NCBI GenBank assembly: GCA_017592665.1
Contig: JAGFNW010000038.1
Coordinates: 1 to 64,000 of the forward strand
DNA from: Streptosporangiaceae bacterium NEAU-GS5
Lineage (GTDB): Bacteria > Actinomycetota > Actinomycetes > Streptosporangiales > Streptosporangiaceae
DNA length: 64,000 nt
Reading direction: 5' to 3'
Below the pieces are notes generated by a model. That model was not told the origin of the DNA. It did no database searches and saw nothing but the letters and a program-made list of their open reading frames with translations. Both the position numbers and the translations under genes were made by a program. Of this stretch, positions 1 through 64,000 are shown piece by piece (within the stretch, counting starts at the first letter, position 1; every line of letters starts with the position of its first letter).

Positions 1-108
1 ACGCTGAAAGCCTGGAAGATCCTGGCGAAAGTCCGCTGCTGCCCGCGCCGCATCACCGCGATAGTCCACGCCATCTTGGTGCTTCAAGCCGTACAGGACG
101 GCCGCTGA
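1..108 (+). mobile_element. C-terminal 35 codons of an IS5-like DDE transposase (gene starts before the window)
   Basis: Frame 1 is open from base 1 to a TGA at 106-108 and ends with Leu-Lys-Ala-Trp-Lys-Ile-Leu, a Cys-Cys-Pro-Arg-Arg segment and a short hydrophobic helix, the usual last residues of IS5-group transposases in actinomycetes. Only the tail is visible, so the catalytic DDE residues cannot be checked. The insertion-sequence end should lie between the stop and about base 140, because the next sequence reads in the same frame into a TetR protein that has lost its start. Family assignment rests on recalled C-terminal sequence and is moderate. Confidence 0.55.
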
Positions 109-180
109 TCAAGATGGAAAAGCCTCAATGTACGTGGCCGATCAACCCAGGCAGAGCGGAGCGCCCGCACACGGAGCGCA

Positions 181-774
181 TTGCTCGAGTCGGCCACCCG
201 AGGGCTTTCCCGGTATGGCTACGGAAACCTGATACTCGAACAGGTGGCGCGGGAGGCCGGATACACACGCGGCGCGCTGTATCACCAGTTCAAAGACAAG
301 GACGACCTGGTCCGGGCGGTGCTGGAGTGGGTCGATGAGACGTGGCGGCACGAGGTGGGCATGATGGCCGCCCAGCAGCCTGATCCAGTCGCCGCGCTGA
401 TCACGCTGGCGCGCGGTCACGCCGTCTACTGTCGTCGAGACGTCGCCCGCGTCGCCATGGCGTTGAGGATCGAGTTCAGCGGTCAGGACCACCCGCTCGG
501 CCGCGAGGTGCAGCGGATCTCCGAGACGCTGGTCGAACGATGCACCCGCTTGATCAAAAAAGGGCGTGAGAACGGCTCGATTCCTCCCGGTCCCCCAGAC
601 AGGACGGTAGCGCTGGCGTTCGCCGGCGCCCTCGAGGGAGCCGTCATCGCGCTCGCCGGGCAGGCGCCGTACGACGAACTGCTGGCGGCCCGCGCGGTAG
701 CGGGCGTACTCGGGCTGGACGGTTCGACAATTGATCAACTGCAGAGCTCGGACAGTACGCTCCCGCACGGCTGA
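181..774 (+). CDS. TetR/AcrR-family transcriptional regulator, 5' end disrupted
   Basis: The protein has the TetR N-terminal helix-turn-helix: Val-Ala-Arg-Glu-Ala-Gly-Tyr-Thr-Arg-Gly-Ala-Leu-Tyr-His-Gln-Phe around residues 22-37, followed by a helical ligand-binding domain. The TTG at 181 is the only usable start in frame and has GGAG four bases upstream. TetR-like sequence continues in frame upstream to about base 130 (Gln-Ala-Glu-Arg-Ser-Ala-Arg-Thr-Arg) with no ATG or GTG. The original start therefore seems to have been lost when the adjacent insertion sequence arrived. It may survive as a shortened repressor or be a pseudogene. No divergent target gene is visible. Confidence 0.7.
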   Translation: MLESATRGLSRYGYGNLILEQVAREAGYTRGALYHQFKDKDDLVRAVLEWVDETWRHEVGMMAAQQPDPVAALITLARGHAVYCRRDVARVAMALRIEFSGQDHPLGREVQRISETLVERCTRLIKKGRENGSIPPGPPDRTVALAFAGALEGAVIALAGQAPYDELLAARAVAGVLGLDGSTIDQLQSSDSTLPHG

Positions 775-868
775 GCGACGCGTAGTCGCGAGCGACAGTC
801 AGGCCCGCCCCTCCGGTGGCCGTCGGGCGCTGATCGTCGTGAGACCTTCGGCGCCGTCGTCGGCCACT

Positions 869-942
869 GGGCACCCTCGAGGTGCCCGACCAGCTCAACA
901 AGCTTCTGCTCGGCTTCCCGCCTACGGCGTGGGCGGGAAGCC
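869..942. terminator. Two hairpins between convergent genes
   Basis: GGGCACC/GGTGCCC (869-875 with 881-887, 5-base loop) is followed by a perfect 11-bp hairpin GGCTTCCCGCC/GGCGGGAAGCC (912-922 with 932-942). They lie between the TetR gene and the convergent secreted-protein gene, the position of a bidirectional terminator. No clear U-tract is seen, which is common in actinomycetes. Confidence 0.6.
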
Positions 943-959
943 GGGCGGGAGCTTCGGCG

Positions 960-1877
960 TCAGGGGCAGGGCACGAGCTGAGTGACCCGCATGTTGCCGA
1001 TATTGACCCACTCCACGCCACCAACATGACGCCAGACCGAGTCACCCGCGGCCGACGTGGCGTAGGTGGCTCCGCCGCTGGTGGCCGTCACCACGCTGCC
1101 GCTGACGAAGGGCAGGCCTGGACCGGCGATGGGCGGGTTCAAGGTCTGGAAGTCGAAGCTGTGCATGGTGTTGGAACTGTCAACTCCGACCGAGTTGGCG
1201 CCTCCGCCGAATATGTGGACCAAGGGCGGCAGGATGGCGGACCGCACCCAGAACCCTCCCAAGTCCCACTTGGACAGGCCTCCGCTCTGGCTCAGGCCGT
1301 AGAGGGTGGTGCTGGAGACCGCGTACGACCGGGCAGGGCGAGGCGGATTGTCGATGGAGCCGAGGAACTGCCAGTTGAAGGGTGAGCTCAGGTATTTGGA
1401 TATGCCGTTGCCTCCAGGGATGGTGGCGTACAGGCCGCCGCCGCCACCCCACAGGTTGTCCGCGGGGCCGCCGACCTGGACCCACCACCAGGGGGAACCG
1501 GTCCACTTCCAGACGCTGCCGCGGTCGGGCGACAGGCCATAGAGGGCGTCGCCGGTCACGGCCCAGGTCGCGCCGCCGTCCCCGATGCTCTGCCAGCTGA
1601 AAGGCGTTCCGAGGTAGTGGTCGATCCCGGTGCGGTCGCGATTGGTGGCGAAAAGACCGTACGGCCCGCCGTACAAAGTGAAAGCCGGGCCGCCGATCTG
1701 AGTCCAGGAGGTGCCGTCGTAGCGGAGCACGGCCTGCCTGTCGGACGTGAGCGCGCAGACGCTGTTCGTGGCAGCACTGGCCGGCGCCGCCGGCACCACA
1801 GCCATGCTGACCACCAAGGCGAAGAGCCCTGCGAGAACTCCTGCCGGCCGTCTCAGGCGGGTTCTGACTTTACGCAC
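960..1877 (-). CDS. Secreted tectonin/tachylectin-like beta-propeller protein
   Basis: This 305-aa protein has a Sec signal peptide (Arg-rich start, hydrophobic core, cleavage after Ala-Ser-Ala near residue 35). The rest is built of roughly 45-residue units with recurring Trp-x-Gln-Ile-Gly-Gly-Pro-Ala, Leu-Tyr-Gly-Gly, Gly-Leu-Phe/Tyr-Ala-Thr and Tyr-Leu-x-x-Pro-Phe-x-Trp-Gln motifs. That pattern resembles tectonin or tachylectin-2 propellers, which often bind carbohydrate. The start is GTG at 1877 with GGGAGGATC eight bases upstream. It is probably an extracellular glycan-binding or structural protein. No enzymatic motif is visible. Confidence 0.7.
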   Translation of the reverse strand: MRKVRTRLRRPAGVLAGLFALVVSMAVVPAAPASAATNSVCALTSDRQAVLRYDGTSWTQIGGPAFTLYGGPYGLFATNRDRTGIDHYLGTPFSWQSIGDGGATWAVTGDALYGLSPDRGSVWKWTGSPWWWVQVGGPADNLWGGGGGLYATIPGGNGISKYLSSPFNWQFLGSIDNPPRPARSYAVSSTTLYGLSQSGGLSKWDLGGFWVRSAILPPLVHIFGGGANSVGVDSSNTMHSFDFQTLNPPIAGPGLPFVSGSVVTATSGGATYATSAAGDSVWRHVGGVEWVNIGNMRVTQLVPCP

Positions 1878-2015
1878 TGTGCTGATCCTCCCGCTTTCGC
1901 GGCCCTCATCTGGTGGGGACCGCCGATTTCAGCTTCGTTCTCGTGCGTTCCAGTCCGTTCCATCGCCCTCACTCAGCGGGGCAGCTCAGCGGATGCGGCG
2001 GTGCTACGAGGTGCT

Positions 2016-2474
2016 CTACCTTCGCAAGGGCTCCACGAGGGCGGCCGGCACCGTCGCGATCACGTAATCCTCGGCCAAGTCCGGCTGCACATCGACCGTC
2101 GCGTCACTACCGACATAGCGGACGACGAATACGGTCTCGCGGAGCCACGTCTCGTCATTCCCGGCAAGACTTTCTGGCAATTCACCCACGAGTCGCACTT
2201 CATCACCCGGCTTGACGGCGGCATCTCCAGATGCCTCACCGCGTTGGACGGCCGAAATCAGGTGGATGAGAGTCTCCAGCGGTTCGGTGTCCGCACCGTA
2301 GTGGACCAGATGGCCTGCCTGGCCAAAGATCAAATCGACCTCGGCTCTGCCCAAATCAGCGAGCGCCTCGACCGCACCTGCCGCCAGAGCCGTACCCCCC
2401 GGTGTGTCGAGTTGCGCCGCCAATGCCAAGAGCAGGCGATCGATGACATGCTCCGCAGTCTCATCGTCCGTCAC
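2016..2474 (-). CDS. Hypothetical protein of about 152 aa
   Basis: I do not recognise this protein. From the GTG at 2474 it reads as an acidic soluble protein with a helical N-terminus (Glu-His-Val-Ile-Asp-Arg-Leu-Leu-Leu-Ala-Leu) and a later half containing Lys-Pro-Gly-Asp-Glu-Val-Arg-Leu-Val. It ends with Pro-Ala-Ala-Leu-Val-Glu-Pro-Leu. The composition is normal for coding sequence. An upstream ATG at 2654 extends the frame, but the added 60 residues look non-coding and overlap another open frame on the plus strand. No convincing ribosome binding site precedes either start. Confidence 0.4.
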   Translation of the reverse strand: MTDDETAEHVIDRLLLALAAQLDTPGGTALAAGAVEALADLGRAEVDLIFGQAGHLVHYGADTEPLETLIHLISAVQRGEASGDAAVKPGDEVRLVGELPESLAGNDETWLRETVFVVRYVGSDATVDVQPDLAEDYVIATVPAALVEPLRR

Positions 2475-2719
2475 CCGGCGAGGATACGACCAGCCAAGGG
2501 CTCGCACGATCGGCCCGCAGGCGGTCCGGCACGAGAACAGCAACCTGCTCACCCAGATGATCACCGAACTGGAGGCCCGGCTCACCGAGTCGGCAACAGG
2601 CCGACCAGGGACACCTCCCGTGTCCGTCCCGTCAGCCGTCCCCGAACGCGCCACACGCCCCGACGACCGGCCAGGAGCCCAATCATGACTCCGCGCGACC
2701 GAACAAGCCTGGAAGATCG

Positions 2720-3253
2720 CTAGTTTCTGGAGCCGCTCCGAACATGTCTGGTCCGGTGCGCTGCTACGTTGACCCTGTTCGCGCAGGTCAGGGAGCAGAA
2801 CCTGCGGCGCCCGTTACGCGAGGTGTCGACGTATACCCTCTCGCAGCCAGTCCTGTCGCAGCGCCCCAGCCGATGGCCATCGGAGAACGAGATCGCCATG
2901 GCCAACCCGCCCGCCGTGGTGTCTTTGGCCCTCGAAACGATGTCGGCGTCCACGGAGAAGAAGTGCAGGTGCGGTTCGCGTCCGTCATGCGCGCTCACAT
3001 GTGGTTTGGACGCGGTGATCTGCAGTAGTTCGTTGACGAGCTTGATCTGGATGTCCTGGTCGCGTTCACCGAAGACGGGGGCGAGCTTGTGCCGCCACTC
3101 GGCCAGCTCATGAGCCTGGGCTTGGGTCAGCCCAGTGCGGAGCATTCCGTGCTCGGACAACATCACCGCAAGCACCTTCGGGCTGACGTTGGTGGCGTTA
3201 ACCAGGGCAGCAGCCAACTCGGCGCCGTTCCCTCCGTAAGCATTGAAATGCAT
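2720..3253 (-). CDS. CGNR zinc-finger/ABATE-domain protein
   Basis: The 177-aa protein ends in the CGNR zinc finger: Cys132 and Cys137, then Cys153 and Cys157 with Cys-Ala-Asn-Arg-Val-x-Val-Ala-Ala-His-Arg. The N-terminal 120 residues fit the ABATE (stress-induced regulator) domain normally found before it. Such proteins are putative DNA-binding regulators of about 180-200 aa in actinobacteria, so this one is full length. The signature Gly of C-G-N-R is Ala here. It is divergent, with only 25 bp between starts, from the 51-aa gene at 3279. Confidence 0.8.
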   Translation of the reverse strand: MHFNAYGGNGAELAAALVNATNVSPKVLAVMLSEHGMLRTGLTQAQAHELAEWRHKLAPVFGERDQDIQIKLVNELLQITASKPHVSAHDGREPHLHFFSVDADIVSRAKDTTAGGLAMAISFSDGHRLGRCDRTGCERVYVDTSRNGRRRFCSLTCANRVNVAAHRTRHVRSGSRN

Positions 3254-3278
3254 AAGACCATTACATCAGATTTGAGAC

Positions 3279-3434
3279 ATGCACTCGAGAGATCAGCACG
3301 ATCCCGTGGCCCTGTCCCTCGTCTCGTCGCATGCCACTTCCGAAGGCACGGTCACCTACCTGCGCTGTGAATGCGGCGTGTGGGAGATCCGCACAGTCCG
3401 GTTCGTTGCCCTGGCCGGCAAAGTGGCTGGGTGA
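3279..3434 (+). CDS. 51-aa two-cysteine small protein
   Basis: This short frame starts with ATG and reads through Thr-Ser-Glu-Gly-Thr-Val-Thr-Tyr-Leu-Arg-Cys-Glu-Cys-Gly-Val-Trp (residues 20-35) to a TGA at 3432. Small actinobacterial proteins with a Ser/Thr-Glu-Gly-Thr-Val-x-Tyr-x-Arg-Cys-x-Cys-Gly-x-Trp core are common, and the two cysteines (30 and 32) resemble half of a zinc ribbon. It is divergent from the CGNR gene, so both may share one control region. There is no obvious ribosome binding site; the mRNA may be leaderless. Function unknown. Confidence 0.6.
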   Translation: MHSRDQHDPVALSLVSSHATSEGTVTYLRCECGVWEIRTVRFVALAGKVAG

Positions 3435-3473
3435 AGACCGCAGGCACCGAGGGTCGGGGATCACCGGAGGCGG

Positions 3474-3854
3474 TCATCCGCCCCAGCTGCCCGCGACCAG
3501 CACGACGCGGAACCCATCAGGATCAGTGATCGTGACGCCGACTTCGTCCCAGTATGGATTGGCGCTGGCGACGGGGTCGGCGCCGGATCGCGCGACGAGC
3601 TGGTCCACCGTTTCGCGGTCACCCAGGTAGAGCACGAGGAGGTCCTCGACGTGTGGGCGTGGCGGGTCCACGTGCGTTGTCGCGGTGAACTCCAGGTGCG
3701 CGCCAGTTCCCGGCAGGTCGAACATCACACCGTCGTAGCCGTCATGGCCGGTGAAGCGGGCAATCTCGGGCAGTCCGAGACGGTCTCCGTAGAACGCGAC
3801 GACGGTGTCCAACTGCCCGGTCTGGCGGGCAATACGAACCTGCATGCGGGCCAC
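3474..3854 (-). CDS. VOC (glyoxalase/bleomycin-resistance) family protein
   Basis: The 126-aa protein shows a typical VOC fold pattern: Val-Ala-Phe-Tyr-Gly-Asp-Arg-Leu-Gly-Leu at residues 18-27, His-Leu-Glu-Phe mid-protein and Asp-Pro-Asp-Gly-Phe-Arg-Val-Val-Leu-Val near the end. Single-domain VOC proteins bind a metal or small ligand and include resistance proteins and isomerases; the substrate cannot be inferred. ATG at 3854 or the internal ATG three codons later could be the start. It stands alone, next to a tRNA remnant. Confidence 0.75.
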   Translation of the reverse strand: MARMQVRIARQTGQLDTVVAFYGDRLGLPEIARFTGHDGYDGVMFDLPGTGAHLEFTATTHVDPPRPHVEDLLVLYLGDRETVDQLVARSGADPVASANPYWDEVGVTITDPDGFRVVLVAGSWGG

Positions 3855-3906
3855 ACTACGTCAGGGCTCGACGAGGGGTCGCTGGGCCTGGCCGCCAACC
3901 TTGAGG

Positions 3907-3934
3907 CGGGGTTCGAGTCCCTGGCGGCGCACCA
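3907..3934 (+). other. 3' remnant of a tRNA-Lys gene (candidate att site)
   Basis: The stretch holds a complete T arm with GGGTTCGAGTCCC at 3909-3921 (5-bp stem with one G-U pair) and a 3' acceptor strand ending GCGGCGCACCA. It differs by one base from the 3' end of actinobacterial tRNA-Lys as I recall it. The upstream 45 bases cannot form the anticodon, D or 5' acceptor arms, so no functional tRNA is present. A lone tRNA 3' end is the usual trace left by site-specific integration of a genomic island or plasmid. Confidence 0.6.
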
Positions 3935-4233
3935 CATCTGATCAGGACCGACGTCCTCCATGGGTGTCGGGCCCGATCCTTGCTGGGGCCGTGATGGGGG
4001 GGGCATGCTGGGCCAGGCCGAGCCGCCCGGCAGCGGCCTGGCGGGCCACGTCGGGGACGACGCCGATTGGCGCGGTTCCTCACCCCTGGCAAGGACCTCA
4101 CGGTGTCCGTTCAGCGAGGAGCCGCTGCACCCTGTATACGGTGGCCGACGTCGCCGGAGCCGAACCGCCGGCATGGCTGGGTCGGCCTTGGGTGGGCGAG
4201 AGCGTGCCTGTCGCCCGCCCAAGGCGGGGTGCG
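3935..4233. other. Intergenic stretch, no gene recognised
   Basis: Between the tRNA remnant and the VOC gene at 4234 I see no coding sequence in any frame. The only structure is the hairpin at 4186-4224, annotated separately. The composition is GC-rich with a run of eight G at about 3996. Confidence 0.5.
4186..4224 (-). terminator. Terminator hairpin of the VOC gene
   Basis: CCTTGGGTGGGCGA at 4186-4199 pairs with TCGCCCGCCCAAGG at 4211-4224: 14 positions with a single mismatch/GU, and an 11-base loop. It lies 9 bp beyond the stop of the minus-strand gene at 4234. No U-tract follows. Confidence 0.6.
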
Positions 4234-4656
4234 TCACCCGTTGTATTCGCTGACCACGTCGACGACCCAGACGACGCCGAAACGATCCCGCAGCATCCCG
4301 TAGGCGGGAGCCCAGCCCGCCGGGCCCATCGGGATCACGACGGCCGCCCCGTCGGAGAGCTTGTCCCAGTAGCCGGTGATCTCTTCGACGGTCGCGCCGC
4401 GCAGGGAGACGAAGAAGGGGTTCTCGCCCGGGTTGTAGCCCATCCGCGTGGGCACGTCGTAGGCCATGACGTGGAAGCCGCTGTCGGCGAGCACCTGGCC
4501 CCACATCACCTGGTCGGCATCGGAGTCCTCTTGGACGTTCCCGGCGTCCTTGTAGGTGACGACGGCGAGGTGGCCGCCGAACACGGACCGATAGAACTCC
4601 AGCGCCGCGCGCGCGTCGCCGCGGAAGTTCAGGTGGGTTGTTGTCGTGACGGACAA
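4234..4656 (-). CDS. PhnB-like VOC family protein
   Basis: The 140-aa protein begins with Leu-Asn-Phe-Arg-Gly-Asp-Ala-Arg-Ala-Ala-Leu-Glu-Phe-Tyr and contains Phe-Gly-Gly, Met-Ala-Tyr-Asp-Val-Pro and Tyr-Gly-Met-Leu-Arg-Asp-Arg-Phe-Gly-Val-Val-Trp, the PhnB/3-demethylubiquinone-methyltransferase-like VOC pattern. Its length is normal. The substrate is unknown. It is divergent from the WYL regulator at 4744, an arrangement common in actinobacteria where the regulator controls the VOC gene. GGAGCG precedes the ATG by 7 bases. Confidence 0.8.
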   Translation of the reverse strand: MSVTTTTHLNFRGDARAALEFYRSVFGGHLAVVTYKDAGNVQEDSDADQVMWGQVLADSGFHVMAYDVPTRMGYNPGENPFFVSLRGATVEEITGYWDKLSDGAAVVIPMGPAGWAPAYGMLRDRFGVVWVVDVVSEYNG

Positions 4657-4743
4657 AGGTCGCTCCTTACGTGGACGTGGTGCCTGACGCGAGGCAACGG
4701 TCGCAGGGGAAGCGGCCAGGATGTGTCCTGTTCTTCGGGCAGC

Positions 4744-5937
<1,194 letters not shown>

Positions 5938-6852
5938 TTACTGGCCCGGGGTGTAGTGGCCGGCGTCGTCGCCCTCGACGATGCGGCTGCGCGAGCCGTC
6001 GACGCCGGTCGGCACGTCTCCGGCGACGGTCACGCGGAAGAGGCTGCGCGCCTGGTCGCCGTAGTCGTCCGGGGCGTAGTGCTGAGTGATGCGGTTGTCG
6101 AAGAGCACCAGGTCGCCCGGGGTCCACTGCACGCGGAGCACGTTCTCGGGCCGGGTCACGTACGCCTGCAGCAGGCGCAGGATGTCGCGCGACTCCGTGC
6201 CGGACAGTCCGACGACGCGCTGGGCGAACCCGCCGATGAACAAGCCGCGTTCACCGCTTTCCGGGTGCACCCGTACGACCGGGTGCTCGGTCCGGTAACG
6301 GCGGGAGATGAACACCTTGTGGTATTCGGCGGCGGCCTCGGAGTCGAACTGCGGCTGGGCATAGTCGTAGTCGTTGGTGTGCACCGCATAGAGGGAGTCG
6401 GCCAGGGCCCGCAGAGGCTCCGGCAGGTCACGGTAGGCGGCGGCGGTGTTGGCGATCAGGGTGTTGCCGCCGTACGACGGGACGACGACGGCACGCAGCG
6501 TGGAGACCTTCGGCGGGCTCTGCACGAACGTCACGTCGGTGTGCCACTGGTTGGCGCGCACCCCCTCATCCCCATGGACCGGCAGGATGTTCGGCTGCCC
6601 GTCGACCGAAGGCACCGTCGGATGGGCGGTGGTCAGCGGCCCGAAGCGGGCGGCGAACCGCAGCTGCTGTTCGTCGTCGAGGTGCTGGCCGCGGAACACC
6701 AGCGCCTTGTGCTGGAGCAGCGCTGCGTTGATCACTGTGAGTGTGGCGTCGTCGAGGTCGGCGCGAAGGTCGACGCCGCTGATCTCGGCGCCGATCCGGC
6801 CGCCGATCTGTCGTACGTCGAGGGACACGGCGGGCTGGGTGACGGTGGACAT
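5938..6852 (-). CDS. tauD: TauD/TfdA family 2-oxoglutarate- and Fe(II)-dependent dioxygenase
   Basis: The 304-aa cytoplasmic enzyme is predicted to hydroxylate taurine or another sulfonate/alkyl sulfate next to sulfur so that sulfite (or sulfate) is released. It carries the facial triad His104-x-Asp106 (Trp-His-Thr-Asp-Val-Thr-Phe) and His258 (Arg-Ile-Thr-Gln-His-Tyr), plus Arg269 or Arg273 for 2-oxoglutarate. ATG 6852 is chosen over ATG 6888 because GGAGGAA lies just upstream. A leader peptide with its own promoter precedes the gene and an ABC ATPase fragment follows it, both consistent with sulfur-starvation control. Whether the substrate is taurine or an alkyl sulfate cannot be told from sequence. 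Confidence 0.85.
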   Translation of the reverse strand: MSTVTQPAVSLDVRQIGGRIGAEISGVDLRADLDDATLTVINAALLQHKALVFRGQHLDDEQQLRFAARFGPLTTAHPTVPSVDGQPNILPVHGDEGVRANQWHTDVTFVQSPPKVSTLRAVVVPSYGGNTLIANTAAAYRDLPEPLRALADSLYAVHTNDYDYAQPQFDSEAAAEYHKVFISRRYRTEHPVVRVHPESGERGLFIGGFAQRVVGLSGTESRDILRLLQAYVTRPENVLRVQWTPGDLVLFDNRITQHYAPDDYGDQARSLFRVTVAGDVPTGVDGSRSRIVEGDDAGHYTPGQ

Positions 6853-6953
6853 GGTTCCTCCGCAAGAGACGGGAGACGCTGTAGGCATGAGGGATCGACG
6901 CGTTGACCGCTGGAAGGCACGCGTGGAAACGAATGGCCGATGACGTGGGTGAG

Positions 6954-7097
6954 TCAGAGGATGCTCGCCGGCGCCGGCCGACAGATCGAGCCGGCCACCC
7001 GGAGCAGATCGACGTAGAGCCTCGCCACCGCATAGAAGCCCGTCCAGCTGCGGCCGACTGTCACGGCTTCGCGGCGAGGAGAGATCAGCGGGCTCAT
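6954..7097 (-). CDS. Putative sulfur-gene leader peptide (47 aa)
   Basis: A short frame from ATG 7097 to TGA 6954 contains Ala-Arg-Leu-Tyr-Val-Asp-Leu-Leu-Arg-Val-Ala-Gly-Ser-Ile-Cys-Arg-Pro. That matches the R-x-H/Y-V-D-L-x-R-V-A-x-x-x-C signature I recall from actinobacterial leader peptides placed before sulfur-metabolism genes. It ends about 100 bp before tauD. A -10 box at 7104-7109 puts the transcription start at or next to the ATG, so it should be translated leaderlessly. Ribosome stalling at the cysteine codon when Cys-tRNA is low is a plausible control mechanism; that part is inference. Confidence 0.7.
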   Translation of the reverse strand: MSPLISPRREAVTVGRSWTGFYAVARLYVDLLRVAGSICRPAPASIL

Positions 7098-7103
7098 GCT
7101 GAA

Positions 7104-7132
7104 ATCAAATACCCACAATCCCTACCTGTCAA
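7104..7132 (-). promoter_or_regulatory. Promoter of leader peptide-tauD, with shared operator-like core
   Basis: On the minus strand, TTGACA (7132-7127), a 17-bp spacer and TTTGAT (7109-7104) form a good housekeeping promoter. The predicted start falls on the leader-peptide ATG. The -35 box and first spacer bases read TTGACAGGTAGGGATT, nearly the same as the promoter at 15739-15767. Confidence 0.65.
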
Positions 7133-7176
7133 CCATGGATTTCAGATGGCGGCATCGACGAGCGGTGCGGAACGGG

Positions 7177-8415
7177 CTACCGGCGCACGGCCACGTAGCG
7201 CGCGAGGTGATCGATCACCTCGCGTGCGTCGTCCTCGATGCCGCAGATGAACGTGGACCTGCGCCGCCGCAGCACGGGCAGCCCCAGGGCGTACAGTCCG
7301 GGGCTGTCGACCACGCCGCCGTCGTGGCGCAGCCGCCCCTTCTCGTCGATGACGGGCACGTCGAGCCACTGGTAGTCGGGGCGGAAGCCCGTCGCCCACA
7401 CGATCGTGCGGATCTCACCGCTTCGCAGGTCGAGCCGCCACCGCGCCGACTCGGGCACACGTGTCGGCGCGAAGCGCTCAGGGGCGCCCACCTCGCCGTC
7501 GAGGCCGCGTGCCCTGGCCCACTCGTCGAACGTGCCCAGCAGGCGATCCATCTTGAGGTCCGCGAGCGAGAACACGTTGCGCAGGCCACCGGAGAACAGC
7601 GCGTCGCCCTCCCGCACGGCCGCCCAGCGGCCCACCAGCTCGACACCCATCGAGGCGAGCGCGTTGAGGTCGAGGGTCGTGCGTTCATCGGTCCCGACGA
7701 GCTGCGGTGAGGGCAGCCGCCGAGCCCGGGTCAGATCGTCGATCTCGTCGTGGCGCTGGTCCCACACGCCCGCGGCGTCCATCCACCACAGCACGTCGCG
7801 GCCGCGGTACGTACGAGGCAACCGCACGTGCTCCCCCACCGACAGCGTCACCGGCCGCCCTGATCTGCTCAGCTCGGCGGCCAGTTGCACGCCCGTCGCG
7901 GACGCGCCGACCACGAGCACGCCGCCGTCGGGGAGCCCACCGGGGTCGCGGTAGCCGAACGGCGTCACCTGCCGCACGGACGCCGGCACGGCCGCGCCGA
8001 ACGGCGGCACCACCGGCTGATTGCAGGCGCCGCTCGCGATGACCACGGTCCGGCAGGCGAGCGCGCCGTGACTGGTCGTCACGTGGTATCCGTCGCCATC
8101 GGGCCGTACCGAGGTGACGTTCACGCCGGTACGCACGGGGGCTCGCGAGATCTTGGCGAAGCGCTCGATGAACTCGGTCACTTCCGCCATCGTCAGGTAG
8201 CCGTCGGGATCCGGGCCTTCGTAGCGATGGCCGGGCAGGCGGCACTGCCGGTTGGGGGTGAGCAGCCGGAGCGAGTCCCAGCGCTCCCTCCGCCAGGAGT
8301 TCGCCACCTCACCGCGTTCGAGCACGACGTGGTCGATCGAGTGTCCGCTCAGGAAGTGGCTTGCCGCGAGGCCGGCGTGCCCCGCGCCGATGACGACTGT
8401 CGTGACGTGCTCGAT
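7177..8415 (-). CDS. FAD/NAD(P)-dependent flavin monooxygenase-like oxidoreductase
   Basis: About 412 aa. The FAD-binding motif Val-Val-Ile-Gly-Ala-Gly-His-Ala-Gly-Leu is near residue 7, the second nucleotide-binding motif Val-Val-Gly-Ala-Ser-Ala-Thr-Gly lies mid-protein, and Ala-Thr-Gly-Phe-Arg-Pro-Asp-Tyr is near the C-terminus. This is the CzcO/flavin-containing monooxygenase group. It probably oxidises sulfur or nitrogen compounds in this setting. The conserved N-terminus begins right after the OsmC stop at 8428 but has no ATG, GTG or TTG before the FAD motif. An ATC at 8415 with GAGAGG upstream is the best candidate; the first canonical start (8325) would delete the FAD site. Confidence 0.75.
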   Translation of the reverse strand: MEHVTTVVIGAGHAGLAASHFLSGHSIDHVVLERGEVANSWRRERWDSLRLLTPNRQCRLPGHRYEGPDPDGYLTMAEVTEFIERFAKISRAPVRTGVNVTSVRPDGDGYHVTTSHGALACRTVVIASGACNQPVVPPFGAAVPASVRQVTPFGYRDPGGLPDGGVLVVGASATGVQLAAELSRSGRPVTLSVGEHVRLPRTYRGRDVLWWMDAAGVWDQRHDEIDDLTRARRLPSPQLVGTDERTTLDLNALASMGVELVGRWAAVREGDALFSGGLRNVFSLADLKMDRLLGTFDEWARARGLDGEVGAPERFAPTRVPESARWRLDLRSGEIRTIVWATGFRPDYQWLDVPVIDEKGRLRHDGGVVDSPGLYALGLPVLRRRRSTFICGIEDDAREVIDHLARYVAVRR

Positions 8416-8427
8416 GGTACGGGCCTC

Positions 8428-8976
8428 TCAGGCGACTTCGACGGAGACGTTCGTCGGGTTCGTGAGGGCGTCGAAAACGGCCGAGCGCTTCTGGGACTGG
8501 GCCACCAGCGCTTCGATGTCCTCCTTCGAGGCGTCCGCGTCGATGGTGAACGTCACCTTGACGTCATTGAAGCCGTTACGCACGTCGCTGTCGGCGCCGA
8601 GGATCCCGCGGATGTCGTGCGCGCCCTCGACGGTCGCCTCGACCGAGCGCAGCTGGATGCCGCGATTTTGGGCGACGGACGCCACGCCCGCCGTCAGGCA
8701 GGCCGCCAGGCCCACGAGGAGGTACTCGATCGGGGTGATGCCGTTGTCCTCCGCCGCGAAGACCTCGGGGTGGTCGGCGTCGAAGACCGCCTCGGACTTG
8801 TGCGTCTGCTCCTGGCCGAGGCCGAAGAACTCCTGGACGCGGGTCGTGCTGTGCACGCCGTTCTGCCACTTCGAGGATGCCCGCCAGACGAATTTCGCCG
8901 CCTCGGGGGCGCCCTTCAGCACCTCACGTGCGTCCAGCAGCGCCTGTACGTTGACCCCGTTGGTGACCGTACTCAT
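8428..8976 (-). CDS. OsmC family protein
   Basis: The 182-aa protein has the OsmC/YhfA fold signature Gly-Ile-Thr-Pro-Ile-Glu-Tyr-Leu-Leu-Val-Gly-Leu-Ala-Ala-Cys, giving one reactive cysteine at 93. The second cysteine of classical OsmC/Ohr peroxidases is absent, so a plain hydroperoxidase role is uncertain. ATG 8976 is preceded by AAGGGGC. It is divergent from metX (86 bp between starts) and is followed without a gap by the flavin monooxygenase, so the two are co-transcribed. A role in handling reactive sulfur or peroxide during organosulfur oxidation is inference. Confidence 0.8.
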   Translation of the reverse strand: MSTVTNGVNVQALLDAREVLKGAPEAAKFVWRASSKWQNGVHSTTRVQEFFGLGQEQTHKSEAVFDADHPEVFAAEDNGITPIEYLLVGLAACLTAGVASVAQNRGIQLRSVEATVEGAHDIRGILGADSDVRNGFNDVKVTFTIDADASKEDIEALVAQSQKRSAVFDALTNPTNVSVEVA

Positions 8977-9062
8977 GTCGCGTGATGCCCCTTCGCTAGC
9001 TCCCCACATTTCCGGCGGGGATGCTCGACAATACATCGGAGAGGGCGGGCTACCATAGCCCC

Positions 9063-10259
9063 ATGGTCAAGCCAGCGCCGGCGCTCGTGGCCGGCTCGGT
9101 CGGCACAGTGGAAACGCGCTACCTCGACCTGCCGGAGCCGGTCCGGCTCGACTGCGGGCGCGATCTGCATCCGATCCGGGTGGCGTACGAGACCTACGGC
9201 ACCCTGTCACCGCGCCGCGACAACGTCATCCTGGTGTGCCACGCGCTCAGCGGCGACGCCCACGCCGCGGGGTTCGCGAAGGCGCCGCCCGAGCAGAGCA
9301 CCCGCGACGGATTCGGTGCCGACGACCGCGACGGCACGGCCGGCAAGGGGCTCGGCTGGTGGGACGGGATGATCGGCCCCGGCAAGGCGTTCGACACCGA
9401 CCGTTTCTTCGTCGTGTCCACCAACCTGCTCGGCGGCTGCCGAGGCACGACCGGGCCGTCGTCGATCGACCCGGCGACCGGCAGGCCCTATGGGCCGGAC
9501 TTTCCCGTCATCACCGTGGCGGACATGGTGCGGACCGAGCGCGCCTTCCTCGACGAACTGGGCATCGAGCGGCTCGCGGCCGTGGCCGGCGGCTCGCTCG
9601 GCGGGATGCAGGCGCTGGAGTGGGCCATCCTGTTCCCCGACCAGGTCGACGCCGTCATCGCGATCGCCAGCACACACGCCCTCCACCCGCAGGGCATGGC
9701 CTGGAACTCGATCGCACGCGACTCGATCATGCGCGACCCGGCCTGGCAGGGCGGCCACTACTACGGCACGGGCCGCGTGCCCGACGCCGGCATGGGTGTG
9801 GCGCGGATGGTCGGCCATGTCACCTACCTGTCCGCGCCCGCGCTGAGCGACAAGTTCGGCCGGCGACTGCAATCCGCCGACGACGTCCGCTACACGATCA
9901 CCGAGGCCGAGTTCGAGGTGGAGAGCTATCTGCGCCACCAGGCCGACTCGTTCGTCAAGCGCTTCGACGCCAACACCTATCTCTACACCTCGCGCGCGCT
10001 TACCTATTTCGACCTCGCACGCCAGCACGGCGGATCGCTGGAGCAGGCGTTCGGCGGCGTTTCCGCCCGCACGCTGCTGATCGCGTTCAGCTCCGACTGG
10101 CTGTATCCACCGTCGGCGTCGACGGAGATCGAGCAGGCGCTGGGCGCTCTCGGCAAGCCGGTCGAATGCCACGTGATCGACGCACCGTACGGACACGACT
10201 GCTTCCTCCTGGAGGAAGCGCGGCAGACGCCAATCATCCGCCGGTTCCTGACCGGATGA
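9063..10259 (+). CDS. metX: Homoserine O-acetyltransferase
   Basis: The enzyme (398 aa) transfers acetyl from acetyl-CoA to L-homoserine, the activation step of methionine synthesis by direct sulfhydrylation. The alpha/beta-hydrolase triad is visible: Ser178 in Gly-Gly-Ser-Leu-Gly-Gly-Met, Asp345 in Ser-Asp-Trp-Leu and His378 in Gly-His-Asp-Cys-Phe. The Asn-Leu-Leu-Gly-Gly-Cys-Arg-Gly-Thr-Thr-Gly-Pro motif is also intact. TACCAT at 9051-9056 lies 6 bases before the ATG, suggesting a leaderless transcript. It overlaps metY by ATGA, forming an operon metX-metY-CoA-binding protein. Confidence 0.93.
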   Translation: MVKPAPALVAGSVGTVETRYLDLPEPVRLDCGRDLHPIRVAYETYGTLSPRRDNVILVCHALSGDAHAAGFAKAPPEQSTRDGFGADDRDGTAGKGLGWWDGMIGPGKAFDTDRFFVVSTNLLGGCRGTTGPSSIDPATGRPYGPDFPVITVADMVRTERAFLDELGIERLAAVAGGSLGGMQALEWAILFPDQVDAVIAIASTHALHPQGMAWNSIARDSIMRDPAWQGGHYYGTGRVPDAGMGVARMVGHVTYLSAPALSDKFGRRLQSADDVRYTITEAEFEVESYLRHQADSFVKRFDANTYLYTSRALTYFDLARQHGGSLEQAFGGVSARTLLIAFSSDWLYPPSASTEIEQALGALGKPVECHVIDAPYGHDCFLLEEARQTPIIRRFLTG

Positions 10260-11617
10260 AAGTCGAAGAAGAGGCTCTTTTGACCGACAAGCTCCCCCGC
10301 GCCGAACAAGACCACGCATTCGGATTCGAGACCCGGCAGCTGCACGCCGGGCAGCGGCCCGACCCGAACACGGGCGCGCGCGCCGTGCCGATCTTCCAGA
10401 CGACCAGCTACGTCTTCGAAGACCCGGAGTCCGCCGCGGCCTACTTCAACCTGCAGGAGTACGGGAACACCTACTCGCGCATCATGAACCCGACCGTCGC
10501 GGTGTTCGAGGAGCGGGTGGCCAATCTCGAGGGCGGCGCCGGAGGCGTGGCGTTCGCCAGCGGGATCGCCGCCCAGGCCGGTGCGTTGTTCACCCTGCTT
10601 CAGCCGGGTGACCACGTCGTCTCGTCCTCGGCGCTGTACGGCGGGACGGTCAACCAGTTCAAGCATCTGCTGCGCAAGATGGACGTGGAGCTGACCTGGG
10701 TCGACCCCGACGATCCCGACGCGTGGCGGCAGGCCGTGCGCGCGAACACGAAGGCGTTCTTCGCCGAGACCATCGGCAACCCGGCCGGCAACGTGCTCGA
10801 CATCGAGACCGTGGCGGCGATCGCCCATGAGCACGACCTGCCGCTGATCGTCGACAACACCTTCGCGACGCCATATCTGTGCCGTCCCATCGAGTGGGGC
10901 GCCGACATCGTGATCCACTCGGCGACCAAGTTCATCGGCGGCCACGGCACGAGCATCGGCGGGGTCGTCGTCGAGGCCGGCACGTTCGACTGGTCCAACG
11001 GGCGGTTCCCGGTGGTCGCCGATCCGTCGCCCGCGTACCACGGGCTGCGCTTCCACGAGACGTTCGGCACCTACGGCTATCTGATGAAGCTGCGCGCCGA
11101 AACCCTGCGCGACCTCGGCGGCACACTCGCGCCCTTCAACGCGTTCCTGTTCCTGCAGGGGCTGGAGACGCTGTCACTGCGGATGGAGCGCCACGTCGAC
11201 AACGCGCTGGCGGTGGCGACGTTCCTCGAGTCGCACGAGCTGGCGTCCAACGTCACCTATCCCGGTCTGCCGGGGAGCACGTACAAGCCGCTCGTGGAGA
11301 AGTATCTGCCGCGCGGCGCCGGGGCGGTGTTCTCCTTCGACTGCGCCGGCGGCCGGGCCGGCGGGCAGGGTCTCATCGGCGGCGTGAGCCTCTGGTCGCA
11401 CCTGGCGAACGTCGGCGACGCGAAGAGCCTGATCATCCATCCGGCCAGCACCACGCACCGGCAGCTGAGCGACGACGAGCTGCGGGCCGCCGGGGTCCGG
11501 GCGGGCACGGTACGCCTGTCGGTCGGCACCGAATCCGTCGACGATCTGATCTGGGATCTGGAGCAGGGCTTCGCTCACGTGGCCGCCACGACCGGGAGGA
11601 AGGTGGCGACGGCATGA
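10256..11617 (+). CDS. metY: O-acetylhomoserine sulfhydrylase (PLP-dependent)
   Basis: The Cys/Met-metabolism PLP enzyme is about 453 aa and makes homocysteine from O-acetylhomoserine and sulfide. Landmarks are Thr-Tyr-Ser-Arg-Ile-Met-Asn-Pro-Thr near residue 72, the phosphate-binding Ala-Ser-Gly-Ile-Ala-Ala-Gln, Asp-Asn-Thr-Phe-Ala-Thr-Pro and the PLP lysine in Ser-Ala-Thr-Lys225-Phe. ATG 10256 overlaps the metX stop; the TTG at 10280, just after AAGAGG, is an equally likely start and would give a 445-aa protein. Coupling to metX and nearness to sulfite/sulfide-releasing enzymes support sulfur capture. Confidence 0.93.
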
Positions 11618-12096
11618 CCGACCTCGCCCGCTATCAGGATCCGCTGACGATCCAGCGTGTGCTGCACACGGCGAAGACGATCGCCATCGTGGGGCTGTCG
11701 AAGGACGAGCTGCGGGCCAGCAACTTCGTCGGCTACTACGCCAGGCGGCATGGCTACCGTGTGATCCCGGTGAATCCGCGGGAGAGCGAGATTCTCGGCC
11801 AGCCGTGCTATCCGAGCCTCGGCGAGGTGCCCGTGCACGTCGATGTCGTCAACGTCTTCCGCGCGCCGGACGCGCTGCCGGGGATCGCGAGCGAGGCCGT
11901 GGCGATCCAGGCCGACGTGCTCTGGTGCCAGTTCGGCGTGATCAATGAGGAAGGCGCCCGGATCGCCGAAGAGGGCGGGATGACCGTGATCATGGACCGC
12001 TGCCTCAAGGTCGAGCACGCCCGCTATGTGGGCCGCATGCATTGGCTCGGCTTCAACACCCAGCGCATCACGTCCGTCCGCGCCGGGCTCCAATAG
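11614..12096 (+). CDS. CoA-binding (YccU-like) protein
   Basis: This 160-aa Rossmann protein belongs to the CoA-binding family: Ile-Ala-Ile-Val-Gly-Leu-Ser near residue 24, Val-Ile-Pro-Val-Asn-Pro mid-protein, and Leu-Trp-Cys-Gln-Phe-Gly-Val-Ile-Asn-Glu-Glu-Gly. Its ATG overlaps the metY stop (ATGA), so it is translated with the methionine genes. Proteins of this family follow metY in many actinobacteria. The biochemical role is unknown; a regulatory or acyl-CoA-sensing role is possible. Confidence 0.85.
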   Translation: MTDLARYQDPLTIQRVLHTAKTIAIVGLSKDELRASNFVGYYARRHGYRVIPVNPRESEILGQPCYPSLGEVPVHVDVVNVFRAPDALPGIASEAVAIQADVLWCQFGVINEEGARIAEEGGMTVIMDRCLKVEHARYVGRMHWLGFNTQRITSVRAGLQ

Positions 12097-12117
12097 CCGC
12101 GCCCAGACCGCCGTGAA

Positions 12118-13227
12118 TCAGGACCAGGCGGCGGCGAGCAGGTCGTTGGAGCGCACCCGGTCGGCGTGATCGTAGGTGATGGAGGTGACCAGCAGCTCAT
12201 CGGCGCCGGTCGCGTCGCGGAGCGTCCGAAGGCTGTCGGCCACCCGTTCGGGGGACCCGACGAAACGGGTGTCGATCCGATCGGCGACCAGCGCCCTGTC
12301 CTCGGCGGTCCACAGGTGGGCGATCGCCTCCTCGGGCGGCAGGTAGGCCATCGCCCCGGCGCCGGTGCGGATGCTGCGCACCCACAGCCCGTACGGCTCG
12401 CCCAGCCAGCGTGCCTTCTGGTCGGTCTCGGCGACCAGCACGTCGGCCGAGACCATCACGTACGGCTCGGCCAGCCGCTCCGACGGCTTGAACGCGGCCC
12501 GGTAGGCCTCCACGGCCTCCAGCACGGTGCCCGGACTGACGTGGTAGTTGGCCGCGAACGGCAGCCCGCGCTCCCCGGCCACCTGCGCGCTCTGCCCGCC
12601 GCTGCTGCCGAGGATCCACAGCTCCACGTCGGCGCCCTCGCCAGGTTGCGCGTGCGCCTCGACCCCATCGGCCGAACGATACGTCCCGTCGATGAAAGCG
12701 GCGATCTCGTCGACCTGGTCGGCGAAGTCCGGCGACCGCGCCCCTGGTTGCTGCAGGAGAGAGCCGTACAGCGTGAACAGCGGCGACCTGGCCACCGACG
12801 CGAAAGAGAACACAGGCGGGATGAGCAGGCCGTCGGCGACGCGCGACTCGGTGGACACGGGCTCCGGCGGCCCGTCACGCAGTTCCTTGGCCCTCTGGCC
12901 GGAGCGGCCGAGGCCGAGATCGATCCGGCCGGGATACAGCGCCTCGATCGTGCCGAACGCCTCGACGACGGCCAGCGGGGTCTGGTGGCCAAGCTGCACG
13001 GCGCCCGAACCGACGCGGATCCGCCGCGTGGCGGCCGCGACCGCGGCGATGAGGACGGCCGGCGCCGAGGCGGCCACGCCGGGCAGCAGGTGGTGTTCGG
13101 CCAGCCAGTAGCGGTGATAACCGACCTCCTCCGCCCGCCGTGCCAGGTCGACGGTGTTGCGCAGGGCATCCCTCGCGGTGCCGCCGGCGACGATCGGGGC
13201 CAGATCGAGAATGGACAGACGGGTCAT
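12118..13227 (-). CDS. Luciferase-like (LLM) flavin oxidoreductase, MsnO8/group 1 type
   Basis: The 369-aa protein starts with Leu-Ser-Ile-Leu-Asp-Leu-Ala-Pro-Ile and [22 protein letters not shown], the hallmark of the group 1 LLM family. It is a reduced-flavin-dependent monooxygenase or dehydrogenase of unknown substrate. It is convergent with the metX operon and is the last gene of a minus-strand run beginning at 15734. Location argues for organosulfur oxidation, but nothing in the sequence fixes the substrate. Confidence 0.85.
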
Positions 13228-13269
13228 GCCGGGCCTCCGAACGGTCGGCTGGGGATTTCCTTGCGCACT

Positions 13270-14412
13270 TCATGGGCTGATCGCGTATCGACTGGCCGGG
13301 CGTGGCAGACCGAGGCGGCCGCGCAGATCGGCCGTGTCATAGCGATGCCGGAACTCGCCCCTGGCCTGGAGCTCGGGAACCAGCCCACGAGTGATCCCCC
13401 ACAGGTCGTGCGGAAGCACGCCCGCGTGCAACCTGAAGCCGGTGAGGCCCGCGGGCCGCCAGTCCTCGATGAGGTCGGCCAGCTCGGCCGGAGTCCCGGT
13501 GAAGACGTAGGCGTCGGAGACGAGCGCGCCGCCGTCCCAGGCGTCCAGCCGCACCTTGCGCTCGGCCGCGGCACCGGGGCGCTCGTCCAGGAAGACCACC
13601 AGGTCGGCGAAGACCTGCACGTCCCGGCCTGAACCGTCCGCGGTGGCCGTCACCTGATCGACGAGGTCGGCGGCGTGGTCACGGGTGTGCGGGGTGACGA
13701 AGGCGACGTCGGCCGCGTGCCCCGCCAGCGCGTACGACGGCACGTCGCGCGCCGAGACGGCGACCAGCGGCTGTCCCTGCGGGGAGCGTGGCGTGATCGA
13801 CGGGCCGCGGACGCTGAACCACTCGCCTTCGAAGTCGATGTAGTGCAGCTTGTGCCGGTCGACGAACCGGCCGGTCGCCACGTCGCGGATCTCCGCGTCG
13901 TCCTCCCAGCTGTCCCACAACCGGCGCACCACCTCCACGAAGTCGGCCGCCTCGGCGTTCAGCCGGCTTTCGACGAGCGGGTCGTCGCGGCGGCCGAAGT
14001 GGCCGCCCTCGTCCTGTCGCACCGGCACGGCGGGCCGCCAGCCGGCCCGGCCGCGGCTGACATGATCGAGGGAGGCGATGCCGATCGCGACGTGGAACGG
14101 CTCGGCGTGCCTGGTGTCGGTGCCGGGGACCAGGCCGATGGCCGAGGTCAGCGGGGCCACCCGCGCGGCCAGCAGGACGGCGTCGAGCCGCCCGCGCACC
14201 TGATCCAGCCGGCCGTCGAACCCGTCGGGCCACGACGACTGCAGGCTCAGCCCGTCCTCGAACGTGACGAAGTCCAGCAGGCCGCGCTCGGCTTCCAGCA
14301 CCAGCTCGGTCCAGTAGCCGGCGGTGAACAGCTCACGGGGACGGCTGCCGTGCGCACGCCAGGCCGCCGGATGCCGTCCGGCGCCGTCCAAAGCCACCGC
14401 CAGATGTGTCAT
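13270..14412 (-). CDS. LLM class flavin-dependent monooxygenase, divergent NtaA/SnaA-like
   Basis: The protein has 380 aa. It shows Leu-Asp-Phe-Val-Thr-Phe-Glu-Asp near residue 50, Gly-Ile-Ala-Ser-Leu-Asp-His-Val-Ser-Arg-Gly-Arg-Ala-Gly-Trp, and Val-Arg-Arg-Leu-Trp-Asp-Ser-Trp-Glu-Asp-Asp-Ala, all typical of the FMN-dependent NtaA/SnaA/DszA group. It is shorter than its neighbour (441 aa), having lost a C-terminal insert. ATG 14412 overlaps the upstream stop at 14409, so the two are coupled. It may act on a related substrate or serve a reductase function. Confidence 0.85.
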   Translation of the reverse strand: MTHLAVALDGAGRHPAAWRAHGSRPRELFTAGYWTELVLEAERGLLDFVTFEDGLSLQSSWPDGFDGRLDQVRGRLDAVLLAARVAPLTSAIGLVPGTDTRHAEPFHVAIGIASLDHVSRGRAGWRPAVPVRQDEGGHFGRRDDPLVESRLNAEAADFVEVVRRLWDSWEDDAEIRDVATGRFVDRHKLHYIDFEGEWFSVRGPSITPRSPQGQPLVAVSARDVPSYALAGHAADVAFVTPHTRDHAADLVDQVTATADGSGRDVQVFADLVVFLDERPGAAAERKVRLDAWDGGALVSDAYVFTGTPAELADLIEDWRPAGLTGFRLHAGVLPHDLWGITRGLVPELQARGEFRHRYDTADLRGRLGLPRPASRYAISP

Positions 14413-15734
14413 CGAGCCTCCAGGTTCAGATGGTCGCGGAGGGTCGTGCCGGTGTAGTCGGCGCGGAAGACCCCCTTCTCCTGCAGCAGCGGCACGACCC
14501 TGTCGACGAGGTCGTCCAGGCCGCCGGGAGTCAGGTGGGGGACGAAGATGAAGCCGTCGGCCGCATCGCTCTGCACGAACGTGTCGATCTGGTCGGCGAC
14601 CGTCCGGGCCGTGCCGATGAAGGTCTGCCGCCCGGTGACCTCTATCACCAGCTCGCGGATCGACAGGTTCTTCTCGGCGGCCAGCGCACGCCACTTGGCG
14701 ACGGTGGCGCTCCGGTCGCCCCGGAACTGGGCGTTGCCCCGGGACACGCCCTCGCCCAGATCCGGGTCGACGTCCGGAAGCGGCCCATCCGGGTCGTACG
14801 CCGACAGGTCGCGGCCCCACACGGCCTCCACGAACGCCAGCGCCGTCTGCGGGCTCACCTGCCCACGCCGGATCTCGGCCGCGTTCTCCGCGGCTTCGGC
14901 GTCGGTGTCCCCGAGGACGTACGTGACGGCAGGAAGGATCTTCAGATCGTCCGCCTGCCGGCCATAGCGGGCCAGCCTGCGCTTGACGTCCTGGTAGAAG
15001 GCGCGCCCGGAGTCGAGTGTGCTGTGCCGGCTGAAGATGACGTCGGCCGAGGACGCGGCGAACTCGCGGCCCTCGTCCGAGTCGCCGGCCTGGATGATCA
15101 CCGGATGACCCTGCGGACCGCGGGGCACGTCGAAGCGGCCACGGATGTCGAAGTGCCGTCCTTCGTGGTGGAACTCATCGATCCCGCCGGGACGGATGAA
15201 ATTTCCGGTCTCCGGGTCCGCCGCCACGGCGTCCGGCGCCCAGGAGTCCCACAGCTCGCGGGCCGTGGCCAGGAACTCCTTCGCCCGCGTATAGCGGTCG
15301 GACTCGGCGAGGTATCCGCCCCGCCGGAAGTTCTCGCCGGTGAAGGCGTCCCAGCTGGTGACCACGTTCCAGGCGGCCCGGCCGCCGCTGAGGTGGTCGA
15401 GCGTGGCCAGCCGCCGGGCCACCTCGTACGGTTCATTGAAGGTCGAGTTGACCGTGGCGGCCAGACCGAGATGCGTGGTGACGGCGGCGAGTGCGGCGAG
15501 GACCGTCAGCGACTCGGGCCGGCCCAGCACGTCCAGGTCGTGGATGCGGCCTTTGAGCTCGCGCAGGCGCAGCCCTTCGGCCAGGAAGAAGAAGTCGAAC
15601 TTGGCGCGCTCGGCCGTACGCGCCAGATGAGCGAACGAGGCGAAGTCGATCTGGCTCCCCGAGCGCGGGTCCGACCAGATGGTCGTGTTGTTGACGCCCG
15701 GGAAGTGGGCCGCCAGATGGATCTGCTTCACCAC
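14409..15734 (-). CDS. NtaA/SnaA/DszA-family FMN-dependent monooxygenase
   Basis: A 441-aa FMNH2-dependent monooxygenase: the N-terminus Lys-Gln-Ile-His-Leu-Ala-Ala-His-Phe-Pro-Gly-Val-Asn-Asn is followed by Phe-Phe-Phe-Leu-Ala-Glu-Gly-Leu-Arg-Leu-Arg, Ser-Gly-Gly-Arg-Ala-Ala-Trp-Asn-Val-Val-Thr-Ser and Val-Ile-Ile-Gln-Ala-Gly-Asp-Ser. Family members open sulfur heterocycles, sulfones or nitrilotriacetate. The start is taken as GTG 15734 (or the next GTG, 15731). A -10 box at 15739-15744 places transcription at that codon, so the mRNA is probably leaderless. The promoter resembles that of tauD. Confidence 0.88.
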   Translation of the reverse strand: MVKQIHLAAHFPGVNNTTIWSDPRSGSQIDFASFAHLARTAERAKFDFFFLAEGLRLRELKGRIHDLDVLGRPESLTVLAALAAVTTHLGLAATVNSTFNEPYEVARRLATLDHLSGGRAAWNVVTSWDAFTGENFRRGGYLAESDRYTRAKEFLATARELWDSWAPDAVAADPETGNFIRPGGIDEFHHEGRHFDIRGRFDVPRGPQGHPVIIQAGDSDEGREFAASSADVIFSRHSTLDSGRAFYQDVKRRLARYGRQADDLKILPAVTYVLGDTDAEAAENAAEIRRGQVSPQTALAFVEAVWGRDLSAYDPDGPLPDVDPDLGEGVSRGNAQFRGDRSATVAKWRALAAEKNLSIRELVIEVTGRQTFIGTARTVADQIDTFVQSDAADGFIFVPHLTPGGLDDLVDRVVPLLQEKGVFRADYTGTTLRDHLNLEAR

Positions 15735-15738
15735 CGGA

Positions 15739-15767
15739 AGCCTAAGGACTAAATCCCTACCTGTAAA
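15739..15767 (-). promoter_or_regulatory. Promoter with tauD-like operator core, before the LLM operon
   Basis: On the minus strand, TTTACA (15767-15762), a 17-bp spacer and TAGGCT (15744-15739) precede the GTG start by five bases. The first 16 bases, TTTACAGGTAGGGATT, match the tauD-leader promoter at 15 of 16 positions. A common regulator, or at least a common ancestry, is likely. Confidence 0.65.
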
Positions 15768-15793
15768 TAGTGAAATGCAAGTGGCGCAGAGAA

Positions 15794-15826
15794 GGCCGGT
15801 GCCGGCCGACCGCGCCGGCACCGGCC
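15794..15826 (-). terminator. Terminator of the metzincin-like protease gene
   Basis: A perfect 13-bp hairpin, GGCCGGTGCCGGC (15794-15806) with GCCGGCACCGGCC (15814-15826) and a 7-base loop, lies 16 bp after the stop of the minus-strand gene at 15842. A pyrimidine-rich stretch follows on the minus strand. Confidence 0.75.
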
Positions 15827-15841
15827 ACAAAATCTCGGAGA

Positions 15842-17185
15842 CTAGCTCTGACCCCGGCTCAACCCGAAGGACACGACGGCCCGGGTGTCCTGCACACCCG
15901 TGAACCCCTCGTTCGGGTTGTACGCGTCAGGCACGAACGTCGCGTTGGTGACGTCATCCGGGGTACCGCCGATGCCGTCGGGCCCGACGCCGAATGTGGC
16001 CGCCGGGTCGAGCGGGGCGCCGCCGTCCATGAGCGAAACCGTGCCGTTGGCCGGGTCGTTGTGGAAGCACCCGTACATGTGGCCTGCTTCGTGTGCCGCC
16101 GCCCCGCCGATCACCCGGCCGATGAAGGCGATCCGGTCGCTTGCGCTGGTCAGGTAATGGTTGAGGGAGGCTCGGCCGCCGAGCGGGGCATCGGGGTCGT
16201 CGGGTTCGCCGCTGAGCAGGTCGAGAAGGACCAACCCGTTCTCCTCCTGCGCGAAGTTGCCCGGGTCGTCGGACTCGCTGACGCCGATGGTCGGGACGGT
16301 GAACACGGCCTCGGCGACGGTGCCGCCGATGACCACGCGGGTCACGTTCGGCTGGCCGAACGGGTCGGCGCCGCGTCCGCTGGTGACCACCCGCAGCGCC
16401 GCGTGCCGGTTGGGCCCGTGCCCGACGGCATCGCGGACCAGGGCGTCCACGACCGTCTTGGTGATGACCCGTTCGAGCGCGGGCAGGTCGGCGGCGGACA
16501 GCCCCCACCGGGGAAGGAAGGCCGACAGTGGCGAGAGGGTGCGTACGCCGGGTATCGCGCCGAACAGCTGGAACTTCGTTGTGTCGACCACCGCGCCGTC
16601 GAAGTCGAGGAAGAGCGTCTGCTCCGCACCGCGAGGATCCTTTTCCGGTCCGGGGCGGAAGAGCGCGAGCGTCACCTCATACGGCCCGTTCCCGTCGCGC
16701 ACCGCCAGCGTGTACCGGCCCGCCTTCGCCGCGACGTACTGCAGCACGGGGCTACCCGGCACACCGCGGGGAAGCGGCGAGGCCGCCGGGAGGAGGATGC
16801 TCAGGTTGCCGGGTGAGCCGATTGCCTCGTTGCCGGCCGGGTCGGCCACGGTCAGGCGCCCCGCCGAGCCGCTGACCGCCGCACCCACGACGTCGCCGGC
16901 CGCGAGGCTGACGGAGTAGAAGTCGACATCGGCCGTTGAGCCGCCGGCCAGCGAACCGCGGATGCGCGCCTCGGACTGCTCACGCCGCCCGGTGCCGACC
17001 CCGCTGATCCGCTCAGCCGTTGCCGCCGTGTCGTTGCGCCCGGTCACGTTCGCGGGCTCGACCTCGCGGTGCACGACCGGACCATGGCTGGTCCTGGCGT
17101 ACGCCGCGGCCGGGACCCACGTGACGGGCATCGCCGCGACCAAGATCGCGGTCGCCAAGATCTTGCCGAGCTTGTCACCATCCAT
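15842..17185 (-). CDS. Secreted zinc metalloprotease-like protein (HExxHxxGxxH) with N-terminal prepeptidase-type domain
   Basis: The 447-aa protein has a signal peptide (about residues 1-31). Residues 50-170 resemble a bacterial pre-peptidase beta-sandwich (Asp-Val-Asp-Phe-Tyr-Ser-Val-Ser-Leu-Ala-Ala-Gly-Asp). The catalytic segment is His365-Glu-Ala-Gly-His369-x5-His375, a metzincin-style zinc site, with Ser-Leu-Met-Asp about 20 residues later as a possible Met-turn. I do not recognise the exact peptidase family. Domain order (beta-sandwich first, protease last) is the reverse of the usual PPC position. ATG 17185 is preferred to the upstream ATG because the signal peptide follows it directly. 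Confidence 0.75.
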   Translation of the reverse strand: MDGDKLGKILATAILVAAMPVTWVPAAAYARTSHGPVVHREVEPANVTGRNDTAATAERISGVGTGRREQSEARIRGSLAGGSTADVDFYSVSLAAGDVVGAAVSGSAGRLTVADPAGNEAIGSPGNLSILLPAASPLPRGVPGSPVLQYVAAKAGRYTLAVRDGNGPYEVTLALFRPGPEKDPRGAEQTLFLDFDGAVVDTTKFQLFGAIPGVRTLSPLSAFLPRWGLSAADLPALERVITKTVVDALVRDAVGHGPNRHAALRVVTSGRGADPFGQPNVTRVVIGGTVAEAVFTVPTIGVSESDDPGNFAQEENGLVLLDLLSGEPDDPDAPLGGRASLNHYLTSASDRIAFIGRVIGGAAAHEAGHMYGCFHNDPANGTVSLMDGGAPLDPAATFGVGPDGIGGTPDDVTNATFVPDAYNPNEGFTGVQDTRAVVSFGLSRGQS

Positions 17186-17327
17186 GCCCGCAATTCGATC
17201 TCGCGGGCCGGCCGTGCCGAAAGCCCCCAAGGTCGCGGCACGACACGACGAACGTCGTGGTGTCCCGGCCGCCCGGCACTACTTTCGGATCAGGCGTGGC
17301 GGGCATGGCCGGCCGCGTTGCCAGCGG

Positions 17328-19094
17328 TCAGCCCGGCTCGCTGTCCAGGCCCAGGGAGCGCCGCATCGCGGCGACCGGCTTGCCCGGCACGTTGATACCG
17401 CGTTCGACCAGGAGCCGAGCGACGTCGATGCTGGGAAACGTGTCACCCGCCCATGCCTGCCGGGTGTCCGCGCCCGCATCGAGCAGGGCACGTACGGCGG
17501 CTGCCCAATCCGGGTGCGGGTTGTGGCCGAGACGGCGGCCGCTGCCGACCACACCCCAGGACAGAGGGCTGGCGTCGCCTATGCTGTCGCGGGCATCGAC
17601 GTCGGCGCCGGCGGCGAGGAGAATCTGGACCACGTCGGCGCTGCCGGCGCGGGCTGCGGCGTGCAGCGCGGTTGCGGCGTCCGGGCCGGTGCGCGTGTCG
17701 GCGGGGAAGCCCAACTCGAGCATGAGCCGGACCGCGTCAATGTCGCCACGGTCGGCCGCGGCCACGATGACACCGCGGTCTCGGTCGGTGACGATGTCGC
17801 GCAACTCGGGATGCTCGCGCAGGAGCCGCGTGGCGCCGTCTCGATCGGCCCCGGAGCAGGCGGTCAGGAACAGGTCGACAACCGTGGCCTCGTCTCGGGC
17901 GCCGTGGCGCAGCAGGAGCTCGGCGATGTCCGCGCGACCCTCGCGCACCGCCAGCCGATACGGCGAAAGCCCGTCAGGTCCGGCCGCACCAGTGTCACCG
18001 CCGTGCTCCAGCAACAGACCTACCAGCGTCGCATCGCAGCCGAGCCGGATCGCCAACGGCACCGACGGGGCGGCCGGTTCATCGCGGTACGCCTCGCCGA
18101 ACAGCTCGCCCGGTAGCGGACGGTTCGGGTCGGCGCCCGCGTCGAGCATCAGCCGGGCACCTTCGGCGTCGTCGAGGCTGATCGGCGCCGCGAGCGCGGT
18201 ACTGACCGCCGGAAGGCGGTGATAGCGCAGCAGCAGCCGCAGGCAGTCATGGCCGGCCGGGCCGCGAAGGCCGGGCCTGATGCCGGGCGCAGGCCGTCGC
18301 GGGTCGGCGTGGAAGGCCGCCAGATAGACGGTGTGGTCGTCGGGGCGGGCACCGCGCTCCAGCAACAGGGCGGTGATCGCCGCGTTGTCCGCCCGGCCGG
18401 CCGCCGCGTACAGCGGCGACCAGCGGGCCGGCTCCCCCGGCCGCCCGGCGATCCTGCTGTCCATCCTGCTGTCGACGGTGGTGTCGAGGGTGGTGTCGAC
18501 GGTGGCGTTCGGGTCCGCGCCGGCGTCGAGCAGCAGGCGCGCCACCTCCACCATGCCGGCGGCCCGCGCCCACAACCGCCTCGACGCCTCCTCGGCGGCC
18601 ACTTCGGGCTCCGGCAGGGCCAGCCGGTGCCACCGCGACATGCACACATACAGCAGCGGCGGCCACCCCGTCTCGTGGTCCACCCGCACCGCCGCCCCCG
18701 GATCTGCGGCGATGAGGCGCCGCATCGTTTCCGCCTCACCGAGCACGGCCACAGTGCGAATGTCATAGGCGGCGATGCCCGGTTCGGCGCGCAGCAGCCG
18801 GACCGCTGCGGCGCTGCCGATCAGGCTTCGTCGCAGGAACTCGCTGACCTGTTCGGCGAGCCGCGCCGTACGAGAATCCACCTCGGTCTTGAGCTTCGCC
18901 CAGCTGGCGAAGCCGTGCTCGCGAGCCACAGCCAGCTGCGCCGTGGCCAATGTCACCGGCGCACCAGCCGACAGATACGGGCGCACCCGCTCCAGCGCGA
19001 CTGGATCCTCCGACAGCGCTGCGTCCTTCAGCTCCTTGGCCTGACGACGCAACTGACCCAGATGAGGACGCTCAGGCAGACCGGCAGAAGGCAT
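17328..19094 (-). CDS. Ankyrin-repeat protein
   Basis: This 588-aa cytoplasmic protein is mostly ankyrin repeats, visible as recurring Leu-Leu-Leu-Asp-Ala-Gly-Ala-Asp-Pro-Asn, Leu-Leu-Leu-Glu-His-Gly-Gly-Asp and Ala-Ala-Gly-Ala-Asp-Val-Asp-Ala-Arg-Asp about every 33-36 residues from residue 150 to 570. The first 80 residues (Gln-Leu-Arg-Arg-Gln-Ala-Lys-Glu-Leu-Lys) form the helical leader found in many actinobacterial ankyrin proteins. It is a protein-interaction scaffold; the partner is unknown. A 33-bp stretch at 18450-18500 encodes repeated Asp-Thr-Thr-Val/Leu units, a local codon duplication. Confidence 0.88.
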   Translation of the reverse strand: MPSAGLPERPHLGQLRRQAKELKDAALSEDPVALERVRPYLSAGAPVTLATAQLAVAREHGFASWAKLKTEVDSRTARLAEQVSEFLRRSLIGSAAAVRLLRAEPGIAAYDIRTVAVLGEAETMRRLIAADPGAAVRVDHETGWPPLLYVCMSRWHRLALPEPEVAAEEASRRLWARAAGMVEVARLLLDAGADPNATVDTTLDTTVDSRMDSRIAGRPGEPARWSPLYAAAGRADNAAITALLLERGARPDDHTVYLAAFHADPRRPAPGIRPGLRGPAGHDCLRLLLRYHRLPAVSTALAAPISLDDAEGARLMLDAGADPNRPLPGELFGEAYRDEPAAPSVPLAIRLGCDATLVGLLLEHGGDTGAAGPDGLSPYRLAVREGRADIAELLLRHGARDEATVVDLFLTACSGADRDGATRLLREHPELRDIVTDRDRGVIVAAADRGDIDAVRLMLELGFPADTRTGPDAATALHAAARAGSADVVQILLAAGADVDARDSIGDASPLSWGVVGSGRRLGHNPHPDWAAAVRALLDAGADTRQAWAGDTFPSIDVARLLVERGINVPGKPVAAMRRSLGLDSEPG

Positions 19095-19437
19095 GTCATC
19101 TCCTCGTCGCTCCCGGTCCGCGAGGCGAGCGTGAAGAGGATGACATCGGACATGGACACATCCGCGACTGGAGGTGGACTCAGTCCTTCCCGCGGACCCG
19201 GGCGCGGCCTACACGCGCGCCCTCCACCCTACGCCGCGGAACCGACGGTCAGCGAGCGCGCAGCCACTGTTTCCACCCGTCGGTAGTCAGCCTTGCGAGT
19301 GAGGCTGACGGGCACCGGCATCGTCCGTAGGAGCGACGCCGATCGAGCCGTGATGCCGACGACTCGGTAACGGTTTCACCAGGACAGTAGGGGCATCGGC
19401 CGCCGATGGGGCGGCCGGCGAGCACGGGAGAAAGATC
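19095..19437. other. Intergenic region between divergent genes, no gene seen
   Basis: These 343 bp separate the ankyrin gene from the membrane-protein gene. I see no frame with coding character, no strong hairpin and no clear -10/-35 pair. GGGAGAAAG just before ATG 19438 is the ribosome binding site of the membrane protein. Confidence 0.5.
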
Positions 19438-20112
19438 ATGTCCAAGCTGTCCGACGCCCGAGGGGTCCGCCGTGTCACGGCCGCGATCGGCCTCGTCGGG
19501 TTCAGCGTTCTGCTGGTGGTCCAGGACGTGGCCGATTCGAGCGCAGGAGCCGGCTTCTACGACACGGCCGTCGCTCATCCCAGCCAGATGACCGTCTCGG
19601 CGCTGATCCTGCTGGTCTCCGCGATCCTTACGGTGCCGGCCATCGGAGCGATCATCCACCAGGCTCGCGACCGCGGCGCGACGCTGGCCCATCTGGGCGC
19701 CCTGTTCACGCTGCTCGGCGCGATGGGCCATATGGGGCTCACCACGGTCGAACTGGTCATGCGGTCACTGGCCGGAGGTGATCCGGCGCAGATGCGCGCC
19801 TTCGAAGACCGGCTCAACGCCGACCCGCCGATCATGCTGTTCTTCGTACTGCTCAGCAGCTTCGGCATCGGGCTCACGCTGCTGGCCTGGGCGGCGTGGC
19901 GGGCCGGGCTGATCGGCTGGTGGGGACCTGCCCTGATCACGACGGTCGCGGTCGCGCACATGGTGCTGCCCGAGGATCTGCCGGCCGTGGTCTCACTCGT
20001 CGCGCTTTCCGCCATCGCGGTGGTCTTCGGGTGGCTCGGCATTCGCACGCTCCGGCTGTCGAACGCCGATTGGGAAGGCGCGGCAGCCGTCCCGGCACGA
20101 GTCTCCGTGTGA
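19438..20112 (+). CDS. Integral membrane protein, six predicted helices
   Basis: The 224-aa protein has hydrophobic segments near residues 12-28, 52-75, 84-106, 131-152, 160-178 and 185-202. It resembles DUF4386-like membrane proteins only in general layout. No catalytic motif is visible. The start is ATG 19438 with GGGAGAAAG five bases upstream. A broken serine-protease gene begins immediately downstream. Confidence 0.7.
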   Translation: MSKLSDARGVRRVTAAIGLVGFSVLLVVQDVADSSAGAGFYDTAVAHPSQMTVSALILLVSAILTVPAIGAIIHQARDRGATLAHLGALFTLLGAMGHMGLTTVELVMRSLAGGDPAQMRAFEDRLNADPPIMLFFVLLSSFGIGLTLLAWAAWRAGLIGWWGPALITTVAVAHMVLPEDLPAVVSLVALSAIAVVFGWLGIRTLRLSNADWEGAAAVPARVSV

Positions 20113-20204
20113 GCAGAACGAACGCGACCAGTACGCGGTGACTGCTGTGCCGGCCATGAATCCCGGCACGGCGCCGCCGCGTCCGGGCCGCGCATCGGCG
20201 GCAC

Positions 20205-21236
20205 GTGCCGGCCGACCAGCACGACTACCCCTACTTCGTGGGGGTGGAGATGTCCGACAACGGCGTGATTCGGGCGTGCGGCGGAGTCTGGGTGGCCCCG
20301 AGCTGGGTGCTGACCGCGGCTCACTGCGTGGACGGCCCGGGCACCGTGTCCGTCATCGCCGATCGCCCATCGCAGGCGACAGAGGTGCTGGTGTATCCCG
20401 GGTATCACTTCCCCTTCCACGATCTCGCGCTGGTCCACACGACAGATCCGTATGGAGCAGGGCACACGGTCGGGGCCGGGGCGCCGTGGCATCCGGAATA
20501 CTACGGCGGAATCTGGCTGGGAAAGATCATGGGTTACGGGCTCACATCGGCCCACGCTCAGTACGACGGGGTGTTTCGGGTCGTGCAGAACCTGATCCGC
20601 AGCGACGCGTACATGAACGACGTCATGGATCCGTGGTATTGGACCGACGGGTGGGATGACGCGCACATGATCGGCGCGGGCGCGTACTACGCCACGGGCT
20701 GCTTCGGCGACAGCGGCAGTCCATTGATCGTCGAACCTCTCAGCGGCTCGGTCACGATCGGCGTCTACAGTTTTGATTACACGACGCCCTTCGACGATGG
20801 ATGCGACAACGCGGGTGGCTTCACCGAGTTGTCGGATGCGCAGCTGGCGTGGGTGGCCAATGCGGTGCCGTCCGTCGTGGACGGCTGGGGCGCGTGCACC
20901 ACACCCGCGGGGTGGCCGGGGCGCGGTGTGGCGAATTTCCGGCCGGAGCCTTTCGCGGGTTCGCATCGGGACGGGTCCAACTACTGGAATATCGCGTGTG
21001 TCGCGACCCCGGTGTCGGTGCCCAGGATCCTGGCAATGGGCGAGAACGCGGCAAGCCAGGCCATCACCTCAGCGGGTCTTGTGCCGGAGCGGCACACGGT
21101 GACCGACCAGACGTGCTCGAATGTGGGCCTGGTCGCCGATCAGGACCCGGCAGACGGCACTCTCGTCGATCGCGGATCGACGGTCCGCTTCAGGGTGTAT
21201 ACCAGGCCGACCAAATGTCCGAAAAACCCGCTCTAA
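20205..21236 (+). CDS. Trypsin-like serine protease with C-terminal PASTA-like domain, N-terminus broken
   Basis: The S1 triad is intact: His40 (Leu-Thr-Ala-Ala-His-Cys), Asp73 (His-Asp-Leu-Ala) and Ser170 (Gly-Asp-Ser-Gly-Ser-Pro). Residues 270-343 look like one PASTA domain. The enzyme should be secreted, yet the GTG start at 20205 gives no signal peptide. The expected mature start (Arg-Ile-Gly-Gly-Thr) is encoded just upstream at 20191 but in another frame. No signal-peptide sequence fits in the 90 bp between this point and the preceding gene. It looks like a 5'-deleted, frameshifted gene; a sequencing error could explain the frameshift but not the missing signal peptide. Confidence 0.65.
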   Translation: MPADQHDYPYFVGVEMSDNGVIRACGGVWVAPSWVLTAAHCVDGPGTVSVIADRPSQATEVLVYPGYHFPFHDLALVHTTDPYGAGHTVGAGAPWHPEYYGGIWLGKIMGYGLTSAHAQYDGVFRVVQNLIRSDAYMNDVMDPWYWTDGWDDAHMIGAGAYYATGCFGDSGSPLIVEPLSGSVTIGVYSFDYTTPFDDGCDNAGGFTELSDAQLAWVANAVPSVVDGWGACTTPAGWPGRGVANFRPEPFAGSHRDGSNYWNIACVATPVSVPRILAMGENAASQAITSAGLVPERHTVTDQTCSNVGLVADQDPADGTLVDRGSTVRFRVYTRPTKCPKNPL

Positions 21237-21324
21237 TCAACCCCGTGCCGATCTTGACCATGATCAGATGGGGCACATGCGGGTAGCGCAGGCCACCTGC
21301 ACACGAGCCGCGCACGATGGCACG

Positions 21325-22014
21325 ATGACCACGATGAATACTGCGCCCAGTCTTGACGACCTGCTGACCCGGGCCCGGTCGCGGCCCGGGCGGCGGACTC
21401 TGCTCGGCCTCACCGGCAGCCCCGGGGCGGGCAAGACCACGCTCGCGGAGACCCTGACGCGCCTTCTACGCGAGGATCCGCCACCGGGCATGACCGGCGA
21501 CTGGGTGGCGTACGTTCCGATGGACGGCTTCCATCTGGCCGACGTCGAGCTCGACCGGCTCGGCCGCCGCGGCCGCAAAGGCGCCCCCGACACCTTCGAC
21601 GCCGCAGGATATGCGGCGCTGCTGCGCCGCCTGCGCGAAGACGACGAGGAGACGATCTACGCGCCCGCCTTCGAACGCGACCTGGAGCAGCCCGTCGCGG
21701 GCAGCATCCCCGTGCCCCGGGCCGCCCGCGTGGTCATCACCGAGGGCAACTACCTACTGCTCGACCACGGCGACTGGGCGCGCGTACGGCCATGGCTCGA
21801 CGAGGTCTGGTATTGCGAACTGGACCGCGTGGAACGTCTGAAGCGGCTGATCGCCCGTCACGTCCGCTTCGGCAAGGCGCCCGATTACGCGACCTCCTGG
21901 GTGGAGCAGGTCGATGAGCGCAACGCCGAGTTGATCGCCGCCACCAAACCCAAGGCCGACCTGATCGTCCCCGACTCGGTCATCCGATCCATCCCGCTGC
22001 CCGTCGACATTTAG
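21325..22014 (+). CDS. P-loop nucleoside/uridine kinase-family protein (FrcK/YggC-like)
   Basis: The 229-aa cytoplasmic ATP-binding protein has Walker A Gly31-Ser-Pro-Gly-Ala-Gly-Lys-Thr-Thr39, Pro-Met-Asp-Gly-Phe-His (substrate site typical of uridine and pantothenate kinases) and Thr-Glu-Gly-Asn-Tyr-Leu-Leu-Leu. This combination defines the nucleoside/nucleotide kinase family related to phosphoribulokinase. The phosphoryl acceptor is unknown. ATG 21325 or ATG 21334 may be the start. It is a single gene. Confidence 0.85.
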   Translation: MTTMNTAPSLDDLLTRARSRPGRRTLLGLTGSPGAGKTTLAETLTRLLREDPPPGMTGDWVAYVPMDGFHLADVELDRLGRRGRKGAPDTFDAAGYAALLRRLREDDEETIYAPAFERDLEQPVAGSIPVPRAARVVITEGNYLLLDHGDWARVRPWLDEVWYCELDRVERLKRLIARHVRFGKAPDYATSWVEQVDERNAELIAATKPKADLIVPDSVIRSIPLPVDI

Positions 22015-22315
22015 AACAACGCTTGTTCGGCACCGCCGCCCCTTTCGGTGACTGAGCGTTTTCAGGAGACGCACACGAGCGGCCGCGGGCGACCAACGCG
22101 CACTTCTAACTGCTCCGTTGGCCGGCGTGGATTTCGTGGGCGACGAGCGAGCCGGGATCGACAGCCGCAGCGAACACCGTGCCGACAAGAGTCGCCGATC
22201 GTTTCGCCGACGGGCGTTTGAGTAGGGGGATACTCAGGTCCCGGGGTCCGGCCGAAGTCACTATAGCCCTACAAAACAGGGAAATGACCGAGACCAAGGA
22301 CCTTAGGAGCTTCAG
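22015..22315. other. Upstream region of the LGFP protein gene
   Basis: About 300 bp without a recognisable gene. TAGGAGC precedes ATG 22316 by seven bases. A CACTATAG sequence at 22258-22265 could hold a -10 box, but no matching -35 is evident. Nothing else is supported. Confidence 0.4.
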
Positions 22316-22903
22316 ATGAAGCGCTGCACGACTTACTCCCTTTCTGCCGCCGTCATCCTTTCCGCCGCCCTGTCCACGTGCGGGCCGGCCTTCGCCGACA
22401 CCGCCGCCACGACGACCGGAACCGCCGCTGCAACCATCGCCAAGGCCAGCAGTTGTGGCATTGCGCCATACGGCCTGATCGGAGAGCGCTGGACCGCGCT
22501 GGGCGGGGAGAACAGCTGGCTGGGCTGCCCGACCACTGGCGAGCGCGACGTCTACGTAGGCGGCGTGTGGGCAGGTCGCCGCCAGTACTTCAACCGCGGC
22601 GCCATGGCCTGGTCTCCGAACCAAGGCTCCAAGATGGTGGTGTCCGCCTGGCGAGACAACAGCGGCTACGTCTACTTCGACTGGAGGTCCACAGCGCCGT
22701 TCTCCTACGACAAGTTCCTGGTCCGCTACACGAGCCCTGCCGACTCCAACGGCGTGCAGCGCGACATCAGAGGCGGCACCAGCGGCCGCGTGCGGGTGCA
22801 GTACATCACCAACGGCGGCTACCGGTTCATCGTCGAGGGCTGCGACACCGGCGTCTTCGGATCCCGCTGCAGACAAGGCTGGACGATCTCCGTGACGGCG
22901 TGA
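22316..22903 (+). CDS. Secreted LGFP-repeat protein
   Basis: The 195-aa protein has a signal peptide (cleavage near Ala-Phe-Ala-Asp, residue 28). One LGFP-type unit follows: Gly-Glu-Arg-Trp-Thr-Ala-Leu-Gly-Gly-Glu-Asn-Ser-Trp-Leu-Gly-Cys-Pro-Thr, then Tyr-Phe-Asn-Arg-Gly-Ala-Met-Ala-Trp-Ser. The last 100 residues form a beta-rich domain with four cysteines. LGFP repeats are thought to anchor or organise proteins in the actinobacterial envelope. Function beyond that is unknown. Confidence 0.75.
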   Translation: MKRCTTYSLSAAVILSAALSTCGPAFADTAATTTGTAAATIAKASSCGIAPYGLIGERWTALGGENSWLGCPTTGERDVYVGGVWAGRRQYFNRGAMAWSPNQGSKMVVSAWRDNSGYVYFDWRSTAPFSYDKFLVRYTSPADSNGVQRDIRGGTSGRVRVQYITNGGYRFIVEGCDTGVFGSRCRQGWTISVTA

Positions 22904-22907
22904 CAGC

Positions 22908-22947
22908 GCGGGTTGCATGCCAATCGCGCCCCTGGGCAGCAACCCGC
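22908..22947. terminator. Hairpin between convergent genes
   Basis: GCGGGTTGC (22908-22916) pairs perfectly with GCAACCCGC (22939-22947) across a 22-base loop, five bases after the stop of the LGFP gene. It may serve that gene and the convergent MetE-like gene. Confidence 0.45.
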
Positions 22948-23011
22948 ACACCGCCCTCGACGCACGGCTCCGGGCGCCGCTCGTGCGGGGCGGATCTTGG
23001 CGGTCATGGCA

Positions 23012-24076
23012 CTAGATTCCGAGCTGCTCGGCCGCGAGCGCCGTCCCCTCGATCCGGGCGCTGATCTTGGCGAACGCGACGTCACGCGGTGTGGAGGTGT
23101 CGTCGGCGAACGGCGAGAACCCGCAGTCGTCGCAGGTGCCCAGCCGGTCGACCGGCAGATACCGAGCGGCGGTCAGGACGCGGTCGCGAACCTGTTCGGG
23201 CGTCTCGACCTCCGGGTCGATCGGATCGATGACCCCGACGAACACCCGTGCCGTCTGCGGTAGATGCTCGGCGACGATCTGCAGGACGCGTTCGGGATCG
23301 CTCTCGCTGGCGAGCTGAATGTAGAAGACGCCGGCCTTCAGCCGGAACAGCTTGGGCAGCAGATCGGCATAGTCGATGTCCAGGCTATGCGTGGAATCCT
23401 GGTCTCCACCCGGGCAGGTGTGCACCCCGATCCGGGCCCGCTCCCGCTCGGAGAAGCGGTCCAGGACCTGATTGTTGAAGGCGATGAAATCGTCCAGCAC
23501 TCCCCCGCTCGGGTCGAGCTTGAGCGACAGGCGTCCTTCGGTGAAGTCGAGTTGGACGACATGGGCTCCCGCGTCGAGACAGGTCCGGATGTCGATTTCC
23601 GCCTCGGCGGCCAGGTCGTCGAGGAACTGCGCACGTGGATAGTCGCCGATGCCCGTGGTGGGGTAGAGCAGGCTGAGCGCGGACGGGGCGATGACGGCCT
23701 GCTTGACCGGCACACCCGCGTGCGCCTGGGCCGCGCGAAGATAGTCCTCGGCGTGCGTGGCATAGCGAAACGGTCCGTACGTGAGATGCGGGAGCTGCCG
23801 GGTGTGGCCGTCGGCGAACGGGATGACCACTCCGTCCGGCGCCAGATTCGCCAGGCCGGCGATCGGATACGTGGCGAAGCTCGGCTTGGACTGCTCGCCA
23901 TCGGTGACGACCGGCGAGCCGAGCGCCTCGAGACGCGCGACGGTATCGGCGGCCGCGGCCTGTTGCACGGTGGCCAATTCGGCGTCGTCGATTCGGCCCT
24001 GAGCTCGGGCGCCCATCGCCGCCAGAAGTGTCTCGGGACAGGGAATGCTGCCGATCGGCTCGGTCGGGATGCCCAT
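23012..24076 (-). CDS. MetE C-terminal-like cobalamin-independent methionine synthase family protein
   Basis: The 354-aa protein corresponds to the catalytic C-terminal barrel of MetE (UROD/MetE superfamily). The zinc ligands can be placed at His219 and Cys221 (His-Thr-Cys-Pro-Gly-Gly) and Cys318 (Cys-Asp-Asp-Cys-Gly-Phe), with Ile-Gly-Ser-Ile at the N-terminus. Stand-alone proteins of this size transfer methyl groups to homocysteine or related thiols. It lies 8 kb from metX-metY and has no shared promoter element, so a link to that operon is speculative. Confidence 0.8.
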   Translation of the reverse strand: MGIPTEPIGSIPCPETLLAAMGARAQGRIDDAELATVQQAAAADTVARLEALGSPVVTDGEQSKPSFATYPIAGLANLAPDGVVIPFADGHTRQLPHLTYGPFRYATHAEDYLRAAQAHAGVPVKQAVIAPSALSLLYPTTGIGDYPRAQFLDDLAAEAEIDIRTCLDAGAHVVQLDFTEGRLSLKLDPSGGVLDDFIAFNNQVLDRFSERERARIGVHTCPGGDQDSTHSLDIDYADLLPKLFRLKAGVFYIQLASESDPERVLQIVAEHLPQTARVFVGVIDPIDPEVETPEQVRDRVLTAARYLPVDRLGTCDDCGFSPFADDTSTPRDVAFAKISARIEGTALAAEQLGI

Positions 24077-24130
24077 ATCCGCGACCGTAGATCGCCATCC
24101 GCGGTTTGCCCATACCCGCTGAGGCGGGGT

Positions 24131-24601
24131 TCAGGGCCGCGTGTCCGGCCGGAGAGCCCGGGCGCACAGCGTGAGCGTTTCGGCGAGTGCCGTGCGGGCC
24201 TGGTGATCGATCTCGGCGAACATGACGGCTTCGATGGCGTCGAGAGAGTGGTCGCATCGCCGTACGGTGCTCAGGCCTTTCGGCGTGAGGCGGGCGCGCA
24301 GGGCTCGGCCGCCGCCGGGGTGCGGGTCACGGCGGATCAGGCCGCGCTGTTCGAGATCGCGGATGACCAGGTTCATCGCCTGTGGGGTGACGAAGGCGAT
24401 GCGGGCCAGGTCGGCCGAGGACGGGGCGTCGCGCAGGCGCAGCTCACTGAGCGCCATGTATTCGGTGGTGGTCACGCCGTGCCGGGCGAGCGCATCGTCC
24501 AGGCAGGCCCGGATGCGGCGTTCCAGCCGGAACACCAGGTAGCTCACACGGGTCGGCGGCGCGTCCGGCGAAGCGGCTGCGGGGGCACCCGGATCGGTCA
24601 C
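24131..24601 (-). CDS. MarR family transcriptional regulator
   Basis: The 156-aa protein has the MarR winged helix: Leu-Ala-Arg-Ile-Ala-Phe-Val-Thr-Pro-Gln-Ala-Met-Asn-Leu-Val-Ile-Arg-Asp-Leu-Glu near residues 65-84, then a wing with Asp-Pro-His-Pro-Gly-Gly-Gly-Arg-Ala. The start is GTG 24601. A palindromic element lies 57 bp upstream, in the region shared with the divergent secreted esterase, so autoregulation and control of the esterase are plausible. Confidence 0.85.
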   Translation of the reverse strand: MTDPGAPAAASPDAPPTRVSYLVFRLERRIRACLDDALARHGVTTTEYMALSELRLRDAPSSADLARIAFVTPQAMNLVIRDLEQRGLIRRDPHPGGGRALRARLTPKGLSTVRRCDHSLDAIEAVMFAEIDHQARTALAETLTLCARALRPDTRP

Positions 24602-24657
24602 CAGGAGACGATACCGCGCCTCGTCAGAACGGCCCCAATGTAAGTTTCTCAGCCCGA

Positions 24658-24689
24658 TATCAAGGACCTTGATAGCAAGTTACTTGATA
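24658..24689. promoter_or_regulatory. Candidate MarR operator (ATCAAG/CTTGAT half-sites)
   Basis: The element contains a perfect 7-1-7 palindrome, ATCAAGG-A-CCTTGAT (24659-24673), followed by CAAG-TTA-CTTG (24676-24686). TATCAAG at the left edge mirrors CTTGATA at the right edge. It sits in the divergent intergenic region just upstream of marR, the usual place for a MarR dimer site. Confidence 0.6.
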
Positions 24690-24844
24690 ACCACGGGAAA
24701 CACCCCCTCCGGCATATGGGCCGGCGGGCGCCCGTACCAGTGCTGCGTTGACGGTGGATCGGGGCGATTTTATTTTCCAGCAACGATGTCAACGTGCGGC
24801 GGACCGATCCGGCCGCGCGCCGCGGATATCGAGGAGGAGGGCGA

Positions 24845-26401
24845 ATGAGACGAATGACTACGGTGCTGGCCGGTGTCTGCACCGCGGCGCTCTTTGCCGT
24901 CATGACCGTGGTGGCCGGATCGCCGGCCGTCGCCGCCGGCCTGGTGGAGGTGACCGGCTTCGGCAGCAATCCGGGCAACATGCGGATGTACGTCTATGTG
25001 CCGGACTCGCATCCGGCCACGCCGGCGATCGTGGTCGCGATGCATGGCTGCGGCGGCTCAGGTCCCGGCTTCTACCAGAGCAGCGAGTTCGCCTCGCTGG
25101 CCGATCGGTACGGCTACATCGTCATCTACCCGACCGCCACCCAGTCGGCAGGGTTCGGCAACTGTTTCGACACCTGGTCGGACGCGGCCAAGCGGCGCGG
25201 CGGCGGCAGCGATCCGGTATCGATCGCCTCGATGATCGACTACGTCGAGCGGACCTATCGGGGAGACCCGAACCGCGTCTATGCCACTGGAAGCTCGTCC
25301 GGGGGCATGATGACCCAGCACATGCTGGCCGTCTACCCGGACGTGTTCAAGGCAGGGGCCTCCTTCATGGGCGTGCCCTTCAACTGCTTCGCCGGCGCCT
25401 CCGACTATCCGCCTGGAAGCAGCAGGTGCACCGGCGGGAGCATGGACCGAACGCCCCAGCAGTGGGGCGACGCGGTCCGCCAAGCGGATCCCGGATATTC
25501 GGGCCCCCGCCCGCGCATGCAACTGTGGCACGGCACCAGCGACACCCTCGTGCCCTACTCGCTGCTACGAGAGTCGATCGAGCAGTGGACCAATGTGTTC
25601 GGCCTGAGCCAGACCCCGACCAGCACCGACACCCCGCAGACAGGCTGGAGTCGCAGCCGCTTCGCCGACTCGTCCGGCACCGTGCAGGTGGAGGCGTACA
25701 GCATCCAGGGCGCGGGGCACGTCCTTCCGCAGAGCGGCATGGCCCTGTTCGCCATCCAGTTCTTCGGCTTGACCACCACCCAAGCCGACACCACGCCGCC
25801 GACCACGCCAGGCACTCCGGTCGCGTCCAACCTGACGGCCGGCAGCGCCACGCTGACCTGGACCGCGTCCACCGACCAGGGCGGCTCCGGCCTGGCCGGT
25901 TACAACCTCTACCGCGAGCAGGGCGCCACCGACCCGCAGCTCGGTCAGTCCACCACCAACTCGGCCACCCTGACCGGCCTTACCAGCAACACCCAATACC
26001 AGGTGTACGTACGGGCCCGTGACGGCGCTGGAAACCTGTCGGGCAACTCGGCGTTGGTCACCTTCACCACCGCCACCAGCGGCGGCGGCACGGGGGCATG
26101 TACGGCCACCCCGACTGTGCAGTCCCAGTGGAACGGCGGATACGTGATCCAGCCGCTGACCGTCACCAACACCGGCACGTCCACGATCACCAGCTGGACG
26201 GTCACCTTCACCCTGCCATCCGGGCACGCCCTGACCGGATCGTGGAACGCCACTGTCACCACGAGCGGCCAGACCGTGACCGTCAGGAGCGTGGGCCACA
26301 ACGGCACGCTCGCACCGGGCGCCAGCACCACCAGTTTCGGGTTCCAGGCGAGCCGCCCCACCGGCAACACCGCCCTGCCGTCTGGCTACACCTGCGCCTG
26401 A
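24845..26401 (+). CDS. Secreted CE1/PHB-depolymerase-type esterase with FN3 and CBM2 domains
   Basis: The 518-aa extracellular enzyme has a signal peptide (about 1-31) and an esterase domain with Gly149-Ser-Ser151-Ser-Gly-Gly (nucleophile), Ala-Met-His-Gly-Cys-Gly-Gly (oxyanion) and Trp-His-Gly-Thr-Ser-Asp. A fibronectin type III domain (about 310-395) and a C-terminal CBM2 (about 418-518, Cys-Thr-Ala-Thr...Tyr-Thr-Cys-Ala) follow. This layout is typical of acetylxylan or feruloyl esterases acting on plant cell wall. GGAGGAGGG precedes ATG 24845. Confidence 0.88.
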   Translation: MRRMTTVLAGVCTAALFAVMTVVAGSPAVAAGLVEVTGFGSNPGNMRMYVYVPDSHPATPAIVVAMHGCGGSGPGFYQSSEFASLADRYGYIVIYPTATQSAGFGNCFDTWSDAAKRRGGGSDPVSIASMIDYVERTYRGDPNRVYATGSSSGGMMTQHMLAVYPDVFKAGASFMGVPFNCFAGASDYPPGSSRCTGGSMDRTPQQWGDAVRQADPGYSGPRPRMQLWHGTSDTLVPYSLLRESIEQWTNVFGLSQTPTSTDTPQTGWSRSRFADSSGTVQVEAYSIQGAGHVLPQSGMALFAIQFFGLTTTQADTTPPTTPGTPVASNLTAGSATLTWTASTDQGGSGLAGYNLYREQGATDPQLGQSTTNSATLTGLTSNTQYQVYVRARDGAGNLSGNSALVTFTTATSGGGTGACTATPTVQSQWNGGYVIQPLTVTNTGTSTITSWTVTFTLPSGHALTGSWNATVTTSGQTVTVRSVGHNGTLAPGASTTSFGFQASRPTGNTALPSGYTCA

Positions 26402-26423
26402 TCGTCAGCGCACGCCTCCGGTT

Positions 26424-26456
26424 ACGGCCCTGTCCTGACAGATGGGACAGGGCCGT
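26424..26456. terminator. Bidirectional terminator hairpin
   Basis: ACGGCCCTGTCC (26424-26435) pairs perfectly with GGACAGGGCCGT (26445-26456), 12 bp with a 9-base loop, between the convergent esterase and dihydrofolate-reductase-like genes. Confidence 0.75.
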
Positions 26457-26472
26457 GATCAAGGGATCCTGT

Positions 26473-27129
26473 TCAGATGCCCGTGCGGGTGAACGTCACA
26501 TGCGTGACTCCGCTGGGCGAGGAGATGGCCTCGACGTGGTAGTCCTTCTCGAGGGCCTCCAGGCCGTCCCATAGGCGCACGCCTCGGCCGAGCAGGATCG
26601 GGACCACCACGATGTGCATGTGGTCGACGAGCCCGGCGGCAAGGAAGTCGCGGATCACCGTGGGACCGCCGCCGATGCGCACGTCCTTGCCGTCCGCGGC
26701 CTTGCGGGCCGTTTCGAGCGCGTCGGCGGGCGAGGCGTCGATGAAGTGGTACGTCGTGCCGCCCTCCATCTCGATCGACGGGCGCGGGTGATGGGTGAGG
26801 ATGAAGGTCGGCGTGTGGAACGGCGGGTTGGGACCCCATGCGCCCTGCCACTTCGGGTCCTCGTGCCAACCGGGCGGGCCGAACTTGCCGGCGCCCATGA
26901 TCTCGGCACCGATTCGGTCACCCGCCGTCCTGAAGCCGGCCGGGCCGTACTGCTGGGCGAAGGCGTCGTCGACGCCGCTGCTACCGCCGGGCTGCCACCA
27001 CCGCGTGGCGAACATCCATTCGTGCAGCCTTTCGCCGGCGTGCCCGAACGGCGCGTCGTGGCTCTGACCTTCGCCGGTGCCGAAGCCGTCGAGTGAAATG
27101 GAGAAGTTCTGGACGCGAACGAGTGACAT
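26473..27129 (-). CDS. Dihydrofolate reductase-like (RibD C-terminal) family protein
   Basis: The 218-aa protein has Val-Gln-Asn-Phe-Ser-Ile-Ser-Leu-Asp-Gly at the N-terminus, Arg-Ile-Gly-Gly-Gly-Pro-Thr-Val-Ile-Arg (NADPH-binding) and Ile-Val-Val-Val-Pro-Ile-Leu-Leu-Gly-Arg-Gly near the end, as in stand-alone RibD-C/DHFR-like oxidoreductases. ATG 27129 is preceded by GAAGGAG. It is divergent from the LysR regulator at 27256 and is its probable target. The substrate is unknown. Confidence 0.85.
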   Translation of the reverse strand: MSLVRVQNFSISLDGFGTGEGQSHDAPFGHAGERLHEWMFATRWWQPGGSSGVDDAFAQQYGPAGFRTAGDRIGAEIMGAGKFGPPGWHEDPKWQGAWGPNPPFHTPTFILTHHPRPSIEMEGGTTYHFIDASPADALETARKAADGKDVRIGGGPTVIRDFLAAGLVDHMHIVVVPILLGRGVRLWDGLEALEKDYHVEAISSPSGVTHVTFTRTGI

Positions 27130-27238
27130 TGCCAGTGCTCCTTCGATATGCGGGCCCCCTCGTCGGACCAGCTCGGTCATGAGGTGATGATTGCCGCCCC
27201 GAAGTCATGACGTCTAATGCCAAATCTTTCAAGATCTC

Positions 27239-27253
27239 ATCGATAAAATCGAT
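27239..27253 (+). promoter_or_regulatory. ATCGAT-N3-ATCGAT element overlapping the lysR -10 box
   Basis: ATCGAT at 27239-27244 and 27248-27253 flank AAA. The sequence TAAAAT (27244-27249) between them is a good -10 box placed six bases before ATG 27256, so lysR is probably leaderless. A repressor bound here would block its own promoter and could also affect the divergent gene. Confidence 0.5.
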
Positions 27254-27255
27254 TT

Positions 27256-28161
27256 ATGCTGAACCTGACCCACCTCAAGGTGCTGGATGCGGTCGCCCGC
27301 CATGGATCAGTGACCGAAGCCGCGAAAGAGCTCCACTACTCCCAGTCGTCGGTCAGCCATCACCTGGGGCGGCTGGAGGCCGACACCGGAGCCAGGCTCA
27401 TCCAACGCGTGGGCCGCGGCATCCGGCTCACCCCCGAAGGGGAGCTACTGGCGCAACGGGCGACAGAGATCCTGGGGCGGGTGGACGCCGCATCGGCCGA
27501 ACTGGCCGCCCGGGTGGGACTTCGCGCCGGACGTGTACGGCTGGCCGGTTTCCAAACGGTCCTCAGCACCCTGGTGCCGAAGGCGGCCGCCGAGCTGTCC
27601 CGGTCGCATCCGGGAATCGAGCTGAACCTCGTCGACGCCCACCCGGTCGTGGGCCTGGACATGCTCCGTTCCGGGCACGTCGACATCGCCCTGATCTTCC
27701 GGAACGCCGACACTCCTCCCAGCGAGGAGGAAGGATTCCGGCTCACCCACCTGCTGGACGACCCGCTCTACCTCATCAGTGATCAACCCCAGCAGCGTCT
27801 GGAGGACCACCGCGACTCCGCCTGGGTCGGCGGCTGCGAACGCTGCCGAGCCGCCACGATCACGGCATGCGAGCGCGCCGGCTTCACACCGCGCATCGCC
27901 TACTCGTGCGACGACACGGTCATCGCCCAGGCAGTGGTAGCCGCCGGAATGGGCGTCGCGATAGTCAACGGGCTCGCGTTACATGCCCACCGGGCGGCGG
28001 GCGTCCATGCCACCCGACTCGCCGACACCCCCCGCCGGATCTATGCCGCCACGTACGGCGACCCGCCGGACCCGCCCGCCACGACCGCGCTGATCGAGAT
28101 CCTGGCATCGACCGCCATGACACTCACCGCCCCGAGCCGCTTCTCCGTCACCGCACGTTGA
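27256..28161 (+). CDS. LysR family transcriptional regulator
   Basis: The 301-aa protein has the LysR N-terminal helix-turn-helix (Gly-Ser-Val-Thr-Glu-Ala-Ala-Lys-Glu-Leu-His-Tyr-Ser-Gln-Ser-Ser-Val-Ser-His-His, residues 17-36) and the substrate-binding domain (Gly-Arg-Val-Arg-Leu-Ala-Gly-Phe and Gly-Met-Gly-Val-Ala-Ile-Val). The length is normal. It is divergent from the DHFR-like gene, the classic LysR arrangement. There is no ribosome binding site, in line with a leaderless start. Confidence 0.88.
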   Translation: MLNLTHLKVLDAVARHGSVTEAAKELHYSQSSVSHHLGRLEADTGARLIQRVGRGIRLTPEGELLAQRATEILGRVDAASAELAARVGLRAGRVRLAGFQTVLSTLVPKAAAELSRSHPGIELNLVDAHPVVGLDMLRSGHVDIALIFRNADTPPSEEEGFRLTHLLDDPLYLISDQPQQRLEDHRDSAWVGGCERCRAATITACERAGFTPRIAYSCDDTVIAQAVVAAGMGVAIVNGLALHAHRAAGVHATRLADTPRRIYAATYGDPPDPPATTALIEILASTAMTLTAPSRFSVTAR

Positions 28162-28219
28162 CCTCGGCGACCGAGGAGTCCACTGTACGAGAGGTAAATT
28201 GGGCCTCCGGGAGGAGCCG

Positions 28220-28825
28220 ATGGTTCGGGTTCTGGTCGCCGAAGACATGCGCATCCTGCGCGACGCGCTGGTGGCGATGCTCAACCTCGAGGACGACCTC
28301 GAGGTCGTCGCCGAAGTCGCCGCCGGGGATCACATCGTGCCGGCCGCGCTGGCGCACCGACCCGACGTGGCCGTCGTGGACATCGACCTGCCAGGCGTCG
28401 ACGGGATCAGCGCGGCCGCGGAGCTACGTGAGAAGGTTCCCTCCTGCCGGGTGCTGGTCCTGACCGGGCTGGGCCGCCCGCGTGAGCTGCGCCGCGCGCT
28501 GGCCGAGCACGTGTCCGGATTCCTGCTCAAACACGCGCCGTCGGAGGAGTTGGTCGACGCCGTTCGGCAGGTTGCCGCAGGCGGCCGCGTGTTCGACGCC
28601 AAGCTCACCGTGGCAGCGCTGGAGGCGGCGGAAAGCCCGCTGTCCGCCCGGGAGGCCGAGGTCCTGCGGCGCTATGCGGACGGCGCGTCCGCGGCCGAGA
28701 TCGCGGCCGAGCTCTATCTGTCCTACGGCACCGTTCGCAATTATCTGGCGTCGGCGGTGACCAAGCTGAGCGCGCGCAATCGGGTGGACGCCGCCCGCAT
28801 CGCCGGCGAGGCCGGCTGGCTGTAG
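28220..28825 (+). CDS. NarL/FixJ-type response regulator
   Basis: The 201-aa protein has a receiver domain with phospho-acceptor Asp54 (Val-Val-Asp-Ile-Asp-Leu-Pro-Gly) and Lys near residue 101, then a LuxR-type helix-turn-helix (Leu-Ser-Ala-Arg-Glu-Ala-Glu-Val-Leu to Gly-Thr-Val-Arg-Asn-Tyr-Leu, about 139-183). GGGAGGAG precedes ATG 28220. The closely similar receiver-only gene at 28928 and the histidine kinase at 29225-31225 belong to the same module. It is of the DesR type that pairs with HisKA_3 kinases. Confidence 0.88.
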   Translation: MVRVLVAEDMRILRDALVAMLNLEDDLEVVAEVAAGDHIVPAALAHRPDVAVVDIDLPGVDGISAAAELREKVPSCRVLVLTGLGRPRELRRALAEHVSGFLLKHAPSEELVDAVRQVAAGGRVFDAKLTVAALEAAESPLSAREAEVLRRYADGASAAEIAAELYLSYGTVRNYLASAVTKLSARNRVDAARIAGEAGWL

Positions 28826-28835
28826 GGACGCGGCC

Positions 28836-28863
28836 GTGCATTTTGCACATCGTGATGGTGCAA
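28836..28863. promoter_or_regulatory. GTGCA/TGCAC operator before the receiver-only regulator
   Basis: Three half-sites occur in a row: GTGCA-TTT-TGCAC (28836-28848, perfect palindrome) and then TTGCAC-N9-GTGCAA (28843-28863, sharing the middle half-site). The sequence TGCACATCG recurs in the same arrangement at 31306-31322 upstream of the kinase. It lies about 65 bp before the gene at 28928. Confidence 0.65.
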
Positions 28864-28927
28864 TCCGCACGGTGAGATCGGGCTGTGGCCACTGGCCGCA
28901 AGCGCCGTACGCGTCGAGACTGAGCAA

Positions 28928-29323
28928 ATGAGCATCCGAGTCCTGATCGCAGAAGACGCGGACGCCTACCGCGACACGCTGGTCGCTCTCCTGGACCTTG
29001 AGGACGATTTCGAGGTGGTCGCGGCGCTGTCCTCGGGCGAGCGCATCGTGTCGACGGCGCTTGAGCATCGCCCCGATGTGGCGCTGCTCGACATCGACCT
29101 GCCCGGCGTCGACGGCCTCACCGCGAGCGCCGAGCTGGCTCGGCGGCTGCCCGACTGCCAGGTCCTCATCCTGACCGGCCTGACCTTCAACGACGGCTTC
29201 CGCCGGGCGCAAGCAGTGGGCGCGTCAGGGTTCCTCTTCAAGGACGGCTCGGCCGACGGCCTCATCGACGCCGTGCGGAGGGTCGCCCGGGGCGAACGCG
29301 TCTTCGACGCCCGATCGCACTGA
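28928..29323 (+). CDS. Receiver-only response regulator, truncated paralogue without DNA-binding domain
   Basis: The 131-aa protein matches its neighbour at 28220 through the receiver (phospho-acceptor Asp55 in Leu-Leu-Asp-Ile-Asp-Leu-Pro-Gly) and up to Glu-Arg-Val-Phe-Asp-Ala. It then stops after three more residues, where the neighbour continues into its helix-turn-helix. The 3' 99 bp overlap the end of the convergent kinase gene. A deletion has probably joined the regulator to the kinase. It could act as a phosphate sink or dimerise with the full-length regulator, or be a decaying gene. Confidence 0.75.
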   Translation: MSIRVLIAEDADAYRDTLVALLDLEDDFEVVAALSSGERIVSTALEHRPDVALLDIDLPGVDGLTASAELARRLPDCQVLILTGLTFNDGFRRAQAVGASGFLFKDGSADGLIDAVRRVARGERVFDARSH

Positions 29324-31225
29324 CGGTTCCACCGGCAGCGGGATCCGCACGGTCAGCGTGAAGCCACCGGCGTCGGCGCGCTGAGTGAGGTGGCCGCCCA
29401 GGGCTTCGGCGCGTGCGGCGAGGTTGGCCAGGCCGTGCCCGCCGACGCGCGACTTCGGCGCATCTTCTGCGACGCCGTCGTTGACGATCGTGAGACTGAC
29501 CGCGTCCGCGCCCACGATCAGGTCGAACTCGCACCGCGTGGCTCGGGCATGGCGCAGGGCGTTGGCGACCGCCTCCCGGAGCACAGTGGCCAGGACCGCC
29601 TCGACCTGTTCGGGCAGCGGCTGGTCCGGCGCCGCGAAATGGACCTCGACCGCCACGTCGGCCGAGTCAAGCACGTCGCGGGCGGCGGTCAGCTCGGCCT
29701 GCAACGACAGCCCGTGCTCGCCTGACGTGACCGCCCGGATGTCGGCGCGGGCCCGCGTGGTGAGCCGTACCAGCGCGTCGACCTCGCCCTGGGCCCGAGC
29801 GTCGTCGCGGCCGATGAGCCGACCGGCCAGGTCGCATTTCAACGCGATCGCGGACAGCCCCAACCCGAGCAGGTCGTGGGTGTCCTGGGCGACGCGCAGG
29901 CGCTCCCGGTTGACGGCGGTCCGCGCCAGCTCACGGCGGGCAGCCTCCAGCTGCTCGGCGAGCGCGGTGAGACGCGACAGCCCGTACACCGCGAGGCCGG
30001 TCGACGCCTCCAGGCCGATGTAGTACAGCGCGACGTCGAGTTGATCCGGCCGCAGCAACGCCCTGGGCACTCCGACACTCGCCGCCATGAGCGCGAACAC
30101 CAGCCACGCCCGCCGCCCCCGCAACAGCAGCAGCGCCGAACCCGCCGGGAAGCCCACCATCCCGACCAGCGACGTCTTCTCCAGGTCTCCGAACATGGCC
30201 GCGATCGCCGCGAACGGCAGCAGGATCTGGAGCGGCAGTGTCAGACGCCAGGCCCGTGGGCGGGTGCCGGCCCGAATGGCAAGCGAATGGTGCAGCTGTA
30301 GCGCGACGATCGCGACGATCGCGGCCACTCCGGCCGCCTTGGCCGGACCGCCCACGTACTCGTCGACGACGATCACCACATGATGGCCGGCGAACACGGT
30401 CAAGTCGATGACCAGAACCAGCAGGGCCAGCCGCGGCGCCACCGTCCGGCCGGTGCGGGCCGGCGGCTCGTCGCGGTCGCCCCACTCCAGGCCCACGGTT
30501 TGGCGTATCTGCTCCGCCGCCTGCCGCGCGATGCCGGCGGCGTCCTTCAGGTGGGCGCGAGCCTGGCCCGGGACTTTCGACAGTGCCGACAAGGCGGCCG
30601 CGGCGTGCGTCGTGACCACGTCCAGCCTGTCGCCGATCGCCACACCCAGCCGTGCGGCGGCCCGCAGGCGTTCCTGGGTCACCGCCGACGCCGCGAGCTC
30701 GGTGCGGGCCGCGCGGAGCTCCGCTACCAGATCAGACAGCCGGACCAGTCCGTACAACGGCAGCGCCATGTCCACCGGCACGATGAACACCCACGAGATG
30801 TACTGAGGACCTCCGACGGGGTAAACGCCGAGCACGCCCAGACGCAGCACCGCTTCGACCGCGACGATCGCGGCGAACAGCAGCCACGACAGCCGCGTCG
30901 AAATGACCAGCAACACCAGCCCGCCCAGCAGGCCGGACAGGCCCGTGGCCCACTTCTGGCCGAACACGGCGAAGGGCACGTAGGTCAGGACGGCCTGCGC
31001 GGCCAGCAGCCACCATGGGTGGCGAGCCCACACCGCCCGGCCCCACGGGATCGTGTACAGCAACGGCAACGCGAACAGCACGACCGTCGTCACCGCACCG
31101 GCGACGCCGAGCTCGAGGCCGAACGCGACGCCGACCCTGGCCGGCAGGAGGAGGCAGAGGAAGGCCACCGGAAACATCCAGACGAGCCGGGGCGCCGCCG
31201 CTAATCGCCCGTCTTTGCCGATCAC
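29225..31225 (-). CDS. DesK/NarX-type sensor histidine kinase with duplicated sensor-DHp half
   Basis: The 666-aa membrane protein has two similar halves. Each has about five transmembrane helices, an Arg-Leu-hydrophobic linker and a Glu-Arg-Leu-Arg helix. The second half has the active His450 (Ala-Gln-Asp-Thr-His-Asp-Leu-Leu-Gly) and a HATPase domain with Glu-Ala-Val-Ala-Asn-Ala-Leu-Arg-His and Gly-Gly-His-Gly-Leu-Ala-Asn-Leu. In the first half the histidine position is Gly194 and no ATPase domain follows. The last 33 residues, beyond Val-Arg-Ile-Pro-Leu-Pro, are read from the antisense of the receiver gene and are not kinase-like. ATG 31225 follows GGGAGAT. Confidence 0.88.
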   Translation of the reverse strand: MIGKDGRLAAAPRLVWMFPVAFLCLLLPARVGVAFGLELGVAGAVTTVVLFALPLLYTIPWGRAVWARHPWWLLAAQAVLTYVPFAVFGQKWATGLSGLLGGLVLLVISTRLSWLLFAAIVAVEAVLRLGVLGVYPVGGPQYISWVFIVPVDMALPLYGLVRLSDLVAELRAARTELAASAVTQERLRAAARLGVAIGDRLDVVTTHAAAALSALSKVPGQARAHLKDAAGIARQAAEQIRQTVGLEWGDRDEPPARTGRTVAPRLALLVLVIDLTVFAGHHVVIVVDEYVGGPAKAAGVAAIVAIVALQLHHSLAIRAGTRPRAWRLTLPLQILLPFAAIAAMFGDLEKTSLVGMVGFPAGSALLLLRGRRAWLVFALMAASVGVPRALLRPDQLDVALYYIGLEASTGLAVYGLSRLTALAEQLEAARRELARTAVNRERLRVAQDTHDLLGLGLSAIALKCDLAGRLIGRDDARAQGEVDALVRLTTRARADIRAVTSGEHGLSLQAELTAARDVLDSADVAVEVHFAAPDQPLPEQVEAVLATVLREAVANALRHARATRCEFDLIVGADAVSLTIVNDGVAEDAPKSRVGGHGLANLAARAEALGGHLTQRADAGGFTLTVRIPLPVEPSVRSGVEDAFAPGDPPHGVDEAVGRAVLEEEP

Positions 31226-31251
31226 CTCATCTCCCTCCCGCGATCCCGGAC

Positions 31252-31305
31252 GGTACGCGACGCGGTGACGGTACGCGACGCGGTTACGTCACGCGACGCG
31301 GCGAG
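31252..31305. repeat. Three tandem 18-bp direct repeats upstream of the kinase
   Basis: GGTACGCGACGCGGTGAC (31252-31269), GGTACGCGACGCGGTTAC (31270-31287) and GTCACGCGACGCGGCGAG (31288-31305) abut exactly. The core ACGCGACGCGG is identical in all three. They stand between the divergent kinase and DJ-1-like genes and run directly into the GTGCA-N3-TGCAC palindrome, which suggests a multi-site regulatory array. Confidence 0.7.
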
Positions 31306-31322
31306 GTGCAGACTGCACATCG
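31306..31322. promoter_or_regulatory. GTGCA-N3-TGCACATCG operator between kinase and DJ-1 genes
   Basis: GTGCA-GAC-TGCAC (31306-31318) followed by ATCG repeats the element at 28836-28852 with the same 3-bp spacing. Its place in the divergent region suggests that one regulator, probably the NarL-type protein at 28220, controls kinase, DJ-1-like protein and receiver gene. Confidence 0.6.
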
Positions 31323-31428
31323 CGCGCAGTGCGAACGCATGCCGGGTTGGTGCTCGCGACACTGACCCGCTCCCACCTGGCCGTTCGAAAATCAGGCCAT
31401 GGAAGTACACCGTTGCGTGGGAGGGAAA

Positions 31429-33258
31429 ATGGGCGACAACGTCTACCGTGGACGCGCCGGCGTGGTGTTCCGATTCGCGGGCCACCTGCTGCCGATGGTG
31501 CTGGCGATGATGGCGGGCATGCTTCTCCTCGCTCCGCTGTGGAGCGCGGCGTTGCCGGAGGCGACCGCCAGAGCCGACCTGAAGGCATTGGTCATGGCGA
31601 CCGACATGGCCATAGGAATGGCCGTGTGGATGCGCATCCGCCGGCACGGCTGGGTGAGCATCGCCGAGATGAGCGCCGCGATGTACGCGCCGTTCCTGGT
31701 GCTCTTCATCCCGTACTGGGCGGGCGCGATCTCGGAACCGACCCTGATGATCGCCGGGCACGCGCTCATGCTACCCGCCATGGTCGCGGCGATGCTGCGG
31801 CGGCGGGAGGAGTACCTCCGGCCACACCACCACCACGGGCGAAAATGGTTCCGGCGGATCGCCTGGATCGCCGTGGTTCTCGCCGTGGTCGCGACTCCGC
31901 CGGCCGTGGCCGCCGCCGTCAATGCCGCGTCGTACAAGAGCAGCCTCTATCAGCCGGCCGTCGACGTCGCGGTGCCGGCATCGGTACGCGATGCCACGCC
32001 GCCACCGCACGACCCGGCCAAGCCCACCGCGGTCGTACTCGTCGGCAACGAGGGCGCCCACGTCGGCGATGCCCTCGCCGCCTACGAAACACTGGCCGCG
32101 ACCAGGGCGTTCAACCTCTACACGGTCGCGCCGGAGCGGCGCCGCGTTCCGATGACCGGCGGCCTGGATCTCATACCCGACCTCGATTTCGCCCACCTGG
32201 ACCAGCGGCTCGCCGGAAAGCCGGCCGACGTCATCGTCGTGCCGCAGCTGCCGAACCCCGACGCCGTCCGGCCGATCCACGCCTGGCTGGCCGCGCAGTC
32301 TCGGGCCGGTGCGCTTGTCGTCGGCGTCTGCGTCGGCTCGGAGGTCCTCGCCGCGGCCGGCCTGCTCGACGGGCGCGACGCGACGTCGCACTGGTATTAC
32401 CTCGGAGCCCTGGAAGAGAAATACCCTTCGGTGCGCTGGCACCGCGCCACCCGATACGTCGACGACGGCGACATCATCACCACCGGCGGCGTGCTGTCCG
32501 GCATCGACGGCATGCTCCGCGTCATCGAGCGCCGGCTGGGCACGCGGGCCGCGGCCGCCGCAGCCACCACCGTCGGCTGGCGGTTCTACTCCCCGGGCGC
32601 TCCCGCGCCGCTTCCGCCGTCCGCGTTCGGCCTGCGGGACACGATCGCCGGAGTGAACCTGAGCTTCCGGTCCAAGCCGACCATCGGCGTGCTGCTCACC
32701 GACGGTGTCGGCGAGATCGAACTCGCCTCGATCTTCGCTACGTACACCGAGGCGTCCTACGCGGCGCGGACCGTGACGGTGGGCTCTGGGTCGACGAACC
32801 CGGTGCGCTCCCGGCACGGCCTCGTCTTCGTGCCCCGAACCGACCTGTCCACCGCCACCAACCTCGACCGGCTGCTCGTTCCCGGCGCCGAAGCGGCCCG
32901 CCGGGCCGGCCCGGCGCTGGACGCGCACGGCCTCACCCCTGAGTACGTGCATGCCACGCCCGGCTTCCCGTTCGACGCGGTGCTGCGTGACATGGCCCGT
33001 ACGGTGGACGTGCCGACCGCCGAGTGGCGCGCCAAGACGCTGGAGTATCCAGCGGACGCGCTCGAGCTGACCGGCCCTGGCTGGCCGTGGGGCGCCACGC
33101 TGCTCCCGTTGCTGTACGGCCTCATCAGCCTCGCCGGCGCCGGTGCGCTCTGGGCCGCCTGGCGGGCGACGCAGGCCAGGCGCACACTCAGGCCGGCTCT
33201 CACGACGACCGCCGCCGACCAGTCTCGTGAGCCGGCCTTCACCGAGGTCCGCACATAG
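31429..33258 (+). CDS. Membrane-anchored DJ-1/PfpI (class I glutamine amidotransferase-like) protein
   Basis: The 609-aa protein begins with four to five transmembrane helices (residues 18-165) and a His-rich loop (Pro-His-His-His-His, 132-136). A DJ-1/PfpI domain follows with the nucleophile elbow Val-Gly-Val-Cys301-Val-Gly-Ser-Glu. A second, weaker DJ-1-like segment (Ile-Gly-Val-Leu-Leu-Thr-Asp-Gly-Val-Gly-Glu-Ile-Glu, about 425-490) lacks the cysteine. A final transmembrane helix lies near 565-585. ATG 31429 has GGGAGGG upstream. DJ-1 proteins deglycate, hydrolyse or sense stress; here location and gene pairing with the kinase suggest a membrane sensory role. Confidence 0.78.
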   Translation: MGDNVYRGRAGVVFRFAGHLLPMVLAMMAGMLLLAPLWSAALPEATARADLKALVMATDMAIGMAVWMRIRRHGWVSIAEMSAAMYAPFLVLFIPYWAGAISEPTLMIAGHALMLPAMVAAMLRRREEYLRPHHHHGRKWFRRIAWIAVVLAVVATPPAVAAAVNAASYKSSLYQPAVDVAVPASVRDATPPPHDPAKPTAVVLVGNEGAHVGDALAAYETLAATRAFNLYTVAPERRRVPMTGGLDLIPDLDFAHLDQRLAGKPADVIVVPQLPNPDAVRPIHAWLAAQSRAGALVVGVCVGSEVLAAAGLLDGRDATSHWYYLGALEEKYPSVRWHRATRYVDDGDIITTGGVLSGIDGMLRVIERRLGTRAAAAAATTVGWRFYSPGAPAPLPPSAFGLRDTIAGVNLSFRSKPTIGVLLTDGVGEIELASIFATYTEASYAARTVTVGSGSTNPVRSRHGLVFVPRTDLSTATNLDRLLVPGAEAARRAGPALDAHGLTPEYVHATPGFPFDAVLRDMARTVDVPTAEWRAKTLEYPADALELTGPGWPWGATLLPLLYGLISLAGAGALWAAWRATQARRTLRPALTTTAADQSREPAFTEVRT

Positions 33259-33515
33259 CGGCACGGCCGCCCCGACCCGTCCTCATGGGGCGTTGATGAG
33301 CAGGTGACAGCGAACCCCGGCGGGCTATGCGCGCCGGGGTTCGTGCCGAGCGCTTCGAGCCGCCGTGTTCGGTTGCGCGCCGACGACCACCAGGTCCCTG
33401 CTCACGCTCACCTGCAGCACAGTGCCGCAGGGCCGCCCCGCCGACAAGCGGCGAGCCTGCGTGGATCACGTCTCCACGACGCGCGTCCACGATGGACGGG
33501 GGGTTGAATGAGTGG

Positions 33516-34352
33516 ATGGACTGGCGGCGGGTCGGGGCGTTCGGCGCGCTGGGCGCGCTGGGGATGGTGACAGCGGTGGTGGGTGGCCTGGCGGTCTGGC
33601 AGCGGCGGCTGATCTACTTCCCCGACCCGGCGCCGGTCCCGGCCGCGGAGAGCGTGATCCCAGGCGGGCGTGACGTGGTGCTGCAGACCTCCGACGGACT
33701 GCGCCTGGGCGCCTGGCTGTTCGGACCGGCCTCGCCGCAGCGCGACGGCGTGGCCGTGCTGGTAGCGCCCGGCAACGGCGGCAACCGGCTGCTGCGCGTG
33801 CCGCTCGCCCGCGCGCTGGCCGGCCACGGGCTTACCGTCCTGCTGCTGGACTACCGCGGTTACGGCGGCAACCCGGGCAGCCCGTCGGAGCAGGGCCTCG
33901 CCCGCGACGTACGCGCCGCGCGGGACTACCTGACCGGCGTCGCGGGCGTTGCGCCAAGCCGCCTGATCTATTTCGGAGAGAGTCTCGGCTCGGCGGTCGT
34001 CACCGAGCTCGCCGCGGCGCACCCGCCCGCCGGGCTGGTCCTGCGATCGCCGTTCACCGACCTGGCGTCGGTCGGGCGGCACCACTTCCCGATCCTGCCG
34101 GTACGCACCCTGCTGCGCGAGCACTATCCGGTCGCCGAGACCATCGGCCGCATAGCCGTGCCAACAGTCATCGTGTACGGCACGGCCGACTCCGTGATCC
34201 CGCCCGGGCAGAGCCGCGCGGTCGCCGGACGGGCAGGCGGCCCGCTACGCCTGGTCGCCGTCCCGGACGCGGACCACAACGACCGGGCCCTGCTGGACGG
34301 AGACCTCCTCATCGACGCCGTCCTCGACCTCGCCGACCAGATCAGAACCTGA
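33516..34352 (+). CDS. Membrane-anchored alpha/beta hydrolase (BEM46/ABHD13-like)
   Basis: The 278-aa protein has one N-terminal transmembrane helix (about residues 8-26), then Arg-Arg-Leu-Ile-Tyr-Phe-Pro-Asp-Pro. The hydrolase core has Tyr-Phe-Gly-Glu-Ser-Leu-Gly-Ser-Ala (Ser nucleophile), Tyr-Gly-Thr-Ala-Asp-Ser-Val-Ile (Asp) and Ala-Asp-His-Asn (His). This is the BEM46-like serine hydrolase group. Start ATG 33516 is chosen because the helix follows directly; the open frame upstream is non-coding in character. Substrate unknown. Confidence 0.82.
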   Translation: MDWRRVGAFGALGALGMVTAVVGGLAVWQRRLIYFPDPAPVPAAESVIPGGRDVVLQTSDGLRLGAWLFGPASPQRDGVAVLVAPGNGGNRLLRVPLARALAGHGLTVLLLDYRGYGGNPGSPSEQGLARDVRAARDYLTGVAGVAPSRLIYFGESLGSAVVTELAAAHPPAGLVLRSPFTDLASVGRHHFPILPVRTLLREHYPVAETIGRIAVPTVIVYGTADSVIPPGQSRAVAGRAGGPLRLVAVPDADHNDRALLDGDLLIDAVLDLADQIRT

Positions 34353-34412
34353 CGGCCCAGCGGCCGCCACGGGCCGCGATGATGTGCCAACGTCGACGTC
34401 AAGGAGGAAGCC

Positions 34413-34868
34413 ATGCGCAACAAAGCCATGGAGCAGTTGGACGTCCTGGCCGGATCATGGCGGACGACGATGCGGAATGCGTGGTTCCTGGAGCCGGCCG
34501 ACCAGGAGATACCGGGCTCGGCGACGGGCGAGTGGCTCGGCGACGCGTTCGTCGTCTTCCGCTGGACGATGGAGGGCGACGTCGGAAAGGCCACCCGTGA
34601 GATGGCCCTGGTTCTCGGCCGCAGCGACGCGCACGAGGCCTACACGGCCCTCTACCACGATGAGCGAGGTGTCTGCCGCGTCTTCGCCATGACCTTCGAC
34701 GGCTCCCAGTGGAGTCTGAGCCGCGAGGACCCCGACATGTTCCAGCGGTTCATCGCCGATGTCGGGCCGGATCGGATCGCGGGTCGCTGGGAGGCGTCCG
34801 AGGATCGCGGATCGACCTGGCGCAAGGATTTCGACCTCGTCTTCGAGCGCGCACCGCACGACGTCTGA
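34413..34868 (+). CDS. Conserved hypothetical protein (DUF1579-like)
   Basis: The 151-aa soluble protein has Leu-Asp-Val-Leu-Ala-Gly-Ser-Trp near the start and ends with Trp-Arg-Lys-Asp-Phe-Asp-Leu-Val-Phe-Glu, a layout seen in actinobacterial DUF1579-like lipocalin-fold proteins. A strong AAGGAGGAAG precedes ATG 34413. No active-site motif is visible and its neighbours give no clue to function. Confidence 0.75.
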   Translation: MRNKAMEQLDVLAGSWRTTMRNAWFLEPADQEIPGSATGEWLGDAFVVFRWTMEGDVGKATREMALVLGRSDAHEAYTALYHDERGVCRVFAMTFDGSQWSLSREDPDMFQRFIADVGPDRIAGRWEASEDRGSTWRKDFDLVFERAPHDV

Positions 34869-35002
34869 TCGTGGATACCCGCCGGATCCGCGGCGACCGC
34901 GCAGGCCGAACTCGCCGACAGAACTAGTTTCTAGGATTTTCTTCTAATATCGTCGCTTCTCGGATGGCCTCGCGGCCTCGCGGTCTCGCATGAGGAGGCG
35001 AC

Positions 35003-36280
35003 GTGAGTTGGGACTTCTCCACCGAACCGGAGTTCCAGGAGCAGCTCGACTGGGTCGAGGAGTTCTGCCGGACCGAGGTCGAACCGCTTGACCTGGTCTT
35101 TCCCGGGGCCGCGTATTCCCGCAATCCGAAGGCCAAGGCGCTCGCCGACCCGCTCAAGCAGCAGGTGAAGGATCGTGGCCTGTGGGCGCTGTTCCTCGAC
35201 CGCGAACTCGGCGGACCGGGCTTCGGGCAGCTCAAGCTGGCCCTGCTCAACGAGATCCTGGGCCGGTATCGCTCGGCGCCGGTCGTCTTCGGCACGGCGG
35301 CTCCCGACACGGGGAACATGGAGATGCTCGCCGCGTACGGCACCGAGGAGCAGAAGAAGCGCTGGCTGTATCCGCTGATGAACCAGGAGCTCTTCTCCGC
35401 CTACTCGATGACCGAGCCGCAGGGCGGATCCGACCCGAGCCTGTTCCGGACCCACGCCAGGCTCGACGGCGCCGAGTGGGTCATCAACGGCGAGAAGTGG
35501 TTCACCAGCCTCGGCGCCCGGGCCGACATCATCTTCGTGATGTGCACCAACGGCATGTTCGTCGTTCCGCGCGAGGCGCCCGGCGTGGAGATCGCCGAAT
35601 ACCCCGCCCTGCACAACCACATCGAATACCGCGACGTCCGCGTCCCCCTCGACCACCTCCTCGGGCCCGAGGACGGCGCCAAGGTGCTGGCGCAGCGGCG
35701 CCTCGGCGGCGGGCGCATCCACCATGCGATGCGCACCGTGGCACAGGTCAAACTGGCCATGGACATGATGTGCGAACGCGCGCTGAGCCGCGAGTCGCAC
35801 GGCAAGGTGATCGCCGAACACCAGATGGTGCAGGAGGCGATCGCCGACTCGTACGCCGAGATCAACATGCTGCGGCTCATGGTGCTGTGGACGGCGTGGA
35901 CCATCGACAACACCAGCACGCAGGAGGCACGCACCCAGATCGCCGCCTGCAAGTACACATGCGCGAAAGTCCTGCGCGACGTGTCATACCGGGCGCTGCA
36001 CATCATGGGCTCCCTCGGCACCACCAACCTGACACCCTTGCAAGCCATGTGGGCCGGCGCGCCGACCATGGCCATCGCCGACGGGGTCGACGAGGTGCAC
36101 AAGGTGACCGTCGCCCGCAACGTCCTCAAGGACTACGAACCACACCCCGGCCTGTGGCCCACCGAGTACATCCCGGCCAAACGCGAGCAGGCGAGGAAGA
36201 AGTACGCCGACCTGATCGCCGCCGACCCCGACCTCGCTGCCTGGGCCGACCACGCCGTACGCGCGATGAACCGAGGTTGA
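35003..36280 (+). CDS. Acyl-CoA dehydrogenase family protein
   Basis: The 425-aa flavoprotein has the ACAD segments Tyr-Ser-Met-Thr-Glu-Pro-Gln-Gly-Gly-Ser-Asp-Pro (FAD/substrate), Trp-Val-Ile-Asn-Gly-Glu-Lys-Trp-Phe-Thr, and Gly-Gly-Gly-Arg-Ile-His-His-Ala. The long form with Trp-Ala-Gly-Ala-Pro-Thr-Met-Ala-Ile-Ala-Asp-Gly-Val-Asp-Glu-Val-His matches the ACAD10/11-like group rather than short-chain enzymes. It is probably a fatty-acyl or steroid-side-chain dehydrogenase. GTG 35003 is preceded by GAGGAGG. TAATAT at 34945-34950 is a likely -10 box. Confidence 0.9.
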   Translation: MSWDFSTEPEFQEQLDWVEEFCRTEVEPLDLVFPGAAYSRNPKAKALADPLKQQVKDRGLWALFLDRELGGPGFGQLKLALLNEILGRYRSAPVVFGTAAPDTGNMEMLAAYGTEEQKKRWLYPLMNQELFSAYSMTEPQGGSDPSLFRTHARLDGAEWVINGEKWFTSLGARADIIFVMCTNGMFVVPREAPGVEIAEYPALHNHIEYRDVRVPLDHLLGPEDGAKVLAQRRLGGGRIHHAMRTVAQVKLAMDMMCERALSRESHGKVIAEHQMVQEAIADSYAEINMLRLMVLWTAWTIDNTSTQEARTQIAACKYTCAKVLRDVSYRALHIMGSLGTTNLTPLQAMWAGAPTMAIADGVDEVHKVTVARNVLKDYEPHPGLWPTEYIPAKREQARKKYADLIAADPDLAAWADHAVRAMNRG

Positions 36281-36305
36281 CGATCGGCGGCGGGGTTCGG
36301 GTGTG

Positions 36306-37184
36306 TCAGCGGCCCGAGGGGAAGTGACGGGCCAATTCGGCGCGGGCCGTGTCGTCGAACCGGATGTCGGCGGCGGCGAGGTTCTCAGCGAGATGGGCGC
36401 GGGCGCGGGTGCCCGGAATGAGCAGGATGTTCGGTGCGAGGTCGAGCAGCCAGGCAAGCGCCACCTGCACGGGCGACGCGCCCAGCCGCGCGGCCGCCGC
36501 GGCGAGCCCAGGGTCGGCGAGCAGCCGACGCCGCTGCTCGCCGGGCAGGCCCAGCGGGCAGTACGGCACGAACGCGATGTTCCGAGCTTCGCATTCAGTG
36601 AGGACGTCCAGGGACTGCTGGTCGGCCAGGTTGAAAAGGTTCTGCACGCAGACGACCTCCGTCTGGTCGACCGCCCGTAGCAGATGTGACCGCGAGATGT
36701 TGCTGAGCCCGATGCCGTCGATCAGCCCGTCTTCCCGGGCCTTGACGAGCGCCGCCAGCTGGGCGTCGAAGCGCCTGCCCGGGGTCTCGGAGGGGTTCAT
36801 CACACGCAGGTTCACGGCCGCCAGCCGATCGGCGCCGAGCGTAGTGAGGTTGTCCTCGACGCCTTGGCGCAGCTCGTGCGGTTCGTCGAAGCGCCGCAGC
36901 GCACCATCGGTCTCGCGGCGGACGGCCACCTTGCTCACGATCGCCAGGCCGTCCGGATATGGGTGCAGAGCCTCCCGGATGAGCTCGTTCACCGTGCCCG
37001 GACCGTAGTACTGAGCGGTGTCGATGTGGTCCACGCCGGCCGCGACGGCCGCGCGCAGCACGCGCAACGCCTCGTCGCGGTCGCGTGGCGGCCCGAAGAA
37101 CCCGTCGCCGGCGAGCTGCATCGCGCCGTAACCGGCCCGGTGCACGCGCCACGGACCAAGCGCGAAGGATCCGCCGAGTTCCAT
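36306..37184 (-). CDS. Aldo/keto reductase family protein
   Basis: The 292-aa NADPH-dependent reductase has the AKR motif Val-Asp-His-Ile-Asp-Thr-Ala-Gln-Tyr-Tyr-Gly (catalytic Asp and Tyr) near residues 54-64, Gly-Leu-Ser-Asn-Ile-Ser, and Leu-Leu-Ile-Pro-Gly-Thr-Arg-Ala for cofactor binding. The lysine of the tetrad is in Ile-Val-Ser-Lys-Val. ATG 37184 is chosen because the conserved barrel begins just after it. Substrate unknown. It is convergent with the acyl-CoA dehydrogenase, 25 bp apart. Confidence 0.9.
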   Translation of the reverse strand: MELGGSFALGPWRVHRAGYGAMQLAGDGFFGPPRDRDEALRVLRAAVAAGVDHIDTAQYYGPGTVNELIREALHPYPDGLAIVSKVAVRRETDGALRRFDEPHELRQGVEDNLTTLGADRLAAVNLRVMNPSETPGRRFDAQLAALVKAREDGLIDGIGLSNISRSHLLRAVDQTEVVCVQNLFNLADQQSLDVLTECEARNIAFVPYCPLGLPGEQRRRLLADPGLAAAAARLGASPVQVALAWLLDLAPNILLIPGTRARAHLAENLAAADIRFDDTARAELARHFPSGR

Positions 37185-37197
37185 CAGCCGAGTCCTA

Positions 37198-37320
37198 TCA
37201 CGGATGGACCTGCGAGTCTGCGCCAAGGTCGAGGCGGATCGCGGGTACGGCCGCGAGCGCCGCGCCACGCCGGAGAAACGAGCGGCGGTTCGCGGCTGAC
37301 GGGGATGACGTCGATGACAT
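37198..37320 (-). pseudogene. Collapsed 40-codon gene: Tat signal joined to the tail of an MBL-type protein
   Basis: ATG 37320, preceded by AAAGGACG, starts a twin-arginine signal (Asn-Arg-Arg-Ser-Phe-Leu-Arg-Arg-Gly-Ala-Ala-Leu-Ala-Ala) that runs straight into Ile-Arg-Leu-Asp-Leu-Gly-Ala-Asp-Ser-Gln-Val-His-Pro and a stop. That tail matches the last residues of the MBL-fold protein at 37831-38811 at 11 of 13 positions. It looks like a paralogue that lost its entire central part by internal deletion. Confidence 0.65.
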
Positions 37321-37349
37321 GGTCGTCCTTTCAGATGTCCGGCGGGCTT

Positions 37350-37834
37350 TCAGGGGCCGTAGACCGGGACGACCGCGCCACTGATCGGCCCGGCCGCGGC
37401 GCTGACGAGGTAGGCGATGATGTCGGCGACGGCCTCCGGTGAGACCGCCTGTGCCAGCAGCTCGGGTGGCAGGTACGGCCGATTCTTGGCGGTGTCGATG
37501 ATCTGCGGCGCGACGGCGTTGACCCGGATCCCGAGTGGACGCAGCTCCAGGTCGAGTACGCGGACGAGGTGGACCAGGGCCGCCTTGCTCACGCCGTAGG
37601 TGACCATCCCCGCAGTCGGTTCCAGTCCCGGGCGGGCGGCCACGTGCACGATGGCGCCCGAACCGCGTTCGCGCATGTACGGCGCCGCGGCCTGGGTCAG
37701 CCACAGCGCGGCGCCCGCGTTGACGTCGATCATGAGCCGCAGGTCCTCGGGCGTCACTGCCAGCGCGTCGCCCAGGTGGTAGGTGCCCCTCCCGCGCCGG
37801 CCAGAATCGCCACCCGCTCGTTTCCGCCGGTCAT
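37350..37834 (-). pseudogene. SDR-family oxidoreductase with internal deletion and frameshift
   Basis: The ATG at 37834 overlaps the stop of the MBL gene and starts Met-Thr-Gly-Gly-Asn-Glu-Arg-Val-Ala-Ile-Leu-Ala-Gly-Ala-Gly-Gly-Ala, a short-chain dehydrogenase N-terminus, which terminates after 26 codons. The C-terminal half resumes in another frame from about 37775, with Tyr-Gly-Val-Ser-Lys-Ala-Ala-Leu (catalytic Tyr and Lys) and Arg-Val-Asn-Ala-Val-Ala-Pro. Roughly 70 codons in between are missing. The C-terminal part alone (start 37757) cannot bind NAD(P). Confidence 0.75.
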
Positions 37835-38811
37835 GGGTGGACCTGTGAGCCGCCGCCGAGGTCGAGGCGGATCGACTGAAGAATGGTGAAGGTCGTGCTG
37901 GTGGTGAACGCGCCGACGTCCGCGGCGCCCAGCACGCCGGTGTACTTGGCGATGACCGGCGCGGCGGCCTGCGCGGTGACGGCGTCGAGGTAGCCGTTCA
38001 CCCCGGCCCAGACGTTCGCCCCGTACTTGACGAAGTAGGGGGTCGGGTCGACCGAGGCGAGCGCGGCATGCGCGCTGTCGACGATGTCGGCGATGTATCG
38101 CTGGTGCAGGACGAGGTCGTCGCGGGTGCCGAGCCGGCCGAGATGACCACCGATGTAGTGCGTCCACGGGTAGGCCATGGCCTGGTCCGGCGCGCCGATG
38201 TAGCCGGGCACGTCCTCGCTGAGGTTGAGGTTGTAGATGGGCACCCAGCCGGCGTTGACGATGTCGATGAGCATGAGCGCGTCGTGGTCCGGGAAGTGGA
38301 TGTAGATGTTGTCCGGCGAGTGGTTGGGCCCGTGATAGGCCAGCTCGACCCGGTCGCCGCCGATCTGGAGCGTGTAGCGGTCCTCGAAGGTGACCTCGGG
38401 GGCGGGCCGGGCAGCGTCGTTGTCGCGCAGCAGCAGCCGCCGGGTCTCGGCGTGCCCGATGCGTACGATGTCGTCGCCGAACAGGTTCGCCGCGCCGGCG
38501 TGGTCGGCGTGGTGGTGGGAGTAGACCAGATGGGTCACGGTGTTGCCGATGCCCTCGGCGGCCGCGACCTCGTCCACGGCCCGCCGCAGGTTGTGGCCGA
38601 TGGTCGGCGGGGCGTCGAACAGGACCACCCCATCCGGGGTCGCCAGGAACGCCGACTGGTAGGTGCCGTCGGTGACCCAGTAGAGGTTGCGTTCGACGCG
38701 GCCGACGAAGTAGCCGTGCTCGTTGAGGGCCGGGCCGAGGGCCTCCTCCGGGATCGGCACATAGTCGGGCAGTTCTGGCGTGATTTCCGCGTGCGCATTC
38801 GATGAAGCCAT
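37831..38811 (-). CDS. MBL-fold metallo-hydrolase
   Basis: The 326-aa protein has the metal-binding motif His99-x-His101-x-Asp103-His104 (Ser-His-His-His-Ala-Asp-His), later Gly-Pro-Asn-His-Ser-Pro-Asp-Asn and Ala-Leu-Met-Leu-Ile-Asp, typical of metallo-beta-lactamase-fold hydrolases. No signal peptide is visible from ATG 38811. The gene overlaps the SDR pseudogene (ATGA) and is divergent from the MalT-like activator at 38897. The repeated GGTGA/TCACC sites between them suggest direct control. Substrate unknown. Confidence 0.88.
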   Translation of the reverse strand: MASSNAHAEITPELPDYVPIPEEALGPALNEHGYFVGRVERNLYWVTDGTYQSAFLATPDGVVLFDAPPTIGHNLRRAVDEVAAAEGIGNTVTHLVYSHHHADHAGAANLFGDDIVRIGHAETRRLLLRDNDAARPAPEVTFEDRYTLQIGGDRVELAYHGPNHSPDNIYIHFPDHDALMLIDIVNAGWVPIYNLNLSEDVPGYIGAPDQAMAYPWTHYIGGHLGRLGTRDDLVLHQRYIADIVDSAHAALASVDPTPYFVKYGANVWAGVNGYLDAVTAQAAAPVIAKYTGVLGAADVGAFTTSTTFTILQSIRLDLGGGSQVHP

Positions 38812-38821
38812 GGCTCCAGAT

Positions 38822-38869
38822 TCACCGCCGGACAGGTGACCGGTCGTCACCGGATTCTGGTGATTCACC
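38822..38869. promoter_or_regulatory. GGTGA/TCACC operator array between MBL gene and LuxR activator
   Basis: Half-sites occur as TCACC (38822), GGTGAC-N5-GTCACC (38835-38851) and the perfect palindrome GGTGA-T-TCACC (38859-38869). On the plus strand TACCCT (38885-38890) is a -10 box six bases before GTG 38897, so the regulator mRNA is probably leaderless. Autoregulation and control of the MBL-SDR operon are likely. Confidence 0.65.
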
Positions 38870-38896
38870 GGCGATCGACCGGGTTACCCTGACGGG

Positions 38897-41629
38897 GTGC
38901 CCGGAGGAAAAGGTGCGACGACCGGCACCTCGGTAGCGGACGGCCAGGCGGCGGGCGGCCCGGTGGGTGCCGCCCCGCCGGGGCTGCTCGACCGGAAAGA
39001 TCTCCTTCAGCTGCTCGACCGCGCCGTGGCCAAGCGCCTGACGGTCATCTCGGCGCCTCCGGGAAGTGGCAAGACCTCGCTGTTACGCACGTGGGCCGAC
39101 CACGCGACGAAGCTTCGCCGGGTCGCGTTCGTGTCCGTGGAGCGCGATCAGCAGAACGAACAGCGGTTCTGGTGCGGCGTCCTCGACGCCGTCCGCGAAC
39201 CAGCGAACCCGGTGACGTCCGCGGCGCCCGCCACCGCACCGGCCGTGGACCAGGTGATCGGCAGCGTGCTGGCGGAGCTCGCCGAACACGCCGGACCGGT
39301 CGTCCTGATCATCGACGACCTCCACGAGCTGAGGTCGGCCGACGCCCTCACGCAGCTCGAATACTTCCTCGCGAATCTGCCCGGCAATGCGCGCGTGGTG
39401 CTGTCCTCCCGCCGGGATCCGCCGATCAGGCTGCACCAGCTCCGGCTTGCCGACGAGATCGCCGAGATCCGCGCCGGCGATCTGCGGTTCACCGAGGCCG
39501 AGACACGCGAGCTGCTGGCCGGGTCCAGGATCGGCCTGTCCAGCGACGCGATGGCGGCGCTTCACCAGCGCACCGAAGGGTGGGCGGCAGGCCTGCGCCT
39601 GGCGGTGATCTCGCTCACCGGTCACCCGGAGCCCGAGCGCTTCGTTGCCGAGTTCTCCGGGAACGACCGCGCCATCGGGGAGTACCTGATGGCCGAGATG
39701 CTGGACAGGCAACCGGGCGAGATTCGGCGCATGCTGCTGCGGACCTCGGTCGTCAACCGCATGAACGGCGAACTGGCCGACCTGCTGACCGGCCGCGCGG
39801 GCGCCGAGCAGATGCTGCTGGCGCTGGAGGAGGCGAACGCGTTCGTCGTCTCGCTCGACGCCCAGCGCACCTGGTTTCGCTACCACCAGCTCCTGGCGGA
39901 CTTCCTGCGGCTGGAGCTCCGTCGTACGGCCGCAGACGAGGTTCCCGGCCTGCACCGCCGGGCCGCGCGGTGGTTCGCGGACCGGGGAGAGGTGGTCGAG
40001 GCGGTGCGGCACACGGTCGCGGCCGGCGACTGGCCCGATGCCGCTCGAATCGTCGCGGACCACTCGTTCAGGTGGGTGCTCGAGGGACAGGCCGCAACTA
40101 TTCGTACAGTCCTGCAGGCGTTTCCAGCAGGGGCCGCGGCCGATCATCCCGACCTCGCGCTTGCTCACGCGGCCGCCGAGCTGAACCAGGGGCGGACCGA
40201 GGAGGCGGCCGCTCAACTGGCGCTGGCCGAGTCCCACCTTCAAAGCGGCCCCCCGGCGCGCCGCCGCCGGGCGGTGGCGATCGCGTCCCTGCGACTGGCG
40301 CTGGCACGGCGTAGTGGCCGGTTCAGTGAGGTGATCGATCTGGTGAAGATGCTCGACGCGTCAATGGCGGACACATCCGGCGAACGGCCCGCGGTGGGAA
40401 GCGAGCTGCGTGTGGTCGCGCTTTTGAACCTCGGGATAGTCGAGACCTGGACCGGGCGGCTCATCGAGGCCGAACGTCATCTCTCCGACGCGGCCACGCT
40501 CGCCCAGGAGATCGGCCGTCCCTATCTGGAAGTCGCGTGCCGAGCGCACCAAGGTTTTCCATCCAAGACGGTCTCGGTGACGGCGGCACGTGAGCGCGGC
40601 CGTGAGGCGGTGGCCCTCGCCGAACGCCATGGCCTGGGTGATCACCCGATAATCGCGCCCGCGCTCGGGGCCGTCGGTGGCATGGCGATCTGGATGGGCG
40701 AATTCGACGAGGGGGAACGCTGGCTGCGCCGTGCCTGGGAGGTCGGCTCCGCACACGTCGAGCCCGCCACCGCCGTGCTCCTGCATCTGGCCAACGGCAT
40801 GTTGCAGGCGGCTCGCGGGCGGCAGCGATCGGCTCTGGACGCATTCACGGCGGCAGCGCGTACGCAGTCGCTGCTCACCGGCGCGCACGCGCTCGCGCCG
40901 CGGATCGCCGGATGGCTCGCGACCACGCAGGCTCGGCTGGGAATGGCGGCCGAGGCGCGCGCGACGCTGGCCGCGTTCTCCCCCGAGCCGGGACGCGCGA
41001 GCGCCATCGCCAACGCGCGAGCATGGATGTGTCTCCTGGACCGAAACCCCGGCATGGCGTTGGAGGCACTCCACGGCATCCGGAACGCCACACCTCCGAC
41101 CGAACCGTACAGCCTCGTCGAAGCGCATCTGCTCGCCGGCAACGCACACCTGCGCTCGGGCGATCGAGACGCCGCGGCAGCGGCTGCCGAAGCGGCTCTC
41201 ACGGCCGCCGAGCCCGACCGGCTCGTCTTCCCGTTCGCCCTGACCGAGGCCGCGGAGTTGCTCGACGTGCTCCGGCACCACGAGACGGCGCATCGAGCCC
41301 TGCTCGCTGACATCGCCGACCAGCTGAGGGGCGAGTCGGCGCCGGGCGCGGACCGAGAGCCGCCGCCCCACTCCGACGAGCTCACCCCGAGCGAACTACG
41401 CGTCTTGGGATATCTCCCGACAAACCTGACGCGAGCCGAAATCGCGCATGAGCTCCACGTCTCGATACACACGGTCAACACTCACATCCGCAACATCTAT
41501 GCCAAGCTCGGTGCGGGAGACCGGTCCGTCGCCGTGCAACGCGCACGCCAGTTGCGGCTGCTCTCCAACCGGCTTTCGCCGACGTCTCCGAACCACCTCA
41601 GGTCCGTACGGCCCAGGCCCGCGCCCTAA
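38897..41629 (+). CDS. MalT-like LuxR family ATP-dependent transcriptional regulator
   Basis: The 910-aa STAND-type regulator has Walker A Ala53-Pro-Pro-Gly-Ser-Gly-Lys-Thr60 and Walker B Leu-Ile-Ile-Asp-Asp-Leu-His. A winged segment Trp-Phe-Arg-Tyr-His-Gln-Leu-Leu follows, then a long TPR-like helical array (about 400-830) and a C-terminal LuxR helix-turn-helix (Leu-Thr-Pro-Ser-Glu-Leu-Arg-Val-Leu to His-Thr-Val-Asn-Thr-His-Ile-Arg). MalT-type proteins activate genes after binding an inducer and ATP. The divergent MBL-SDR genes are the expected target. Confidence 0.92.
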   Translation: MPGGKGATTGTSVADGQAAGGPVGAAPPGLLDRKDLLQLLDRAVAKRLTVISAPPGSGKTSLLRTWADHATKLRRVAFVSVERDQQNEQRFWCGVLDAVREPANPVTSAAPATAPAVDQVIGSVLAELAEHAGPVVLIIDDLHELRSADALTQLEYFLANLPGNARVVLSSRRDPPIRLHQLRLADEIAEIRAGDLRFTEAETRELLAGSRIGLSSDAMAALHQRTEGWAAGLRLAVISLTGHPEPERFVAEFSGNDRAIGEYLMAEMLDRQPGEIRRMLLRTSVVNRMNGELADLLTGRAGAEQMLLALEEANAFVVSLDAQRTWFRYHQLLADFLRLELRRTAADEVPGLHRRAARWFADRGEVVEAVRHTVAAGDWPDAARIVADHSFRWVLEGQAATIRTVLQAFPAGAAADHPDLALAHAAAELNQGRTEEAAAQLALAESHLQSGPPARRRRAVAIASLRLALARRSGRFSEVIDLVKMLDASMADTSGERPAVGSELRVVALLNLGIVETWTGRLIEAERHLSDAATLAQEIGRPYLEVACRAHQGFPSKTVSVTAARERGREAVALAERHGLGDHPIIAPALGAVGGMAIWMGEFDEGERWLRRAWEVGSAHVEPATAVLLHLANGMLQAARGRQRSALDAFTAAARTQSLLTGAHALAPRIAGWLATTQARLGMAAEARATLAAFSPEPGRASAIANARAWMCLLDRNPGMALEALHGIRNATPPTEPYSLVEAHLLAGNAHLRSGDRDAAAAAAEAALTAAEPDRLVFPFALTEAAELLDVLRHHETAHRALLADIADQLRGESAPGADREPPPHSDELTPSELRVLGYLPTNLTRAEIAHELHVSIHTVNTHIRNIYAKLGAGDRSVAVQRARQLRLLSNRLSPTSPNHLRSVRPRPAP

Positions 41630-41681
41630 TCGCCGGATTCCGGCGTGGCCGACTCACCAGGCGGGGCAGGACGCTCATCGT

Positions 41682-41909
41682 GTGGCCGCGCCGTCAAGCT
41701 TGTACACGATCCGGATAAGGGGCCGGCTCGGAGCGACCGCACTGTCCGCCTTCCCCACGATGGAGGCGGAGCTGGACGGCGACGAGACCGTGCTCACCGG
41801 CCCGCTTCAAGATCAATCAGCGGTGTTCGGTGTCGTCGCGCAGATCGAGGCCCTCGGCCTCGAACTCGTCGAACTGCGCCGGATCAGGCCGACGCCGCCG
41901 CAGACGTAG
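41682..41909 (+). CDS. Conserved small protein of 69-75 aa
   Basis: The frame reads Tyr-Thr-Ile-Arg-Ile-Arg-Gly-Arg-Leu-Gly-Ala-Thr-Ala-Leu, then Asp-Glu-Thr-Val-Leu-Thr-Gly-Pro-Leu-Gln-Asp-Gln-Ser-Ala-Val-Phe-Gly-Val and Gln-Ile-Glu-Ala-Leu-Gly-Leu-Glu-Leu-Val-Glu. I recall small actinobacterial proteins with this core (an R-I-R-G-R-L start and D-Q-A/S-A-L-x-G-V/L). Start is GTG 41682 or TTG 41700. Function unknown; it may be a small regulatory or accessory protein, as it follows the LuxR gene by about 50 bp. Confidence 0.65.
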   Translation: MAAPSSLYTIRIRGRLGATALSAFPTMEAELDGDETVLTGPLQDQSAVFGVVAQIEALGLELVELRRIRPTPPQT

Positions 41910-42347
41910 GCGCACGAGAGAAAGTCAAGGCTCCGAAACATATCAAGAGAAGTTCTAATACTAACGTGAAGTAAGATCATTTTCGGGAATTCCACCTGCG
42001 CATATACCATTCATGTAACGAAAACTTTCAGAAAGCCCTCCGTTGAGGCTCCTACAAGACTCCGGAACGGCATCTGTCTGAAACATTTCGAGGCTCCGGC
42101 CGCTGAAAGATTCAGCGCTCCGGGGCGCCCACGTAAGCGTCCGGGTACTGCTGTCGCAGCTTGCGGCAGGCATCGGCCGTGCCATGCGAACCCAGCGACA
42201 GGTCACCCCTTGACCGAACTCGCCCATGTCAGGTTTGCTCCGGCCCACATCCCTGTGAACCAGGCATTTCCCCTGTTTCGGGCGGCCTTGATCATCAGCG
42301 ATGAGTCAGCCGTCCGCGCCTGACACGGAGAAGGGAACGGGTGATTC
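41910..42347. promoter_or_regulatory. AT-richer intergenic control region of the xylan locus
   Basis: No gene is seen in these 438 bp, and the first 180 bp are clearly lower in GC than the surroundings. They contain GAAA-AC-TTTC (42020-42029), GAAA-CA-TTTC (42080-42089) and the palindrome GCTGAA-AGA-TTCAGC (42102-42116). AGGCTCC occurs three times. Spaced GAAA/TTTC inverted repeats are recalled from xylanase promoters of other actinomycetes, so induction by xylan is plausible. GAGAAGGGAACGG near 42330 is the ribosome binding site of the next gene. Confidence 0.5.
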
Positions 42348-42891
42348 GTGGCAGGACTGGCAATGATCATCACGTTAGACCGCTCCAAGACCCGTTCGAC
42401 ACTTGTCGCGCCGACGGTGGCGGCGACGCTCTCGGCGGTCGGTGCGGTAGTGCTGGGAACCCCCCAGGCCGCCGCCGTCGCCGGAGTCGAGGACGATGGT
42501 GCCGACTGCACCGTGCCCGCCCTGCCCGACGCGGGATCCCTGCCCGACGCGGGATCCCTGCCCGACGCGGGATCCCTGCCCACCAATTCCCTGGACGGCC
42601 AAGGCCGACTGGAGATGCCGGCGGGAAGAGCTCAAGAATCGGGCGGAGAAGTTCGTCTACAGCGAGAAGCCCGGAAACCCGGCCAGCGTTGCGGGAACCG
42701 TCTCCAGCTCCACCATCACGGTCAACGTGCGCCAGAACGGCCGCACCGCATCCTTCTCCGCGAGCGTCCCGCTGCCGAGCGGCACGGGCCCCTTCCCGGC
42801 CGTCGTCTACAGCGGCATCGGCATCGGCATCGACACCAACACCATCGCCACCTGCAACGGCAGCGCCAACCAACGCTGGACTAAGGCATAG
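42348..42891 (+). pseudogene. Broken CE15 glucuronoyl esterase fused to the end of a CBM13
   Basis: A signal peptide (to about Ala-Ala-Ala-Val-Ala, residue 46) and Asp-Cys-Thr-Val-Pro-Ala-Leu-Pro-Asp-Ala-Gly-Ser-Leu-Pro form a CE15-type N-terminus. A frameshift near 42580 moves the sequence to another frame: Lys-Ala-Asp-Trp-Arg-Cys-Arg-Arg-Glu-Glu and Ser-Gly-Thr-Gly-Pro-Phe-Pro-Ala-Val-Val, also CE15-like. It then jumps at about 42835 to [12 protein letters not shown], the last residues of the xylanase CBM13. The catalytic esterase domain is deleted. A small 18-bp repeat expansion lies in the proline linker. Confidence 0.75.
42521..42574. repeat. Three identical 18-bp tandem repeats in the CE15 remnant
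   Basis: CCTGCCCGACGCGGGATC occurs at 42521, 42539 and 42557 without a single difference, encoding repeated Pro-Asp-Ala-Gly-Ser-Leu. Intact relatives, as I recall, carry this hexapeptide once, so this is a recent slippage expansion. Confidence 0.85.
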
Positions 42892-44421
<1,530 letters not shown>

Positions 44422-44524
44422 CCCGGGAACCTCCCCGATTCCGCGCCGGTCCAGGCGAGTCCCTGGACCGGCGCGCATGCCTCGTTGCAGGGTGTACGCC
44501 CCGGCCCGAGGATCACCGTGTCTT

Positions 44525-46261
44525 AGCGGCGCGGTGGCGCCGTGCAGCCGTGCGCCAAGCGGGAACGCGCCGATCGAGTTGGCCGCGGTGGCCAGCAAGT
44601 ACAGGTCGCTCGGGCTGGGCCGACTCGCCTTGCGCAACGCGGGGAGCCTGGCCAGTATCGGCCTGCCGCGCTCGATGGGGGCGACCCTCGCCAGCGACGA
44701 GATGACCTGCGGATCGTCGGGGGCGGCCAGCCGTTCGATCGCGGCGATCACCGGGAGCCGGGCGTCCTTGGGTGGATTGGAGAAGTACCAGCGTGTGCTG
44801 GTCATGTGCAGCCAGCGCAGCGTGATCGTCGAGCCGTCGCGCACCCGCATCTCGTCGATCACCTCGGCGTAGTCGGACTACCGATCCACGCCCGTCCATG
44901 CGAAATACAGGCCGACGTCGCGGATGTAGGTGATCCGGGATCGATCGAGCGGGGCGAGGTCGGCGTCTTCCGCGCGGGCGACGAGGCGTTCCAGGGCGGC
45001 TCGGTCGCCGAGTTCGAAGGCTGTCGTGGCCGCGTCGATGAGCCGTACGCCACGCCGGGCCGGATCGGCGCTGAGGTAGGCGGCGCGCTCCAGCGCCTCG
45101 AGCGCGAGCCCCGCCGCGCCCCGGCGGCCGGCGCGAATCGCGGCGTCGGCGAGTTCGGCGGCGATGTCCTCGTCGTGGGAGGTCGCGGCGGCCGCCCGGT
45201 GCCAGATCCTGCGGCCGTCGCCCTCGGGCAGAAGCGCGGCGAGCGCGGCATGCGTGTCGCGTACCAGGTCGGCCCCGGCCGACTGGACGATGGCCGACCT
45301 GATCAGCGGATGCCGGAACCTGACGCGCATGCCGTCGGCCACCACCAGTCCCGCGCGGGTCGCCGGGACCAGCGCGGCCGCGTCGACCCGTGTGCCCGCC
45401 AGCAGCGAGGCGGCGGCGATGTTCTCCTCGATCGCGTCGCTCTCGTTGACCGCGGCGACCAGCGCCAGACTTCTGGTGTCGCCGGGCAGTGCGGCCATCG
45501 CCTGGGCGAACGCGTTCCAGCCGCTCGGTGAGGGGCAACCTGCTCGACGCGAGCACCTCCTGGTCCTGCCGGGACGCGAGCGCGGCGAACTCCATCAGCG
45601 CCAGCGGGTTGCCGGCCGCCTCCGCAAGCACCCGGGCGCGCAGCGCGACGCCCAGCTCGGGCGCCACCCTCGTGAGCAGCTCCGCCGCCGCCTGGTCGCT
45701 CAGCGGCGGCACCGTCAGCGCGGGCAGTCCCGAGGCGGCGATCCTCGCCTGGGAGTCGGCGTCGTCACGCAGGGTCGCCAGCAACACGATCGGGTCCGCG
45801 CGCAGTCGCCGGCCGACGAACGCGAGCGCCTCCCAGCTCGGCTCGTCCAGCCAGTGCGCGTCCTCGACGGCGAGCACGACGGGCGTCTCGCCCGCCAGCG
45901 CGGACAGCCGGTGCAGCACGGTCATCGCGGTGCGCAGCGGCCCGCCGTCGAAGTCGCCCGCCGCGAAGCCGGTCTCAGCGAAGCCGGTCTCAGCGAGCAG
46001 CCGGCGCAGTCCTTCGTACGGGACCTGGCCTTCGGCCGGCACGCCGGTCACGGTCAGCACGCGGGAGCCTCGGGCGACGGCCTCAGCGGTGGCGGCTCCG
46101 AGCAGCGCCGATTTGCCGATGCCCGCCGCGCCGCTCAGCACGAGCGCGCCGCCGCCCTCCTTCGCGCCGTCCAGCGATGCCAGCAGGGCCCGCAGTTCGG
46201 CGTCTCGTCCCACGAGGGCGTGCGGTGTCACTCCGCGATGTTCACACCGGATGCACACCAC
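44525..46261 (-). pseudogene. AAA/LuxR-family regulator, frameshifted, with in-frame stop and missing C-terminus
   Basis: The N-terminus is a STAND-type ATPase: Leu-Val-Gly-Arg-Asp-Ala-Glu-Leu, Walker A Gly-Ala-Ala-Gly-Ile-Gly-Lys-Ser and Val-Glu-Asp-Ala-His-Trp-Leu-Asp. At about 45515 the frame shifts by one base (similarity resumes at Met-Ala-Ala-Leu-Pro-Gly-Asp-Thr-Arg-Ser). A TAG at 44880-44878 then interrupts the same frame. Similarity continues past it (Trp-Tyr-Phe-Ser-Asn-Pro-Pro-Lys-Asp-Ala-Arg, Leu-Tyr-Leu-Leu-Ala-Thr-Ala) and is lost near 44525, without the LuxR helix-turn-helix. A 15-bp tandem duplication lies at about 45963-45992. Full-length relatives are about 900 aa. Confidence 0.85.
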
Positions 46262-46319
46262 TGTCCAACTCGCTGCGTTTGTTCCGCACCGACGGATGTC
46301 GGCGGTCCAGCGCTGATCT

Positions 46320-46392
46320 CCTGCGGGTCGTTCACGGCCGGCGATCGCGTTTCATGTCCGCCTCGTACATGTGGCCCCGCCCGCCCAGCTCG
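46320..46392 (-). pseudogene. 3' fragment of a paralogue of the 132-aa gene at 51698
   Basis: The minus strand reads Gly-Gly-Arg-Gly-His-Met-Tyr-Glu-Ala-Asp-Met-Lys-Arg-Asp-Arg-Arg-Pro-stop, matching Gly-Gly-Arg-Arg-His-Val-Tyr-Glu-Ala-Glu-Met-Lys-Arg-Asp-Arg-Gln-Pro-stop at 51698. DNA similarity extends about 20 bp beyond both stops. Nothing else of that gene remains here. Confidence 0.65.
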
Positions 46393-46545
46393 GAGTGGCT
46401 GACACCGTATTTCCAAGGTCGAAACTTGCGATCGAGCCGCAGCGGCAGACAAGTCTGCTCGGGGCGGTCCGTCACCCGAGACCATACCTCTGGACTATCC
46501 GGATAAAGATCAGCAGCCAGGCGATGTCCGAGGTGCGGATTCTGA

Positions 46546-47871
46546 TCACTTCTTTTTTCCCGGCTTGCCGTGCTTATCGGGCTTGTTGGGATGGTTCCCG
46601 TGATCTTTGTGGGCCTTGGTCTTGGAGCCTGGGCCCGGTTTCCGGGGGGTTCCACTTGATTCCTTGCGGGGCGAGACGTGTCGAGACGTATCGGGAACGC
46701 TACGCCTGCTTGCGGGCTTGTGCGTTGGGGTGGGGGTATGGGTGACGGGCTGCCGCGCGACCGAGGTGGTGACCTCGGGCAGAGGAGCCGCGGCGGCCAG
46801 GAGAGGGCTGCCCGTGGGTCGGGCCGGATGGGCGGTCGCGTACGCGACGACTCCCGTGACCAGCCCGCTCAGCACGACCGCGGCGGTGGCCAGGGCGGCC
46901 ACCCGTCTCACCGGCGGTCGTGGACGTGCCGGGACCGGGACCGGGGCCGCGGCTGCGGCTGCGGCCGGGGCAGCGTCGGGCAGCCCACCCACCGCCGTGA
47001 TGGTAGGTGTGGCCTCGGTGCGAGGACCGGCGTCGAGCGGAGAATCGGCGTGGGACAGGACCGAATGCAGGCGAAGTTCGACCTCGCCCGCGGTCATCCG
47101 CAGGGCGGGATCTTTGCGGAGCAGCCCGGCGATGATCGGCGCGAGGACGCCGGCCGCGCGCAGCGGCGGATGGTCGAACATGATGGCGCCCAGCGTCGCC
47201 AGCACGCTGTTGCGGTGAAACGGAGAAACTCCTTCTACCGCGAAGTAGAGGGTCGCGCCGAGCGACCACAGGTCGGACGCCGGCATTGCCAGACCGCCGG
47301 CGGCCCTTTCGGGTGCGATGAACGCGGGCGTGCCGATCAGCGCCCCGGTGCGGGTCAGCTGGGATTCGTCGTCGAGGGTGGCGATGCCGAAGTCGGTCAG
47401 CACGGCCCTGCCATACGCGCCGAGCAGCACGTTGTCGGGCTTCACATCACGGTGGAGCACCCCGGCGTGATGCGCGGCACGCAGCGCGTTCAGCACCTGC
47501 AGGCCGATCTTGGCGACCTGCCGCGGCGGCAGTGCCCCGTCCTCGCGTACGACGGAGCCCAGCGTGCGAGAGGGGACGAGCTCGAGCACGATCCACGGGT
47601 GCCCGGCATCTTCGAAAACGTCGTAGACGGTGACGATACTCGGGTGGTTCAGCCGCCCGGCCGCCCTGGCCTCGCGGAACGTGCGCACCGCGAACATCTC
47701 CTGCTCTGGCCCGGCCAACTCCGGAGGTGTGATCAGCTCCTTGACCGCGACGTCCCGTTCCAGAACCTCGTCCCGGGCCCGCCATACGGCCCCCATGCCG
47801 CCCCGCCCGACTTTGTCTATCAGCCGATAGCGCCCCGCTACGATCCGGTCCGTTTTCTCCGGCTCTGCCAT
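46546..47871 (-). CDS. Membrane Ser/Thr protein kinase with Lys-rich extracellular tail
   Basis: The 441-aa Hanks-type kinase has a glycine loop Gly-Arg-Gly-Gly-Met-Gly-Ala-Val, Lys44 (Val-Ala-Val-Lys), His-Arg-Asp142-Val-Lys-Pro-Asp-Asn and Asp160-Phe-Gly. A Pro/Ala linker leads to one transmembrane helix (about 327-349). The outer part is short and ends in a basic Pro-Asp-Lys-His-Gly-Lys-Pro-Gly-Lys-Lys-Lys tail, not PASTA domains. It may bind anionic cell-wall or lipid partners. ATG 47871; no close neighbour suggests a substrate. Confidence 0.92.
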   Translation of the reverse strand: MAEPEKTDRIVAGRYRLIDKVGRGGMGAVWRARDEVLERDVAVKELITPPELAGPEQEMFAVRTFREARAAGRLNHPSIVTVYDVFEDAGHPWIVLELVPSRTLGSVVREDGALPPRQVAKIGLQVLNALRAAHHAGVLHRDVKPDNVLLGAYGRAVLTDFGIATLDDESQLTRTGALIGTPAFIAPERAAGGLAMPASDLWSLGATLYFAVEGVSPFHRNSVLATLGAIMFDHPPLRAAGVLAPIIAGLLRKDPALRMTAGEVELRLHSVLSHADSPLDAGPRTEATPTITAVGGLPDAAPAAAAAAAPVPVPARPRPPVRRVAALATAAVVLSGLVTGVVAYATAHPARPTGSPLLAAAAPLPEVTTSVARQPVTHTPTPTHKPASRRSVPDTSRHVSPRKESSGTPRKPGPGSKTKAHKDHGNHPNKPDKHGKPGKKK

Positions 47872-48206
47872 GGGTCACCTGCTACCCATTACAGGCGTGT
47901 ACAGGCTGGTACGGGATATCCGGTTGTGCCGGAGTTCACTGAAGACCGAGATCGAGCAGACCCCCGCCGAACTGACGCAGGACGTTCCGCCCGGCTCGGC
48001 CCCCTCCCACGGGAGCGGCGGGGGCGAGCGCGCCGTCGACGGATATGCCTTCGGTAGATCTTCCTGACCGGTCGGATGAACTGAAGGACGTAGGCTTTCA
48101 GATACGAAGTCGTCGTCCTGATCCCGCTGACATGGGATCCAACCATTGACACGCTTCGCGCCGTCCAGACCCCGCGGCTTGATGATCAAGCGCGGAGGGA
48201 CCAGCC
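47872..48206. other. Intergenic region between the kinase and the DUF4383 operon
   Basis: About 335 bp without a recognised gene. TAATGGGTA just upstream of the kinase ATG on the minus strand may be part of its promoter, but no -35 box fits. CGGAGGGACC at about 48194 is the ribosome binding site of the small frame at 48207. Confidence 0.4.
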
Positions 48207-48323
48207 ATGGACGCCACGACATTCCTCCTGAGCCACGAGGCAGGAGCTCTGCCGCTCACCTCGTCGGCAGGAGTCCCGGCGGGCAGCGGGCAACGTATCT
48301 GCGCCGCAAGGAGAAGATCATGA
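48207..48323 (+). CDS. Possible 38-aa coupled small protein or leader
   Basis: ATG 48207 follows GGAGGGACC at good spacing and opens a 38-codon frame whose TGA (48321) overlaps the ATG of the DUF4383 gene by two bases. The peptide is unremarkable except for a basic C-terminus (Cys-Ala-Ala-Arg-Arg-Arg-Ser). I do not recognise it. Translation of it would couple ribosomes to the membrane-protein start. Confidence 0.35.
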   Translation: MDATTFLLSHEAGALPLTSSAGVPAGSGQRICAARRRS

Positions 48324-48781
48324 CGAACGTACGCGCACAAGCAACCCAGACTCACGTCCAACAGGCCGCTCTCGCGGTCGGCGCCGTTTTCCTGCTTGTG
48401 GGGATCCTCGGCTTCATTCCGGGGATCACCACCCAGTACGACACGATGGAGGCGGCCGGCCACCACTCCGAGGCCCTGCTGTTCGGCATATTCCAGGTGT
48501 CGGTGCTGCACAACATCGTCCATCTGCTCTTCGGCGTGGCGGGCATCGCGATGTCCCGCACCTGGGCCAACGCCCGCGCCTACCTCATCGGCGGCGGGGT
48601 CATCTACCTCGTGCTGTGGGTTTACGGCCTGCTCATCGGCCACGACAGCGCCGCCAACTTCGTACCGGTCAACAACGCCGACAACTGGCTGCACCTGCTC
48701 CTGGGCCTCGGCATGATCGTCCTGGGCGTGCTGCTGACCCGCCGCCGTACGAGGCCGCGGACGCACAGGACGAGCGCATGA
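48320..48781 (+). CDS. DUF4383 family membrane protein
   Basis: The 153-aa protein has four predicted helices (about 18-38, 56-84, 92-112, 124-143). It includes Asn-Ile-Val-His-Leu-Leu-Phe-Gly-Val-Ala-Gly and Asn-Trp-Leu-His-Leu-Leu-Leu-Gly-Leu-Gly-Met, the repeated DUF4383 signature. AAGGAGAAGATC precedes ATG 48320. These proteins are frequent in actinobacterial stress regulons, but their function is unknown. It is coupled (ATGA) to the heme-oxygenase-like gene. Confidence 0.88.
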   Translation: MTNVRAQATQTHVQQAALAVGAVFLLVGILGFIPGITTQYDTMEAAGHHSEALLFGIFQVSVLHNIVHLLFGVAGIAMSRTWANARAYLIGGGVIYLVLWVYGLLIGHDSAANFVPVNNADNWLHLLLGLGMIVLGVLLTRRRTRPRTHRTSA

Positions 48782-49770
48782 ACGGACCGGAACTGCCTCA
48801 AGCCCGCGGGCCGCTGTCGGCCGGCGTGATCGCGGCACTCACGCTCGGCCAACCGCCGCCGCGCGTCGGCGGAGCCGACCCTCTCGGGGAAGACCTGCAA
48901 CTCGCCCTCTACCTCTGCTACGAGCTGCACTACCGCGGATTCGACGGCGTCGGCGACGAACTGGAGTGGGATCCAGACCTGCTGCGGACGCGCGGCGAGC
49001 TGGAACGGCTGTTCCTGGCGGCGCTCCGGGGCGGTGTCGCCGGCGGCGACGACGTCACAGGGGCGATGGAACAGCTGTCCATCGAGCCGATCGAAGCGGA
49101 AGGGGTCTCGCATCATCTGCGCGACGACGGCGAACTGTGGCAGCTGCGCGAATACATCGTGCACCGGTCGATCTACCACCTGAAGGAGGGCGACCCGCAC
49201 GCCTGGGTCATCCCCCGGCTGCAGAGCGGCGCCAAGGCCGCGCTGGTGGCGGTGGAGTTCGACGAGTTCGGCGGCGGGCGGGCCGAGCGCATGCACGCCC
49301 GGCTGTTCGCCGACCTGATGGACGAGCTCGGGCTCGACTCCTCCTACGGGGCCTACCTGCGGGTGGCGCCCGCCGAGATGCTCGCGGTCGTCAACATGAT
49401 GTCGATGTTCGGCCTGCATCGCAGCCTGCGCGGAGCGCTGGTCGGGCACTTCGCGGCGGCCGAGATCACCAGCTCGCCCGGCGCCCGGCGGATGGCGCGG
49501 TGCCTGGCCAGGCTGGGTGTCGACCCGCTGTTCTACACCGAACACATCGAGGCCGACGCCGTGCACGAGCAGGTGATGCGGCGCGACGTCATCGGCGACC
49601 TGCTGCGTCGCGAACCCGATCTGGCCACCGACGTCGTCTTCGGAGCACAGGCCACGGAGTGGCTGGAAGGACGCTTCGGCGAACTCGTGCTTGACCGATG
49701 GCGATCCGGCCGCAGCTCACTGCTACTCCAGTCCTCGGGCCTGGGAAACCGCTTCCCCGTGATGCCGTGA
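48778..49770 (+). CDS. Iron-containing redox enzyme family (heme-oxygenase-like) protein
   Basis: The 330-aa helical protein contains Tyr-Leu-Cys-Tyr-Glu-Leu-His-Tyr-Arg-Gly-Phe, Val-Glu-Phe-Asp-Glu-Phe-Gly-Gly-Gly-Arg-Ala-Glu-Arg-Met-His and Tyr-Thr-Glu-His-Ile-Glu-Ala-Asp-Ala-Val-His-Glu. The Glu/His/Asp spacing is that of heme-oxygenase-like diiron oxidases (pfam iron-containing redox enzyme). It is the middle gene of a coupled trio: DUF4383, this gene, hydrolase. The reaction is unknown; C-H or N-oxidation is typical of the fold. Confidence 0.8.
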   Translation: MNGPELPQARGPLSAGVIAALTLGQPPPRVGGADPLGEDLQLALYLCYELHYRGFDGVGDELEWDPDLLRTRGELERLFLAALRGGVAGGDDVTGAMEQLSIEPIEAEGVSHHLRDDGELWQLREYIVHRSIYHLKEGDPHAWVIPRLQSGAKAALVAVEFDEFGGGRAERMHARLFADLMDELGLDSSYGAYLRVAPAEMLAVVNMMSMFGLHRSLRGALVGHFAAAEITSSPGARRMARCLARLGVDPLFYTEHIEADAVHEQVMRRDVIGDLLRREPDLATDVVFGAQATEWLEGRFGELVLDRWRSGRSSLLLQSSGLGNRFPVMP

Positions 49771-50750
49771 CCGCCATTCCAGCCGCTGCAGGCCACCGCG
49801 CGCGGCACGAACGCCGAGCCCGCGTACGCGGCGGCACTATCGCCTATACGACCGCAGGCACCGGCGAGCCCCTCCTGCTCATCCACGGACTCGGCGCCTC
49901 GCGCCGGACGTGGAACCACGTCATCGACGGCCTCGCCACCGCTTACACCGTCATCGCCCCTGACCTGCCCGGCCACGGACAATCAGATGCACCGGCCGGT
50001 GACTATTCCCTGGGCGCGCTCGCCGCATCGCTCCGCGACCTGCTCATCGTCCTCGGCCATCCCTCCGCGACCGTCATCGGCCACAGCCTCGGCGGCGGCG
50101 TCGCCCTGCAGTTCGCCTACCAGTTTCCCGAGCGCACCCAGCGGCTCGTGCTGATCAGCAGCGGTGGCCTCGGCCCACAGCTCACCCCGATTTTGCGTGC
50201 CGCGACCCTGCCGGGCGCGCGAACCGTGGTCGCGGGACTGGCCCTGATACCTCGATCCCTCACCCGGCGAGTCCTATCCGTGGTGTCGTCGATCGCGCCC
50301 GCCCTCCTTCCCCGGACCGACGCCGCCCCGGTCGCCGACACCCTGCGCCGCCTGACCCATGCGGGGCAGCGCCGCACCTTCATGCTTACCGCCCGGACCG
50401 TCATCAACTGGCGTGGGCAGTCCGTCAGCGCGACCCAGCACCTGCGGCAACTCGCCGGCCTGCCCGTACTGCTCGCCTGGGGCAGCGACGACACGACCAT
50501 TCCGCCGCAGCACCACAGAGCCGTAGCCGAAATGCTGACCGATCCGCACCTGTTCGAGATCGACGGCGCCGGTCACTACCCACACGAGACCGCCGCCGAT
50601 CGGCTTCTGCCCGCGCTGCGCCACTTCCTCGATACCACGGCGCCATTCCACTACACCGAAGCCCGCTGGCGCCGGCTACTCACAACCCGGGAAGAAGACG
50701 CACCGCACGCCGGCCGCCATCCTCCAGGGCCCGGCCACCGCACCCCTTAA
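49767..50750 (+). CDS. Alpha/beta fold hydrolase
   Basis: The 327-aa protein has Leu-Leu-Leu-Ile-His-Gly-Leu-Gly (oxyanion), Val-Ile-Gly-His-Ser-Leu-Gly-Gly-Gly (Ser nucleophile), Trp-Gly-Ser-Asp-Asp (Asp) and Gly-Ala-Gly-His-Tyr-Pro-His (His). GTG 49767 overlaps the upstream stop (GTGA), so it belongs to the DUF4383 operon. A long basic C-terminal extension after residue 285 is unusual. Esterase or haloperoxidase-like activity; substrate unknown. Confidence 0.85.
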   Translation: MTAIPAAAGHRARHERRARVRGGTIAYTTAGTGEPLLLIHGLGASRRTWNHVIDGLATAYTVIAPDLPGHGQSDAPAGDYSLGALAASLRDLLIVLGHPSATVIGHSLGGGVALQFAYQFPERTQRLVLISSGGLGPQLTPILRAATLPGARTVVAGLALIPRSLTRRVLSVVSSIAPALLPRTDAAPVADTLRRLTHAGQRRTFMLTARTVINWRGQSVSATQHLRQLAGLPVLLAWGSDDTTIPPQHHRAVAEMLTDPHLFEIDGAGHYPHETAADRLLPALRHFLDTTAPFHYTEARWRRLLTTREEDAPHAGRHPPGPGHRTP

Positions 50751-50808
50751 ACAGATCGCCCTGCAGAGCCCCCGGGATCGGGACCAGCCATCGGGAACGT
50801 AACAGCCC

Positions 50809-51669
50809 TCAGTCGGTGAAGAAATCGGCGAGTGCGGACGCGAGGGCGTGGGGCGCCTCCTCGGCCATGTGGTGCCCGCAGTCGATGCCGCGGCCGCGCA
50901 CATCCGAGGCCCAGTGTCGCCAGATCTCCCGCGGGTCGCCGTAGAGATCTTCCAGGTCGTCCCGCAGCGACCACAACGCCAGCACCGGGCAGCTCAGCTG
51001 CGCACCCGCCGTCCGGTCCGCCTCCTCGTGGTGGCGGTCAAGCGTCAGCCCGGCCCGATAGTCCTCCAGCATTGCCCGCACCACCTGCGGGTTCCTGGTG
51101 GCCTCGCGCCACTCGCGGTAATTGTCCGCCCCCATGGACCGCAGGTCGCCGTGATACCACGCGTCGGGGTCAGCGGTGATGACACGCTCGGGAATGTCGG
51201 GCTGGGCGTAGAAGAACCAGTGCCACCAGCGCGTCGCGAATTGCGCGGTGATGCGCGACAGATGCTCGCTGATGGGAATGCCGTCCAAAAATGCCGCGCG
51301 CCGTACGGCGTGGCCGTGATCGAGGACCAGGCGTAAGGCCACATAGCTGCCCCGGTCGTGCCCGGCCACGGCGAAGCGGGGCTGCCCGAGGGCCTTCATC
51401 ACCGCCAGCATGTCTCCGGCCACGGCACGCTTGGAGTAGCCGGCGTGATCGCTTGTCGGGGCCGGCCCGCGGGAGCGGCCGTATCCTCGCAGATCCGGGC
51501 AGACCACACTGAAACCGCGCTCCACGAGTAGGGGCGCCACCCAATGCCAGGTCGCCGACGTACGCGGATGGCCGTGCAGCAACAGCACCGGCGGACCGTT
51601 CCCACCGTAACGAACGAAGATCGACGCATCGCCGACGTCCATGATCTCGCTGTGGAAGCCGTCGAACAC
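50809..51669 (-). CDS. Epoxide hydrolase/haloacetate dehalogenase-like alpha/beta hydrolase
   Basis: The 286-aa protein carries an Asp nucleophile, Asp105, in Ala-Gly-His-Asp-Arg-Gly-Ser. His-Gly-His-Pro-Arg-Thr (residues 32-37), Asp-Leu-Arg-Gly-Tyr-Gly and a C-terminal Gly-His-His-Met-Ala-Glu-Glu-Ala-Pro complete the pattern of fluoroacetate dehalogenases. Asp rather than Ser in the elbow excludes an ordinary esterase. Start GTG 51669 has CAGGAGGAG upstream. True dehalogenase activity is inferred from family resemblance only. Confidence 0.85.
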   Translation of the reverse strand: MFDGFHSEIMDVGDASIFVRYGGNGPPVLLLHGHPRTSATWHWVAPLLVERGFSVVCPDLRGYGRSRGPAPTSDHAGYSKRAVAGDMLAVMKALGQPRFAVAGHDRGSYVALRLVLDHGHAVRRAAFLDGIPISEHLSRITAQFATRWWHWFFYAQPDIPERVITADPDAWYHGDLRSMGADNYREWREATRNPQVVRAMLEDYRAGLTLDRHHEEADRTAGAQLSCPVLALWSLRDDLEDLYGDPREIWRHWASDVRGRGIDCGHHMAEEAPHALASALADFFTD

Positions 51670-51697
51670 TGCTCCTCCTGGTGATCTGTTCGGCCGT

Positions 51698-52096
51698 TCA
51701 GGGCTGGCGATCGCGTTTCATCTCCGCCTCGTACACGTGGCGCCGCCCGCCCAGCAGGGTGTTCCGGGCATCGCGTTCCAGGGCGCGGAAGACGGCGTAG
51801 TAGCCCTCGTCGTACGCCTCGACGATCTGGAAGGTCCACTGGCCCGGGATGACGTCGCGGCCCACCAGTTCGCTGACCAGCCGGTCGGCCATCTCCGCGT
51901 GCCCGGCCTCGCGCAGCAGTTCAACGGCCCGATCAAGGGCCAGGTCGGCCTGGCCGGTCAACTGGTGGAAGGCGTACAGGTGGCCTCTGGCCCGCTCGAT
52001 GGTCTCCAGCGCGTCGGTCAGGACGCCGACGCCCTCAACGGTGGCGTCCTTGGCGCCTTCAGGCCGCGCATGTGATGGATCAGGTGTGTACGCCAT
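51698..52096 (-). CDS. Conserved hypothetical protein of 132 aa
   Basis: The acidic helical protein has Leu-Leu-Arg-Glu-Ala-Gly-His-Ala-Glu-Met-Ala-Asp-Arg-Leu-Val and Gly-Gln-Trp-Thr-Phe-Gln-Ile-Val-Glu-Ala-Tyr-Asp-Glu-Gly-Tyr-Tyr, ending in a basic Lys-Arg-Asp-Arg-Gln-Pro. I recall similar proteins in actinobacteria but no function. It follows BrkB and a small frame on the same strand, and so probably belongs to that sigma-B-like operon. A relic of a paralogue lies at 46320. Confidence 0.75.
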   Translation of the reverse strand: MAYTPDPSHARPEGAKDATVEGVGVLTDALETIERARGHLYAFHQLTGQADLALDRAVELLREAGHAEMADRLVSELVGRDVIPGQWTFQIVEAYDEGYYAVFRALERDARNTLLGGRRHVYEAEMKRDRQP

Positions 52097-52178
52097 GATC
52101 GCGGCCTACCCGGTCCACGGCCGCCAATGCATCGTCGGCGCCGACGGCCCTGGTGGCCGGGTTCTTCTTATTCACCAT
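52080..52178 (-). CDS. Possible 32-aa small protein within the brkB operon
   Basis: ATG 52178, preceded by GAGGGGACG, overlaps the end of the BrkB gene. The frame runs Met-Val-Asn-Lys-Lys-Asn-Pro-Ala-Thr-Arg to a TGA at 52080, itself overlapping the start of the 132-aa gene. The tight overlaps and ribosome binding site support translation; the product is not recognised. Confidence 0.35.
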   Translation of the reverse strand: MVNKKNPATRAVGADDALAAVDRVGRDHGVHT

Positions 52179-53172
52179 CGTCCCCTCGAGAGCTGAGTTG
52201 TGCTTGTTCGCGCTCGTCCTCGGACATCTTGCGGGTGTCCCTCGGCTCGGCGTACGGCTCCTCAGAAGCCGGTTGACCAGCGGCGATAGCCCGGCCACGA
52301 GCGATCTCGGCGTCGAATTCCACCCCCAGCAACACCGCGATATTGGTGATCCACAACCAGATCAGGAACACGATCACGCCCGCGAGCGCGGCATAGGTCT
52401 TGCTGTAGGAGGCGAAGTTCGCCACGTAGAAGCCGAACGCGACCGAGGCGGCGATCCAGCCGACGACCGCGACGATGCTGCCCGGGGTGATCCACCGCCA
52501 GCCGGGCGGTTTCACGTTGGGCGCGAACCAGTACAGCAGCGCCAGCACGATGATCATCATGATCACCAGGACCGGCCACTTGGCGATGTTCCACACCGTC
52601 ACAGCGGTCTCGCCGGCGCCCAGCAGCCGTCCGGCCTGCTCGGCCAGGGATCCGGTGAACACCACGGCGACCGCCCCGGCGGCCATCATCACCACCAGCA
52701 CCGCGGTGATGGCCAGCCGCAGGGGCAGGGTCTTCCAGATCGGCCGGCCCTCGGGCATCTCGTACATGATGTTGGCGGCGCGCATGAAGGCCGCGACATA
52801 GCCCGATGCCGACCACAGAGCCACGGCGATGCCGATGATCGTGGCGATGCCGGCCGCGCCCTGGCTGCTCTGCAGGTTCTGCAGCACCGTGTCGATGATC
52901 TGCTTGGCCGGGCCGGGGGCGATGGCGCTCAGGTTGTCGGAGATCGGCTTGGTCGCCGACTGCCCGAACAACCCCAGCAGGGACACCACCGCCAGCAGCG
53001 CCGGGAAGATCGACAACACGGCGTAGTAGGTCAGCGCGGCGGCCCAGTCGGTGACCTTGTCCTGCTGGAATTCCTTGACGGTGCGCTTGAGCACCCCCCA
53101 CCACGAGCGCTTGGACAAATCCGTGGGACTCTGCGGCACGTTCGCGGCCCGCAGGTCGTTCTCACCGCTCAT
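52168..53172 (-). CDS. YihY/BrkB family membrane protein
   Basis: The 334-aa protein has six transmembrane helices and the family motifs Trp-Ala-Ala-Ala-Leu-Thr-Tyr-Tyr-Ala-Val-Leu-Ser-Ile-Phe-Pro near residue 43, Trp-Ser-Ala-Ser-Gly-Tyr near 120, and Val-Phe-Leu-Ile-Trp-Leu-Trp-Ile-Thr-Asn near 274. The acidic tail is normal. The family was once called ribonuclease BN but is a membrane protein of unknown function, often stress-induced in actinobacteria. A sigma-B-like promoter precedes it at 53226-53249. Confidence 0.92.
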   Translation of the reverse strand: MSGENDLRAANVPQSPTDLSKRSWWGVLKRTVKEFQQDKVTDWAAALTYYAVLSIFPALLAVVSLLGLFGQSATKPISDNLSAIAPGPAKQIIDTVLQNLQSSQGAAGIATIIGIAVALWSASGYVAAFMRAANIMYEMPEGRPIWKTLPLRLAITAVLVVMMAAGAVAVVFTGSLAEQAGRLLGAGETAVTVWNIAKWPVLVIMMIIVLALLYWFAPNVKPPGWRWITPGSIVAVVGWIAASVAFGFYVANFASYSKTYAALAGVIVFLIWLWITNIAVLLGVEFDAEIARGRAIAAGQPASEEPYAEPRDTRKMSEDEREQAQLSSRGDDGE

Positions 53173-53225
53173 CCTGCTCCGATCTGGTCCGCGCTCGCCC
53201 CGCCGCTGCTTCTGTAGCCCTCCGT

Positions 53226-53249
53226 CTGCCCCTCGAACTCGTGCGTAAC
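53226..53249 (-). promoter_or_regulatory. Sigma-B/F-like promoter of the YihY/BrkB operon
   Basis: Minus strand GTTA (53249-53246), a 14-bp spacer and GGGCAG (53231-53226) lie 53 bp before ATG 53172. The same -10 and spacer length recur before the PRC-barrel and hemerythrin genes. Confidence 0.55.
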
Positions 53250-53311
53250 CGATGCGGTTCTACGGCCGAAGAAGATCTTGACAGGTAGCACTCGTCCGGC
53301 GGGCCGTCCGG

Positions 53312-54259
53312 TCATCGCAGCCGTGGCAGCACCTGGGAGGCGTAGAAGTCGAAGAAGCCCTCGGCGTCCGGGCCGATCTGGCAGATGTAGACCTCGTCGA
53401 AGCCGGCGTCGAGATATTGCCGGATGGCTTCGATGTGCACCTCGGGATCCGGCCCGCAGGGGGCCTTCAACGACTCGGGTGTCACGAGCTGGGCGAGCTG
53501 CTCGAAATGGCGTGGCAGCGGCAGCAGCTGCGACGCCTCCCCGCCGATGCCGTCATTGGGCCAGAGCCGATATGCGGTCTTACGCGCCTCGGCCTCATCG
53601 GGGCCCCAGCACACCTTCATGCCGGCCACGCTCGGCTTGCCCTCGCCGCCGGCCTTGTGGAAGGCGTCGACCATCTCCGCATCGGGCGCGACCGACACGT
53701 AGCCATCGGCGATGCGGCCCGCCAGCTCCACCGCCTTGGGGCCGAACCCGGACACGTACACGGGCGGCGGCTGGTCGGGCAGGGTGTAGATGCGCGCGGT
53801 GTCGACGTCGAAGAAGTCGCCCCGGTGGGTGACGAGGTCTCCCGTCCACAGGTCGCGCATGACCTGGATGGCTTCTTCGAGCATCGCCAGGCGTTCCTCG
53901 GCCGGCGGCCACGCATCGCCCAGGATGTGCTCGTTGAGCGCTTCGCCCGAGCCGACGCCGAGCCGGAACCTGCCGTCGAGCAGCACCTGGGCAGTGGCCG
54001 CGGCCTGGGCGATGATGGCTGGATGGATGCGCATGGTCGGGCAGGTCACGGCCGTCATGACGGGCAGTGACACCACCTGGGAAAGGGCGCCGATCACCGA
54101 CCAGACGAACGGGCTGTTGCCCTGCTCGTCGATCCACGGGTGGTAGTGATCCGAGATCCACAACCCCTCGAACCCTGCGCGTTCGGCAAGCTGTGCCTGA
54201 CGCACCAGTTCTTTCGGGCCGTGTTCCTCGCTGGACAGGAAGTAGCCGAAGGTCGTCAT
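53312..54259 (-). CDS. F420-dependent LLM-class oxidoreductase (G6PDH/Fgd-like family)
   Basis: The 315-aa protein begins Thr-Thr-Phe-Gly-Tyr-Phe-Leu-Ser-Ser-Glu-Glu and has Ile-Ser-Asp-His-Tyr-His-Pro-Trp near 35-42, Val-Thr-Cys-Pro-Thr-Met-Arg-Ile-His-Pro and Gly-Val-Gly-Ser-Gly-Glu-Ala-Leu-Asn-Glu-His, the Fgd-like F420 pattern. Such enzymes reduce or oxidise with coenzyme F420, as expected in actinobacteria. Substrate unknown (true Fgd uses glucose 6-phosphate, but this subgroup is broader). ATG 54259. Confidence 0.88.
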   Translation of the reverse strand: MTTFGYFLSSEEHGPKELVRQAQLAERAGFEGLWISDHYHPWIDEQGNSPFVWSVIGALSQVVSLPVMTAVTCPTMRIHPAIIAQAAATAQVLLDGRFRLGVGSGEALNEHILGDAWPPAEERLAMLEEAIQVMRDLWTGDLVTHRGDFFDVDTARIYTLPDQPPPVYVSGFGPKAVELAGRIADGYVSVAPDAEMVDAFHKAGGEGKPSVAGMKVCWGPDEAEARKTAYRLWPNDGIGGEASQLLPLPRHFEQLAQLVTPESLKAPCGPDPEVHIEAIRQYLDAGFDEVYICQIGPDAEGFFDFYASQVLPRLR

Positions 54260-54322
54260 GACCGCCCTTCTGCCCTCTCCAGCGCCACGGACGCATGCCC
54301 GCCCCGGCTCATGTCCCTCCGC

Positions 54323-54682
54323 CTACGCTTCCTCCAGCGCCGGCGAAGGCGGCCCTGCGGGCAGATCACGCTCAGCGAACATGTCGATCAGCCGGCGAAC
54401 CGGCGTGGCCGCCTCGGTGGGGTAGCGGAAATGTTGATCAGTGTTGAGCTCATAGCGGTTGTGCCGCCCAACGCGCTCCCGGCTGAGATAGCCGGCCTCG
54501 TGCAGGTCGTTGACGATCGTCTGCACCGTGCGTTCAGTGATGCCGATCGCGGCGGCGATGTCGCGCAGCCGTATCTCGGGCTTGCGGGCGATCTCCAGCA
54601 GCACCCGGGCATGGTGGGTGAGGAAAGTCCACCGGGGCGGCTCGATGCCGGATGGCACGGGGTCGGGCTGCGTAGGGCTCAC
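54323..54682 (-). CDS. Small winged-helix transcriptional regulator
   Basis: The 119-aa protein has a helix-turn-helix (Leu-Arg-Asp-Ile-Ala-Ala-Ala-Ile-Gly-Ile-Thr-Glu-Arg-Thr-Val-Gln-Thr-Ile-Val, about 38-56) and a wing (Arg-Val-Gly-Arg-His-Asn-Arg-Tyr), as in ArsR/MarR-like or Rep-type small regulators. The start is GTG 54682. A perfect AAGGTG-N3-CACCTT palindrome lies 73 bp upstream, in the region shared with the STAS gene. Confidence 0.75.
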   Translation of the reverse strand: MSPTQPDPVPSGIEPPRWTFLTHHARVLLEIARKPEIRLRDIAAAIGITERTVQTIVNDLHEAGYLSRERVGRHNRYELNTDQHFRYPTEAATPVRRLIDMFAERDLPAGPPSPALEEA

Positions 54683-54755
54683 GGTTCACGCTTTCGGTCG
54701 CTCCAACGAACAACAGAGTGGCGGACGGTGTCAGGATGGTGACGTCTCCCAGTTT

Positions 54756-54795
54756 AAGGTGAAGCACCTTTCATGTAACACCCTTCAAGCGTTAC
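54756..54795. promoter_or_regulatory. Palindromes between the winged-helix regulator and STAS genes
   Basis: AAGGTG-AAG-CACCTT (54756-54770) is a perfect palindrome. It is followed by GTAAC-N11-GTTAC (54775-54795). Both lie in the divergent control region and are candidates for binding by the regulator at 54323. Confidence 0.5.
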
Positions 54796-54851
54796 TCTGG
54801 CTGTAGGTCGCGCCCGCCTGCCGCGGCCAGCAGGGAGAGGCGGCACTACGC

Positions 54852-55265
54852 ATGCCGGACAGCCCATCGAAATCCGCCGAGAATCTGATCGGCGACCAGC
54901 GCGTCGCGCAACATCTGGTCATGGGCACCTGCGATCTGGGCGACCGCGGCACGTTGATCAACGTCGCCGGTGAGCTGGACGCCACCAACACGGCCGCCTT
55001 GTCCCTCTACCTCGGCGAAGCGCATCCCGACGCCGCCCGCACGCTGGTGCTCGATCTGACCGAGCTGACCTTCATCGACAGCACCGGCCTGCGCGTACTG
55101 CTGGATCTGCATCGCGGTGCGCAAGCGCACGGCGGCAGCCTGCACCTGGCCACCTCGCAGCCGCACGTCATCCGCGTGCTGGAGATCACCGGGGTCGACC
55201 GGCGGCTGCACACACATCCCACGCTCCGAGAAGCTCTCGCGGCCGTAGCGTCAAACGCCGCCTGA
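54852..55265 (+). CDS. STAS-domain anti-sigma factor antagonist
   Basis: The 137-aa protein has the SpoIIAA/RsbV signature Val-Leu-Asp-Leu-Thr-Glu-Leu-Thr-Phe-Ile-Asp-Ser77-Thr-Gly-Leu-Arg-Val-Leu; Ser77 is the phosphorylation site. Unphosphorylated antagonists sequester anti-sigma kinases and free a sigma-B-type factor. The cognate kinase and sigma factor are not in this window. Its position among genes with sigma-B-like promoters fits such a circuit. GGGAGAGGCGG precedes ATG 54852. Confidence 0.88.
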   Translation: MPDSPSKSAENLIGDQRVAQHLVMGTCDLGDRGTLINVAGELDATNTAALSLYLGEAHPDAARTLVLDLTELTFIDSTGLRVLLDLHRGAQAHGGSLHLATSQPHVIRVLEITGVDRRLHTHPTLREALAAVASNAA

Positions 55266-55328
55266 GCACTCGATACGACGTCAACAACTCACTCGCGATC
55301 GGTCTGCCGACCGTGTGACGATGCGGGC

Positions 55329-55685
55329 ATGAGACTCGGCCATCTCGGGCTGCCGGTCGTCGACCTGGATCGCAGCCTCGCCTTCTACGCCGCTCACTTC
55401 GGCTTCGACCCGACCACGGCGACCCGCTACCCCGACGGCACGGTGATCGTACGCAACGCCGACGGCTTCGACCTGGCACTGCACCCCGTGGAGTCAGCCA
55501 CGACCCGGCCGGAATTCCTCCACTTCGGATTCCGCCTGTCCTCTCCCGAGGAGGTGCACTCGAAACAAGCGGCGATCTCGGCCGCCGGAGTTCAGGCGGT
55601 GGAGGAGTGTGTCGAACCCGCGCTCGTGTCGTTCAAGTGCCTCGACCCAGATGGATGGCCGGTCGAGGTCTATTGGGAGCCCTAG
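55329..55685 (+). CDS. VOC family protein
   Basis: The 118-aa protein has His-Leu-Gly-Leu-Pro-Val-Val-Asp-Leu-Asp-Arg-Ser-Leu-Ala-Phe-Tyr (residues 5-20), Leu-His-Phe-Gly-Phe-Arg and Asp-Pro-Asp-Gly-Trp-Pro-Val-Glu-Val-Tyr-Trp-Glu. The paired His and Glu are metal ligands in glyoxalase-type members. Substrate unknown; it is a single gene. Confidence 0.85.
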   Translation: MRLGHLGLPVVDLDRSLAFYAAHFGFDPTTATRYPDGTVIVRNADGFDLALHPVESATTRPEFLHFGFRLSSPEEVHSKQAAISAAGVQAVEECVEPALVSFKCLDPDGWPVEVYWEP

Positions 55686-55879
55686 CCGGGGTCGAGGCCG
55701 CCGATCACCGATGACCGGACATCACCACAGGGCCTGATTCACCGTCCAGGAACAGTGGAATGTGCCTCGCCTTCCGTCAGGATGGCAAGCAGACAGGCGG
55801 GGCCGTGGGATCACGACGGGGTCCCGGTTCGGGCGCGCTCGACGTACGCGGCATGGTGCCGGATTGGGCAGGGGGCGTG

Positions 55880-57961
55880 ATGATCACGGTTTCGTGGATC
55901 GGGCGCGCTGATCGGCCGGGTCCAGCCTGGCGCGGGTGGCGGATGTCCGCGCGGGCCGTGGCGTTGACCGGGTGGATCGTGGCGGTCGTGGCGGCGGCGG
56001 TCGCGGTAGGGATGGTGCTGGCGTTACGCCGTTCCGGTGGACCGGTGCCGCAGGTGTATCTGGACAACGTCTGGCCGGCGCTGGTGCTGCCCGGGGCAGG
56101 TCTGCTGCTGGTCGGCAGGCCTCCCTATCGGGCCATCGGCAGGCTGTTCGTCCTTGCCGGGGTGGGTGCGGGCCTCGCGGCATTCGGGTTCGCGTTCGCG
56201 GCGTGGGCCGTGCATCGTCCCGGCCTCTACGGCTGGGCCGGGGCGGGGGTCTGGGCAGGTAAGTGGATGTGGATGGCCGGACTGTTGCCACCGCTGGCGA
56301 TGCTGTGGCTGCCGGAAGGGCGGGTCCGGGGCTGGCGGCGAGGCGCGGTCGTCGCGGCCGTGGTGGCGATCGGGGTCCAGGCCGTGTTCTCGGCGCTGTC
56401 GGGGTCGACGAGCACGGACCCGATCACGGGCGCCACTCTGGCGCTGCCCAATCCGCTGGCCGTGAGGTGGCTGGAGCCGCTGGCCTGGCCCCTGCTCGTG
56501 GTGACCTTCGCGATACCGATGGCGGCGCGGCTCGCGGGCGCCGTGTATCTGACCTGGCGCTGGCGGCGGGCGGCCGGACGGGCGCGCAGCCGCCTGGCGG
56601 TGCTCGGCGTGGCCGCCTGGGCCGTGGTGCTGCCCTGGGCGGAGATCCCGGTCGCCGGACAGTGGCTGGATATGGGGGTCGTTCCGGTGTTCGCGGCGAC
56701 GGTGACGGCGGCCCTGCTGCGGTACGGGGGCGGCGACGTCGACGGGGTTCTCGGCCGCAGCTATCTGTGGGCCAGTCTGACCACCTGCGTCGTGGCGACG
56801 TACCTACTGGTGGTGACCGTCCTCGGGGCGCTGGTGCAGCGCGCGGCGGGGGCCAGCCTGGCGGTCGCGGCGAGCGGGGTGGTGGCGCTGCTGGTGGCGC
56901 CGTTGCGGACGCGCTTGCAACGCAGTGTTGACCGCCTGCTGTATGGTGCGCGCGCCGATCCGTACGCCAGCGTGGCGGCGTTGTCGCGGCGATTGGAGGG
57001 CGGCATGTCCCCGGACGAGGTCCTGCCGGCCGTGGCGCGGACGATCACCGACGAGCTGCGGCTGCCGTACGCGGCCTTCCACCTGACCGGCCACGACGGC
57101 TCCGACGGCCCCAACGGCGAGGTCGCGGTCGCGGTGGCCGAGCATGGAACGCCCGGCGGGGATCTGATCGTGCTGCCGGTGGAGTATCTCGGCGCCCAGG
57201 TCGGCAACCTGGTCGTATCCACCGGCGGCCACGGCGTGGTGTTGCGGGCGGCCGAGCGCCGGCTGCTGGCCGACCTGGCCCGGCAGTCGGGCGCGGCGGC
57301 GCATGGTGTGGCCACCTTGACGCAGTTGCGCCGCTCCCGGGAACGACTGGTCGCGGCCCGAGAGGAGGAGCGCCGGTCGCTGCGGCGGGAGCTGCACGAC
57401 GACCTGGGCGCGATGCTGACTGGTGTGGCGCTTGGCGTCGACGCCGCCGGCAATCACGTGCCGGTGGGATCGCCGGCCGCCGAGCAACTGGGCCGCGTAC
57501 GCGCGGTCGTGTCGGCCGCCGTCGACGATCTGCGGCGGATCATCGACGGGCTACGGCCACCCGCCCTGGACGAGGTGGGGCTGGTCGGCGCGATCCGTGA
57601 CCGGCTGCTCACCCTGTCCGACGACGCGGGGCCCGACACCGAGGTGCGGGCGGATCCGCTACCGGCACTTCCACCCGAGGTGGAGGTCGCCTGCTACCAC
57701 GTGGCCGTCGAGGCCGTGCACAACGCCGTACGGCACGCCGGCGCCGGCCGGGTGACCGTGACGCTTGCCATGTCCGGCGACCGGCTCGACTTGGCCGTCA
57801 CCGACGACGGGTGCGGGATCACGGCCGCCGCCGGTGACCCTGGGCACGGATTGGTGACCATGCGGCAACGGGCGGAGGAGATCGGTGGTCGGTTCAGCGT
57901 GACGACCGGCCCTGGTGGTACCGCGATCTCCGCGACCTTCCCCACGGGCGGCCGGCGATGA
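55880..57961 (+). CDS. Membrane sensor histidine kinase (NarL-system, HisKA_3)
   Basis: About 693 aa. Eight or so transmembrane helices (residues 20-325) are followed by a GAF-like region, the phospho-acceptor helix Arg-Arg-Glu-Leu-His506-Asp-Asp-Leu-Gly and a HATPase domain with Glu-Ala-Val-His-Asn-Ala-Val-Arg-His and Gly-His-Gly-Leu-Val-Thr-Met. Its stop overlaps the response-regulator start (ATGA). ATG 55880 (or GTG 55877) has GGGCAGGGGG upstream; an ATG further upstream lacks a site. Signal unknown. Confidence 0.9.
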   Translation: MITVSWIGRADRPGPAWRGWRMSARAVALTGWIVAVVAAAVAVGMVLALRRSGGPVPQVYLDNVWPALVLPGAGLLLVGRPPYRAIGRLFVLAGVGAGLAAFGFAFAAWAVHRPGLYGWAGAGVWAGKWMWMAGLLPPLAMLWLPEGRVRGWRRGAVVAAVVAIGVQAVFSALSGSTSTDPITGATLALPNPLAVRWLEPLAWPLLVVTFAIPMAARLAGAVYLTWRWRRAAGRARSRLAVLGVAAWAVVLPWAEIPVAGQWLDMGVVPVFAATVTAALLRYGGGDVDGVLGRSYLWASLTTCVVATYLLVVTVLGALVQRAAGASLAVAASGVVALLVAPLRTRLQRSVDRLLYGARADPYASVAALSRRLEGGMSPDEVLPAVARTITDELRLPYAAFHLTGHDGSDGPNGEVAVAVAEHGTPGGDLIVLPVEYLGAQVGNLVVSTGGHGVVLRAAERRLLADLARQSGAAAHGVATLTQLRRSRERLVAAREEERRSLRRELHDDLGAMLTGVALGVDAAGNHVPVGSPAAEQLGRVRAVVSAAVDDLRRIIDGLRPPALDEVGLVGAIRDRLLTLSDDAGPDTEVRADPLPALPPEVEVACYHVAVEAVHNAVRHAGAGRVTVTLAMSGDRLDLAVTDDGCGITAAAGDPGHGLVTMRQRAEEIGGRFSVTTGPGGTAISATFPTGGRR

Positions 57962-58629
57962 GTGAGCCGCTGCGGGTCCTGCTGGTCGACGATCACCCGG
58001 TCGTACGTGACGGGCTGCGCCGGCTGTTCGATTCGGCGGGCGGCGTCCAGGTGGTGGGGGAAGCCGGGGACGGCGACACGGCAGTCCGGCTGGCGGCGGA
58101 GCTGCGGCCTGATGTGGTGCTGATGGACCTCGCCATGCCCGGCGTGGACGGGGTGGAGGCCACCCGCCGGGTGAAGGCGGCGTCGGCGGACACCGCTGTG
58201 CTCGTACTCACGATGTCGGACAGCGACGCCTCGCTGGTGGCGGCCGTGACCGCCGGGGCCAGTGGGTACGTGCTGAAGGGCGCCGCACAGCAGGACCTGC
58301 TGCGCGCGACCCGGGCGGTGGCCGACGGCGAGGCGATGTTCGGCGCTGGTGTGGCCCGCCGGCTGCTCCACCTTCTCAAGGCCGCTCACCCGACCGGCGA
58401 CGTCTTTCCCGAGCTGAGCGCCCGCGAACGGGAGATCCTCCAGCTGATGGCCCGCGGGCAACGCAACCCGGAGATCGCCCACCGGCTGGTGATATCGGAG
58501 AAGACGGTACGCAACAACGTGTCCACGATCCTCACCAAGCTGCATGCCGCCGACCGAGCCCAGGCCGTGGCACGTGCCCGCGACGCGGGCCTCGGCTCAC
58601 CGATTCCGCCCGAAACCGGGACCGCCTAA
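57958..58629 (+). CDS. NarL/LuxR response regulator
   Basis: The 223-aa protein has Asp-Asp-His (11-13), phospho-acceptor Asp57 (Leu-Met-Asp-Leu-Ala-Met-Pro-Gly), Lys near 107 and a LuxR-type helix-turn-helix (Leu-Ser-Ala-Arg-Glu-Arg-Glu-Ile-Leu to Glu-Lys-Thr-Val-Arg-Asn-Asn-Val). It is coupled to the kinase at 55880 and forms an ordinary two-component pair. Targets unknown. Confidence 0.92.
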   Translation: MSEPLRVLLVDDHPVVRDGLRRLFDSAGGVQVVGEAGDGDTAVRLAAELRPDVVLMDLAMPGVDGVEATRRVKAASADTAVLVLTMSDSDASLVAAVTAGASGYVLKGAAQQDLLRATRAVADGEAMFGAGVARRLLHLLKAAHPTGDVFPELSAREREILQLMARGQRNPEIAHRLVISEKTVRNNVSTILTKLHAADRAQAVARARDAGLGSPIPPETGTA

Positions 58630-58650
58630 ATCGCGCCCGACTGAAACACG

Positions 58651-58670
58651 GTCCCGGCTGAAACCGGGAC
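58651..58670 (+). terminator. Hairpin after the two-component operon
   Basis: GTCCCGG (58651-58657) pairs with CCGGGAC (58664-58670) over a 6-base loop. An upstream CCGGGACC at 58616-58623 can pair with the same left arm, so two alternative folds exist. There is no U-tract. Confidence 0.45.
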
Positions 58671-58706
58671 TGGTGCCTCTGCCCAACGGGACGCCGCCAC
58701 GACAGC

Positions 58707-59528
58707 GTGCCGGACATGGACATCGAAGCAACGCACGAACGAACAACGCCGATCGGCGAAGGCGACCGCTGGTCTCGCCGGCGTCGGTGGGCGATCCGCC
58801 TCTGGTACGGCGTACTCGGCCTGTGGGCCCTGTCGATGGCGCGCGGCATCGTCTACCTGTCCTTGGGAATGGCCGACCCCGGCGAACGGTTCGTCTCAGG
58901 ATCGGTGACCGCATGGAAGCTGCTGGCCACCGGCGGCGTCCTGGTGATCTGCTGGACGGGTGGCCGGTCCGTCGTCGCCTTCCACGCGCTCGTGGTCGGC
59001 TGGACCGCATGGCTGCTGTCAGAGCGCCTCGTAGCCGTGCCTGACCCGGATCAGACGCCGGCCCTCACGGCTGTCGCGACGATCGTGATCTGGCTGCTGC
59101 CGCTGGTGCTGCTGGTGCCGGACCGCCGCCGGCTCCTCCGCCTGCGGCTGCGGCCCAGCGCGATCATGCTGCCGCTCGCACTGGCCGCCGCCATCCCGTT
59201 GGTGATCTACGCCGTGCACTACGGCGCCCTGTCGACAGGCGGCAATGGCGGTACGGCCGCCCACTATGACGCGTGCGGGCTCGGTGCCGTCCTGGCCGCG
59301 CAGGCCGTCTTCGCCGCTCTCAGACCACGGGACAATCGCTGGCTGCCGCGAATCGTCGCGTTCGCTGGGGGATGGATCGGTCTCATGGCGATCATCTGGC
59401 CCGGCGACGTGACCAGCCCCGGCCGCGTCTGGGGCGCCGCCCTGATCTGCTGGGCAGTGCTGTTCGCGACCGCCGCCGAGTTGGAAGCCAGACGCGGCCC
59501 CGACCACGATGCGCCGACGGCCTGTTGA
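58707..59528 (+). CDS. Integral membrane protein, unknown function
   Basis: The 273-aa protein (GTG 58707 or ATG 58716) has about seven hydrophobic segments, after a basic N-terminal stretch (Trp-Ser-Arg-Arg-Arg-Arg-Trp), and no recognised motif. It lies between the two-component operon and the PRC-barrel gene. Confidence 0.65.
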   Translation: MPDMDIEATHERTTPIGEGDRWSRRRRWAIRLWYGVLGLWALSMARGIVYLSLGMADPGERFVSGSVTAWKLLATGGVLVICWTGGRSVVAFHALVVGWTAWLLSERLVAVPDPDQTPALTAVATIVIWLLPLVLLVPDRRRLLRLRLRPSAIMLPLALAAAIPLVIYAVHYGALSTGGNGGTAAHYDACGLGAVLAAQAVFAALRPRDNRWLPRIVAFAGGWIGLMAIIWPGDVTSPGRVWGAALICWAVLFATAAELEARRGPDHDAPTAC

Positions 59529-59662
59529 CGAGGCGACATGTGATCAATGGGACCGTGAGCACCCCCTGCCGCGACCGGTCCTGGGCGGCAGACCAAACGG
59601 GCCACCCCCCTCTCGGAGGCGACCCGTCCACACTGCCGTTACGGCTACTGATCAGCTACTGA

Positions 59663-60016
59663 TCAGCGCTTGCCGCCGTAGTATCCGCCCAGTTCGTCAC
59701 GGTAGGCGGGGTCCTTGAATGTGGTCTCGTCGTACTTGGGCGCGTTCTTGATCTCTTCCTTCGTACGGGAGACGAAGACGCGCTGTCCCTGCGGATCGAT
59801 CTGCGTGATGGTGCCGGCCGGAAGAACGACCTTCTGACCGAAGATCCACGGGCCGGTGTCGACGACGACATAGCTGTCGCCCACCTCATACGTGGACTCG
59901 TCGACCGAACCGATCTTGCCGTCGGTGGCCTCCACCGCATATCCGGTGACATCCACGATCCCGTTCGGGTCGTGCACGTCCTGCCGGTAGCTCCACAGGT
60001 TTTCGTTGGGCTGCAT
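59663..60016 (-). CDS. PRC-barrel domain protein
   Basis: The 117-aa soluble protein has Asp-Val-Thr-Gly-Tyr-Ala-Val-Glu-Ala-Thr-Asp-Gly-Lys-Ile-Gly (about 21-35), Tyr-Val-Val-Val-Asp-Thr-Gly-Pro-Trp-Ile-Phe-Gly and Val-Leu-Pro-Ala-Gly-Thr-Ile, matching the PRC-barrel of actinobacterial stress proteins. ATG 60016 is taken because the conserved part starts directly after it. A sigma-B-like promoter lies at 60075-60098. Confidence 0.85.
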   Translation of the reverse strand: MQPNENLWSYRQDVHDPNGIVDVTGYAVEATDGKIGSVDESTYEVGDSYVVVDTGPWIFGQKVVLPAGTITQIDPQGQRVFVSRTKEEIKNAPKYDETTFKDPAYRDELGGYYGGKR

Positions 60017-60074
60017 TCGCTGCCTTCCGTTGGTTGACGCGTCCCCTGACGGTGACGCGTCCGCACTACATCCC

Positions 60075-60098
60075 CTGCCCCGCCATATGAGGCCAAAC
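60075..60098 (-). promoter_or_regulatory. Sigma-B/F-like promoter of the PRC-barrel gene
   Basis: Minus strand GTTT (60098-60095), 14-bp spacer and GGGCAG (60080-60075), 58 bp before ATG 60016. It has the same layout as the hemerythrin and BrkB promoters. Confidence 0.6.
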
Positions 60099-60107
60099 GT
60101 CCCGTGC

Positions 60108-60581
60108 CTACTGTTGGGCGCTGGGGACGGACAGCGGGTGCGCCGGAGCGTCGGCCTTGGCCTTGTCCATGCGCTCACCGAGGTCCTTGAGCTCGTTACG
60201 GCCCATCGCCTCGCGGACCTGCGGGAACCAGTCCTGCTCCTCTTCCTTCACGTGATGGCGCACGTTCTCCATCAACACCGTCACCTTGGCGTCGAAACGC
60301 TCGTCCTTGGGGTCGAGCTTCTCCAGCTCCGCCAGTATCCAGACCACCACGTGGTGTTCCTCGACGCTCTCCAGCACGTGATCGGTGGTCTGCGGAACCT
60401 TGGCTCGCGCGGCGGGGTAGAAGATCTCCTCTTCGATGTAGGTGTGGGTGACCAGCTCTTTGGTGATCTTGTCGACGAGGCGGCGCTTCTCGGTGTAGGC
60501 GCGTTCGCCGGCCTTCTCGAACTGCTTGAACAGACCCTCAACGACCTTGTGATCTTCTTTCAAAAGCACGATTGCGTCCAT
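60108..60581 (-). CDS. Hemerythrin domain-containing protein
   Basis: The 157-aa four-helix protein has diiron ligands placed as in hemerythrins: His11 (Lys-Glu-Asp-His-Lys-Val-Val), His46 with Glu50 (Val-Thr-His-Thr-Tyr-Ile-Glu-Glu-Glu-Ile-Phe), His-His near 75-76 and Val-Arg-His-His-Val-Lys-Glu-Glu-Glu. It may bind oxygen or iron, or sense redox. ATG 60581 lies nine bases after a sigma-B-like -10 element with no ribosome binding site, so the mRNA should be almost leaderless. Confidence 0.9.
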   Translation of the reverse strand: MDAIVLLKEDHKVVEGLFKQFEKAGERAYTEKRRLVDKITKELVTHTYIEEEIFYPAARAKVPQTTDHVLESVEEHHVVVWILAELEKLDPKDERFDAKVTVLMENVRHHVKEEEQDWFPQVREAMGRNELKDLGERMDKAKADAPAHPLSVPSAQQ

Positions 60582-60590
60582 GAGCTACCG

Positions 60591-60614
60591 CTGCCCATCG
60601 GCCGCCAAGTAAAC
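60591..60614 (-). promoter_or_regulatory. Sigma-B/F-like promoter of the hemerythrin gene
   Basis: Minus strand GTTT (60614-60611), 14-bp spacer and GGGCAG (60596-60591), nine bases before ATG 60581. Confidence 0.6.
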
Positions 60615-60647
60615 GGGGACATCCAGTACAACCCCGCGTGCCGCAGC

Positions 60648-61451
60648 TCAGGAGGCTCTGGCTGGGTCGGCCCGCACGGGTTTGCGCGCCTTGTCCCGGC
60701 GTCGTTTGTCGCGGGCGTAGACCACTGCCGACTTTCCTTCGCCCAGGCCACGGCGATCCAGGTCGAACAGTGTCGTCGCGGCCATCAAGTCGCTGAGCTT
60801 GGCGTAACCGTAGCTGCGGGCGTCGAAATCCGGGCGTTGCTCGGTGAGGATGTGCCCCACGTTGGCCAGCGTGGTCCAGCCGTCGTCGTCCGAGGACGCC
60901 TCAACGGCGTTGCGGAGCAGAGTCACCAGCGCGGCATCTCCCTTGAGCGTCGCGGCGGATGCTCGCGGGACCGGGCCGGACAGTGTGTCCAAGGGGGTGG
61001 CGCTCTGGGCGTAGGTGAGATTCTCGATGTAGATGAACTTGTCACATGCCGCGACGAAGGGCTTGGGCGTCTTGCGCTCGCCGAAGCCGTACACCGTGAA
61101 GCCGGACTCGCGGATCCGGACGGCCAGGCGGGTGAAATCGCTGTCACTGGAGACGAGACAGAATCCGTCGAAGCGCCCTGAATACAACAGATCCATCGCA
61201 TCGATGATCAGCGCGGCGTCCGTGGCGTTCTTGCCGGTGGTGTACGCGAACTGCTGGATAGGCTGGATGGACTGGGTGAGCAACTGATCCTTCCAGCCTC
61301 TCAGGTTCGTGCCCGTCCAGTCGCCGTAGGCGCGCTTCACCTGGGCCGTACCGTACTTCGCGACCTCGGCCAAGAGGAACTCGATGATCGCGGGCTGGGC
61401 GTTGTCGGCGTCGATGAGCACCGCCAGCTTCGCCGCGTCCTCCCCCGCCAT
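60648..61451 (-). CDS. NYN-domain (PIN-like) ribonuclease with C-terminal LOTUS/OST-HTH domain
   Basis: The 267-aa protein has the NYN acidic residues Val-Leu-Ile-Asp-Ala-Asp-Asn-Ala, Asp-Ala-Ala-Leu-Ile-Ile-Asp-Ala-Met-Asp and Leu-Val-Ser-Ser-Asp-Ser-Asp-Phe, as in the LabA/limkain nuclease group. Residues 175-245 resemble an OST-HTH/LOTUS RNA-binding domain (Phe-Asp-Ala-Arg-Ser-Tyr-Gly-Tyr-Ala-Lys-Leu-Ser-Asp-Leu). A perfect hairpin GATCCTTC-N7-GAAGGATC (61545-61567) lies upstream on the same strand. Target RNA unknown. ATG 61451. Confidence 0.88.
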   Translation of the reverse strand: MAGEDAAKLAVLIDADNAQPAIIEFLLAEVAKYGTAQVKRAYGDWTGTNLRGWKDQLLTQSIQPIQQFAYTTGKNATDAALIIDAMDLLYSGRFDGFCLVSSDSDFTRLAVRIRESGFTVYGFGERKTPKPFVAACDKFIYIENLTYAQSATPLDTLSGPVPRASAATLKGDAALVTLLRNAVEASSDDDGWTTLANVGHILTEQRPDFDARSYGYAKLSDLMAATTLFDLDRRGLGEGKSAVVYARDKRRRDKARKPVRADPARAS

Positions 61452-61612
61452 GGCACCCCTTCCTGACCGTATCCCTGTCATGCGGTGCCGGGATGCCCGG
61501 ACGACATCCGCATTGTCCCCCACTTACCCGTTTCATCCATGAATGATCCTTCGGCTATTGAAGGATCTGCGGGGGCACGCTCATCGCTTCTGGTGATAAC
61601 GGCATGATTCTT

Positions 61613-61647
61613 TGCTCATTTCCCCGCCCCAGGCCAGGGAGGACACT
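61613..61647 (+). promoter_or_regulatory. Bipartite repeat element, copy 1
   Basis: TGCTCATTTCCCCGCC (61613-61628), 12 bp and GGACACT (61641-61647) recur identically, with identical spacing, at 62000-62034. This copy ends 86 bp before ATG 61734. Confidence 0.6.
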
Positions 61648-61733
61648 GAGGCTCCAAGCCGCCGGAGACGGCGCCCGCCTGCACGAGGTCATGGCGTTTC
61701 CGGCGTGATTGGACGAAGTTGGAGGCAGAACAG

Positions 61734-61931
61734 ATGCGTATCACCTCGATAGTGCTGGTCTTGTGGCTGATCGCCGGCGCCATTGCCGCGGCCCAACGCG
61801 GCTACTACACGGGACCGGTCCGCAACTGCAATCAGGTGGCCACCATCGCGGTGACGATCCTGGCAGGACCGCTCAATTACCTCGGCATGAACCCGAAGAT
61901 CGCCTGCCAGACGCCTCAGCCCAGCAAGTAG
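61734..61931 (+). CDS. Small membrane/secreted protein (65 aa), conserved in actinomycetes
   Basis: The protein starts with one hydrophobic helix (Ile-Val-Leu-Val-Leu-Trp-Leu-Ile-Ala-Gly-Ala-Ile-Ala-Ala) and continues Gln-Arg-Gly-Tyr-Tyr-Thr, Asn-Cys and Leu-Ala-Gly-Pro-Leu-Asn-Tyr-Leu-Gly-Met-Asn-Pro-Lys-Ile. I recall close relatives across actinomycetes, all of unknown function. GGAGG eight bases before ATG 61734 decides the start. Confidence 0.75.
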   Translation: MRITSIVLVLWLIAGAIAAAQRGYYTGPVRNCNQVATIAVTILAGPLNYLGMNPKIACQTPQPSK

Positions 61932-61999
61932 CCGCAGGAGCCGCGACCTGCGCCCCGTCGCCCGCGGTCATCGAGTTCAGTGATGACCTGGCCTGGATC

Positions 62000-62034
62000 T
62001 GCTCATTTCCCCGCCTCCCCCGAAAAGGGACACT
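62000..62034 (+). promoter_or_regulatory. Bipartite repeat element, copy 2
   Basis: Second copy of TGCTCATTTCCCCGCC-N12-GGACACT, ending 40 bp before ATG 62075 of the glycosyltransferase. Shared control of the two plus-strand genes is likely. Confidence 0.6.
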
Positions 62035-62074
62035 AACCGCAGATCGAATCTGTGTTCAGGCCGGAGACCCTCCG

Positions 62075-63184
62075 ATGAGAATCGCCATGATCACCGTGAA
62101 TCAGCCCGCAAGGCTGACCGACCTGGCCGCCGAGCTGAACGGGCAAGGCCACGAGATCAGCATCTACGCGCGGCGCGAATCACCGGGCAGAAACCGGACC
62201 GTCCTGGCCCCCGGCGTGCTCGTCGACCACCTGCCCGCAGGCCCGCAACACCCCCTGGAGGACGCCGAACTGCTCCCCCACCTCACCGAGTTCGGGCAGC
62301 AGCTGGCCACCCACTGGGCAATACGTCCCCCCGACGTCCTGCACGCCCACGGCTGGCAGAGCGGCCTGGCCGCCCTGTCCAGCGCCACCGAGATCCCCAT
62401 GCTGCAAAGCCACGTTCATCTCGCCGGCCGCGACACCGACCGGCAGGCCCAGGCCCGGTTGGAGGGGGCCCTCAGCCGCACAACCGCGGCCAGCACCGTC
62501 GCCTGCAGCCAAGACCAGGACGACCTGGCCCACCTAGGTGTCCCACGCTCCCGCATCCACGTCATCCCCTGGGGCGTGCGCCTCCCCCCGCTCACCCGAT
62601 GGCACCTGACCCGCCCGAACCGCAAGTATCGGCGCCTGCTGATGCTCACCGGGCCCGACACCGGCGCGGACCAGGCCGTGCGGGCGCTTTCCCGCATCCC
62701 CGAGGCCCAGCTCGTCATCGCCGGCGGCCCCGAGCCGGCGGCCCTGGAAACCGACCCCGCCGCCAACCGGCTGCGACTGCTCGCCAAAGCGGAAGCCGTC
62801 GACGACCGGCTGCTGCTGCTCGGGCGGGTACCCACATCGCACCTGCCCCGGCTGATCCGCTCGGCCGATCTGATGCTGGCCCTGGAATCGCACGACCCCT
62901 ATGCCGTCGACGTACTCCAGGCGATGGCCTGCGGCATCCCAGCCCTGGCCGTCCGCTCGGGCGGCCATCTCGACACCGTCCTCGACACCGTCACGGGAAT
63001 TCTGATCACCGAAACGGCTCCACCCGCCCTCGCCGCCCGAATGCGTGTCCTGCTCGCCGACCCCACCCTGCTCCAGGCCATGGGCTTCGCGGCCCGAGAC
63101 CGCGCCCGCGCCCGTCACTCCTGGAGCCGCATCGCCTCCCAAACCCACGCCCTGTACCAGAAGATCACCGCGCGCAGCAGCTGA
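62075..63184 (+). CDS. GT4-type glycosyltransferase
   Basis: The 369-aa cytoplasmic enzyme has the GT-B layout: Leu-Ala-Ala-Glu-Leu-Asn-Gly-Gln-Gly-His-Glu-Ile near the start, Asp-Val-Leu-His-Ala-His-Gly-Trp-Gln-Ser-Gly (acceptor-domain His) and Leu-Ala-Leu-Glu-Ser-His-Asp-Pro-Tyr with Ala-Met-Ala-Cys-Gly-Ile-Pro-Ala (donor-binding E-x7-E region, the first Glu present). It probably adds sugar to an envelope or small-molecule acceptor. The start ATG 62075 follows GGAGACCC. Confidence 0.88.
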   Translation: MRIAMITVNQPARLTDLAAELNGQGHEISIYARRESPGRNRTVLAPGVLVDHLPAGPQHPLEDAELLPHLTEFGQQLATHWAIRPPDVLHAHGWQSGLAALSSATEIPMLQSHVHLAGRDTDRQAQARLEGALSRTTAASTVACSQDQDDLAHLGVPRSRIHVIPWGVRLPPLTRWHLTRPNRKYRRLLMLTGPDTGADQAVRALSRIPEAQLVIAGGPEPAALETDPAANRLRLLAKAEAVDDRLLLLGRVPTSHLPRLIRSADLMLALESHDPYAVDVLQAMACGIPALAVRSGGHLDTVLDTVTGILITETAPPALAARMRVLLADPTLLQAMGFAARDRARARHSWSRIASQTHALYQKITARSS

Positions 63185-63305
63185 AGACGGCGGCTCGGCC
63201 TCCATGCCCATGCCGGTCCGGTGATCACGTCCCTGCGGCCATCTGGGGCAGGACCCCGACTCCGGAGCCGGCCGCCTGGTCGGCAACGTCCGAATACGCA
63301 AATGA

Positions 63306-63341
63306 GCCCGGCTACAGGGTCCTTCGATCCTGTAGCCGGGC
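63306..63341. terminator. Strong bidirectional terminator
   Basis: GCCCGGCTACAGG (63306-63318) pairs perfectly over 13 bp with CCTGTAGCCGGGC (63329-63341), with a 10-base loop. It separates the convergent glycosyltransferase and TPTV-repeat genes. CTTCGTCATT follows on the plus strand. Confidence 0.85.
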
Positions 63342-63375
63342 CTTCGTCATTCGCGATTCAAAGCCGCGGGAACCG

Positions 63376-64000
63376 TCAGCCGGTCACTGGGAAATCCCTG
63401 TTGACCGGGATGGGCCTGGGCGCCGGCAGTAGCCCGCCATGGTGGTGATGGTGGTGGTGATGGTGGTGTCGGTGGTGGTGATGGTGCCGGTGGTGATGGT
63501 GATGGTGGTGCGTCGGCGTCGGCGTCGGCGTCGGCGTAACGGTCGGCGTGGGCGTGGGCGTGACCGTCGGGGTCACCGTCGGCGTGACCGTCGGGGTCAC
63601 CGTCGGCGTGACCGTCGGCGTCACGGTCGGCGTGACCGTCGGGGTCACCGTCGGCGTGACCGTCGGCGTCACCGTCGGCGTCACGGTCGGCGTCACGGTC
63701 GGCGTCACGGTCGGCGTCACGGTCGGCGTCACGGTCGGCGTCACGGTCGGCGTGACCGTCGGCGTGACCGTCGGCGTCACGGTCGGCGTCACGGTCGGCG
63801 TCACGGTCGGCGTCACGGTCGGCGTGACCGTCGGGGTCACCGTCGGCGTGACCGTCGGCGTGACCGTCGGCGTCACGGTCGGCGTCACCGTCGGCGTCAC
63901 CGTCGGCGTGACCGTCGGCGTCACGGTCGGCGTCACGGTCGGCGTGACCGTCGGGGTCACCGTCGGCGTCACGGTCGGCGTGACCGTCGGCGTGACCGTC
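63376..64000 (-). CDS. C-terminal part of a Thr-Pro-Thr-Val repeat, histidine-rich protein (start beyond the window)
   Basis: From the window edge to about 63545 the frame encodes some 38 units of Thr-Pro-Thr-Val, then Thr-Pro-Thr-Pro and a tail of about 25 residues that are nearly all histidine (interrupted by two Arg), followed by Gly-Gly-Leu-Leu-Pro-Ala-Pro and a stop at 63376. No start or anchor is visible, so length and localisation are unknown. Pro/Thr repeats are typical of rigid, often glycosylated, wall-spanning linkers. The histidines could bind Ni, Zn or Cu. It may be a secreted or surface protein. Confidence 0.7.
   Translation of the reverse strand, partial: TVTPTVTPTVTPTVTPTVTPTVTPTVTPTVTPTVTPTVTPTVTPTVTPTVTPTVTPTVTPTVTPTVTPTVTPTVTPTVTPTVTPTVTPTVTPTVTPTVTPTVTPTVTPTVTPTVTPTVTPTVTPTVTPTVTPTVTPTVTPTVTPTVTPTPTPTVTPTPTPTPTHHHHHHHRHHHHHRHHHHHHHHHHGGLLPAPRPIPVNRDFPVTG
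63545..64000. repeat. 12-bp tandem repeat array (running off the window)
   Basis: About 38 copies of a 12-mer run to the window end, in four synonymous versions: GGCGTCACGGTC, GGCGTGACCGTC, GGGGTCACCGTC and GGCGTCACCGTC. All encode Thr-Pro-Thr-Val on the minus strand. The plus strand stays open too (Gly-Val-Thr-Val), an effect of the period being a multiple of three. Confidence 0.9.

Follow-up and report, generated by a model that had tools for sequence, protein, structure and literature searches.

The locus described here lies in the window, that is, the whole 64,000-nucleotide stretch of DNA that was analysed. On the plus strand, a LysR-type gene is followed by the genes for a response regulator (RR) and a stand-alone receiver (REC); the gene of a membrane histidine kinase (HK) then runs on the minus strand, and that of a DJ-1/PfpI membrane-type protein (DJ-1) again on the plus strand. 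REC and HK overlap by 99 bp at their 3′ ends, on opposite strands. All features are listed in Table 1.

Table 1. Genes and promoter elements of the locus. Positions are those of the window; box centres are numbered with +1 at the ATG.
Feature	Position	Strand	Evidence or remark
LysR-type gene	27256..28161	+	
RR, DesR-like NarL-family response regulator (receiver and GerE/LuxR HTH)	28220..28825	+	Pfam Response_reg 1.1e-19, GerE 2.2e-15
REC promoter box 1, GTGCA-TTT-TGCAC	28836..28848	+	centre -86 from ATG 28928
REC promoter box 2, GTGCA-ATC-CGCAC	28858..28870	+	centre -64
REC promoter box 3, GGGCT-GTG-GCCAC-TGG, weak	28880..28892	+	centre -42; 2/5 symmetric pairs
REC -10-like hexamer, GAGACT	28916..28921	+	6 nt 5′ of ATG 28928
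REC, stand-alone receiver without HTH, RR paralogue	28928..29323	+	Pfam Response_reg only, 1.6e-20; alignment
HK, DesK-like membrane histidine kinase, two modules	29225..31225	-	Pfam HisKA_3 441-500, HATPase_c 543-631
Three 18-bp direct repeats, between HK start and DJ-1 box 1	31249..31304		
DJ-1 promoter box 1, GTGCA-GAC-TGCAC	31306..31318	+	centre -87 from ATG 31399
DJ-1 promoter box 2, TGCG-AA-CGCA core (relatives have one base more)	31329..31341	+	centre about -64
DJ-1 promoter box 3, GTGCT-CGC-GACAC-TGA	31350..31362	+	centre -43
DJ-1 -10-like hexamer, GAAAAT	31387..31392	+	6 nt 5′ of ATG 31399
DJ-1/PfpI membrane-type protein; alternative start 31429	31399..33258	+	Pfam DJ-1_PfpI 2.8e-16; 10-sequence alignment

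The best solved match of RR is Bacillus subtilis DesR (4ldz, E 1.4e-44), and the nearest one of HK is DesK (7ssj, E 1.2e-24). The phospho-acceptor-type histidine of the second HK module, His450, is invariant in all 10 aligned kinases. In the first module, no histidine stands at the matching place in the window or at loci L222, L065, L068, L167 and L171; it is present in L067, L165, L176 and L179 (4/10, by eye), and a dead DHp module as a family-wide trait is thereby not supported. Long hydrophobic stretches were noted by eye in HK, for which a role as membrane sensor is predicted. The named relatives of the kinase are from Kitasatospora and Catenulispora, which suggests that the DNA comes from an actinomycete.

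The DJ-1 protein consists of a helical, hydrophobic N domain without a Pfam family, a DJ-1 domain and a C-terminal helix, and its Cys311 is invariant (10/10 in the alignment). The structure model has a mean pLDDT of 64.9; its quality is fair in the N helices and the first DJ-1 domain, where block means are mostly 64-94, and poor for most of the sequence after residue 406. The Foldseek matches listed belong to the DJ-1 superfamily and include DJ-1 and isocyanide hydratase.

For REC, the alignment shows that the receiver Asp, Lys and acidic pair are kept. In a receiver tree of 29 rows (those of L163 and L164 were hand-extracted), the REC sequences of the window and of genomes G540, G511, G608, G550 and G183, the last from another family, fall on one side of a branch (97/97). 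A single origin of REC is likely rather than proved, because the tree is midpoint-rooted. In both G511 and G540, the genes of RR and REC have 60-bp intervals that match each other completely, against 0.52-0.72 in the last intervals, which suggests gene conversion; the pair in the window has no identical stretch, and its best 60-bp interval reaches 0.78. The idea that REC is a recent truncation was dropped, as the gene is conserved in these five other genomes and the 99-bp antisense overlap with HK recurs in G183.

Three-box promoter modules

The preliminary description had reported one palindrome, with the same 3-bp gap and the same ATCG flank, before the receiver gene and again between the kinase and DJ-1 genes. 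Both copies are there (GTGCATTTTGCACATCG at 28836-28852 and GTGCAGACTGCACATCG at 31306-31322), and they are the only matches to GTGCA-N3-TGCAC-ATCG in the 9.96-Mb genome, with none in the reversed control. Without the flank, the palindrome occurs at four places (C60:28836, C60:31306, C51:62494 and C84:56778). The latter two are probably due to chance; they were rejected as regulon members, the full promoter model scoring at most 1.3 in the surrounding 5-kb stretches. Allowing up to two mismatches gives 29 copies of the palindrome in the window, no excess over the 39 expected from shuffles, so that the signal consists of the two exact copies and their context. A terminator role for RR was also considered for the palindrome at 28836 and set aside, since 28100-31600 holds one terminator-like match against 1.3 in shuffles.

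Each palindrome forms the first of three boxes, in a module of about 92 bp of which only 17 bp had been described before. In both promoters of the window, three boxes 21-23 bp apart are followed by a gap of 23-24 bp, a -10-like hexamer, 6 nt and the ATG. The module could be aligned in 11 promoters of five genomes, with centre spacings of 22-23 and then 21-22 bp, a distance of 30 or 31 bp from the centre of box 3 to the start of the -10, and a hexamer reading NANANT in 11/11. The ATG lies 5-6 nt past the -10 in the four REC promoters and in the DJ-1 promoter of the window, so that leaderless starts are predicted. A spacing of about 22 bp corresponds to two helical turns and would thus place the three boxes on one face of the DNA, with the innermost box in the place of the -35 element. 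A promoter search of the region detected no sigma-70-like promoter.

Two of the boxes in the window are weak. Box 2 of the DJ-1 promoter has 0/5 symmetric pairs in the 13-base frame, where 1.5 are expected at random, and its TGCG-AA-CGCA core is a palindrome by itself. REC box 3 has 2/5 symmetric pairs, against the same random expectation of 1.5.

In leave-one-out scoring, all 11 promoters were recovered at their own offsets, with scores of 32.6-65.7. The promoter sets had been assembled for mutual resemblance, and independent tests therefore weigh more. With a model built from the nine promoters of four other family genomes, 28836 (48.5) and 31306 (32.9) came out at the top of the window; the next score was 5.4, setting aside shifted and opposite-strand readings of both modules. 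When only the two window promoters were used to build the model, the known promoters ranked first in 6/6 other loci. As controls for the locus sets, reversed sequence gave no match of 15 or more, and three Markov shuffles per set gave at most two matches, the best at 20.7.

Three 18-bp direct repeats of exact period had been proposed to extend the operator before DJ-1. The array itself is real (TRF: 31249-31301, period 18, 2.9 copies, 91% matches), with two identical units and a third that differs. A role as an operator extension is not supported: of 222 fetched loci only three match the unit, all of them the window's own region, and TRF found no 18-bp array up to 200 nt upstream of box 1 in 11 other promoters. 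Elsewhere in the genome, the unit has one stray match. Alternatively, a second regulator acting on the kinase gene might bind the repeats, or they might belong to the operator after all; the three units are in phase and lie between the start of the kinase gene and box 1, and in G511 the REC promoter has a different tandem array beside box 1 (20 bp, unrelated, found by TRF). We consider this unlikely, given the restriction of the repeats to this one promoter and locus among those checked and a period of 18 bp against the box spacing of 21-23 bp. The repeats do not fit iterons of the replication or partition type: they are flanked by the kinase and DJ-1 genes and were not found in relatives. They are probably an addition of this genome and not part of the switch.

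Distribution among relatives and regulator paralogues

Homologues of the regulator at E 1e-55 or better were found in 311 of the 341 family genomes, and homologues with at least 75% identity in five (G000, G608, G511, G540 and G028). G665 has a match of 73% over 173 residues and was left outside the comparison. The element is present at orthologous loci, as had been asked of it, in four other family genomes (nine promoters) and in G183. The 11 promoters stand before the genes of REC, DJ-1 or its N-domain form DJ-1N, an MFS transporter and a TM protein. REC has a DJ-1-type module upstream in all four family genomes of the 75% clade in which it is adjacent; G028 has no REC at its locus and keeps the regulator, the kinase and the DJ-1 module. 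In G608, the DJ-1 N domain stands alone (152 aa) behind the module; another target there, also recovered in the strict search below, is a membrane protein that matches DUF6010 below threshold. An ORF that by eye resembles the MFS transporter of G540 comes after the DJ-1 N domain gene of G608. No 9-of-10 box was found at the full-length DJ-1 gene of G608 (L113), nor at 11 other genus-g4 DJ-1 loci without an adjoining regulator (L072, L114 and L117-L125).

A strict three-box pattern gave eight matches in four of the 341 family genomes: two in G511, one in G540, three in G608 and, within a 21-bp tandem repeat, two overlapping ones in G625. The reversed control gave four matches in three other genomes. 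G511, G540 and G608, with six of the strict-pattern sites, all belong to the five genomes whose regulator homologue reaches 75% identity. In these five, a relaxed pattern found nine sites against three in reversed sequence and added the MFS transporter of G540 as a target. The pattern searches overlook one or both sites of the window. In the window's own genome, relaxed patterns recovered 28836 only (one match against three reversed in one run, one against none in the other), and the candidate of a wider regulon there was given up; as these patterns miss the window's own DJ-1 site, weaker sites may exist in this genome. A class-wide pattern proved too strict as a search tool, with a match in 1/394 genomes (G095, at a site also found in L171) and two reversed matches.

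Outside the clade, one of 41 loci scored above all controls, namely the DJ-1 gene of G183 (45.0); this set includes L066, L067, L068 and L070, which carry paralogues of 61-63%. The regulator adjoining that gene is only 31% like RR. A search of the G183 genome made afterwards found RR (78%) and REC (68%) on another contig, in an RR-REC-HK-DJ-1N arrangement with the order and orientation of the window and with HK at 48% over residues 6-666. Here, modules precede DJ-1N (46.4) and REC (23.8, inner boxes only). DJ-1 is one fused gene in the window, and in G183 its separate halves lie on different contigs, each behind a module.

These data bear on which protein binds the boxes. The binder might be some other regulator, such as the LysR-type protein or an unlinked one: the LysR gene is directly upstream of RR, a LysR-type gene (37%) is found near the regulator paralogue in L169, and other regulators precede the DJ-1 genes in genus g4 and other lineages. 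However, this LysR protein had no match at L065, L115, L116, L163 and L222, while the DesR-like regulator occurs in each of the five genomes, and in G183 it was the promoter match that led to its discovery. Binding by another regulator appears highly improbable to us. Most likely the neighbouring NarL-type regulator governs the regulon, and RR is the proposed binder of the three-box arrays.

Among 17 loci of regulator paralogues (16 from relatives at 64-70% and C38 of the own genome at 60%), 8 scored above the best control (20.7) and 11 reached 15. Nine were not above the controls, with L177, L165 and L180 below the best of them. The targets of the eight are epoxide hydrolases in five (Pfam EHN; L166, L168, L171, L172 and L178), a kinase (L174), a receiver (L164) and a protein without a Pfam match (L169). 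In the model scan, nothing above 13.7 was found at L033, L066, L067, L068 and L070, which carry paralogues of 61-64%. L034, from a Catenulispora MAG with a paralogue of 58%, has one weak site with a poor box 1 (25.0, minus strand, 4156); L033 and L034 are outside both locus sets and were scanned separately. For the regulator-homologue loci L204-L221, 4/18 had a match above 12 (L204/L215, L205 and L216). The match of L204/L215 is one site of G183 and that of L216 is the L164 site, which makes three distinct places besides the second site of L205.

A tentative reading is that a large branch of DesR-like regulators has a common three-box grammar (dimer sites in a 22-bp phase at -42/-64/-86, NANANT -10) across unrelated cargo, such as DJ-1 membrane proteins, an MFS transporter, epoxide hydrolases and kinases. 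In one sub-branch, a single duplication of the regulator would have given the HTH-less receiver, which would act via mixed dimers to poison the ordered occupation of the array and produce a pulse response, with gene conversion holding the two genes similar. We hold this joint reading to be possible only.

The predicted circuit

The small regulon first outlined for this locus comprised regulator, receiver, kinase and DJ-1 protein. The placement of the modules and their conservation leave two candidate targets, the genes of the receiver and of the DJ-1 membrane protein. The kinase is not supported as a third: by eye, no -10 element was seen at the conserved distance facing HK on the minus strand. 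We think it likely that the locus encodes a DesK/DesR-type system in which activation runs through three sites and a limiter is built in.

In such a system, the two-module membrane kinase would phosphorylate the DesR-like regulator, as is typical of the family. Phosphorylated regulator dimers are predicted to fill the three boxes about 22 bp apart on one DNA face, and the innermost box (-42/-43), which overlaps the -35 region, would recruit RNA polymerase. The promoter so served has a -10 of the NANANT type and lacks a good -35. Judging from operator placement and conservation, the targets in the window should be the DJ-1 membrane protein and REC. Alternatively, the boxes could repress, with the regulator, phosphorylated or unphosphorylated, blocking the promoters; box 3 overlaps the -35 region and could exclude polymerase. 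Three phased sites at a fixed distance from the -10, in promoters without a good -35, are a better fit to activation, and exact phasing would be unnecessary for a repressor. Repression is therefore judged very unlikely, and we retain activation as the predicted mode.

Because its active-site residues are kept, REC should engage the kinase or the regulator. It may accept phosphoryl groups from this kinase, dock onto it, or form pairs with the regulator; any of these would damp the response that induces it. We hold negative feedback as such to be about as likely as not, and REC could act positively or elsewhere. Specifically, REC might be a positive partner that pairs with the regulator on DNA, or a separate output such as a signal to DJ-1. 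Response-regulator heterodimers are used positively in Streptomyces, as for BldM-WhiI (PMC4125116), and REC is retained alongside RR in G540, G511, G608, G183 and G550. Against this, a mixed dimer would contact DNA by one half only, REC having no HTH, and G028 does without REC at a locus that is otherwise kept. A positive or separate role is thus conceivable and somewhat improbable, and we keep the limiter in the proposed circuit.

This work offers a testable operator rule for a branch of regulators; where the rule holds, targets could be read from the sequence. It also presents an apparent case of a regulator inducing a truncated copy of itself, in which gene order is conserved and one origin is probable, and the REC system should be suited to studying the role of stand-alone receivers. 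The targets, a DJ-1 membrane protein and an MFS transporter, give a hint of a response to membrane or electrophile stress.

Comparison with known systems

We found no report of this operator or gene set in the literature searched, the scope of which leaves out most subscription papers. The system resembles DesK-DesR of B. subtilis in having a HisKA_3 kinase and a NarL-type regulator, and the best solved matches of both come from that system. DesR activates from adjacent sites at one promoter, with two boxes at des. In contrast, there are three boxes here, the kinase has an extra module and an HTH-less receiver is part of the circuit. The targets also differ, being a DJ-1 membrane protein and the receiver, to which relatives add an MFS transporter and membrane proteins. 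No fatty-acid desaturase is found among the targets of the 11 promoters, and the system is thus named DesKR-type and not DesKR. The literature passages searched contained no DesR operator sequence.

BldM and BldM-WhiI of Streptomyces are similar in that response regulators act on palindromic promoter sites and two regulators pair (PMC4125116). The BldM group I consensus given there is the 16-bp TCACcCgnncGgGTGA, unlike GTGCA-N3-TGCAC; moreover, both BldM-WhiI partners bind DNA and are orphan regulators.

Finally, Osp of Rhodobacter sphaeroides is reported to be a single-domain receiver (PMC9430884): CtrA activates its gene, and the Osp protein inhibits CckA. Common to both cases are the stand-alone receiver and, as predicted here for REC, control by the system's own regulator. 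Osp belongs to the CckA-ChpT-CtrA phosphorelay, with other kinase and regulator families, and the inhibition that is reported for Osp is only proposed for REC. REC also differs from Osp in being a recent paralogue of its system's own regulator.

Modules beyond the DesR-like locus

At five loci carrying a regulator paralogue with 60-70% identity to the DesR-like response regulator of the window (L166, L168, L171, L172, and L178), the epoxide hydrolase (EHN) gene is preceded by the three-box module. The association of a two-component system with an epoxide hydrolase is thus a pairing that recurs across these paralogous regulator loci. In genome G550, a second regulator gene is divergent from a RibD_C-type gene, with a module upstream of each, and autoregulation is possible. 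The weak module-like Catenulispora site stands upstream of an ORF roughly 650 aa long; the same MAG also holds a regulator paralogue at 58%. A further regulator gene of the window, of the LAL type, is listed in the table.

Positions of module-like sites and other features (L numbers, loci from other genomes; scores from the three-box model, best control 20.7)
Feature	Position	Strand	Source or context
Module, score 23.0	L205 2299	-	G550
Module, score 36.3	L205 2344	+	G550
Weak module-like site, score 25.0	L034 4156	-	Catenulispora MAG
20-bp tandem array, 3.7 copies	L116 4213-4286		immediately 5' of box 1 of the receiver gene, G511
Kinase remnant beside DJ-1	L116 about 5071-5242		G511
Large NTPase regulator, LuxR HTH at C-terminus (LAL type), 910 aa	window 38897-41629		

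Tandem paralogues and the G511 locus

Within L115 and within L116, the regulator and its stand-alone receiver paralogue share one stretch with 60/60 identical bases, while identity drops far lower toward the 3' end; these tandem genes therefore show signs of gene conversion. G511 (L116) retains the regulator, receiver, DJ-1 gene, and both modules, although the DJ-1-adjacent kinase is a remnant, and its regulator may be fed by some other kinase. Its 20-bp array differs from the 18-bp repeats of the window.

Possible other control upstream of DJ-1 genes

A different conserved element, GGTATCAGTCGATGCCGA or a near variant, was found upstream of the DJ-1 genes in L075, L129, L131, and L132, which adjoin a kinase and a regulator of another kind. 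This pattern suggests a swap of regulator at a shared target, DJ-1.
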